Below, in pieces: positions 1 to 36,620 of a stretch of 36,620 bases of DNA. Positions within the stretch are counted from its first letter, which is position 1, and every line of letters begins with the position of its first letter. The stretch is from a bacterium. Lineage in GTDB: Bacteria > Auribacterota > UBA3054. The stretch spans positions 1-36,620 of the forward strand of contig JAFYXV010000006.1 of NCBI GenBank assembly GCA_017557885.1, written 5' to 3'. The position numbers were made by a program, and so were the translations under genes. The notes under the pieces are model-generated. The model was given only the letters and a program-made list of their open reading frames with translations, was not told where the DNA came from and made no database searches.

Positions 1-204
1 GACTAAACGCTGCGTGTGGTTATTGCAAACGCCTGTGTTTTCGAGCGCTCGCAAGCGCCGCTCGCCGGAGCCCCTGTAAAATCAAGTCGCCGCGGACACT
101 TGTATTTTTTTTTTTTTTTTGAATAAAATATATGTAACATATATGCAAGTTATTGCTCGCGAAAAACTTTCAAAATTTTTTAACTTAGCAGATGAATTAA
201 AAAC
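1..204. other. Intergenic stretch with 16-T run and AT palindrome
   Basis: No gene is supported here. Bases 1-100 are GC-rich. A run of 16 T follows at 105-120. An AT-rich palindrome lies at 128-144: 8-bp arms (atatatgt / acatatat) around a single A. The palindrome sits about 60 bp before the first gene and could be an operator or part of its promoter, but no convincing -35/-10 pair is visible. Confidence 0.35.
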
Positions 205-1116
205 ATGAAGAGTAAAATGAAAAAATGGTTGTTTTCTGTGGCGGTAGACGCCTTGTTGGTGGCGGGAAATGCCGCCGGCATTACCGTGCATGAAGCCCTA
301 AGCAACGATTTTTGGGCATCACAAAGTCGTTATAATGTGGCGGAACTGAAAGCAACAACTCAGTGGAAAGATAAGGTAAAAAAAGATAAATATGGAAGGG
401 CAAAAGACGGTTCGCGCACAAACAGTTATATACATATGGAATGGGGACAAGACGAGGAAGGAACATCTTGGAAAACCAAGCTTTGGAATAATAGCAGATA
501 CGATTATGAAACCTTTCAACAAGTCAATTTCAAACGAAAAGATACTTGTCGCACGAAATCATATAAAGAAAGAAACTTAGCTTCCGGCTATGAGAATGAA
601 ACACAGGATAATGGTTGTGCCACAGCACGTGATGGAATGGACAATGTTCAGTACAAGGTGACCCCCGTCGGAAAAGATGTGCGCCCGATGCGCCCCTTTG
701 TCATGGATGATTGGTTCCCGGGTTCTATGAGAACAAGTAAGTATCGGAAAGCACGTTTTTTCGGGACGGAACACAATGCCGTCACCAACATTATCTCGGA
801 CAATGAGGCCTATATCACGGGCACCGTTTCTCAAACCGGACACATGGATGAATATTTTGAATATAAAGCGAATGCAGATACGTTTTGTTTACGCACATAT
901 ACCCAACATATTACAACGGATGAAAATCATGTGTATGTTGAACAGGAAATAATCGAAAACGCACAAACAACGTTTGATAGAACGACAACCCAACAAACAC
1001 AGTATGTAGCCACCTTTAAAAAAGGGCGTTGGAAGGGCTCTACGGAAACCAGTTCAAGCGTCTGGCAAAACGAGGCCATGCCGTGGCTTAGAGAGTTTTA
1101 TCAAAATATGCGTTAA
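205..1116 (+). CDS. Secreted protein of unknown function
   Basis: I do not recognise this 303-residue protein. It begins with a basic, then hydrophobic stretch typical of a Sec signal peptide (MKKWLF...ALLVAGNAAG, residues 5-25), with likely cleavage near residue 24. The mature part is polar, rich in Thr, Tyr, Asn, Asp and Lys, with three scattered cysteines and no further membrane segment. ATG at 205 and at 217 (MKKW) are both possible, and neither has a clear Shine-Dalgarno. Codon use is visibly AT-richer than in the genes from 2.2 kb onward, which suggests a different origin. It ends only 4 bp from the stop of the convergent serS fragment, with no terminator hairpin between them. Confidence 0.6.
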   Translation: MKSKMKKWLFSVAVDALLVAGNAAGITVHEALSNDFWASQSRYNVAELKATTQWKDKVKKDKYGRAKDGSRTNSYIHMEWGQDEEGTSWKTKLWNNSRYDYETFQQVNFKRKDTCRTKSYKERNLASGYENETQDNGCATARDGMDNVQYKVTPVGKDVRPMRPFVMDDWFPGSMRTSKYRKARFFGTEHNAVTNIISDNEAYITGTVSQTGHMDEYFEYKANADTFCLRTYTQHITTDENHVYVEQEIIENAQTTFDRTTTQQTQYVATFKKGRWKGSTETSSSVWQNEAMPWLREFYQNMR

Positions 1117-1120
1117 CGCA

Positions 1121-1918
1121 TCACTTTTTCGGTCCGATTTCCGTCTGTCCGCCCATATACGGCTGAAGGGCTTTCGGGATGAGAATGCGCCCGTCTTCCT
1201 GTAAATTGTTCTCTATAAACGCTATCAGCATGCGCGGTGTCGCTACCACCGTGTTGTTCAGCGTGTGCGGGAAGTACTTTTTGCCCTTGTCGTCTACGCG
1301 AATTTTCAGCCGGCGCGCCTGTGCGTCACCCATGTTGGAACACGAGCCCACTTCAAAATACTTCTTTTGACGCGGCGACCAGGCCTCTACATCACAGGAT
1401 TTCACCTTTAAATCCGCTAAATCGCCCGAACAGCACTCCAGCGTGCGCACGGGAATGTCCAAGGATCTGAAAAAGTCCACCGTGTTCTGCCACATCTTGT
1501 CGTACCACTGCTTGCTTTCTTCCGGCTTGCAAACGACAATCATTTCTTGCTTTTCAAACTGATGAATGCGATATACACCGCGTTCTTCCAGTCCGTGCGC
1601 GCCTTTTTCCTTTCTGAAACACGGAGAATAACTCGTCAGGCAATAGGGGAGCTCTTGCGCCGGAATAATCTGGTCAATAAAGCGCCCGATCATGGAATGT
1701 TCGCTGGTGCCGATTAAATACAGGTCCTCACCTTCAATTTTGTACATCATCGTGTCTTTTTCGGCAAAACTCATCACGCCGTTCACGACTTGCCCGCGGA
1801 TCATGAAAGGCGGTACAAAGTACTCAAAACCGCGCTCAATCATGAAATCACGCGCATAACTCAACACCGCAGAGTGCAAGCGCGCTATGGCTCCACGCAG
1901 ATAATAAAAGCCGTTGAT
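1121..1918 (-). pseudogene. serS: Seryl-tRNA synthetase catalytic core, 5'-truncated
   Basis: SerRS charges tRNA-Ser through a seryl-adenylate. The C-terminal class II catalytic core is recognisable: the start of the core (FYYLRGAIARLHSA), motif 2 (SPCFRKEKGAHG, then YRIHQFEKQE) and motif 3 (TLNNTVVATPRMLIAFIENN), ending normally with QPYMGG. Homology begins near 1918. The upstream frame is non-homologous and meets a TAA at 2006-2008, so roughly 170 N-terminal residues, including the coiled-coil tRNA-binding arm, are absent. A TTG at 1877-1879 could start a 252-residue product, but it would lack that arm. The truncation is internal to the window. It may be a remnant of a rearrangement, a degraded extra copy, or a misassembly; the sequence alone does not decide. 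Confidence 0.75.
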
Positions 1919-2011
1919 AAAGATAAAAGCTCTCGTTCTACAAAAAGTAATAGAACGCGGGATTTCATTTGCTTGCGAAACAAATTGTGCTAAATGGCAA
2001 CAGTTTTAGCA

Positions 2012-2042
2012 AACTTTTTCCAACCGCTGGTTGGAAAAAGTT
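2012..2042. repeat. Perfect 14-bp inverted repeat, 3-nt loop
   Basis: Arms 2012-2025 (aactttttccaacc) and 2029-2042 (ggttggaaaaagtt) are exactly complementary around GCT. The repeat lies just beyond the point where serS homology stops. No long T-run follows on either strand, so it is not an obvious terminator. It could be a mobile-element end, a recombination site or an RNA hairpin. The rest of 1919-2215 holds no gene I can support. Confidence 0.55.
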
Positions 2043-2136
2043 GGCGGAAATAATTGGCAATAAAGTTTTTAAGTGAAAAAAGCGTGCTGCCACTTGTTTT
2101 CTTTAAAAGTTCACCAGTTTCAAAATCTATTTTTAT

Positions 2137-2158
2137 GTACTATCCTTCTTGATAGTAC
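2137..2158. repeat. 8-bp inverted repeat downstream of the AKR operon
   Basis: Arms gtactatc (2137-2144) and gatagtac (2151-2158) flank a 6-nt loop. The repeat lies directly beyond the T-tract of the minus-strand terminator at 2161-2194. It could be a second hairpin at the 3' end of that operon or an unrelated site. Confidence 0.35.
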
Positions 2159-2160
2159 GT

Positions 2161-2194
2161 AAAAAAAGGGAGGCTTTTCGCCTCTCTTTTATTT
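2161..2194 (-). terminator. Rho-independent terminator of the AKR operon
   Basis: Read on the minus strand, gagaggc - gaaaa - gcctccc forms a 7-bp stem with one mismatch, followed by seven Ts (2161-2167). It stands about 20 bp after the stop of the last gene of the 6048-2216 operon. Confidence 0.7.
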
Positions 2195-2215
2195 TGGGTT
2201 TTGGTTCGGTTTTTT

Positions 2216-3466
2216 CTAGCTGGTGAACTCTTTGTGCACGCGCTTCAATTCTTCCGGGATGTTGATCTTCTGCGGGCACTTTTTCAGGCAGGCGCCGCAT
2301 TCCACACAGGCGTCGGCGCGGGATTCCTTCGCGAGCTGGAAATATTCCCGCTGGGACATCCACTTAATGAGAGACGCGCGGTAGTTGTTGTACATCTTGA
2401 AGATGTCGGGAATGGCTACGCCGACCGGGCAGGGCGTGCAGTAGCGGCAGGTGGTGCAGGGGATCTTCCCCTCTTCCTTCATGAATTCCTTGACCTTGGC
2501 GAGGAGCTCTTTGCCTTCGTCGCCAAGGGGCTCTATGGGAGAGAAAGTCTTGAGGTTTTCTTCCACATGCTCCATATAGGTCATGCCGGAGAGAATGGTG
2601 AGCACGTTGGGCAGCGAGGCGATGAATTCGAAGGCCCACTGTGCGCCGGTAGTCCCGGGCCTGGCGTTGGTCAGCATTTGGAGCGTCTTGGGCTGAAGGT
2701 TGGCGAGTTCGCCGCCTTTGAGGGGCTCCATGACGATGACGGGAATGTTGTGGCTGGTCAGGATCTCGTACTGCTCTCTGGAATAGTCGTCCCAGTCGAA
2801 GTAGTTAAGCTGGATCTGGGCGAAGTCCCAGCCGCCCTCGTCGGCTATGACGGCCAGATCTTTGTTGTCGCCGTGAAAGGAGAAGCCCAGATATTTCACC
2901 TTGCCTTCCTTCTTCATCTGGCGGGCGTATTCCAGAGCGCCCAGGTCCCTGACGTTCGGCCAGGCGCCGCCGTTCAAAGAATGGAGGAGGTAGAAATCGA
3001 AATATTCCGCCTGGCAGCGATCCAGCTGTTCCTGGAAGATCCTCTTGGCGTCGTCCAAGCTTTTGACTTCCCAGACCGGCATCTTGTCAGCCAGGTTGTA
3101 GGATTCCCTGGGGTATTTTTTCAACGCTTCTCCGGCGAAGCGTTCCGACATGCCCTGGTGATAGACCCAGGCGGTGTCGTAGTAGTTGACGCCGCCCGCC
3201 ATGGCTCTGTCGATAAGCTCCTGGGCTTTTTCCTTGTCAATTTCCGCCTGGTTCCTGCGGTCCTTAAGGGGAAGCCTCATTAAGCCGTAGCCCAAAAGGG
3301 AAACGCCTTGGGCGATGCTGCCCAGTTTGCGTTTCGTCATTTCGCCTTGTTTTTTCTCGTTGCTGCCTGCTTTCACGTCGGTGTTTTCCTTTCCTTCTTT
3401 GCAGCCGCCCAGGGCCGCCAGAGCGGCGATGGCCAGGGAGCCTTTGATGAAATCTCTTCTGTTCAT
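2216..3466 (-). CDS. Tat-exported aldo/keto reductase-ferredoxin lipoprotein, copy 1
   Basis: A 416-residue member of the aldo/keto reductase family with a C-terminal ferredoxin domain (COG1453-like). The N-terminus has a twin-arginine motif (NRRDFIK), a hydrophobic stretch and a lipobox (LGGC, Cys22), so a lipoprotein outside the cytoplasmic membrane is predicted. The TIM-barrel part (about 45-310) keeps the catalytic tetrad context: DTAWVY (Asp, Tyr), ADK (Lys) and FYLLH (His). The end carries two 4Fe-4S motifs, CTTCRYCTPCP and CVECGACLKKCP. It starts 3 bp after the stop of a close paralogue, the last of three genes in the operon. Substrate is unknown. Export would separate it from NADPH, so electrons probably arrive through the clusters (inference). 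Confidence 0.85.
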   Translation of the reverse strand: MNRRDFIKGSLAIAALAALGGCKEGKENTDVKAGSNEKKQGEMTKRKLGSIAQGVSLLGYGLMRLPLKDRRNQAEIDKEKAQELIDRAMAGGVNYYDTAWVYHQGMSERFAGEALKKYPRESYNLADKMPVWEVKSLDDAKRIFQEQLDRCQAEYFDFYLLHSLNGGAWPNVRDLGALEYARQMKKEGKVKYLGFSFHGDNKDLAVIADEGGWDFAQIQLNYFDWDDYSREQYEILTSHNIPVIVMEPLKGGELANLQPKTLQMLTNARPGTTGAQWAFEFIASLPNVLTILSGMTYMEHVEENLKTFSPIEPLGDEGKELLAKVKEFMKEEGKIPCTTCRYCTPCPVGVAIPDIFKMYNNYRASLIKWMSQREYFQLAKESRADACVECGACLKKCPQKINIPEELKRVHKEFTS

Positions 3467-3469
3467 GTT

Positions 3470-4696
3470 TTATCCTTTCAGTTCTTTATGAATGCGTTTG
3501 AGTTCCTTGGGAATGTCGATGCTCTGGGGACATTTTTTCAAACAGGCGCCGCATTCCACGCAGGCCGTGGCCATGGCGTCCTTGCCCAGGTTTTCATATT
3601 CTCTTACGGCGTCCCTCTTCCTCATCTTCGTCCTGTACTCGTTGTAGAGTTTGAAGATGTCGGGAATGGCGACGCCCGCCGGGCAGGGCGTGCAGTAGCG
3701 GCAGCCGGTGCAGGGCACCTTGCCGTCCTCCTTGTAGATTTGGAGAGCTTTCGCCAAGACTTGCTCCTCCTCCGGCGTTATGGGCTCGAAGGGCGAGAAG
3801 GTCGCGAGGTTCTCCTCAAGGTGCTCCATCTTCGTCATGCCGGAGAGGACCGTCAGGACGTTAGGCTTCGAGGCGATGAACCTGAAGGCCCACTGGGCCG
3901 GGGTGGAGCCGGGCTTGGCTTCTTCCAAGACTTCCACGGCGGCGGGCCTCAAGTTGTTGGCTAATTCCCCTCCTCTCAGAGGTTCCATGACGACCACCGG
4001 GATGCCTCTTTTGGTCGCCTCCTCATACTGCTCTTTGGAGAAATTATCCCAGTCGAAATAGTTGGCCTGGATCTGGACGAAGTCCCACTTGGTGTAGTCC
4101 AGGATCTTCGGAAAATCCTTGTTGTCTCCGTGAAAACTGAAGCCCAGGCGTTTTATCTTGCCTTTGCCCTTCAAAGTCATGGCGAAATCCACCGCGCCGT
4201 TCGCAAGCGTCTTTTCCCACAGCGGACCGTTCAGGTTGTGCAGAAGATAGAAGTCGAAGTAATCGACTTTGCATTTCTCCAACTGCTTATTGAAGATCTC
4301 TTCCGCCTGCTCGCCGCTTTCAAGTAAACGCATGGGAAGCTTGCTGGCAAGGTTATAGCTTTCTCTCGGATAACGCGAGAGCGCTTCGCCGGCAAAAACT
4401 TCAGAGAGACCGTCGTGGTAGAACCAGGCGGTGTCGAAATAGTTTATGCCGCCTTTAAGGGCTTTGTCGATAAGGGCGAAACCTTTCTCTTTGTCGATCT
4501 CCGGGCCTTGGCCCGTTTTCGGCATGCGCATGAGACCGTAGCCAAGGAGCGATATCTTGGCGCCTATTCCGGGAAATTCCCGATAGGTCATTGTCCCCTG
4601 CTTTTTGGAGGAGACTGTGGCTTCCTTCTTGCAGCCGCCCAGGGCGGTGAGCGCCGCGATGGCAGCGGCGGTCTTCAGGAATTCGCGTCTGTTCAT
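3470..4696 (-). CDS. Tat-exported aldo/keto reductase-ferredoxin lipoprotein, copy 2
   Basis: A 408-residue paralogue of the next gene in the operon, collinear along its whole length. It has a twin-arginine signal (NRREFLK), lipobox LGGC (Cys22), AKR barrel with DTAWFY, ASK and FYLLH active-site contexts, and C-terminal 4Fe-4S motifs CTGCRYCTPCP and CVECGACLKKCP. Its ATG overlaps the stop of the upstream polyferredoxin gene by 4 bp (ATGA), implying translational coupling. The pair looks like a tandem duplication followed by divergence, possibly with different substrates. Function as an extracytoplasmic, ferredoxin-linked carbonyl reductase or dehydrogenase is inferred from family and signals; no substrate can be named. 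Confidence 0.85.
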   Translation of the reverse strand: MNRREFLKTAAAIAALTALGGCKKEATVSSKKQGTMTYREFPGIGAKISLLGYGLMRMPKTGQGPEIDKEKGFALIDKALKGGINYFDTAWFYHDGLSEVFAGEALSRYPRESYNLASKLPMRLLESGEQAEEIFNKQLEKCKVDYFDFYLLHNLNGPLWEKTLANGAVDFAMTLKGKGKIKRLGFSFHGDNKDFPKILDYTKWDFVQIQANYFDWDNFSKEQYEEATKRGIPVVVMEPLRGGELANNLRPAAVEVLEEAKPGSTPAQWAFRFIASKPNVLTVLSGMTKMEHLEENLATFSPFEPITPEEEQVLAKALQIYKEDGKVPCTGCRYCTPCPAGVAIPDIFKLYNEYRTKMRKRDAVREYENLGKDAMATACVECGACLKKCPQSIDIPKELKRIHKELKG

Positions 4697-6048
4697 AATG
4701 AGGCTCCTTGGTTCAGGTCTTCCAGGTAATATTGTATCTTAACGCCGGCCACGTGCATGGCGCCGGTGGGACAGACGTTCTGGCATTTGCCGCAGCCGAG
4801 GCACATTTCAGGTTCCAGTTTCGGCGTGCCGTTGGCTCTTAAGGTTATGGCTGAGGTCGGGCAGACTTTGGCACAACGGCCGCAGGCTCCCTCGCTTTGG
4901 AAGACGATGCATTTCTTGGCGTTGAAATTGGCCTTGCCTATGACGAAAGACTTCTTTCTCTCCGGGTCGATCTTTCTCAGCGCGCCAGTCGGGCAGATCG
5001 AGGAACAAAGGGCGCAGTCAAGGGAGCAGGCGCCTTTGCTGAAATCTAGGCGGGGAGAGCCGAAACCGGCCGGGCCTAGGCTTATGACTTTCTGAGGACA
5101 TTTGGAGACGCACAGGCCGCAGGCGGTGCATTTGGCGAGGAAAGAGTTTTCCTCTATGGCGCCGGGCGGCCTTACAGGCAATTCTTTTTCCTCAGGAGCT
5201 TTCAAGCTTTTTTTCAGGAATATTTTTGAAAGGCCGCCGCCCGCCAATCCCGCCGCGGCGCCCACGGAAAGGGAAATAAGAAATTGTCTGCGCTCCATAT
5301 CCGGCGCTTTTTCTTTTTCTGGCTTTTTCCAAAGGAAAGAAAAAGTCGGTCCGGTCTTTGGGCAGACCGTCAGGCAGTCCAGGCACATAACGCAGTATGC
5401 GTTGTTAACTTTGCTTTGCTTTTGGTCAATGCAGCCGGTCGGGCAGGCTCTCTCGCATTTGCCGCAATGCACGCATTCGTCAGGGATCGCAAGGCCGAAA
5501 GCCGATCTTCTGGCGGTTAGGCTGAGAAGTAATCCCACTGGGCATATGCTGGTGCAGAAGAGCCTCCCAAATAGAAATGTGACGATAAAAATAACGGCAA
5601 GGAAAACAATGCCGAACCAAAGAGGCGAAGTCAGCGAGCGACCGAAGAGCGAATAGGGATCGAGCAGGCGAAAAACGAAGGCCAGTCCGAAAGCCAAAAA
5701 GCCTAGAAATGCCCCAAGAATAAGGCCGCCGATAAAGGGATAGATCTTTTTCTTTCCCTTTTTGGAAAAGAGCGCGATGAAACTTAGGGCGGAGCCCAGG
5801 GGGCACATGAAGGAACAGAAAAGGCGGCCGAAGAGAAGCGTCAGAAGCGCTATGGTGAGGACTACCGCAAGAGCGCTCAGCCCGAAGGAAAAAAACGCCC
5901 GGAGAACAGCCGGCCCCAGCTGGCACATCGGAAGATCCTGCAGGAATTTGGCGGAACTTAAAAAGACCGCCGTCCCAAGGATGACCGTCAGGGCGGAAAG
6001 AAGGAGACGCGCCCCCCTCAGCAGCGAATAAAAAGCGTTAGTCTTCAC
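4693..6048 (-). CDS. NapH/NapG-like fused membrane polyferredoxin
   Basis: This 451-residue protein joins two modules. Residues 1-180 resemble NapH: about four or five membrane helices with paired CxxxCP motifs (CSFMCP near 78, CTSICP near 165), then two 4Fe-4S motifs (CVHCGKCERACP, CVMCLDCLTVCP, 192-230). Residue 251 begins a second module that looks like NapG: a twin-arginine-like signal (MERRQFL plus hydrophobic stretch) followed by four more 4Fe-4S motifs (307-427). NapGH-type proteins pass electrons from quinol to periplasmic partners. Here the likely partners are the two exported AKR-ferredoxins encoded next, the first overlapping by 4 bp. No catalytic reductase such as NapA is present. 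It is the first gene of the operon. Confidence 0.8.
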   Translation of the reverse strand: MKTNAFYSLLRGARLLLSALTVILGTAVFLSSAKFLQDLPMCQLGPAVLRAFFSFGLSALAVVLTIALLTLLFGRLFCSFMCPLGSALSFIALFSKKGKKKIYPFIGGLILGAFLGFLAFGLAFVFRLLDPYSLFGRSLTSPLWFGIVFLAVIFIVTFLFGRLFCTSICPVGLLLSLTARRSAFGLAIPDECVHCGKCERACPTGCIDQKQSKVNNAYCVMCLDCLTVCPKTGPTFSFLWKKPEKEKAPDMERRQFLISLSVGAAAGLAGGGLSKIFLKKSLKAPEEKELPVRPPGAIEENSFLAKCTACGLCVSKCPQKVISLGPAGFGSPRLDFSKGACSLDCALCSSICPTGALRKIDPERKKSFVIGKANFNAKKCIVFQSEGACGRCAKVCPTSAITLRANGTPKLEPEMCLGCGKCQNVCPTGAMHVAGVKIQYYLEDLNQGASL

Positions 6049-6155
6049 ATCTTTATTTTATAAAAACCAGCCTTTCCGGGCAAGGGCGCAAAGTAATTAC
6101 TCCTTTGCGGCGGGCAATTTGCGCGGGGCGCCGGCTTTTTGCTAAAATATTTAAT
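6049..6155. promoter_or_regulatory. Divergent promoter region, possibly leaderless both ways
   Basis: On the plus strand TTGCGC, 18 bp and TAAAAT (6143-6148) end 7 bp before the LysM gene's ATG at 6156. On the minus strand a TATAAA box ends 6 bp before the ATG at 6048, with TTGCCC 15 bp further up. In both cases the predicted transcription start falls on or next to the start codon, and no Shine-Dalgarno is visible. This is inferred from sequence spacing only. Confidence 0.45.
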
Positions 6156-6800
6156 ATGAACGCTGTTAAAATTACTATTATCACCTCAGTCGTGCTTCTG
6201 GGGTTACTGTGCGCCTGCCGCAAAAGTTCGGACGTCATGCTCTCCGCTCCCACGGAACCGCCCGAAGCGATCCTGAAACCCGCTCTTCTGACCGCCACCA
6301 CCATCAGCCCGGCGGTGGAAAAACCCATCAACGTGCCCGACTCCAAGGAAGGGCCAACCGTTACGGTGGCTGAAGGCCAGAAGGATGCGCCCAAAAACGA
6401 CAAGAAAGAAGATGACGACGTGCTGCGCCCAGCCACCGCCGGATTGAACGTCACCAAGGGCTCCGCCGTGGATACGAAAAATTATCTTCACAAGTGCGTC
6501 AGCGGCGACACCACGGAAAGCGTCGCGGCGGCCTACGGCGTGGAGGAAAAGGATATCTGCCTTCTGAACGGCATTCGCGCGGGCGCCACTCTCTCCTCCG
6601 GAAAAATCCTTCTTCTCAGGAAAGACACTTCCGAAATAAGCCAGGCTCCCGACGTCACGACCTACACCGTAGTCCCCGGGGACACCTTCTCCAAGATCGC
6701 CAGAACATTCAGCATCGCCCCCTCCGCTCTCATGAAAATGAACAGCACCAGCAACAGTTCGCTGCAGATAGGCGATGTCCTTTACGTACCGCATAAATAA
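6156..6800 (+). CDS. LysM-domain lipoprotein
   Basis: A 214-residue predicted lipoprotein. The chosen ATG gives a compact signal peptide ending in the lipobox LLCAC. An in-frame upstream start at 6105 would add 17 residues that bury the signal and overlap the promoter. A Pro/Lys/Asp-rich linker follows, then two LysM-like modules: a divergent one (about 105-153) and a canonical C-terminal one (YTVVPGDTFSKIARTF, about 168-214, ending YVPHK). LysM modules bind peptidoglycan, so the protein probably sits between outer membrane and wall. No catalytic domain is seen. The gene is followed after 38 bp by gcvT and may be cotranscribed with it. Confidence 0.8.
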   Translation: MNAVKITIITSVVLLGLLCACRKSSDVMLSAPTEPPEAILKPALLTATTISPAVEKPINVPDSKEGPTVTVAEGQKDAPKNDKKEDDDVLRPATAGLNVTKGSAVDTKNYLHKCVSGDTTESVAAAYGVEEKDICLLNGIRAGATLSSGKILLLRKDTSEISQAPDVTTYTVVPGDTFSKIARTFSIAPSALMKMNSTSNSSLQIGDVLYVPHK

Positions 6801-6838
6801 CCTTATACCGACCAACCATAAATTTTAAGGAAAACACT

Positions 6839-7939
6839 ATGTGTCTCAAGACTCCCCTGTATGACGTTCACGTCGCCATGGGCGCCAAGATGGCTCCCTT
6901 CGGCGGATGGGACATGCCTATCCAGTACACCAGCATCGTGGAAGAGCATACGGCCTGCAGAACGAAAGCCGCCCTTTTTGACATCTGCCACATGGGCGAA
7001 TTTTTCGTAACAGGCCCCAACGCGCTCTCAGATCTTAACAAGCTCTTCACCTGCGAGCTCTCCACGCTGGCCATCGGCCGCTGCCGCTACGGATTCCTTC
7101 TGAACGAACAGGGCGGGACTCAGGACGACCTCATCACCTACCGCCTCAGCGAGGAGAAATTCATGGTGGTGGTGAACGCCGGCACCAGGGAGAACGACGC
7201 CAAGTGGATCAGCGCGCATCTTTCCCCGGACACCAAGTTCGACGAAGCCTCCAGCCAGGTGGCGAAATTAGACCTCCAGGGCCCCGCTTCCGCGGAAGCC
7301 TTTCAGCCCATCTGCGAATACGATCTCAAGGAGATGAAATACTACACCTTCGTGGAAACGAAAGTATTGGGAAGCCGAGCCATCGTGAGCCGCACGGGCT
7401 ACACCGGCGAATACGGCTTCGAGATCTACATCGACGTGGAAATGTGCAAACCCGTTTGGGACGCGCTGCTGGCCACCGGCATCCCGGTGCCCGCCGGCTT
7501 GGGCGCCAGGGACACCCTGAGGCTGGAATGCGGTCTCCCGCTCTACGGCCATGAGATGAACGACACCATGTCCCCCGTGGCCAGCGGCCTGACCTTCGCC
7601 ATCGCCAAGGAAAAGGAATTCTATATCGGCAAAGACGTGGTCATGAAAGAGCTGGCGGAAGGCACCCCCAGGAAACTCGTGGGATTGCAGCTCGCCACCA
7701 AACAGAGCGGCCGCAACGGGCAAAACGTTTTGTGCGGCGACAAGGTCGTTGGCACCGTGACCAGCGGATCTTTGGCTCCCTCGCTCGGATACGCCGTAGC
7801 CTTCGCCTACGTTGACAAGGATTACTGCGAAATAGGCACGAAGCTCGCCATCGACAACGGCCGCAAACTTCTTGAAGCGGAAGTCGTCGCCACGCCCTTC
7901 TACAAGGACGGCACGGCCCGCCGCAAAACAACTGCCTAA
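6839..7939 (+). CDS. gcvT: Glycine cleavage system T protein (aminomethyltransferase)
   Basis: GcvT takes the aminomethyl group from lipoylated GcvH, releases ammonia and forms 5,10-methylene-tetrahydrofolate. The 366 residues match the family's usual size. Visible family features are PFGGWDMPIQY near the N-terminus, FDICHMGEF, the GTQDDLI segment holding the catalytic Asp, and the TGYTGEYGFEI folate-site motif. A Shine-Dalgarno (AAGGAA) lies 8 bp before the ATG. The gcvH and gcvP partners are not in the window, and no glycine riboswitch fits in the 38-bp gap upstream. A strong terminator follows the stop. Confidence 0.93.
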   Translation: MCLKTPLYDVHVAMGAKMAPFGGWDMPIQYTSIVEEHTACRTKAALFDICHMGEFFVTGPNALSDLNKLFTCELSTLAIGRCRYGFLLNEQGGTQDDLITYRLSEEKFMVVVNAGTRENDAKWISAHLSPDTKFDEASSQVAKLDLQGPASAEAFQPICEYDLKEMKYYTFVETKVLGSRAIVSRTGYTGEYGFEIYIDVEMCKPVWDALLATGIPVPAGLGARDTLRLECGLPLYGHEMNDTMSPVASGLTFAIAKEKEFYIGKDVVMKELAEGTPRKLVGLQLATKQSGRNGQNVLCGDKVVGTVTSGSLAPSLGYAVAFAYVDKDYCEIGTKLAIDNGRKLLEAEVVATPFYKDGTARRKTTA

Positions 7940-7950
7940 CTTTCTTTTTT

Positions 7951-7981
7951 GAAGGCAGAGTGCTCTCTGCCTTCTTTTTTT
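7951..7981 (+). terminator. Rho-independent terminator after gcvT
   Basis: A perfect 10-bp stem (gaaggcagag / ctctgccttc) with a TGCT loop is followed by seven Ts. It separates gcvT from the next gene, whose start lies only 14 bp further on. Confidence 0.9.
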
Positions 7982-7994
7982 GCCTAAAAAAAAT

Positions 7995-9239
7995 ATGCGA
8001 CCCCATCTGTTTTCCCTGCTCGGACTCCTTTTGGTCACGGCGGCGCTTTTTTACAGAGTGCTGCTGCCCCTCTCCCCTGTCGTCGCCAGCGACTCCCCTT
8101 ACCACCAGATCGTAAGGAAAGCCCAGATCGCCGCCAAGCCCGGCGGTGTGATGTGGTCGGAGGACGGTTATCTCGGCAACGGCCACAGCGCCAACTATGA
8201 GCTATATTCGCCCATCAGGCGCTTCGTCCCTTTCAAGTACTACAACACCGTGCTCTTTCCCCTGTGCGTCTTCTTGGCGGGGCTGGGGCTTTACGCCTTC
8301 CTTTGCGTCATAGGCCTGAAGTCCAAGTCCGCCTTCGTGGGAGCCTTGGCGCTTATCCTGTCGGGACACTTCATAACCTGCGTTTTTTCCGGGCACGCCG
8401 GGACCTTCATGATGTGGGCGGTCTTCATGTGGGATCTCTTCGCCCTGACCTGCGCCGTAAAATTCCGCTCGATAATCGCCATGGTCTGGGCCGGCCTTTT
8501 GTCGGCTCTCGTTTTGCGCTACCAGTTCGACATCGGCTTCCTGCTTCTTATAATCCTCTTCTTCTGGTTCCTTGTTCTCTTATGGAAGGAAAAAGAAAAA
8601 AAGCAGTTCGGGAAGCTTTTTATCGGAACGATTTTGTCCCTTATCGTTTTCTGCGCCTTCGGCGCCCACGCCTTCTTCTATGTTCTGGGGATCTCCAACG
8701 ATTCCGCCAGCAACGCCGCGGTGACTGAAAGCGCGAAGGAAAGCAAACTGGAAAAATGGGACTGGGCCACCCAATGGTCCTTCCCCATGAGCGAAACAAG
8801 CTCCCTTTTGTTCCCGGGGATCTACGGCTGGGGCAACCAGGACGCCGAGGCGCCCTACTACGGCGCAATCGGCCGCTCCCTGAAGTGGCCCCAGGGCGGC
8901 ATCGAGAATTTCTCCATCAACACCCAGGGGGAAGGCGCCGCCATCCTTCTTCTGGCTCTGCTGGCGGTGTCGCTGCTCTTCTCTTCCTACAGGGAAAAGT
9001 GGTTCGTGATCTTCTGGCTTGCCGTGGCGATCGCGGGGCTCTTGTTCTCCTACGGCCGCTACTGCGACATATCGCCCGGAAGCGAGACGGGCTTCGGACC
9101 CTACAGGCTCTTTTATCTCTTGCCCAAGATGTCGGACATGCGCAACCCCATAAAGTTCCTCTATCCCTTTATGCTGGCCGCTTCCGTCCTCTGCGCCCTG
9201 GGCTTCAACACGCTTTGCAGGGAGGAGAAAAATGCCTGA
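7995..9239 (+). CDS. YfhO-like membrane protein, N-terminal half
   Basis: A polytopic membrane protein of 414 residues with about nine hydrophobic helices. It has the look of the N-terminal part of YfhO-family (GT-C-like) proteins: a first helix, an extracytoplasmic loop with D-S-P-Y-H, a GYLGNGHSANYELYSP segment, then successive helices and the conserved-looking RNPIKFLYPF near the end. A TTG at 7980 would start inside the upstream terminator's T-run, so ATG 7995 is preferred. The 3' end overlaps the next gene by 8 bp, and that gene resembles the C-terminal half of the same family. A role in moving or attaching lipid-linked sugars to cell-surface polymers is inferred from family and the neighbouring glycosyltransferase. 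Confidence 0.6.
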   Translation: MRPHLFSLLGLLLVTAALFYRVLLPLSPVVASDSPYHQIVRKAQIAAKPGGVMWSEDGYLGNGHSANYELYSPIRRFVPFKYYNTVLFPLCVFLAGLGLYAFLCVIGLKSKSAFVGALALILSGHFITCVFSGHAGTFMMWAVFMWDLFALTCAVKFRSIIAMVWAGLLSALVLRYQFDIGFLLLIILFFWFLVLLWKEKEKKQFGKLFIGTILSLIVFCAFGAHAFFYVLGISNDSASNAAVTESAKESKLEKWDWATQWSFPMSETSSLLFPGIYGWGNQDAEAPYYGAIGRSLKWPQGGIENFSINTQGEGAAILLLALLAVSLLFSSYREKWFVIFWLAVAIAGLLFSYGRYCDISPGSETGFGPYRLFYLLPKMSDMRNPIKFLYPFMLAASVLCALGFNTLCREEKNA

Positions 9240-10515
9240 GAAATTGAAAACGCTTTTCACTTCCCTGAATTTGGGCGAAAAGCTCTTCGCCCTGTCTTTC
9301 CTTGTTTTGATCCTCTGGGGGCTCTTTTTATTGGCGCCGGTAGTGACCGGCGGCTTCTCCGCTTCCATAAACAGGCAAAAAGTCGAAGGCCTCCGGAACC
9401 ATCCCGCTTTGCAGAGCGAGATTGCCGCGCTCCTTAGAAGAGGCACTCCGCAGTCCGTCATCGACAAGCAGCTTTCCGCCATGGCCGCGGAGCAGACAAG
9501 CGCCTGCACCCTTCAGCGGGAAAAAGCCATCCTCTGGGGCCTGGCGGCCCTGGTGATAGTCGGCTTGGCCATACTGACGCTCATAGTAAAAAAAGACCTT
9601 CCCAAGGACAAGCGGAATCTGCTGTTGGGAGCGATCATTACCGTGATGCTCATCCAGGGCTTCACCATGGCCGTCCGCTACATCGAGCCCGATCCCCGGG
9701 ATCTCTCCTGCCCGGACGGCATCAAGAAGCTCATGAAGCTGGACAAACTTTACCGCGTCCACGCCCTCAACAGAGCCCTCTACAACGCCTGGATCTCGGA
9801 ATACTTCCCGCTCTATGACATTCCCTGCATCGACGTGCCGGCGGATTCCCGTCCCAGCGTCTGGCGGCGGCTTTTCTTCTACGATCCCAGCTTCTCCCTC
9901 CCGAGGCGCCTGTTATACGCCAACGTGCGCTATGTCCTGGCTTCGTCGGAAGAGCTGGACATGCTCTCAAGACAGGGCATGCCCCTGAAAAAGATCGGCA
10001 ACTTCAACTATCAGGGCCAGCGCCAGACCATCGGGGAGCTACAGAATACTCTGCCCCGCTTCTTCGCGCCGCAGAGCATGGTCTCCCTTCCCAAGCTGGA
10101 GGAAGCCCAGGCCTTCATGAACGATCCCAAGGTCGATCCCAGAGCCGTCAGCGTTTTGCATTCGGAAAAAACCTTCCCCAGGGGCGAGGGCACCAACATT
10201 GTCACGCTTGTAAATTTCAGCCCGGAAAAAGTCGAGCTGAAAGCGAATTTCAGCTTCCCGGGCTGCGTCGTTCTGGCCTGCGAGCCCCTTAGCGGCTGGT
10301 ACGCCCTGGTGGACGGAGAAAAGCAAACAGCGGAGCGCTGCAACCTGATGCAGCAGGCCGCTTTCGTCCCCGCAGGCGAGCATCTCGTCACCTTCGTTTA
10401 CGATAAACGCGACCTGAGCTCCGTAGTCTGCGACATCATGCACGTAGTCTTCCTGCCCCTTTTCGCGGTATTCACTTTAGTCGTTCTCTTTTTGAAAAAG
10501 AAAAATGCCCAATAA
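9232..10515 (+). CDS. YfhO-like membrane protein, C-terminal half
   Basis: This 427-residue protein has three N-terminal hydrophobic segments (about 15-35, 98-118, 125-145), a large soluble domain and a final helix with a basic tail (LFLKKKNAQ). The soluble part resembles the C-terminal region of YfhO proteins: VRYVLASSEE, LPRFFAP, VTLVNFSPEKVEL, SGWYALVDGE and FVPAGEHLVTFVY. A strong Shine-Dalgarno (ggaggag, 9221-9227) inside the previous gene serves its ATG, so coupled translation as a separate chain is plausible. Together with the upstream gene it would make one protein of about 840 residues, the usual YfhO size. It overlaps the downstream glycosyltransferase gene by 11 bp. Confidence 0.6.
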   Translation: MPEKLKTLFTSLNLGEKLFALSFLVLILWGLFLLAPVVTGGFSASINRQKVEGLRNHPALQSEIAALLRRGTPQSVIDKQLSAMAAEQTSACTLQREKAILWGLAALVIVGLAILTLIVKKDLPKDKRNLLLGAIITVMLIQGFTMAVRYIEPDPRDLSCPDGIKKLMKLDKLYRVHALNRALYNAWISEYFPLYDIPCIDVPADSRPSVWRRLFFYDPSFSLPRRLLYANVRYVLASSEELDMLSRQGMPLKKIGNFNYQGQRQTIGELQNTLPRFFAPQSMVSLPKLEEAQAFMNDPKVDPRAVSVLHSEKTFPRGEGTNIVTLVNFSPEKVELKANFSFPGCVVLACEPLSGWYALVDGEKQTAERCNLMQQAAFVPAGEHLVTFVYDKRDLSSVVCDIMHVVFLPLFAVFTLVVLFLKKKNAQ

Positions 10516-11731
10516 AAGGCTTTTGATAGTCTCCTTCATTTTTCCGCCTCAGCTTCTGGCGCGTTCGCTTCAGCTTTTGAAGACCGCCAACGCCCTTGCG
10601 AAGCTGGGCTGGGACATCACGGTCTATACCGCGGACTACCGGCTTTTGAAATACAAATGCGACGAGAGCCTTCTTGAAAAGCTGGATCCTTCGGTGAAGA
10701 TCATCCCCGGCTACACCTTCGAGAACTGGCTTCTGGCCAACCTGACCGCCAGCCTTTCCCTGGGCATGCCGGACGACAAATACCTCTGGAGATACCGGGG
10801 CGAAAAATATCTGAAGGAATTCCTCAAAACGGAAAAATTCGACGCCCTGGCTTCCTTCGGGCTGCAGTGGTCCTCCCACCTTCTGGCCGAAGAAGTCAAG
10901 AAATTCACGAATCTGCCCTGGCTGGCCCATTTCAGCGACCCTTGGGTGGAGAACGACTACCATCATAGAATCTGGCCCATAAGCGCCGTAAACCGCGCCC
11001 AGGAGCGTTCCGTGGCCGCTCTGGCGGACCGCCTCTGCTTCACCACGGAAAAAACGCAAGAACTGGTCCTGAAAAAATATCCTCCCGAGATCCAAAAGAA
11101 AGGCATGAGCGTCCCCCACTGCTTCGCTCCCGAGCTTTATCCGGAAGCTGAGCCCTTTGAGGAGGGGCTGCATCTCGTCCACGTGGGCTCCTTCTACGGC
11201 AAGCACAATCCCGTCAATTTCCTCAAAGCCGTAAGCGCTTTTTTGGAAAAGCAGCCCCGCTTCAAAAAAATATTGCAGTGCCACTTCGTGGGCCTCGGCC
11301 AGGGAAAATACGGCTCCCTGGCGGAAGAGCTGGGCGTCGGGGAGAATCTTGAGTTCATCCCGAAGGTCCCCTACTTCGAGAGCCTGGGCTGGATGAAACG
11401 GGCCACGGCGCTATTTTCCATCGACGTGGTCAAGAATTCCCTTTTGTCCAAACTGCCGGACTACGTGGGCGCCGGAAGGCCGCTTTTCGCGATCTCCGAC
11501 GAAGGCAGCCCCACCTGGACCTACGTGGAGAAGCTGCACGGCCTGACGGCCCGGCAGTCCGACGTTGAGGACATCGCGGAGAAACTGGAGCGCCTCGCCC
11601 TCTCCTGGGAAAAGGACAGCGCTCTTACGGAATTCCGCTACAGCGTGGAGGAGGCTTCCTTCTTCGATTCCCTCAACACCACGAAACAGCTTTCCGAAGC
11701 CCTGGAAGAACTGACGCGAAAAGAAAGCTGA
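10505..11731 (+). CDS. GT4-type glycosyltransferase
   Basis: A 408-residue protein with the two-Rossmann layout of GT-B glycosyltransferases. The N-terminal domain starts RLLIVSFIFPPQ and contains AKLGWDITVYTA and HFSDPW. The C-terminal domain begins with LHVGSFYGKHNPVNFLKA (about 225) and has KLPDYVGAGRPLFAISDEGS, the usual donor-site region of GT4 enzymes. The acceptor and sugar cannot be told. The ATG overlaps the preceding membrane-protein gene, which suggests joint expression for surface polysaccharide or lipid-linked glycan assembly. A strong terminator follows. Confidence 0.78.
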   Translation: MPNKRLLIVSFIFPPQLLARSLQLLKTANALAKLGWDITVYTADYRLLKYKCDESLLEKLDPSVKIIPGYTFENWLLANLTASLSLGMPDDKYLWRYRGEKYLKEFLKTEKFDALASFGLQWSSHLLAEEVKKFTNLPWLAHFSDPWVENDYHHRIWPISAVNRAQERSVAALADRLCFTTEKTQELVLKKYPPEIQKKGMSVPHCFAPELYPEAEPFEEGLHLVHVGSFYGKHNPVNFLKAVSAFLEKQPRFKKILQCHFVGLGQGKYGSLAEELGVGENLEFIPKVPYFESLGWMKRATALFSIDVVKNSLLSKLPDYVGAGRPLFAISDEGSPTWTYVEKLHGLTARQSDVEDIAEKLERLALSWEKDSALTEFRYSVEEASFFDSLNTTKQLSEALEELTRKES

Positions 11732-11755
11732 ACAACAAAGGAAAGGCAAAAGCAA

Positions 11756-11790
11756 AACGCCGTCCGTTTTTTTGCGGACGGCGTTTTTTT
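11756..11790. terminator. Bidirectional terminator between convergent genes
   Basis: An 11-bp GC-rich stem (aacgccgtccg / cggacggcgtt) with an 8-nt T-rich loop has T-runs after it on the plus strand and As before it, so it can act both ways. It serves the glycosyltransferase gene (plus) and lies at the 3' end of the helicase gene (minus). Confidence 0.9.
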
Positions 11791-11791
11791 A

Positions 11792-13807
11792 TCATTCTTC
11801 CTCGTCTGTTTTGAAAAGCGCCTTGAGCCTGGCGAAGGCCATCTCCGTTTCCTCCTCCGTGGCTTCCTCCCTCTCGCTGTCGTCGTGGATCTCAAGCAGA
11901 TCGTCGTCGATCTCGCCGATGAAGCTGGAGGGTTCGCAGGCGATAGCCTGCCCGTAGCGGATCTTGTTGGCGGCGTAGCTTATGACAAGGTCTTCCTTGG
12001 CTCTTGTGATGGCCACGTAGAAGAGCCGGCGCTCCTCCTCCAGGTTGCCTTCCTGAACGGAGCGTTCGTGGGGCAGCACGCCGTCCTCCGCGCCCACCAG
12101 GAAAACGTAAGGAAATTCCAGCCCCTTGCTGGAGTGGATGGTCATCATCTTGACCTTCCTCCTGTCCTGCATCTCCTTGTCGCCGTCCTCCTCCTCGTCC
12201 TCTTCCTGCAGGTGCAGCTGCTGGAGATAATCGGACAGAGTGGTGTTGCTCCCCTTGCTCTCGTAATAGCGGATGCTGTCTATGAGGGCGCTGACGTTGC
12301 CAAGCCTGGACTGCCGCTCGCTGGTCTCCAGTTCCTTCAGCTCCTCCTCGTAGGCCAGATCTTCCCAAAGGTCTCCCACGAAACGGGCGAAATTCCCGGG
12401 CCGCATCAGGACTTTGTAGCGCTCGATGAGATCGTGGAACTCCTTCATGGCCTCCCTGGTCGGGGCTTTTATCTCGCCGCATTCCTCGATGTGTCCCAGG
12501 GCGGTGTAAAGGTCCCAGTTGTTTTTAGAGGCGAATGCGGAAAGCTTGCTGAGGCTGGTGGCGCCTATCTTGCGGGGCGGAACGTTGATGACGCGGTTGA
12601 TGGCCTCCTCGTCCTGCTGGTTCGTGAGAAGCTTGAGATAGCAGATGAAGTCCCGCATCTCCTTGCGGTCCATGAAACTCAAAGTTCCCTTCAAAACGTA
12701 GGGGATCCTGTTGCGGCGCAGCGCTTCCTCGAAGCGCAGGGCCTGGGTGTTCATGCGCATAAGGACGGCGCAGTCACCCCACTCCACGCCCTTGGCGTGA
12801 AGCGTGAACAGTTCGTCCGCCAGGATCTGCGCCTCCGTCTCCTCGTCCTCCGCGGCGTAAACTCTGATCTTGCGCCCGGCGTTCTTCGTGGTCCAGAGCT
12901 TCTTGCTTTTCCGGCGGCGGTTGTTTTTTATGACGCAGTTGGCGGCGTCCAGTATGGTCTGGGAGGAGCGGTAGTTCTCCTCCAGGCGTATGACCTTGGC
13001 CTCGGGAAAGGTCTTCTCGAAATCAAGGATGTTCCTGATCTGGGCCCCGCGCCAGCCGTAGATGGACTGATCGTCGTCCCCCACCACGCAGAGGTTGCGG
13101 CTCTCCTTGGTAAGCAGGCGCATGATCTCGAACTGGGCCTCGTTGGTGTCCTGGTATTCGTCCACCAGGCAGTAGCGGAAACGCCGGCGGTATTTTTCCA
13201 GGATATCCGGCCTTTCCTTCAATATGCGCAAAGGCAGATACAACAGGTCCTCGAAGTCCACGGCCCCGCATTTCTGCAGCGTCTCCCGGTAGTAGTCCCA
13301 GACATGCGTCACGGCCCAGTTGTCGTCCTCATCTTCGCATTCGGGATGGACCTTGTATTTCGCGTCCCTTGATCTCTGCATCTCCCAGAGGATCTTCTCC
13401 GGGTTGAATTTCTTGTCAGGCACCTTCAGCTGGCGCAAGCCTTTCCTTACCACGGAGAGCTGGTCGGCCTGGTCGTAGATGGTGAAGGCGGAGGGCAGGG
13501 AGAAATATTCCGCGTTCTCCCTCACTATGCGCAAGCCCAGGCTGTGGAAAGTTGAGATCTGCATGTCATAGGCCGCTTCGCCGGCCACCGCCCTTATCCT
13601 CTCCGCCATTTCCTTGGCCGCTTTGTTGGTGAAGGTCACCGCCAGGATGTTCGCGGCGGGGATACCCTTGTCCAGCATGTTGGCTATGCGGTAGGTGATG
13701 GTCCTGGTCTTCCCGGTGCCGGCGCCGGAAAGGACCAAGACCGGGCCTTCTATGGTCTCCGCCGCTTCCCGCTGCCTCGGGTTCAATTCCTCTAGGTCTA
13801 TGCTCAT
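11792..13807 (-). CDS. UvrD/PcrA-type superfamily 1 DNA helicase
   Basis: A 3'-5' SF1A helicase for repair and replication-fork maintenance. All motifs are intact: LNPRQREA (Q motif), GAGTGKT (Walker A, about 28-34), LVDEYQDTNEAQ (motif II), GDDDQSIYGWRGA (III), ENYRSSQTIL (IV), IHSSKGLEFPYVFLVG (V) and VAITRAKEDL (VI). The tail is short and acidic. Two in-frame ATGs exist, at 13816 and 13807. The second gives the usual MSIDLEELNP start, and a TATAAT box (13815-13820) overlaps the first ATG, so 13807 is preferred (671 residues). That spacing implies an almost leaderless mRNA. Exact assignment to UvrD, PcrA or Rep is not made. Confidence 0.9.
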   Translation of the reverse strand: MSIDLEELNPRQREAAETIEGPVLVLSGAGTGKTRTITYRIANMLDKGIPAANILAVTFTNKAAKEMAERIRAVAGEAAYDMQISTFHSLGLRIVRENAEYFSLPSAFTIYDQADQLSVVRKGLRQLKVPDKKFNPEKILWEMQRSRDAKYKVHPECEDEDDNWAVTHVWDYYRETLQKCGAVDFEDLLYLPLRILKERPDILEKYRRRFRYCLVDEYQDTNEAQFEIMRLLTKESRNLCVVGDDDQSIYGWRGAQIRNILDFEKTFPEAKVIRLEENYRSSQTILDAANCVIKNNRRRKSKKLWTTKNAGRKIRVYAAEDEETEAQILADELFTLHAKGVEWGDCAVLMRMNTQALRFEEALRRNRIPYVLKGTLSFMDRKEMRDFICYLKLLTNQQDEEAINRVINVPPRKIGATSLSKLSAFASKNNWDLYTALGHIEECGEIKAPTREAMKEFHDLIERYKVLMRPGNFARFVGDLWEDLAYEEELKELETSERQSRLGNVSALIDSIRYYESKGSNTTLSDYLQQLHLQEEDEEEDGDKEMQDRRKVKMMTIHSSKGLEFPYVFLVGAEDGVLPHERSVQEGNLEEERRLFYVAITRAKEDLVISYAANKIRYGQAIACEPSSFIGEIDDDLLEIHDDSEREEATEEETEMAFARLKALFKTDEEE

Positions 13808-13814
13808 AGGGAGC

Positions 13815-13820
13815 ATTATA
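13815..13820 (-). promoter_or_regulatory. -10 box of the helicase gene
   Basis: A perfect TATAAT on the minus strand ends 7 bp before the ATG at 13807. A possible TTGTCC -35 lies 19 bp upstream of it, longer than ideal. The predicted transcript would begin at or within a base or two of the start codon. Confidence 0.45.
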
Positions 13821-13908
13821 GCAAAAGGCCTCCGGGCCCGGACAAGTAAAGCGGGAGAACGGCTTTAGACACGCTGTCTTTACGGCCCCTTCCGAAAGCG
13901 CTTCCGCT

Positions 13909-13937
13909 TTGACAAAGATTCTGGCTTAGTGTAAAAT
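13909..13937 (+). promoter_or_regulatory. Sigma-70-type promoter of the tldD-tatC operon
   Basis: A perfect -35 TTGACA (13909-13914), a 17-bp spacer and -10 TAAAAT (13932-13937) form one of the clearest promoters in the window. Transcription should begin near 13943-13944, which coincides with the ATG of a small ORF that precedes tldD. Confidence 0.8.
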
Positions 13938-13942
13938 AAACA

Positions 13943-13987
13943 ATGGTATTCATCATTTTTAAACCCGCAGCGGCACCAACCATATGA
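13943..13987 (+). CDS. Putative leaderless 14-residue upstream ORF coupled to tldD
   Basis: An ATG lies 5 bp after the -10 box, at the predicted transcription start, and opens a 14-codon frame (MVFIIFKPAAAPTI). Its TGA overlaps the tldD ATG as ATGA (13984-13987). The tldD start has no Shine-Dalgarno of its own, so termination-reinitiation from this small ORF could supply ribosomes to tldD. Both the leaderless start and the coupling are inferred from spacing; the short frame could also be chance. Confidence 0.4.
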   Translation: MVFIIFKPAAAPTI

Positions 13988-15459
13988 ACAGCATTTATCT
14001 TCCCCTCCTCCAAGACCAGCTAACCCGCCTGAAAGCTGCCGGCGCCGAATACGCCGACGTACGCTTTCACGAATACGACGACAGCGAATCCCTCTTTTTC
14101 CTGCAGGGAGAATTGCGCAACTGCGAACAGTCGTCGAAATACGGCCTGGGCGTGCGAGTTTTGGTTGACGGCGCCTGGGGCTTCGCCTCGGCCTCCAACC
14201 TTAACGATCTGGACTCCGTCTTTCAAAAAGCCTTCCGCTCCGCCAAGGAAGCCGCCAAGTGCTGCGAAAGGCCGGTGGAACTGGCAAGCAGGGACGTTTT
14301 GCAAAACGTGCACTTCAAATCCCCCTGCCTCATCGACCCCTTCGACGTGCCCCTTAAGGAAAAAATAGAGTTTTTCAAGGAAGTGGACTCCGCGCTGCAA
14401 AAGGGCTTCGTGAAGCAGCGCTACGTCAGCTACGAATCCGAACACAGGCTTCTCCATTTCCTGGACAGCGAGGGTTCCTACGGCACCAGGGACATTCTGG
14501 ACATCTTCGCGGGAATGCGCGTCGTCGGCATCGACGAGGACGGCCTTTCCCAGGAGAGGACCTACAATCTGACCTTGGATCCCTTCGGCACCAGAGGCTG
14601 GGAGCTCATGCGCGATCCGAAGTGCTTCATAGAGCACGCTCCCAGGATCGTCTCCGAACTTGAGCAGGTCCTCCAGGCTCCCCTCTGCCCCAAAGACGTG
14701 CGCTCCGTCATACTGAAACCCGGCATCATGTTCCTGCAGACTCACGAGGTCGTGGGCCACGCCCTGGAGCTGGACCGCATTTTGGGCTACGAGCTCTCCT
14801 TCGCCGGCGGATCCTTCGTCACGCTGGACGACTTCGGGACGCTGCGCTACGGCTCCGACAAGATGAACGTAGCCGCGGACGCCACTCTACCCAATTCCCC
14901 GGGCAGCTTCGGCTTCGACGACGACGGCGTGCCCTGCCAGAACGTCACCCTCATCAAGGACGGCATACTGCAGAGCGCCCTCACTTCCAGGCAGACCGTC
15001 ACGGAAGCCAACTCCAAAGCCGGCCGCTTCATCTTCGAGAGATCCGGCGGCTCCAACAGAGCCATGGACTTCACCAGGCCTCCCATCGAGCGCATGACCA
15101 ACATCAACATCCTGCCGGGCTCCGACGGCACTTTGCAGGATATCATCAGGACCACTGAAAAAGGCATCATCATGGACGGCGACCGCTCCTGGTCCATCGG
15201 CTCCAACAGGGAGCAGTTCCACTTCGCCTGCGAGATAGGCTGGCTGGTGGAAAACGGCGCCGTAACAGGCATAGTCCGCAACCCCACCTACAGCAGCAAG
15301 ACGCTGCCCTTCTGGCGCTCCATGTCCGCCGTGGGAGACCGCTCCACCTGCGAACTGGTCCAGGTCGCCAACTGCGGAAAAGGCCTTCCCAGCCAGATAA
15401 TGCGGCTCGGCCACTGCGTTCCGGTCTGCCGTTTCGACAACGTACAAATAGGACTCTAA
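13984..15459 (+). CDS. tldD: TldD metalloprotease subunit
   Basis: TldD is the catalytic subunit of the TldD/TldE heterodimeric zinc protease, which trims modified peptides (microcin B17 and PQQ precursors, gyrase poisons in E. coli). The 491 residues are full length. The metal motif HExxxH is present (HEVVGH, 254-259), and the C-terminal GGSNRAMDF and YSSKTLPFW segments are family-like. Its partner gene tldE follows 19 bp downstream. The start has no Shine-Dalgarno and overlaps the stop of a small upstream ORF. No modified-peptide biosynthesis genes lie nearby, so its substrate here is unknown. Confidence 0.92.
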   Translation: MNSIYLPLLQDQLTRLKAAGAEYADVRFHEYDDSESLFFLQGELRNCEQSSKYGLGVRVLVDGAWGFASASNLNDLDSVFQKAFRSAKEAAKCCERPVELASRDVLQNVHFKSPCLIDPFDVPLKEKIEFFKEVDSALQKGFVKQRYVSYESEHRLLHFLDSEGSYGTRDILDIFAGMRVVGIDEDGLSQERTYNLTLDPFGTRGWELMRDPKCFIEHAPRIVSELEQVLQAPLCPKDVRSVILKPGIMFLQTHEVVGHALELDRILGYELSFAGGSFVTLDDFGTLRYGSDKMNVAADATLPNSPGSFGFDDDGVPCQNVTLIKDGILQSALTSRQTVTEANSKAGRFIFERSGGSNRAMDFTRPPIERMTNINILPGSDGTLQDIIRTTEKGIIMDGDRSWSIGSNREQFHFACEIGWLVENGAVTGIVRNPTYSSKTLPFWRSMSAVGDRSTCELVQVANCGKGLPSQIMRLGHCVPVCRFDNVQIGL

Positions 15460-15478
15460 TCTCCCCAAGGAGCAACTC

Positions 15479-16861
15479 ATGAAAGATATTTTTAACAAAG
15501 CCGCCTCAGAACTCCGCGATTTCGCGCGCGAACGCGGCATCGCCGCGGAATTCACCTTCCACCGCGGCCTTTCCAAGCTTGTCCGCTTCGCCAATTCCGG
15601 CGTCTCCTCCAACACCAGCGAAGACACCTTCTCCCTGGACGTGGACGTCACCCTGGGCCGCGCCAAAGGCTCTTTTTCCACCACCACCTCCCCCAGGGAT
15701 CTGGACAGAATGAAGATCGCGCTCCTCAGAGCCGCGGAGATCGCCAAATACGCCGTCCCAGTCAGCTTTGAAAGACGCATGCCCCTGCTTCCGGAAAGAC
15801 TTCCCGACGACGGCAACTTCGACAAGCGCATCGAGGAGATGACCACCATGGACGCCCTGGACCTGGTGGGCCAGGCCACGGACGATCTTTTGGAAGGCGG
15901 CCTTTCCCTGGCGGGCATGGTCTCCAGCGGCGCCATCTACGAAGCCAAGACCAACACCTTGAACAACAACATCCTCTACCACGCCATCGCCGACGCCAAC
16001 ATAGAGCTGGTCATCACCAACGACAAGGAGAAATGGGAAGTCCAGACCTCCCAGTCCGCCGTGAAATACAGCCAGTTCGCCCCGGAGAACATGCGGGAAG
16101 AGTTCGCGCTCCTCTTAAATCATTACAAGAACAGCGAGCGCATCAGCGTCCCCGTGGGAGAGTATGAAGTCGTCTTCGGCCGGGCCGCCATTTCTGATCT
16201 TCTGAACTACTTCCTCTGGATCGGCTTCAACGGCCGCAGCCTCCGCCACGACATGAGTTTCCTTAAAGAGGAGGACATTGGCAAGCAGGTCTTCAGCCCG
16301 CTGCTCTCGGTTTACGACGATCCCGGCTTCGCGGATACCTATCCCTACGCCTTCGACCTCAACGGCATGGAGAGGCAAAGCTTCCCCTTCATCAAGGAAG
16401 GCGTCTTCGAGAACTTCTTCTGGGGAAAAGAGACCTGCGAGGAATTCGGCGGAAAACCCACCGGCCACGACGTCCCCAGCATGAGCATCGTCATCTCCTC
16501 CGGCAACGAGCCCATAAACTCCCTCAAGGATCTTCTTGAGGCCCCCAGGGAGAAAGACATCCTCTACATCCCCTACATGCACTACATGGGCATCGTGAAC
16601 GCCGCCAAGGGCATCGTGACCGGCTCCACCCGCTTCGGCGCCCTCTACCTCAGGAAGGACGGCTCCGTAGCCGTTCCCTACAACTTCCGCCTCACCGCTT
16701 CGCTGAAAGATCTTTTCAGAAACGTCAAGTGGATCTCCCAGAGAAGAGCCGCCCTGAACCTGACCGGCCTCTACGGCAGAAGGCATCCGGAAGCGATGCT
16801 CTCACCGCGCTTCATGTGCGTGGAGAAAGTTCCCGTCACCCTCTCCAACACCTCGTTCTAA
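15479..16861 (+). CDS. tldE: TldE/PmbA protease subunit
   Basis: A 460-residue partner of TldD. It shares the TldD/PmbA fold but lacks the HExxxH motif, as is normal for the non-catalytic subunit. Family-like segments include TLGRAKGSFSTTTS, the central GFNGRSLRHDMSF and the C-terminal GIVTGSTRFGALYLRKDG. It sits 19 bp after tldD, with an AGGAG-like site before its ATG (caaggagcaactc), and 12 bp before tatA. The order tldD-tldE-tatA-tatC with short gaps indicates one operon. Confidence 0.9.
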   Translation: MKDIFNKAASELRDFARERGIAAEFTFHRGLSKLVRFANSGVSSNTSEDTFSLDVDVTLGRAKGSFSTTTSPRDLDRMKIALLRAAEIAKYAVPVSFERRMPLLPERLPDDGNFDKRIEEMTTMDALDLVGQATDDLLEGGLSLAGMVSSGAIYEAKTNTLNNNILYHAIADANIELVITNDKEKWEVQTSQSAVKYSQFAPENMREEFALLLNHYKNSERISVPVGEYEVVFGRAAISDLLNYFLWIGFNGRSLRHDMSFLKEEDIGKQVFSPLLSVYDDPGFADTYPYAFDLNGMERQSFPFIKEGVFENFFWGKETCEEFGGKPTGHDVPSMSIVISSGNEPINSLKDLLEAPREKDILYIPYMHYMGIVNAAKGIVTGSTRFGALYLRKDGSVAVPYNFRLTASLKDLFRNVKWISQRRAALNLTGLYGRRHPEAMLSPRFMCVEKVPVTLSNTSF

Positions 16862-16873
16862 GGAGACAAAAAT

Positions 16874-17077
16874 ATGTCTATAGGCTACACGGAAATAATT
16901 CTTATCGTCCTGGTGATCCTCCTTCTCTTCGGCGCCAAGCGCATCCCCGAACTAGCCAGAGCGCTGGGCAAAGCCAAAAAGGAATTCCAGAAAGCCAAGG
17001 ATGAAGTGGAGACCGAAGTGGAAGAAGTTTCCGCTGACGACGATCCCAAAAAAACCGAAGAAAAGAAAGAAAGCTGA
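16874..17077 (+). CDS. tatA: Sec-independent translocase subunit TatA/TatE
   Basis: A 67-residue protein with one N-terminal membrane helix (ILIVLVILLLFG), the conserved Phe-Gly hinge, an amphipathic helix (AKRIPELARALGKAKKEF) and a charged tail. This is the standard TatA plan and normal length. A Shine-Dalgarno (AGGAGA) precedes the ATG. tatC follows after 6 bp. No tatB is seen, so this is probably a two-component TatAC system in which TatA does both jobs. The two AKR lipoproteins at 2216-4696 are likely substrates. Confidence 0.92.
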   Translation: MSIGYTEIILIVLVILLLFGAKRIPELARALGKAKKEFQKAKDEVETEVEEVSADDDPKKTEEKKES

Positions 17078-17083
17078 TCCCCC

Positions 17084-17773
17084 ATGGAAGAAAACACTTT
17101 CCTGGGACACCTTGAGGCCCTGAGAAAAGTCATTCTCCGCTCCCTTGCGGCGGCGGCCGTTCTTTTCCCCTTTTGCTGGTATTTGTCAGGCAGATTGATC
17201 CCCGTATTCACCAGCCTCCTTCTTCCCCCAGACCAAGCCACCCTCCATTATTTCTCCCCCATGGAGGCCTTCATCGCGGAACTGAAAATGGGCGCCATCT
17301 TGTCCTTCGCCCTGGCCTTCCCCTACGTCGCCTGGCAGTTCTGGACCTTCATCACCCCCGCCCTTTACAAAAAGGAAAAGAAAGTCCTCGGCAAAGCCGT
17401 CGTCTTCTCCTCCCTTCTCTTCCTGGCCGGAGCCGTCTTCGTCTTCTACGCGATCCTGCCTCTCCTCATGCGTTTCGCCTTCAGTTTCGCCAGCCCCAAC
17501 CTTCAGCCCACCTTCGGGCTGGCCAATTTCCTCAGCCTCGCCGGAGGATTGATGCTGGCCGGCGGCCTCATCTTCCAGCTTCCCCTTGTCATCATCGTCC
17601 TCAACAGACTGGGCGTCGTGGAAAAAAGCAAACTGAAAAAAGCGCGGCCCTACGTCGTCGTGATCCTTCTCATCCTGGCGGCCCTGGCCACGCCGCCCGA
17701 CATCATCAGTCAGTGCCTGCTCTTCCTCCCCGCCTACGCGCTTTTCGAATTGGGCCTTCTCTTCACGCGCTAA
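17084..17773 (+). CDS. tatC: Sec-independent translocase subunit TatC
   Basis: TatC recognises twin-arginine signal peptides. The 229 residues contain six hydrophobic segments, the N-terminal HLEALRK motif (family HLxELRxR), FSPMEAF with the conserved Glu in the first periplasmic region, the aromatic-rich cytoplasmic loop WQFWTFITPALYKKEK, and ATPPDIISQ near the end. It is at the lower end of the usual size but complete. It is the last gene of the tldD-tldE-tatA-tatC unit, closed by a bidirectional terminator. Confidence 0.93.
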   Translation: MEENTFLGHLEALRKVILRSLAAAAVLFPFCWYLSGRLIPVFTSLLLPPDQATLHYFSPMEAFIAELKMGAILSFALAFPYVAWQFWTFITPALYKKEKKVLGKAVVFSSLLFLAGAVFVFYAILPLLMRFAFSFASPNLQPTFGLANFLSLAGGLMLAGGLIFQLPLVIIVLNRLGVVEKSKLKKARPYVVVILLILAALATPPDIISQCLLFLPAYALFELGLLFTR

Positions 17774-17778
17774 AAAAA

Positions 17779-17808
17779 ATCCCGAAGCTTTCGCTCCGGG
17801 ATTTTTTT
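17779..17808. terminator. Bidirectional terminator between tatC and the repeat-protein gene
   Basis: A 10-bp stem with one mismatch (atcccgaagc / gctccgggat) and a TTTC loop is followed by a run of Ts. It is preceded by eight As, so it can also terminate the minus-strand gene ending at 17822. Confidence 0.85.
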
Positions 17809-17821
17809 GAATCTAATCGCT

Positions 17822-20716
17822 TTACTGATTGATCACCGGCCTGACGCCCAATCGGTCCATGCTGTTATTAATTTCCGTGTGCGCGCGGTAAGCGGACCGG
17901 CACTCTTCCGGGCTGTTATCAAAGCTGCCGCCGCGCAACGTTTTCTCAGATCCCGTTTCCAATCCCACCGGATCAACGACAGGGTCTGTTCCCAGGTTGT
18001 CGGTGTACCAGTCCAGGCACCATTCCCAGACGTTTCCGTGCATATCGTAAAGGCCCAGGAGATTGGGTTTCAATTTCCCGACTACCATAGGACGACCTGA
18101 GTTTTTTTTGTAATAAGCGTATTCGCTTAAATAAAAGCCTTCGTCGTCCATATTGTTTCCGCTGTTGTAAGCCGTGGTCGTAGTGGCGCGGCAGGCGCAC
18201 TCCCACTGCGCTTCCGTTGGCAGATCAAAACGAAGACCAGTCTTAGCTCTTAATATGCCCATAAAAGAACCTGCGTCAACTTCGTCATTGGCCGGCCAAT
18301 TCGCGCCCTCGGTAGTACCTCTCAGCGTATTGAAATTTATTTTTGTCGCAGGAATAACATCCTTTTCTTTTTCAGGAATATACGGAAGCAAATTAGGGGT
18401 CGATCCGGTTATCAGTTCGTACTGCTTTCTGGTTATTTCAAAAACGCAGATGTAAAAGCCCTTGGTCAAAGTAACGCGATGCGCGTCTTCCCTTTTGCCG
18501 CGGCCCTTCTCGTCCTCCGGCGAACCCATTCTGAACTCGCTGGCGGGGACAAATTTCAACCAAAGTTCCGTAGTCCTGCAGGCGTCGTTTTCGACCTCCG
18601 GGCCGGATTCCGAGATCCGATGCGGCCAGTTGCTCGCCGAATTCCCTTCGCTGATGTCTATAACCAGATAATTTGTCTTAGCGAAGGTTGCGGTGACAAC
18701 GGTGTCCTTGGTCAACTCCAGGATCAAAGAAGTTTCATAACTGACTTTCCCATCCCAGGAGAAGCTCTGGAATTCGTCCGCCCCGTTTAAAGCTTTAAGA
18801 TTTGCCGTTTCGTTATCTGTGAAATCAACGTTAACAAAACCGCTGCCGACGATCTCGACAGAAAGGCCATAAGTTCCGAAGATCGCCTTGACCAGCGTAT
18901 CTTTTTCCAGTGAGATGGTCAACGGATTGTCCGTGCGCATTTCGCCGTTCACCGTAAAGTTGCGGAAAGTCGAGCCGCTTCCCTGGGCTGTGACCTCAAC
19001 TAGATCGGGCCCTTTGAATTCATAATCTACCGTTCCGTCACCAATGACCTCTATCGATAAAGAATATGTGCCGAAGACCGCCTTGACAACAGTGTCTTTT
19101 TCAAGCGAGAGCGAGAGCGAACTGTCGGTGAATCTTTCTCCGTTCACCGTAAAGTAACGGAAGAGAGCGACGCCTTCCGGCACTTTAATTTCAACCTCGT
19201 CGGGGCCGGTGAACTCAAAGTTCGCCGAACCTTCGCCGACAATCTCCAATGAAAAAGCGTAAGTCCCAAATACCGCTTCGACCGCAGTGTCTTCCTGCAA
19301 ATAAAGAAGCAGCGTGGACCTGTTCACTATCTTCTCGCCGTTCACATCATAATAACGGAACGGATATTCGCCTTCCAAAACGCTTATTTCCGCGGTGTCA
19401 GCGTCTATGAACTCAACGTTGACAGAGCCGTTTCCAATAACGTTGACCGAAAAATCATAAGTGCCGAAAACAGCCTTGACCCTTGTGTCATACCACAAGT
19501 CAAGGAGTATCGTTCTGTCGGTGTACCTGTCATAGTTCACAACGAAGTAGCGGAAAAGTTTGCTGTCTTCCGGCACAGTGATCTTCACGCTGTCAGGCCC
19601 GATAAATTCGTAATCGAACGACCCGTCGCCGATCACCTCTGTTCTGAAGGCGTACGTCCCGAAGACCGCCTGTATCTCCGTGTCCTCCTGCAGGGAGATC
19701 GTCAGGGGATTGCCGGTGCGTTTTTCGCCATTGACCATAAAGTAGCGGAAAGTCGAGCCGCTATCGTTCGCTGTGATCTCGATCTCGTCCTGGCCTGTGA
19801 ACTCATAAGTTGCCGAGCCTTTGCCGATGATCTTAAGAGAAGCGTCAAAAGTTCCGAAGACCGCCTGCACTTCCGTATCTTTATCCAATTCCAGATAGAG
19901 ATAGTCATCCGCTATCCTAACGCCGTCGTATGAGAAGAAACGGAATTTGCCGAGATTGTCGGTAACGTGGAATTCGACCTGGTCAGGCCCGACAAATCCG
20001 GACTCCACGTCGCCTACACCTACAATCTCCAGGGAATAGTCGTATTGGTTGGTGAAAACGTATTCGTTTTCAATATAAGCAGGATAAGCGATGTCTGGGG
20101 GCAGCTTGTAAGCGGCTGTCGCCTTGCCCTTGGAGTTTACTGAGACTTTCGCCTGAAAACCGTTGTCGTTGTAATTGAACTTATAGTTCTTACCTTTCTT
20201 TTCAGGAACAAAAGCCAAAGCGCCCACACAGTTTTCCCCAGAAATGGCGCTCAACTGATCGTAGATCGTAAACCTTTTCCCTTCGATCTCTGTCACCGTA
20301 GTGCCGGAAAGCATGCCGCTTGATTTGAACGTGGCTTTGTCCGGCTTGATACGCTCGTTTCCGGCGACAAAAGCGTAACGGGAAGAAACGTCCTTTTCCG
20401 TCCATTGGAATTTGCCGTTCCTGCGGCTTACGGAAACGTTCTGCGTTTTAGTCTTCGACGAAAAACTTGACTTGGTCTCGTTGAGCAAGATAGGAAACAC
20501 CAAATAAGCGTCAAGGTAATTATATATCGCCATTTCGCTTCCGGAAGCGAGCGCCTCCATAGCCGCTGCATTGAGTTTGCCGCTGAGATTGAGCGTGGAA
20601 GAACCGGAAACAAAGCCTTTAACTTTCACAACTCTCTGCGTGACGACAGATTCGGCGAAAGCAAAGTTTGCGGCGATGATGATCGCAATAATGATCAGAT
20701 ATCTCATTAAACGCAT
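17822..20716 (-). CDS. Secreted protein with seven 65-residue repeats and a C-terminal FGE/SUMF1 domain
   Basis: The start is set by a Shine-Dalgarno (ggaggg, 20721-20726) before ATG 20716; an upstream ATG at 20728 overlaps that site. The product has 964 residues with a signal peptide (LIIIAIIIAANFAFA). About 200 residues of unknown type follow. Then come seven tandem repeats of about 65 residues, each with I/V-G-x-G, EFxGPD, FRYFxVNGE and ending DTxVKAVFGTY. The C-terminal ~240 residues form a formylglycine-generating-enzyme/sulfatase-modifying-type domain (FVPASEFRMGSPEDEKGRG, WECACRATT, NVWEWCLDWY, LRGGSFDNSPEECRSAYR). Many FGE-like domains in bacterial surface proteins are not enzymes but ligand-binding folds. 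It is monocistronic, facing tatC; a surface or extracellular role is inferred. Confidence 0.8.
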   Translation of the reverse strand: MRLMRYLIIIAIIIAANFAFAESVVTQRVVKVKGFVSGSSTLNLSGKLNAAAMEALASGSEMAIYNYLDAYLVFPILLNETKSSFSSKTKTQNVSVSRRNGKFQWTEKDVSSRYAFVAGNERIKPDKATFKSSGMLSGTTVTEIEGKRFTIYDQLSAISGENCVGALAFVPEKKGKNYKFNYNDNGFQAKVSVNSKGKATAAYKLPPDIAYPAYIENEYVFTNQYDYSLEIVGVGDVESGFVGPDQVEFHVTDNLGKFRFFSYDGVRIADDYLYLELDKDTEVQAVFGTFDASLKIIGKGSATYEFTGQDEIEITANDSGSTFRYFMVNGEKRTGNPLTISLQEDTEIQAVFGTYAFRTEVIGDGSFDYEFIGPDSVKITVPEDSKLFRYFVVNYDRYTDRTILLDLWYDTRVKAVFGTYDFSVNVIGNGSVNVEFIDADTAEISVLEGEYPFRYYDVNGEKIVNRSTLLLYLQEDTAVEAVFGTYAFSLEIVGEGSANFEFTGPDEVEIKVPEGVALFRYFTVNGERFTDSSLSLSLEKDTVVKAVFGTYSLSIEVIGDGTVDYEFKGPDLVEVTAQGSGSTFRNFTVNGEMRTDNPLTISLEKDTLVKAIFGTYGLSVEIVGSGFVNVDFTDNETANLKALNGADEFQSFSWDGKVSYETSLILELTKDTVVTATFAKTNYLVIDISEGNSASNWPHRISESGPEVENDACRTTELWLKFVPASEFRMGSPEDEKGRGKREDAHRVTLTKGFYICVFEITRKQYELITGSTPNLLPYIPEKEKDVIPATKINFNTLRGTTEGANWPANDEVDAGSFMGILRAKTGLRFDLPTEAQWECACRATTTTAYNSGNNMDDEGFYLSEYAYYKKNSGRPMVVGKLKPNLLGLYDMHGNVWEWCLDWYTDNLGTDPVVDPVGLETGSEKTLRGGSFDNSPEECRSAYRAHTEINNSMDRLGVRPVINQ
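18674..20041 (-). repeat. Seven tandem 195-bp coding repeats
   Basis: These bases encode the seven 65-residue units of the secreted FGE-domain protein. Units 2-6 share the ends AVFGTY or AIFGTY almost exactly, while unit 7 is the most diverged (ending VVTATFAK). The DNA copies are diverged enough that the array looks old rather than freshly amplified. Confidence 0.8.
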
Positions 20717-20812
20717 AAAACCCTCCATTTAAACTTTTTTATATTTTAACATAAAATATAAAAAGCTTAAAAGAAAAATCACTTTTGATCTCCCTGAGAA
20801 CTGAAAATCATG

Positions 20813-20841
20813 TTGCTTTTTCTTTTTTCCTGTGGTATAGT
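20813..20841 (+). promoter_or_regulatory. Sigma-70-type promoter of iorAB
   Basis: TTGCTT (20813-20818), a 17-bp T-rich spacer and TATAGT (20836-20841) predict a start near 20848, about 30 nt before the iorA ATG. An AAGG Shine-Dalgarno lies 7 bp before that ATG. The leader is too short for an attenuator. Confidence 0.7.
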
Positions 20842-20877
20842 TAATCATTGATAATTAAATAATATCAAGGCTGAAAA

Positions 20878-22473
20878 ATGGAAAGCAATCGCAAACTTTT
20901 GAACGGCGACGAGGCCATCGCCTACGCCGCCAGGAACGCCGGATTGAACCTCGGCATAGGATATCCCGGGACTCCCTCCACGGAGATCCTGGAGACCTTC
21001 TCAAGCTTAGGCGGCCGCGCCCAGTGGGCGCCCAATGAGAAAGTCGCGGCGGAAGTCGCTATCGGCGCCGCCTTGGCCGGCGGCAAAGCCATCGTCACCA
21101 TGAAGCACGTGGGCATGAACGTGGCCGCTGACCCCTTCTTCACCGCCGCTTACACCGGCGTGAAAGGCTCCCTTGTCATCTGCGCCGCGGACGACCCGGG
21201 CATGGCCTCCAGCCAGAACGAGCAGGACAGCCGCCGCTACGCCGTGGCCGCCGGGCTGCCGATGCTCGAGCCCGCCGATTCCCAACAGTGCTACGATTAC
21301 CTGCTTTTGGCGGTGGAACTCTCCAATAAATTCGGAACGCCCGTCATATTGCGTCTTACCACCAGAGTCTGCCACAGCAAGACTATCGTGAAGGTCGGTC
21401 CTTTCAACGAACCTAAGACTCCCTCCTATACCAAGGACGCCAAGAGCCACGTCATGGTCCCGGCCTTCGCGAGACTGGCGCACGTAAGATTAAGAAAAAG
21501 ACTGAAAGACCTGGAAGAATGGAACTGCCAGAACGGCCCCTGCACCTTCCTTGGTCCTGAAGGCGCCAAATCCGGCGTCATCGCCACCGGCATCTCCGCC
21601 ATGCACGCTGCGGAAGCCTTGCCCGAAGCAAGGATCATGCAGCCCGGCATGACGTATCCCCTGCCCCTGGCAAAGATCAAAGAATTCGTGAATTCCCATG
21701 AAGACAATCTCGTCGTGGAAGAAGGCGACCCCATAGTGGTGGAAACCTTACTGGCCAACGGCATGAAAGTCCGCGGTAAAAAGGAAGCCTTCCGCTTCGG
21801 CGAACTGAACGTAGGCCGAGTTAAAAAACTCGCCGCTGACGACATTACTCCCGATCCCGCCCCCGCTCCCGGAAAACCGCCACAGCTCTGCCCCGGCTGC
21901 CCGCACAGGCTTACCTTCCAGGCCCTGCATGACCTGGGCTGCACGGTCTGCGGCGACATCGGCTGCTACACCCTGGGCGTCCTTCCTCCCTATGAGGCGA
22001 TGGACACCTGCGTCTGCATGGGCGCTTCTATTTCCGCGGCCCTCGGCATGCGCGAAGTTCTTCCCGCTGAACAGGCGAAGAGGATCGTCTCCGTCATCGG
22101 CGACTCCACCTTCATGCACAGCGGCTTGACAGGACTTGTGGACATGGTCTATAACAGACCGCCCCACGGCCACGTGGTGATACTGCTTGACAACTCCACC
22201 ACAGCCATGACCGGCCTCCAGGAACATCCGGGCACCGGCCGCAGGCTCGACCATACCGAGACCGTGAGAGTCGATCCCGCCGCTGTCGCCAGAGCCATCG
22301 GCGTGAGAGTCGAGGAGATCGATCCCCTGCCCATGAAAGACACTCTGAAAGACTTCATCCAGGAACAGTTGGACAAGGAAGACGTCTGCATGATAATCAT
22401 GAAACGCTCCTGCCTCCTGGCCCTGAAACATCTTAAAGACAGAGAGGCTCAGGCTAAGGAAAAGAAAAACTAA
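20878..22473 (+). CDS. iorA: Indolepyruvate:ferredoxin oxidoreductase alpha subunit, without ferredoxin domain
   Basis: IorA, with IorB, oxidatively decarboxylates arylpyruvates to arylacetyl-CoA with ferredoxin as electron carrier; the reaction is reversible. The 531 residues show GYPGTPSTEI, MKHVGMNVAADP, DDPGMASSQNEQDSR (pyrimidine-binding half), CPGCPHR, then the TPP-binding part GDIGCYTLG, GDSTFMHSG and NSTTAMTGLQEHPG. Typical IorA ends with a two-cluster ferredoxin domain, bringing it to about 580-650 residues. Here the chain stops soon after MKRSCLLALKHLKD, with no CxxCxxC motifs. The reading frame and stop look clean and iorB follows 10 bp on, so this seems a natural variant, not a damaged gene. 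Confidence 0.9.
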   Translation: MESNRKLLNGDEAIAYAARNAGLNLGIGYPGTPSTEILETFSSLGGRAQWAPNEKVAAEVAIGAALAGGKAIVTMKHVGMNVAADPFFTAAYTGVKGSLVICAADDPGMASSQNEQDSRRYAVAAGLPMLEPADSQQCYDYLLLAVELSNKFGTPVILRLTTRVCHSKTIVKVGPFNEPKTPSYTKDAKSHVMVPAFARLAHVRLRKRLKDLEEWNCQNGPCTFLGPEGAKSGVIATGISAMHAAEALPEARIMQPGMTYPLPLAKIKEFVNSHEDNLVVEEGDPIVVETLLANGMKVRGKKEAFRFGELNVGRVKKLAADDITPDPAPAPGKPPQLCPGCPHRLTFQALHDLGCTVCGDIGCYTLGVLPPYEAMDTCVCMGASISAALGMREVLPAEQAKRIVSVIGDSTFMHSGLTGLVDMVYNRPPHGHVVILLDNSTTAMTGLQEHPGTGRRLDHTETVRVDPAAVARAIGVRVEEIDPLPMKDTLKDFIQEQLDKEDVCMIIMKRSCLLALKHLKDREAQAKEKKN

Positions 22474-22483
22474 GGAGAAAACA

Positions 22484-22963
22484 ATGAAGAACATCAATAT
22501 AGTTTTTGCGGGCCTCGGCGGCCAGGGCGTTTTGAGAGCATCCGACATAACCGCGGAAGCCGCCTTCCTGACTGGCTTCGACGTTAAGAAAGCGGAAGTC
22601 CACGGCATGAGCCAGCGCGGCGGCTCCGTAAGCAGCGACGTGCGTTTCGGGGAAGGCATCAAAAGCCCCATGATCCCCGCCGGCACTGCCGACTTCCTAG
22701 TCCTCCTGGACGCTTCCCAAAAAGATCCCAACGCTCTTTACTGTTCCGACAGCACCGTCATAATAGACCCCTCTGTCATCAAGATCGAAACGCTGCCCAA
22801 TCCCAAAGGCCTGAACGTGGCCTTGCTGGGCTACCTCTCCAAAATGCTGCCCGCTATCCCGGAAGAAAATTGGCTGAAAGCCCTGGATAACAACTTCCCG
22901 GAAAAACTGAGGGAATCCAACGTGGTGGCTTTCAACATCGGCCGCGAAGCGAACCAAAAGTAA
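22484..22963 (+). CDS. iorB: Indolepyruvate oxidoreductase beta subunit
   Basis: The gamma-type catalytic partner of IorA, with the fold of pyruvate-ferredoxin oxidoreductase gamma chains. Diagnostic segments are FAGLGGQGVLRASDI at the N-terminus and KAEVHGMSQRGGSVSSDVRFG. At 159 residues it is shorter than the usual ~190-200 but keeps the core. A Shine-Dalgarno (AAGGAG) precedes the ATG, 10 bp after iorA. It is the last gene of a two-gene operon ended by a strong hairpin. The context near PaaK and aromatic biosynthesis genes supports aryl rather than aliphatic 2-oxoacid substrates. Confidence 0.88.
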   Translation: MKNINIVFAGLGGQGVLRASDITAEAAFLTGFDVKKAEVHGMSQRGGSVSSDVRFGEGIKSPMIPAGTADFLVLLDASQKDPNALYCSDSTVIIDPSVIKIETLPNPKGLNVALLGYLSKMLPAIPEENWLKALDNNFPEKLRESNVVAFNIGREANQK

Positions 22964-22988
22964 AAGCTAACTGAAAAACGAAAAACAA

Positions 22989-23026
22989 AAAGGCATATGT
23001 TCCAAAATGGAACATATGCCTTTTTT
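22989..23026. terminator. Terminator of iorAB, usable in both directions
   Basis: A perfect 16-bp stem (aaaggcatatgttcca and its complement) with an AAA loop is followed by Ts to 23026. On the opposite strand it also has a T-tract and could end the aro operon, about 160 bp after the aroA stop. Confidence 0.9.
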
Positions 23027-23076
23027 CATCATTTCTTCATCCGTTTGTCAGAAGCTTTGTTTTCATTAAGATTTTT

Positions 23077-23147
23077 TCATATCATGCGGTTGATTTTATT
23101 AAATTTAATTCAACCATATGAAATTCAGTTTATGCAAAATTTGCATA
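23077..23147. repeat. Nested palindromes in the iorB-aroA gap
   Basis: The AT-rich gap between the convergent genes holds two symmetric elements. One is an interrupted repeat at 23077-23121: tcatat and ggttga on the left, tcaacc and atatga on the right, with the self-complementary core attaaatttaat. The other is a 17-bp palindrome at 23131-23147 (tatgcaaa-a-tttgcata). They have no T-tract and lie downstream of both operons, so their purpose is unclear. Confidence 0.5.
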
Positions 23148-23183
23148 TACTGCCGCCAATCAGAAAACTTATAATGTCGCTTT

Positions 23184-24269
23184 TTACTGCAGAGGAAGGG
23201 CGAGGAAGTCCTCAAAGAAGGAGGGGTAGGATTTGGCGGAGCAGGCAGCGTTGTCGATGGTGATTGGGCTTTGGGCGTTGGTGGCGGCGGCGGCGGCGGA
23301 CATGGCGATGCGGTGGTCGCCGAAGGTCTTTATCTCTTCCTTGACTTGGAAAGGCTTATCTGTGCCTGCAACAGTGAAAGAGTCTTCCGTTATTTGGCAG
23401 TTGATGCCGATTGAATTTAGGAGCGCTTGGGTGGTGGCGACGCGGTCGGATTCTTTCAGTCTTAGTCTTTTGATGCCAGTGAAGGTCGTTTGGGCGCCTG
23501 TTCCGGCGGCGGCCACAGCCAGAGGCGGGAAAATATCCGGGCATTGTGAGACGTCTTTTACTCCGCCTTTTTCTTTCAGGAGATCAAGAAGTTTTCTGTC
23601 GGGCTGGAGGGACGCGTTGTTAAGACCTTTTATTTCTATTTCGGAACCGAGATAATTCATGACCAGGAAGAAAGAGGCGCCGGACCAGTCGCGCTCAGGC
23701 TCGATATTAATGGGAGCGGTGTAAGTCTGATTACCGGGGACGAGGAAGCCGGTTTCTGTTTCCTGAATTGTAATATTGCTGTCTTTTAAGACTTGCAGAG
23801 TAAGATCAACATAACCCCTGGATTCCAAAGGCGTGGTGAATCTAATCTCACTGTTCCCTTTCAGGATAGGCAGAGCGAAAAGAAGCCCTGTGGCGAACTG
23901 CGAGGAGACGTTGCCGGGAAGTTCGAAAAGGCCAGGCTCAAGTTTTTCGTAATCGATCCCCGGGCGCTTCGAAAGGCGGCCTTTTGTGACGTAGGCGGCG
24001 GTCTTCCCCAGAGCGGCTGAGATCGGCTTCAAAAAGCGCAAGGTGGAGCCGGATTCACCGCAGTCCAGAGTCGGGTTCAGATCGTCTTCCTTCAGGGCAA
24101 GGAGGCAGCGCTTGGTGGCGGCAATATCCTCCGGGTCCGTCGGGCTTAGAGCCAGACGCTGGAAATTCCCGCCTAAGAAGTCCGCGATAAGCAGGCGATG
24201 AAGGTGGGATTTGGAAAAAGGCGGCGTGATGGAGCCTTTTCTTCTGCCGTTGGGAAGTATAAGAGACAT
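23184..24269 (-). CDS. aroA: 5-enolpyruvylshikimate-3-phosphate synthase
   Basis: AroA joins PEP to shikimate-3-phosphate, the sixth shikimate step. The 361 residues are short for the family (usually 420-450) but retain key blocks: SKSHLHRLLIADFL, ESGSTLRFL, SSQFATGLLFALP, DWSGASFFLV, LKESDRV, FGDHRIAMS and KSYPSFFEDF. The ATG at 24269 lies 2 bp after the aroC stop (TGATCATG); a TTG at 24275 is less likely. The PEP/phosphonate loop near the N-terminus, usually NGxxxxR-like, is replaced by a compressed region, so glyphosate class cannot be read reliably. It is the last gene of the aro operon. Confidence 0.9.
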   Translation of the reverse strand: MSLILPNGRRKGSITPPFSKSHLHRLLIADFLGGNFQRLALSPTDPEDIAATKRCLLALKEDDLNPTLDCGESGSTLRFLKPISAALGKTAAYVTKGRLSKRPGIDYEKLEPGLFELPGNVSSQFATGLLFALPILKGNSEIRFTTPLESRGYVDLTLQVLKDSNITIQETETGFLVPGNQTYTAPINIEPERDWSGASFFLVMNYLGSEIEIKGLNNASLQPDRKLLDLLKEKGGVKDVSQCPDIFPPLAVAAAGTGAQTTFTGIKRLRLKESDRVATTQALLNSIGINCQITEDSFTVAGTDKPFQVKEEIKTFGDHRIAMSAAAAATNAQSPITIDNAACSAKSYPSFFEDFLALPLQ

Positions 24270-24271
24270 GA

Positions 24272-25288
24272 TCAATCTAAAAGCAGGTCAAGTGCGACTA
24301 AAGCTGCCATGGCTTCCACTACGGGAAGCGCTCTGGGAACGATGCAGGCGTCGTGACGGCCTTCAATCACAAGCTCTTCTTCCGTTTGCTTGGAAAGCGA
24401 AACGCTTTTCTGGGGTTTAGAGATGGAAGGCGTAGGCTTGATAGCGACGCGGAAGACTATCGGCATGCCGCTGGTCATGCCGCCTAGAGAACCGCCGTGA
24501 TTGTTGGTAGTAGTTTCTATCTTTCCGTCTTTGACGGTAAAAGAGTCGTTGTTAAGAGAGCCTTTTGAGGCCGTGCCGGCGAAACCGCTGCCGAATTCTA
24601 TTCCTTTGACCGCCGGGATACCGAAAATTGCCTGGGCAAATCTGTTCTCCACTCCATCGAAGATCGGTTCTCCTAGGCCGACGGGAAGATTAGTTATTTC
24701 GCATTCTATTACGCCGCCCACGCTGTCCCCTTCCGCTCTGGCCGCTTCTATAACGGCCTTGGCTTCCGGGCTCAAGATATCATTTGCGTTTTGCTCGTTC
24801 TTTTGAGCGCCGATGGAAACGATCCTGCCTTTGACTTCAATGCCCTTGCTCTCAAGATACTGAATAGCCAGGGCGCCGGAAAAACAAAGGCCCGCCATTA
24901 TCCTGCCGGAGGAGTGGCCGCCGCCTCTGTAGTCGTTGGCGCCGCTGGTCTTCACGTTCATAGTGTAGTCGGCGTGACCCGGCCTCATAAGATCGCTCAG
25001 TTTGGAGTAATCCTTGGAATGGGCGTCGCTGTTTTTGATGACAGCCGTGATAGGCGTGCCGCAGGTCTTCTCGTTGAAGAGGCCTGAGAGGATCTCGAAA
25101 GCGTCGGATTCGCATCTGGCGGTGGAGCCGGGCTGGGAGCCGGGCGCTCTTCTTTTCATGAAAGCTTTTACTTTTTCCAAGTCAGGAGTGAAGTTGGCGG
25201 GAAAACCATCCAGAACGCAGCCGATGGCAGGCCCATGGGATTCGCCGAAGAGCGTCACTTTAAGATTTTTGCCGTAAGTGGAGGACAT
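24272..25288 (-). CDS. aroC: Chorismate synthase
   Basis: AroC converts EPSP to chorismate using reduced FMN. The 338 residues are near normal and include GESHGPAIGCVLDGFPA, RRAPGSQPGSTARCESD, the RPGHADYT segment, RGGGHSSGRIMAGL and the C-terminal GRHDACIVPRALPVVEAM. It lies between aroDE (18-bp gap) and aroA (2-bp gap) on the minus strand. The enzyme produces the branch point consumed by the pheA- and tyrA-type genes at the head of the same operon. Confidence 0.96.
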   Translation of the reverse strand: MSSTYGKNLKVTLFGESHGPAIGCVLDGFPANFTPDLEKVKAFMKRRAPGSQPGSTARCESDAFEILSGLFNEKTCGTPITAVIKNSDAHSKDYSKLSDLMRPGHADYTMNVKTSGANDYRGGGHSSGRIMAGLCFSGALAIQYLESKGIEVKGRIVSIGAQKNEQNANDILSPEAKAVIEAARAEGDSVGGVIECEITNLPVGLGEPIFDGVENRFAQAIFGIPAVKGIEFGSGFAGTASKGSLNNDSFTVKDGKIETTTNNHGGSLGGMTSGMPIVFRVAIKPTPSISKPQKSVSLSKQTEEELVIEGRHDACIVPRALPVVEAMAALVALDLLLD

Positions 25289-25306
25289 AAACGTGATCGG
25301 TGGTTT

Positions 25307-26749
25307 TTATGTGAAGAATAGTCTGTTCTGTTCCCTGGCCTGCTCTATGAGCATGCTGAAGCCGTTTTCAACTCGGCAACCCGATTTAGCGGCGCGCGCC
25401 ACAACGGGAGTGGTCTCAGGTTTGTAGATGATATCGTAGAGGGCTTCTTTGCCAATGAATTCATACTGCGGGATAGGATCGTTTTCCGTTGCGCTTTGAC
25501 CTTGCAAGCCGACGGAAGTGCACTGCACTATGATGTCTGGCTTGCAGTCGCTAGTGAATTCGCTGAGGGTTGCGCAGGAGAAACCATATTTGTCCGCGAT
25601 CGCTTTGGCTTTAGCAATGTTTCTGGCGAAGATCGTCGCGTTGGCTTTTTCTTTATGAAGAGCGTAGGCGATGGCTTTGGCGGCGCCGCCGGAACCTAAA
25701 ACGGCCACGCGCTTCCCTTGTACGCTGTCGGTCTTGAGGAAATGTTTCAAAGCTTTGGTGAAACCGATCCAATCGGTGTTATAGCCGATCCTTTTTCCGT
25801 CTTTGAAAACAACGGTATTGGCGGCGCCGATCGTTTTTACGGCCTCGTCAGCTTCGTCAAGGTAGTTGAGCAGCGCTTCCTTGTGAGGAATAGTGACGGC
25901 CAGACCTTTGAATTTCAAGGCTTCGGCAAAAGTCAGCGCTTCCTCGATATTCTCTGCCGGGATGGGAAGCATGACGGCGTTGCGATTTTCAGCTTTGTAA
26001 AAGTTTCTGTGCACTTCCGGGCTGGAGGTGACGTTCAAGGGAAATCCGGTCACGCCGCAGAGAGCGGTGTCGCTATTGATGTTTTTGAAATCGTAAACGT
26101 CGAGCAGAGTTTCGGGATCGATGTGGCCTATTGAGCCGGTGTGACCAATAAGTTCCTTAGGCGACGTAAAGGTAAGAAAAGAACCGAGACGGTCAGCCAA
26201 CACTCTTGAAGGGAAACCTACGTTACCCATGGCGCAGATGATCCTGTCTTTTGGCGGAAGAGTTTTCGCCAACTCGAAAAGTTTTCGCATTTCCCCGGCG
26301 TTTTCAGGCATGAAAGCGACCTTCGGGATCTCATAGGGACTCCTTGCCATCTCGTCCATTCTTAAGATCACGTCCGCGGAAGTCGGCTCGAAGTAATGCG
26401 CGCTTCTTATGATCCTTGTTTCAGCCATGTCAGCCAGCTTCAGCAAAGATTTGACCTCCAGGTCTGCTTCCAGATCAACATAGTCGAAATCCGCCAACTG
26501 TGCCAAAAGCATTACTCTGTCAAATTCGTCGCCGGCAAATCTTCCGCCATCCTCTTCTCTTCTTATCGTCAGGATGCAAGGCTTGGGACAAAACGAGGGA
26601 AAATCAGAAATGTATTCATATTCCTCTTCGTTCAGATAGTCGGCCCGCAATTCAAAAAGATCAACGTAAGGTGCATATTTCTTCGCCAGCAGAGAATCCT
26701 CTTCCAGCGTTGAGGCGGTGAGAGTAAGACAGACTTGACCGGTGACCAT
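25307..26749 (-). CDS. aroDE: Fused type I dehydroquinase / shikimate dehydrogenase
   Basis: A 480-residue bifunctional enzyme for shikimate steps three and four. Residues 1-225 are a type I 3-dehydroquinate dehydratase: ELRADYL, active-site His118 (RSAHYF) and Schiff-base Lys143 (IPKVAFMP). Residues 228-480 are an NADP shikimate dehydrogenase: GVTGFP start, catalytic Lys290 (VTIPHKEAL), Asp326 (GYNTDWIGF) and the nucleotide loop GSGGAAKAI. The substrate-site serines usually seen as HSxSP appear as VTSSP. Such DE fusions are known in plants and Chlamydiae. A GGAG site lies 8 bp before the ATG. It starts 4 bp after the aroKB stop. Confidence 0.95.
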   Translation of the reverse strand: MVTGQVCLTLTASTLEEDSLLAKKYAPYVDLFELRADYLNEEEYEYISDFPSFCPKPCILTIRREEDGGRFAGDEFDRVMLLAQLADFDYVDLEADLEVKSLLKLADMAETRIIRSAHYFEPTSADVILRMDEMARSPYEIPKVAFMPENAGEMRKLFELAKTLPPKDRIICAMGNVGFPSRVLADRLGSFLTFTSPKELIGHTGSIGHIDPETLLDVYDFKNINSDTALCGVTGFPLNVTSSPEVHRNFYKAENRNAVMLPIPAENIEEALTFAEALKFKGLAVTIPHKEALLNYLDEADEAVKTIGAANTVVFKDGKRIGYNTDWIGFTKALKHFLKTDSVQGKRVAVLGSGGAAKAIAYALHKEKANATIFARNIAKAKAIADKYGFSCATLSEFTSDCKPDIIVQCTSVGLQGQSATENDPIPQYEFIGKEALYDIIYKPETTPVVARAAKSGCRVENGFSMLIEQAREQNRLFFT

Positions 26750-26753
26750 TCGC

Positions 26754-28133
26754 TTACTCCAGTGAGATCTTTGTGGCTGTTACGCTGCCCCAGGCGCAGG
26801 GCAGGGAGAAAGTGACGGTGTTGCCGGAGCGCTTTTTGTCGCGGCGCATGATTAATTTCAGGTCGTCGAGCGTGATGCCTTCGGGAAGCTTGGTGGGAAG
26901 GCCGTGGGCGGAAAAGATCTCAGAGAGTTCTTCAGGGAAACTATCTTTGGCAAGGCCCATTCTTTGGGCGATCCTGGCTTCCTCGACGCAGCCTATAGCC
27001 ACCGCTTCGCCGTGGCTTATCGCAAAGTTGCTCTTAAGTTCCAGGGCGTGGCCGACGGTGTGACCGCAGTTCAAAAGAATGCGGCGGCCGCAACGCTCAA
27101 AAGGATCTTCCCTTACGATATCGACTTTCACCTGCAGATTGTCGGCGATCTCCCTGGCGGTGGGGATCTCGGAGAACTTGGGTTCACTTCCTTTGATGAG
27201 AGCGTGCTTGATCATTTCCGCCTTGCCGACTTTCAGTTCTTTGACAGGGAGAGTTTTCAGTCTCTCGGCATCGATAAGCACGAGTCTGGGGGAATGGAAA
27301 GCGCCCACCAGATTCTTGCCGATCGCAAGGTCGCAGCCGGTCTTGCCGCCGGTGGAGGCGTCCACCATGGCAAGCAAGGTCGTGGGGAAATTTATCCAGT
27401 CGATGCCGCGCATCCAGGTGGCGGCGGCGAAGCCTACGAGATCGCTGGTCACTCCCCCGCCGAAGGAAGCGATCGTATCCTTCCTGCCGATGGCGTGATC
27501 GTTCAGTATCCCCCAGATCTTTTCAATGGTAGAAATATTTTTAAACTCTTCGCCGGAAGGGATAAGTTCCAGAGCGGTATCTTTCAGAGCTTCGGGCTGG
27601 CAGTTGGCGGCGTTGGTGTCGGCGATGACAAGTTTGGCGAAGCCGTTGAGATCGCCCATGGCTTCACCCACGATGACCAGAGAGGTGGGAAGCGCAAAGG
27701 CTTTGGCGATCCTGCTCTTGAAGGAAGCGTAATGCTCTTTTCTTTCTTCGGCTTTGTTGCCCAGAGGGCGGGCGCCGGGGTTCCTTTGGAAACGCTTTTC
27801 CAATTCTTCCTTGGAAGGCGCTTCCAGAAGCCACACTAGGCCGAGGCTTTCCGTAAGCTTGCGGTTCTCGGGGTCGAGGAGCGTGCCGCCGCCCAGGGAG
27901 ACGACGCTGTCGCTGAAATTCTTTTTCTGGGTGAGCTCTCGCAGCGTTTCCTTTTCGATGCTGCGGAAAAGCGCTTCCCCGCCTTCCTCGAAGATCGCGG
28001 GAATGGTCTTGTGGGACTTGGCTTCTATCTCGCTGTCGAGATCGAAAAAAGTTTTGCCCAGGCTCAGCGCCAGGTTTTTGCCGACGGTGGTCTTTCCGCT
28101 GGCGGGAGGTCCGTAAAGGAAGATAGCTGACAT
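26754..28133 (-). CDS. aroKB: Fused shikimate kinase / 3-dehydroquinate synthase
   Basis: A 459-residue fusion covering shikimate steps five and two. Residues 1-145 are shikimate kinase with Walker A GPPASGKTT, the shikimate-binding DLD, and VSLGGGTLL. Residues from about 149 are 3-dehydroquinate synthase: GGGVTSDLVGFAAATWMRG, PTTLLAMVDASTGGKTG, GKNLVGAFHSP, KAEMIKHALI and the zinc-site NCGHTVGHALE. Both active sites look complete. The gene begins 1 bp after the tyrA stop and is followed by aroDE after 4 bp, so the reading frames are packed for coordinated translation. Confidence 0.94.
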   Translation of the reverse strand: MSAIFLYGPPASGKTTVGKNLALSLGKTFFDLDSEIEAKSHKTIPAIFEEGGEALFRSIEKETLRELTQKKNFSDSVVSLGGGTLLDPENRKLTESLGLVWLLEAPSKEELEKRFQRNPGARPLGNKAEERKEHYASFKSRIAKAFALPTSLVIVGEAMGDLNGFAKLVIADTNAANCQPEALKDTALELIPSGEEFKNISTIEKIWGILNDHAIGRKDTIASFGGGVTSDLVGFAAATWMRGIDWINFPTTLLAMVDASTGGKTGCDLAIGKNLVGAFHSPRLVLIDAERLKTLPVKELKVGKAEMIKHALIKGSEPKFSEIPTAREIADNLQVKVDIVREDPFERCGRRILLNCGHTVGHALELKSNFAISHGEAVAIGCVEEARIAQRMGLAKDSFPEELSEIFSAHGLPTKLPEGITLDDLKLIMRRDKKRSGNTVTFSLPCAWGSVTATKISLE

Positions 28134-28134
28134 T

Positions 28135-28935
28135 TTATTTTTCCTCCCCTTGCAGTTTTTCTTTTATAGCCTGGCCTTCCGCGAGCTGGGAGATCAGGCT
28201 CTCCCTGTCATCGTTTGCGATGGCGGTCTGGAAATCCGTGAGCCTTTCGATCATTCTCTCGAGGACCGGCAGAAGCTCCGTTTTGTTCATGAGAAACAAT
28301 TCCGACCAGAGCTCGGGGTCGGGCGCGCCGACACGGGAGAGGTCCCTAAAACTGCCGGCAGAAAAGCCGGAGCGCTTAAGGGCAAGCTCGTCCCTCAGGT
28401 AGGCGGAGGAAACAAGGTGGCAGAGCTGGCTGGTGTAGGCGATTCTTTTGTCGTGATCTTCGGGCGTGGTGAAAATGACTTCCTTGAAGCCCAGTTCGGT
28501 GAAGAAAGGCACAATGTCTTCCGCAATCTTTTGATCCTGCGGGTAGGGCGTCAGGATCATGGAAGCGCCTCGGAAAAGCTCCGCATCGGAATTCTCGAAA
28601 CCGCTGACTTCCTTCCCGGCCATGGGGTGTCCGCCGATGAAGGTGAAGCTGCCGTCCAGTTTGGGAGCGAGCTCTTTTATGACTGCGCTTTTTACGCCGC
28701 AGACGTCGATAACAAGCGCGCCTTTTTTCAGATCGGCGGCGTGCTCAAGGAGCCATTTTACGGTAAGCGTCGGGTGAAGAGCGATGATGACGAGGTCGGA
28801 ATTCGAGACCTCTACAGGATCGTTCCTGTCGATGCCCCTGACGTTGTAGCCGGCCTTTTGGGCGGCCTTGAAAAAAGAGCCGCCGATGAGGCCGAGGCCA
28901 ACGATGGCGATTTCTTTGAGATCAGATCTCTGCAT
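28135..28935 (-). CDS. tyrA: Prephenate dehydrogenase
   Basis: TyrA-type oxidative decarboxylation of prephenate (or arogenate) toward tyrosine. The 266 residues begin with a Rossmann loop VGLGLIGGSFFKAA, have GGHPMAGKE (the substrate His in the HPMAG motif) and IAYTSQLCHLVSSAYL. There is no fused chorismate mutase or ACT domain. Its start overlaps the end of the pheA-type gene by 14 bp. Whether the natural substrate is prephenate or arogenate cannot be read from the sequence. Confidence 0.88.
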   Translation of the reverse strand: MQRSDLKEIAIVGLGLIGGSFFKAAQKAGYNVRGIDRNDPVEVSNSDLVIIALHPTLTVKWLLEHAADLKKGALVIDVCGVKSAVIKELAPKLDGSFTFIGGHPMAGKEVSGFENSDAELFRGASMILTPYPQDQKIAEDIVPFFTELGFKEVIFTTPEDHDKRIAYTSQLCHLVSSAYLRDELALKRSGFSAGSFRDLSRVGAPDPELWSELFLMNKTELLPVLERMIERLTDFQTAIANDDRESLISQLAEGQAIKEKLQGEEK

Positions 28936-30067
28936 ACGCTCCTAAGAAAGTGAACTGCTCGATGTCCGGGTCAGTGGAGAGCTCGGATAAAAGCTTGATG
29001 GCGCCCGGGTCGTTGGGCTTGGACTCGAACTCGAAGGTGAATCGGAACTCGAATTCCATGCCGGGAATGGGACGCGATTCCAATTTGGTGAGATTCAGCC
29101 CGATGGAGGAGAACCTTGCCAGAATGTTGGCAAGAGAACCAGGCTTATGAGGCAGCGTCATGATAAGGGAGATCTTGGAGGCGTCCTTGTAGATCTCCAG
29201 TTCCCTGGATATGCAGATGAAGCGGGTGAAGTTGGAGGGCGTGTCGCAGATCTCGTCCTTTATAATTTCGAGATTGTAAAGCTCGGCGCACTTCCTGGAG
29301 GCGATGACCGCCTGATCCGTGCGGCCGCTTTCAGAAAGCTCCCGGGCGGCCAGGGCCGTGTTGGCGGTGGGCGTCTGCTTGACGTTCCGCATATTAAGCA
29401 GGAACTTCGAGCACTGGGAGAGCGCCTGGGGATGGCTCTTTATTTCCTTGATGTCGCTCATCCTGACGCCTTTCTTGGCCAGAAGGACGTGGGAGACATG
29501 TAATTTGCAGGCCTTGACGATCCTGAAGTCGTGGCGCAGCATGTTGTCATAGACCGTGGTGACGGAGCCCGCCGAGGAGTTTTCGATTGGCAGTACGCCG
29601 TACTGGCACATGCCCTTCTCCACGGCGCTGAAGATGTCGGCGAAGGAGTTGAAGAAGAGAATGGCGGGAAACTTGAAGAAAGTGGAGGCCGCCTGCTGGG
29701 AGAAGGCGCCTTCCGTCCCCTGGCAGGCCACCGTGGCGTGGGAGGGAAACTCTGCCGGAGCCATGGCCACAGCCCTTTTGATCTCGCTTTCCAGTTTGCT
29801 TTCCTTCGTGATGAACTTGCGTTCCTTGGCGCGGGAAAGGCTGAAGAGTGTACTAAAGAGCATGGCGACTTCGTTTTCGTATTCCGGTCCGGCGGCGAGG
29901 GACAGCCTGTTTAGGATCTCCCTTTCCCTCTTGGGATCGCTGACGGGCAGATTTTCCTGCTGCTTCACTTCAGCGACTTTTTTGACGCACTCGAAGCGCT
30001 TCAAATAAAGCTCGACTATTTTGTCGTCGATGGCGTCGATCTCGTTTCTGATGTTTTCCTTGTCCAT
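28922..30067 (-). CDS. pheA: Bifunctional chorismate mutase / prephenate dehydratase
   Basis: Converts chorismate to prephenate and on to phenylpyruvate. The 381 residues carry an AroQ chorismate mutase (1-90: IRNEIDAIDDKIVELYLKR and DPKREREILNRL), a prephenate dehydratase domain (about 110-285: GTEGAFSQQAA, VLPIENSSAGSV and the catalytic TRF in SNFTRF), and a C-terminal ACT domain (295-375) with the phenylalanine-binding ESRP motif. Feedback inhibition by phenylalanine is therefore expected. It is second in the aro operon; a TATAAT box lies just upstream. Confidence 0.95.
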   Translation of the reverse strand: MDKENIRNEIDAIDDKIVELYLKRFECVKKVAEVKQQENLPVSDPKREREILNRLSLAAGPEYENEVAMLFSTLFSLSRAKERKFITKESKLESEIKRAVAMAPAEFPSHATVACQGTEGAFSQQAASTFFKFPAILFFNSFADIFSAVEKGMCQYGVLPIENSSAGSVTTVYDNMLRHDFRIVKACKLHVSHVLLAKKGVRMSDIKEIKSHPQALSQCSKFLLNMRNVKQTPTANTALAARELSESGRTDQAVIASRKCAELYNLEIIKDEICDTPSNFTRFICISRELEIYKDASKISLIMTLPHKPGSLANILARFSSIGLNLTKLESRPIPGMEFEFRFTFEFESKPNDPGAIKLLSELSTDPDIEQFTFLGAYAEI

Positions 30068-30101
30068 AATTCAACTTTCCGATTTATCTCAAAGTATTTA
30101 T

Positions 30102-30107
30102 ATTATA
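30102..30107 (-). promoter_or_regulatory. Possible internal -10 box upstream of pheA
   Basis: A perfect TATAAT (minus strand) lies immediately after the aroF stop, about 35 bp before the pheA ATG. No good -35 is seen at the right distance. If used, it would give pheA and later genes some transcription independent of the attenuator. Confidence 0.3.
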
Positions 30108-30110
30108 CCC

Positions 30111-31118
30111 TTAACGGCAAGCGTAGGGCCTGACCGCCTTTATCGCCTTCATGGTCTCGGCGAACATGGCCGGCGTCTGGCTCTGGGCGCCGTCGCACTT
30201 GGCCTTGGGCGGATCGTTGTGGACTTCGATGATGAGGCCGTCCGCGCCGATGGCCGTCGCGGCCACCGCCACGGGATGCACGAGCCTGGCTACGCCGGTG
30301 GCGTGACTGGGATCGACCACCACCGGGAGGTGCGAGAACTGGTGGAGAAGCGGCACCACGGAAAGGTCGATGGTGTTCCTGGTGGCCGTCTCAAAGGTCC
30401 TGATGCCGCGTTCGCAGAGGATGACGTTGGGGTTGCCGGACGCCATGATGTATTCCGCGCTCATCAGAAGTTCCTGCAAAGTGGAGGAAAGTCCCCTCTT
30501 CAGAAGGATGGGCTTCTTGGTGTTGTGGCCGACTTCCTTAAGAATGTCGAAGTTCTGCATGTTGCGGGCGCCGATCTGGATAACGTCCACGTCGTTGAAG
30601 TATTCGAACTGGGAGAAGTTCATAAGCTCGGTGACGATAGGAAGGCCCGTTTCCTTCTTGGCCGCCAGAAGCATCTTCAAGCCTTCCACGCCAAGACCCT
30701 GGAAGGAGTAAGGGCTCGTCCTGGGCTTGAAGGCGCCGCCCCGGAGAAGCGTCGCGCCGGCGGCTTTGACCGCCTTGGCCACCTCAATTATCTGCTCCTC
30801 GCTCTCCACGCTGCAGGGGCCGGCGATGACCTGGAAATTACCGCCGCCGATAAGCACGCCGCCGCAGTCTATTATGGAGTCATCGGGATGGAACTTGCGG
30901 TTGGCGGCCTTGTAGGGGTCGCCCACGCGCTGCACGCTGGCCACCACGTCGAGGGCGGAGACCAAATCAATGTCGAGATGCGCCACGTCGCCGACGCAGC
31001 CAATAAGAGTTTCATGGGAACCGACGGAGATGTGCGGGTCGATGTTCTGGGCCTTCAGCCAATTGATGAGGTTGTCCACCTGGCTTTTCTGGGCGCCCTG
31101 CTTGATGATGATTATCAT
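30111..31118 (-). CDS. aroF: 3-deoxy-7-phosphoheptulonate (DAHP) synthase
   Basis: Condenses PEP and erythrose-4-phosphate, committing carbon to the shikimate pathway. The 335 residues match the type I-beta (Thermotoga/Bacillus-like) form: an N-terminal ferredoxin-like regulatory domain (1-70), then the barrel with VIAGPCSVES (metal Cys), RGGAFKPRTSPYSFQG, QIGARNMQNF, LLKRGLSSTLQE, VVVDPSHATG and IIEVHNDPPKA. The N-terminal domain mediates allosteric inhibition in the Thermotoga enzyme. A Shine-Dalgarno (AAGGAA) precedes the ATG. It is the first enzyme gene after the aromatic leader peptide and attenuator. Confidence 0.95.
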   Translation of the reverse strand: MIIIIKQGAQKSQVDNLINWLKAQNIDPHISVGSHETLIGCVGDVAHLDIDLVSALDVVASVQRVGDPYKAANRKFHPDDSIIDCGGVLIGGGNFQVIAGPCSVESEEQIIEVAKAVKAAGATLLRGGAFKPRTSPYSFQGLGVEGLKMLLAAKKETGLPIVTELMNFSQFEYFNDVDVIQIGARNMQNFDILKEVGHNTKKPILLKRGLSSTLQELLMSAEYIMASGNPNVILCERGIRTFETATRNTIDLSVVPLLHQFSHLPVVVDPSHATGVARLVHPVAVAATAIGADGLIIEVHNDPPKAKCDGAQSQTPAMFAETMKAIKAVRPYACR

Positions 31119-31157
31119 AGTTTTTCCTTATTTGTTGATTATTATTTGCTTAAAAAG

Positions 31158-31190
31158 AAAGAGCCTGGCTTTGCTCAAGCCAGGCTCTTT
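31158..31190 (-). terminator. Attenuator terminator in the aro operon leader
   Basis: Read on the minus strand, a perfect 14-bp stem (aaagagcctggctt and its complement) with a 5-nt loop is followed by CTTTTT. It lies between the leader-peptide stop (31218) and the aroF start (31118), within the operon's own 5' leader. No other minus-strand gene lies upstream that it could serve. Confidence 0.88.
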
Positions 31191-31248
31191 TCGTATTCGG
31201 AATCCACTTTTATTCAACTACGACAAGGTTCCCCCAGCTTGAGAAAGC
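31168..31248 (-). promoter_or_regulatory. Predicted antiterminator pairing of the aro attenuator
   Basis: The segment at 31233-31248, inside leader codons 15-20, can pair with 31168-31184, the 5' arm and loop of the terminator. It makes 16 pairs with one bulged C (31173) and two G-U pairs. Forming this helix would prevent the terminator. The same segment can also fold locally as a 5-bp hairpin (AGCTT-TCTC-AAGCT), which would leave the terminator free. Pairings were worked out by eye. Confidence 0.7.
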
Positions 31249-31292
31249 TCGGTGTAATAAAAGTAGAACCAATAGCCGAAATTGATTTTCAT
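31218..31292 (-). CDS. Aromatic leader peptide of the aro operon
   Basis: A 24-residue ORF (MKIN...GTLS) with FGYWFYFYY at residues 5-13: eight aromatic residues out of nine, with Phe, Tyr and Trp all represented. It lies about 26 nt after a predicted promoter, 27 nt before a terminator hairpin, and 100 bp before aroF. This is the arrangement of trpL- and pheL-type leader peptides: a ribosome stalling at aromatic codons when any charged aromatic tRNA is scarce would leave the downstream segment free to form the antiterminator. The Shine-Dalgarno is weak (GGAAAA, about 11 bp upstream). The peptide itself probably has no function beyond translation sensing. Confidence 0.85.
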   Translation of the reverse strand: MKINFGYWFYFYYTELSQAGGTLS

Positions 31293-31324
31293 TTGGAGAT
31301 AGTTTTCCGTGATTGATTGCGAAT

Positions 31325-31353
31325 ATGGTAGCACTTTCATTTTCATTTTGCAA
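31325..31353 (-). promoter_or_regulatory. Promoter of the aro operon
   Basis: On the minus strand, TTGCAA (31348-31353), a 17-bp spacer and an extended -10 (TGC then TACCAT, 31325-31330) predict a start near 31318. That gives a short untranslated lead of about 26 nt before the leader-peptide ATG. Confidence 0.55.
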
Positions 31354-31424
31354 GGGCTTAGGGAGAAACGCTGGCCAAAAAAAAGATTAAGCGGTGGATT
31401 TTTCCGGAAGTTTTTTGCTAAACT

Positions 31425-31430
31425 TATAAA
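31425..31430 (+). promoter_or_regulatory. Possible -10 box for the ACT-PaaK genes
   Basis: TATAAA lies about 60 bp before the first ACT gene, on the strand opposite to the aro promoter and about 70 bp from its -35. The -35 region (near TTTCCG) is weak. The two operons therefore diverge from a shared 370-bp region. Confidence 0.35.
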
Positions 31431-31490
31431 AAATACATTCCGACAACGAAAGGAAGTATCAAGTTCACCGCTTCCCAAAAGGAGAATAAA

Positions 31491-31919
31491 ATGAAAACTG
31501 CAAGACAGCTTTCCGTGTTTTTGGAGAACAAGCCTGGCCACGCCTACAACATCTGCAAGACCTTAGGCGACGCCGGCATAAACATCTTTACGCTGTCCTT
31601 GGCCGACACGAATCAGTTCGGGCTTCTGCGTTTGATCGTGGAGAAACCCGAAGCGGCCGGCGAGCTGCTTAAAAAAGGAGGAGTGATAGTCAACATAACC
31701 GAGCTTCTGGCGGTCAGGATAGACAACCGTCCGGGAGTATTGGCCAAGATCTACGAACTGCTCTCCTCTCTTGACATCAATTTGGAATACGCTTACGCTT
31801 TCGCCATGCGCCGCATCTTCTTATTGAGAGTGAGCGACAACGAAAAAGCCTTCCAGATCCTGAGCGAGAACGGCTTCACCCTTCTCTCCCACGAGGAACT
31901 CTTCTCCGACGAAAACTAA
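31491..31919 (+). CDS. Tandem ACT-domain protein, copy 1
   Basis: A 142-residue protein made of two ACT modules: residues 1-66 (QLSVFLENKPGHAYNICKTLGDAGINIFTL) and about 69-140 (AVRIDNRPGVLAKIYELLSSLDINLEYAYAF). ACT domains bind small ligands, commonly amino acids. Stand-alone tandem-ACT proteins of this kind are often encoded next to phenylacetate-CoA ligases. A Shine-Dalgarno (AAGGAG) precedes the ATG and a paaK-type gene follows after 15 bp. Control of the ligase by an aromatic ligand is inferred, not shown. Confidence 0.85.
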   Translation: MKTARQLSVFLENKPGHAYNICKTLGDAGINIFTLSLADTNQFGLLRLIVEKPEAAGELLKKGGVIVNITELLAVRIDNRPGVLAKIYELLSSLDINLEYAYAFAMRRIFLLRVSDNEKAFQILSENGFTLLSHEELFSDEN

Positions 31920-31934
31920 AACAAAGATAACAAT

Positions 31935-33248
31935 ATGGAAAAATCCGCCCTACAAGCCTTAGCGCAAAAAGACTTCATGAGCCGCGACGAACTGGAGTCC
32001 ATCCAGCTTTCGAGGCTTAAAAACATAGTTTCCCACGCCTACAAAAATCAGGCGCTCTTCAGGTCCCGCATGCAGGAGAAAGGTCTCGACGACACCTGCA
32101 TCAAGGAGATGAAGGACATCCAGAAGCTGCCCTTCTTCAAGAAAGTTGACCTCAGGGACACTTATCCCTTCGGCCTGCTTTCCGTCCCCATGGATGACAT
32201 CATCAGACTGCAGGCCAGTTCCGGCACCACCGGAAGCCCTATCGTCATCGCCTACACCAGGGAAGACGTGGCCTGCTGGCAGGAAGCCACCATGCGCGCC
32301 CTCATGATCGCCGGCATAGGTTCTGGCGACATCATCCAGAACGCCTACGGCTACGGCCTCTTCACCGGCGGCATGGGGTTGCATTACGGCGCCGAAGGAC
32401 TGGGCGCCACCGTATTGCCCATTTCCAGCGGCAACACCGAGCGCCAGATCAAACTGATGAGCGACTTCGGCGTGACCTGCATAAGCTGCACGCCGAGCTA
32501 TTTCCTCCACATCATCGAAAAAGCCAAGCAGCTGGGCTACGACTTCAAGAAGATGAAACTAAGGAACGGCATCTTCGGCGCCGAGCCCTGGACCAACGAG
32601 ATGCGTCAGAGGATCGAGGAAGAATCCGGCATCAAGGCCTGGGACATCTACGGACTGACCGAGATCAGTGGACCTGGCGTGGCCATGGACTGCCCCGCCA
32701 GAACGGGACTGCATATGTTCGAGGACCTCTATTATCCCGAGATCATCGACCCCGAGACCGGCGAAGCGCTGCCTGACGGCACGGAAGGCGAACTGGTCAT
32801 CACGACTTTGCACAAGTTCGGCATGCCCATGATAAGGTACCGCACCAGGGACATCTCCGTCATCGTCAAGGGGACCTGCGAATGCGGCCGCACCATCAGG
32901 AGAATAAAACGCATCGACCACAGGAACGACGACATGCTGATAATAAGAGGCGTCAACGTCTTCCCGAGCCAGATCGAAGCGGCGCTCCTGACGATCCCGG
33001 GCGTCCAGCCGCACTACCACATCATCGTCAGGCGCCACGGCGACCTGGACACCCTGGAAGTGCAGGTGGAGCTTTCCGCCGAGCTCTTCGGCGACACCAT
33101 CCGCTCCATCGAAGTCATCCAGAAGAAGATCGGCAACGCCATCAAGAGCATCATCGGCCTGGCCGTCACGGTCACTCCCGTGGAGCCGGGAAGCTTAGAG
33201 CGCTCCATGGGCAAAGCCAAGCGCGTCACCGACCTGCGCAACAAATAA
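31935..33248 (+). CDS. paaK: Phenylacetate-CoA ligase family enzyme, copy 1
   Basis: An AMP-forming aryl-acid:CoA ligase of 437 residues, the normal PaaK length. Motifs: SSGTTGSPIVIAYT (phosphate loop), YGYGLFTGGMGLHYG, YGLTEISGPGVAMDC, RYRTRDIS with CECGRTIRRIKRIDHRNDD, and IIRGVNVFPSQIEAAL ahead of the C-terminal domain with the adenylation Lys region. Substrate could be phenylacetate, indoleacetate or a related acid. It is paired with an upstream ACT gene, and the pair is repeated directly downstream. A hairpin separates the two pairs. Confidence 0.88.
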   Translation: MEKSALQALAQKDFMSRDELESIQLSRLKNIVSHAYKNQALFRSRMQEKGLDDTCIKEMKDIQKLPFFKKVDLRDTYPFGLLSVPMDDIIRLQASSGTTGSPIVIAYTREDVACWQEATMRALMIAGIGSGDIIQNAYGYGLFTGGMGLHYGAEGLGATVLPISSGNTERQIKLMSDFGVTCISCTPSYFLHIIEKAKQLGYDFKKMKLRNGIFGAEPWTNEMRQRIEEESGIKAWDIYGLTEISGPGVAMDCPARTGLHMFEDLYYPEIIDPETGEALPDGTEGELVITTLHKFGMPMIRYRTRDISVIVKGTCECGRTIRRIKRIDHRNDDMLIIRGVNVFPSQIEAALLTIPGVQPHYHIIVRRHGDLDTLEVQVELSAELFGDTIRSIEVIQKKIGNAIKSIIGLAVTVTPVEPGSLERSMGKAKRVTDLRNK

Positions 33249-33305
33249 GCGCTCCGTTTTTCCGCGCTTTTCATACCGGGCAGGACCAACCTCTTGCCCG
33301 GTATG
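33247..33305 (+). terminator. Weak terminator and 11-bp hairpin between the two ACT-PaaK pairs
   Basis: Two hairpins follow the first paaK. The first is a 6-bp stem (aagcgc / gcgctt, 33247-33269) with trailing Ts that overlaps the stop codon. The second is a perfect 11-bp stem (33272-33282 with 33295-33305: cataccgggca / tgcccggtatg), loop 12 nt, with no T-tract. It is followed by AT-rich DNA that may hold a promoter for the second pair. Partial termination or mRNA processing and stabilisation are both possible. Confidence 0.45.
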
Positions 33306-33357
33306 CTATTATATAAGATTAGAAACTATTTTCTCTAACCAAAGGAGCCTAAAATTA

Positions 33358-33786
33358 ATGGAAACCGTAAAACAGCTTTCCCTCTTTTTGGAAAACAAGC
33401 CCGGACACGTCTATAGCATCTGCAAGGCTTTGGGCGACGCCGGAATAAACATCTACACCCTGACTCTGGCCGACACCGCCCAGTTCGGCATCCTGCGTCT
33501 GATCGTCGAGGATGCGGAATCCTCGAAGGCCCTATTGGAGAAAGAGGGCTTCATCGTCAACATCGCCGATGTCCTGGCGGTCAGGATCGACAACCAGCCC
33601 GGAAGATTGGCGCAGGTCGCCGAGATCCTGAACAAAGAGGGCATCAACGTGGAGTACGTTTACGCCTTCGCCAACCGCCACATCTTCCTCTACCGCGTGG
33701 ACGATACGGAAAAGGCCTATCAGAAACTTATATCCAACGGATTCTGCGTACTGAGTTCGCACGAACTTTTCAACACCAATAAATAA
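33358..33786 (+). CDS. Tandem ACT-domain protein, copy 2
   Basis: A 142-residue paralogue of the protein at 31491, with the same two-module plan: QLSLFLENKPGHVYSICKAL at the start and AVRIDNQPGRLAQVAEIL from about 69. A Shine-Dalgarno (AAGGAG, 33342-33347) lies 10 bp before the ATG. It starts 10 bp before the second paaK-type gene. Identity to copy 1 is high through most of the length, and differences cluster in the ligand-facing loops and C-terminus, which could reflect different ligands (inference). Confidence 0.85.
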   Translation: METVKQLSLFLENKPGHVYSICKALGDAGINIYTLTLADTAQFGILRLIVEDAESSKALLEKEGFIVNIADVLAVRIDNQPGRLAQVAEILNKEGINVEYVYAFANRHIFLYRVDDTEKAYQKLISNGFCVLSSHELFNTNK

Positions 33787-33796
33787 GACTGGAAAA

Positions 33797-35113
33797 ATGA
33801 AACTGGAAAACAAGATTTGGGATAAGGCGGAATGCTTATCAAGAGACGAGATCGAGAACATTCAGGTCCAGAGACTGAGAGCGACTGTCAAGCAGGTGAT
33901 GAACGTCCCCTTCTACGCAGAGAAGTTCAAGGAGATCGGCATAGGGCCTGAGGACATAAAAAGCGTAGCCGACGTGAAGCATCTCCCCTTCACGACCAAG
34001 GCCGACATGCGCAACAACTATCCTCTGGGACTGATGGCTGTGCCCAAGGAAAAAGTTTTGCGTTTCCACGGCTCCTCCGGCACGACGGGCAAACCGACCT
34101 TCGTCGCCTACACGAAAAACGACCTTGAGATGTGGTCCGACCTTGTGGCCCGCTTTTTGTACGCCGGCGGCGCCCGCCCCGGCAACACAGCCCAGATCAG
34201 TTTCGGCTACGGCCTCTTCACCGGCGGCTTCGGATTGCACTACGGCCTCGAGAAGATCGGCTCCTCCATCATCCCCGCCGCCAGCGGTAACACCAGGCGC
34301 CAGTTCACGCTCCTGCAGGACCTTCAGCCGGAACTTTTGGTCTGCACTCCGACCTACGCCCTGCGCCTCATAGAATACATGGAAGAGGAGAAGATCCCCA
34401 GGGAAAGTTTGAATCTGAAAGTGGCCTTCCTGGGCAGCGAGCCCTGGACCGAAGAGATGCGCCTCTACATCGAGGATAAGCTCCAGGTCAACACCTGCAA
34501 CAACTACGGTCTCTCGGAAGTCATAGGGCCTGGCATTTCTGGCGAGTGCGTCTATCACACCGGCATGCACATCCAGGAGGATTACTTCCTGGTGGAATGC
34601 CTGGATCCCGAAACGCTGGAGCCCGTTCCGGACGGACAGCTGGGAGAGCTGGTCATCACCGCCCTCAACAAGGAAGCTATGCCCATGATAAGATACCGCA
34701 CCAGAGACCTGGCCTACCTCATCAGCGACACCGACTGCCCCTGCGGCAGAACGACCAAGAGGATGAGCAGAATTAAAGGACGCTCCGACGACATGCTGAT
34801 AATAAGGGGCGTCAACGTCTTCCCCAGCCAGGTTGAAGAAGCGCTTCTGCAGTGCAAGGACGTCACGCCGAACTTCCTCATCGTATTGGACCGCCCCGGC
34901 TCCCTCGACCGCTCGGTCGTGAAAGTGGAGATGGCCCCGGCCTTCTTCTCCGACAAGATGAGCGAGATGCAGATGCTTAAAAACAGGCTGGAGGAGACCA
35001 TCCGCTCCTATACCGGCATCCACTTCGAAGTGGACCTGGTCCAGCCGCAAAGCATCGAGCGCTTCACCGGCAAAGCGGCCCGCGTAATCGACAATCGACC
35101 CAAGGAAAAATAA
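33797..35113 (+). CDS. paaK: Phenylacetate-CoA ligase family enzyme, copy 2
   Basis: A 438-residue paralogue of the ligase at 31935 with the same motifs: SSGTTGKPTFVAYT, YGYGLFTGGFGLHYG, YGLSEVIGPGISGEC, RYRTRDLA, CPCGRTTKRMSRIKGRSDD and IIRGVNVFPSQVEEAL. The two copies differ throughout, so the duplication is not recent, and distinct aryl substrates (for example phenyl- versus indole- or hydroxyphenyl-acetate) are plausible. It is followed 3 bp later by the symporter gene, indicating one transcript and a shared substrate pathway. Confidence 0.88.
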   Translation: MKLENKIWDKAECLSRDEIENIQVQRLRATVKQVMNVPFYAEKFKEIGIGPEDIKSVADVKHLPFTTKADMRNNYPLGLMAVPKEKVLRFHGSSGTTGKPTFVAYTKNDLEMWSDLVARFLYAGGARPGNTAQISFGYGLFTGGFGLHYGLEKIGSSIIPAASGNTRRQFTLLQDLQPELLVCTPTYALRLIEYMEEEKIPRESLNLKVAFLGSEPWTEEMRLYIEDKLQVNTCNNYGLSEVIGPGISGECVYHTGMHIQEDYFLVECLDPETLEPVPDGQLGELVITALNKEAMPMIRYRTRDLAYLISDTDCPCGRTTKRMSRIKGRSDDMLIIRGVNVFPSQVEEALLQCKDVTPNFLIVLDRPGSLDRSVVKVEMAPAFFSDKMSEMQMLKNRLEETIRSYTGIHFEVDLVQPQSIERFTGKAARVIDNRPKEK

Positions 35114-35116
35114 AAA

Positions 35117-36586
35117 ATGTCATCCTTAACAACCATCCTTCTAGTTGCCTTCATTATTCTTCTGGTCACCACCGGCGTTTACGCCATGCGCAGGACCAAG
35201 AACCTTGAGGACTTCTTCCTGGGCGGCCGCAACGTCGGCCCCTGGATCTCGGCCTTCTCCTATGGAACCAGCTATTTCTCCGCGGTCATCTTCATCGGCT
35301 TTGCGGGAAGCTTAGGCTGGAAATTCGGCTATCCCGCCATGTCCATCGGAATAGGCAACGCCATTTTCGGCGCTCTTTTGGCCTGGATCGTTTTGGCAAA
35401 GAGAACGCGCCGCATGACCCAGAACCTCGGCGCCATGACCATGCCGGGCTTCTTCTGCGAGCGCTATGCGGCGCCGTATTTGAAGCCGCTGGCCGCCATC
35501 ATCATTTTCATTTTCCTTGTCCCCTATTCCGCTTCCGTTTACAAAGGCTTGGGCTATCTTTTCGTCGAGAACTTCAACATCCCCTACGAAGTGGCCTTGT
35601 GGCTCATGACCGGCGTGGCCGCCATCTACCTCATGCTGGGCGGGTACCTGGCCATGACTCTTACGGACTTCATCCAGGGCTTGATCATGCTGGCCGGCTC
35701 CATTCTGATCATGTGCCTTCTGGCCAACAAGGGCGGCGGCTGGGCTAATGTTTTCCAGAACATCACCGCCGCCAGGATCGAGCACACTCCCGTTTCCACC
35801 TTCGGCTGGATAACGCTGGCTTCCGCCGTGATGATGACATCCTTTGCTCCCTGGGGCCTTCCTCAGATGATCCAGAAATATTACGCCATCAAGAACGAGA
35901 AGGTTATCTTCAAGGCCACGGTAATCACCACCATCTTCGCCATGATAATCGGCTGCGCGGCTTACTTCACCGGCGCCATGACGCACCTCTACTTCAAGGC
36001 CGGGCTCCCCGACGCCAAGGGCGTTTACGACACTCTGGTCCCCATCATGCTGAAGGATTGGCTGCCGGCTCCCCTGATGGCTCTGTTCCTGCTTTTAATT
36101 CTGTCCGCTTCCATGAGCACGCTTTCCTCCCTGGTCTTGGTCTCAAGTTCGACAGTCACCATTGACTTCTACAAGGGCATCGTCAACAAGGAAGCTTCCG
36201 AGGGCACCACGGTCACATTGATGCGCATCATGAGCGCCATATTCCTGCTTCTCTCTTACGTAATAGCCCACTCCGACAGCAAGTTCATCGTGGACCTTAT
36301 GAGCTTAAGCTGGGGCGCCGTGGGCGGAGCCTTCATCGCTCCCTATCTTCTCGGCCTTTACTGGAAGGGCACGACCAAAGCGGGCGCCCTGGCCGGCATC
36401 ATCTGCGGCTTAGGCTTGCAGATGGTTTTGATCGCCCTTACTCCTCTTCCTTCCACGCTTTGCTCCATGATCTCCATCATCGTTCCTTTCGCGGTGGTGC
36501 CCATCGTTAGCTCCTTCACGGAAAAAGTTCCGCAGGAAGTGGTGGAAAAGGCTTTCAGAGTCCCCGCCGAAACGCCGGAACAATAA
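35117..36586 (+). CDS. Sodium:solute symporter (SSS family)
   Basis: A 489-residue polytopic membrane protein with about 13 hydrophobic segments, as in PutP/PanF-type symporters. Family-like regions include the short first helix followed by FFLGGRNVGPWISAFSYGTS, the GNAIFGALLAWIVLAKR loop and SASMSTLSSLVLVSSS (sodium-site region in the eighth core helix). It is 3 bp from the upstream ligase gene, so an aryl acid or aromatic compound is a reasonable cargo, but SSS substrates cannot be told from sequence. The remaining 34 bp of the window show no further gene. Confidence 0.88.
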   Translation: MSSLTTILLVAFIILLVTTGVYAMRRTKNLEDFFLGGRNVGPWISAFSYGTSYFSAVIFIGFAGSLGWKFGYPAMSIGIGNAIFGALLAWIVLAKRTRRMTQNLGAMTMPGFFCERYAAPYLKPLAAIIIFIFLVPYSASVYKGLGYLFVENFNIPYEVALWLMTGVAAIYLMLGGYLAMTLTDFIQGLIMLAGSILIMCLLANKGGGWANVFQNITAARIEHTPVSTFGWITLASAVMMTSFAPWGLPQMIQKYYAIKNEKVIFKATVITTIFAMIIGCAAYFTGAMTHLYFKAGLPDAKGVYDTLVPIMLKDWLPAPLMALFLLLILSASMSTLSSLVLVSSSTVTIDFYKGIVNKEASEGTTVTLMRIMSAIFLLLSYVIAHSDSKFIVDLMSLSWGAVGGAFIAPYLLGLYWKGTTKAGALAGIICGLGLQMVLIALTPLPSTLCSMISIIVPFAVVPIVSSFTEKVPQEVVEKAFRVPAETPEQ

Positions 36587-36620
36587 AAACTTTTCGCGCT
36601 GAAAACAAAAAGCGGCAGCC

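Follow-up and report, generated by a model that had tools for sequence, protein, structure and literature searches.

The question raised by this locus is how a single operon encoding the whole route to phenylalanine and tyrosine is controlled, and to which amino acids its expression might respond. The window (the whole stretch of DNA analysed here, 36,620 nucleotides) comes from a rumen Kiritimatiellota bacterium whose nearest relatives are rumen MAGs; its aroF protein is 98% identical to that of locus L033 and 82% or less identical to those of Kiritimatiellae records. An initial annotation had proposed that a ribosome-mediated attenuator sensing Phe, Tyr and Trp lies ahead of a complete aro operon. 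The operon is indeed complete, in that all of the shikimate steps could be assigned, together with pheA and tyrA, to the following seven genes.

30111 to 31118, minus strand: aroF-type DAHP synthase, which opens the operon (above the cut-off of two NCBIfam models, PRK08673 at 464 bits and TIGR01361 at 378 bits)
28922 to 30067, minus strand: pheA, chorismate mutase-prephenate dehydratase (Pfam CM_2 and PDT)
28135 to 28935, minus strand: tyrA, prephenate dehydrogenase
26754 to 28133, minus strand: aroK-aroB fusion, shikimate kinase and 3-dehydroquinate synthase
25307 to 26749, minus strand: aroD-aroE fusion, dehydroquinase and shikimate dehydrogenase
24272 to 25288, minus strand: aroC, chorismate synthase
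23184 to 24275, minus strand: aroA, EPSP synthase

These genes overlap slightly or are separated by gaps of about 43 nt at most, and they provide the full shikimate pathway with the Phe and Tyr branches and without trp genes. On the plus strand, divergent from the operon, 31491-36586 carries two genes for proteins with paired ACT domains, a phenylacetate-CoA ligase-like gene after each of them and a sodium:solute symporter gene last, and a 2-oxoacid (indolepyruvate) ferredoxin oxidoreductase is encoded at 20878-22963; together these genes suggest that aryl acids are taken up and salvaged or broken down next to the aro operon. Positions 26600-36620 of the window overlap the start of contig C1 (1-10021) with 99.88% identity (12 mismatches), and the aro leader thus occurs twice in the assembly, which is probably an unmerged contig overlap rather than a true duplication.

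Upstream of aroF, all of the elements claimed previously, namely a promoter-like sequence, a 24-codon ORF, a terminator and an alternative helix, could be located on the minus strand. They are given here in the direction of transcription.

31325 to 31353, minus strand: promoter-like element TTGCAA-17-TACCAT (from sequence and conservation in the genus)
31218 to 31292, minus strand: leader ORF of 24 codons plus stop, MKINFGYWFYFYYTELSQAGGTLS (conserved in the genus)
31213 to 31285, minus strand: protector hairpin, which hides the antiterminator strand in the ribosome-free leader (minimum-energy fold)
31254 to 31280, minus strand: candidate control codons 5-13, FGYWFYFYY, with four Tyr, three Phe and one Trp (from sequence and ribosome-position folding)
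31233 to 31248, minus strand: antiterminator 5' strand (region 2), codons 15-20 (16-pair helix with 31184-31168)
31168 to 31184, minus strand: antiterminator 3' strand (region 3), within the terminator 5' arm and loop (from the helix and pair counts)
31152 to 31190, minus strand: intrinsic terminator with a 14-bp stem (31190-31158) followed by the U-tract CTTTTT (from folding and compensatory changes)

The alternative helix (31248-31233 with 31184-31168) is made of 16 standard pairs with a single bulged C, and both it and the 14-bp terminator are present as first described. The promoter-like element was too weak to be called by a generic promoter scan of the window. Its spacing is nonetheless identical and its sequence near-identical in 7/7 genus genomes and in a sister leader ahead of trpE, with zero mismatches to the common pattern in the aro leaders and most of the trp leaders of these seven genomes. 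One match from the promoter scan, at 31138-31111, was rejected as an aroF promoter since its -10 falls within the aroF coding region. The leader ORF has a weak Shine-Dalgarno sequence (GGA about 15 nt upstream); an in-frame ATG at about 31346 was rejected as its start because it falls within the promoter spacer, and the 24-codon start is therefore the sensible choice.

The fold of the leader RNA is more stable than those of 200/200 dinucleotide shuffles (z -4.85), and we considered how a ribosome would alter it by folding the leader RNA as far as the terminator loop, a stage at which the 3' arm has yet to be synthesised, and placing a ribosome footprint at each codon in turn. The terminator 5' arm and loop together comprise 19 nt, of which 13-14 pair with the upstream leader when the ribosome sits on codons 5-13 and only 1-5 when it sits on codons 16-23; the full antiterminator also forms when the stall is simulated at Trp8. 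The boundary of the switch lies directly after the last aromatic codon, and past codon 15 the ribosome blocks the antiterminator. Without a ribosome just 3 of the 19 nt are paired with the leader, because the protector hairpin, spanning about 31285-31213, sequesters the arm. In the model the arm becomes partly free again once the ribosome reaches the stop codon (12/19 nt), and shut-off therefore depends on release of the ribosome and refolding. The protector is favoured in the ribosome-free state of the window leader and the trp leaders of the same assembly (G000), and the antiterminator in that of L006 and L008, so basal termination may vary between species. In 57 of 61 distinct leaders, a ribosome on the aromatic block allows more pairing than one that has moved past it, although this arises partly by construction, given that the arm follows the block. 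The two conformers, whose folding had been suggested as a check on the initial annotation, came out as mutually exclusive, with the position of the ribosome picking between them in these simulations.

Taken together, the leader shows the features by which trpL/pheL-type attenuators are recognised: an ORF whose nine codons FGYWFYFYY would serve as control codons for the downstream pathway; an intrinsic terminator (31190-31152) between the leader and the first structural gene; a mutually exclusive antiterminator that uses the terminator 5' arm, as judged from the 16 pairs and from the swap tests and double change described below; and, by computation, a structure decided by the stall position, with codons 5-13 leaving the arm free and codons 16-23 blocking it. 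On this basis, a trpL/pheL-type ribosome-mediated transcription attenuator very probably controls the seven-gene aro-pheA-tyrA operon. Transcription would start near 31318. When charged tRNAs are plentiful, the ribosome would run beyond the aromatic codons and cover or pass region 2, after which the leader would refold into the protector hairpin and the terminator (31190-31158) would end transcription near 31152. Under a shortage of Phe or Tyr (and probably of Trp too), the ribosome would be expected to wait at codons 5-13, which would let region 2 capture the 5' arm and loop of the terminator ahead of synthesis of the 3' arm, and transcription would then continue into aroF. The analysis shows the anatomy of the leader, the mutual exclusivity of its structures, and their conservation and covariation, and we infer the start site, leader translation, stalling and regulation in the cell.

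In every full-length fold the antiterminator is the less stable of the two structures, and the choice between it and the terminator must therefore be kinetic, as in known attenuators. The greater stability of the terminator would also fit an ordinary terminator or basal dampener next to a short ORF that is translated without any sensing role, and intrinsic terminators and short ORFs are both common. We consider this reading very unlikely given how closely the aromatic codons and the terminator are associated with aroF. Of 79 related aroF genes, 57 have an aromatic leader and terminator in front of them, compared with 5 of the 1,040 other genes of at least 200 codons in the same loci that served as the control set. 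Among those five, three are pheA genes in first position of the same operon (L036, L041 and L045) and one reflects the same aroF leader (L068). Aromatic leaders are likewise carried where pheA (L063) or tyrA (L051) comes first, so the leader follows the head of the operon and not one gene.

The arms also match their own terminators across genera, which again argues against a plain terminator. When the terminator arm of each leader was swapped for that of another, mean pairing energies weakened from -20.5 to -16.6 kcal/mol in 11 Kiritimatiellota leaders and from -14.0 to -10.7 kcal/mol in 43 other leaders, and in each set 0/20,000 permutations reached the observed mean. Per-leader shuffles were less clear-cut, giving p<0.05 for arm-terminator pairing in only 43% of single leaders, with a mean z of -1.9 (n=61). 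In an alignment of the genus aro and trp leaders, 88.8% of cells in the antiterminator are standard-paired, a value cut to 24-66% by sliding its partner; just one antiterminator pair has changed on both sides (U-A/C-G), and three terminator pairs show such compensatory changes. A covariance-type model built from this alignment matches leaders from other genera along their full length (E values of the best six, 4e-6 to 3e-3), and the leader, terminator and promoter are kept in six other genomes of the genus, seven with the window. Aligning the leaders of relatives had been proposed as a further check, and it bore the attenuator out, with the aromatic codons conserved, the arms covarying and the alternative helix kept.

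Not every short ORF in these loci behaves in this manner. Aromatic-rich ORFs before aroF in five loci of the same phylum (L011, L017, L018, L019 and L028) were rejected as leaders, as they resemble the C-terminal end of PheA, and no terminator was found after them. Some clostridial leaders (in L053, L088, L056, L110 and L112) stop about 50-85 nt before the terminator without clear arm-to-terminator pairing, and these may use another intermediate structure. In L046, a leuD-like gene is preceded by a short ORF (MKNTETHGCGLWFGDYWRFAFT) at a distance of about 1771 nt from the downstream aroF; this ORF is accompanied by a hairpin but a poor U-tract, and is probably not part of an attenuator.

Further evidence comes from trpE in the same genome (L113 and L124), which is preceded by a leader of its own, MNTKMNFWWWYAFSGLFQAGTTPRS (FWWWYAF), and then by a GC-rich terminator; the L113 locus spans about 428970-430659 of contig C1 in assembly G000. 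The promoter, the leader start and the arm encoding QAG are nearly the same sequence in the trpE and aro leaders, and the terminators are laid out alike. The control codons are what differ, being WWW with Tyr and Phe in the trpE leader, and this substitution for the aro control codons is difficult to reconcile with a plain terminator. A trpE leader with WWW and the shared promoter was present in all seven genus genomes searched (L113, L115, L118, L123, L124, L126, L127 and L128). Judged from sequence, the two leaders are evidently paralogues whose control codons have been rewritten. Searches of the genus with the promoter pattern and with the covariance model gave no third copy; the covariance model scored the aro and trp copies at 119-171 bits and the next match, limited to the terminator-bearing 3' half, at 25.6 bits.

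It might also be asked whether the same terminator is operated by a different RNA sensor, such as a T-box, a riboswitch or a trans-acting protein, since low-GC Gram-positive relatives commonly place their aromatic genes under T-boxes (see Panina 2003, cited in PMC1262725). We regard this as less likely still than a plain terminator. No T-box or riboswitch reached the Rfam gathering score, with no match of any kind in the window and only tRNAs in seven relatives, and the ORF and hairpins account for the leader RNA, which is short. Ribosome-mediated attenuation of the aro operon is thus well supported by the conserved aromatic codons, the covarying arms, the ribosome-position logic and the paralogous trp leader.

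Which amino acids the attenuator senses needs more careful interpretation. Phe and Tyr codons dominate the leaders everywhere, and putative sensing of both by the aro leader is strongly supported by codon content and simulated folding. Of the three-way sensing proposed initially, the part concerning Trp rests on one codon, which is conserved in the genus and common in Kiritimatiellota, but nearly absent from the rest of the leader-bearing lineage. Among Kiritimatiellota leaders 10 of 17 carry a Trp codon, compared with 4 of 49 others (Fisher p 6e-5, the related sequences not being independent), and Trp makes up just 4 of the 445 aromatic residues in non-Kiritimatiellota leaders. It may be that the attenuator effectively responds to Phe and Tyr only, with the single Trp codon incidental and Trp supply left to the trpE leader, and we place the chance of this only just short of even. 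Such a reading agrees with the rarity of Trp elsewhere, with the separate WWW leader of trpE in the genus and with an operon that has Phe and Tyr branches and no trp genes; it sits less easily with a Trp codon kept in every genus leader, including that of the diverged L008 (MLNRINYGYWYFYF), and in 10/17 Kiritimatiellota leaders, and with the full antiterminator produced by the simulated Trp8 stall. Given the single Trp codon, the WWW leader of trpE and the response of Corynebacterium glutamicum aroR, the closest case to have been studied, to Phe limitation only, the notion that scarcity of any one amino acid opens the operon is therefore a prediction. The fuller proposal, in which a single leader would work as an OR gate for all three aromatics over a whole chorismate-Phe-Tyr operon, accompanied by a paralogous WWW trp leader, and in which the aroF-attenuator unit moved between phyla while staying at the operon head, is tentative, and we rate it somewhat below an even chance.

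The movement between phyla is suggested by the aroF tree. In a tree of 52 aroF proteins, sampled by similarity to the window protein and including some MAG contigs in which binning errors are possible in single cases, the leader-bearing lineage forms one group with 100/100 support. This group contains the window clade, Clostridia, two Anaerolineaceae, one Treponemataceae and one Lentisphaerota record, and thereby spans Kiritimatiellota, Clostridia, Chloroflexota, Spirochaetota and Lentisphaerota. The sampled aroF proteins of the window's own order and phylum fall separately and lack the leader, which suggests that aroF and its attenuator travelled together between phyla.

The mechanism is a classical one, and what is new here is the sister trpE leader, the retention of the leader at the operon head where pheA or tyrA takes first place, and the spread of one leader-bearing aroF lineage over several phyla. 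A 2010 survey reported few leader peptides outside Proteobacteria and Actinobacteria (PMC2965389), and our search of the open-access literature, which leaves out most subscription journals, found no description of Kiritimatiellota or clostridial aroF leaders; the mix of control codons and its spread with one aroF lineage across phyla seem to be undescribed. Classical leader-peptide attenuation is extended to Kiritimatiellota and, upstream of one aroF lineage, to Clostridia, Chloroflexota, Spirochaetota and Lentisphaerota, for aromatic genes where T-boxes or repressors are the usual expectation. The aro and trp sisters in one genome indicate that a few rewritten control codons may re-target the same switch, and the dozens of leaders offer naturally occurring variants with which the reading of mixed control codons could be tested.

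A single leader with control codons for more than one amino acid is also seen in Escherichia coli ilvL and thrL, which serve the branched-chain or threonine pathways. With E. coli trpL and pheL (Rfam Trp_leader and Phe_leader) the window leader shares control codons and the alternatives of protector, antiterminator and terminator, whereas those leaders serve single-branch operons and use codons for one amino acid. The Rfam Phe_leader model (RF01859) matches the window along its full length, on the right strand and in the right place, with a score of 28.2 bits against a cut-off of 55. The earlier suggestion that no similar leader has been described was too strong, as two described leaders precede aroF. 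The first is aroR of C. glutamicum, a Phe-Tyr-Phe leader (PMC4046766) in which attenuation is triggered by limitation for Phe and not Tyr, according to the summary in PMC11802643 citing Neshat 2014. By its published description, aroR is likewise a mixed Phe/Tyr leader ahead of a DAHP synthase operon, with experimental support for ribosome-mediated attenuation; it differs in belonging to an Actinobacterium and in having no Trp codon reported. The second is the uORFC-13-1 motif of Acholeplasma, predicted by comparative genomics with 24 examples (PMC8632094), which by its description also places a uORF with one or more Phe codons and a terminator before aroF, but in another group of bacteria and with Phe only described and no Tyr/Trp mix reported. 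Given these precedents, and with no Rfam cut-off reached, the window leader is therefore best considered a known kind of attenuator with an unusual mix of control codons.
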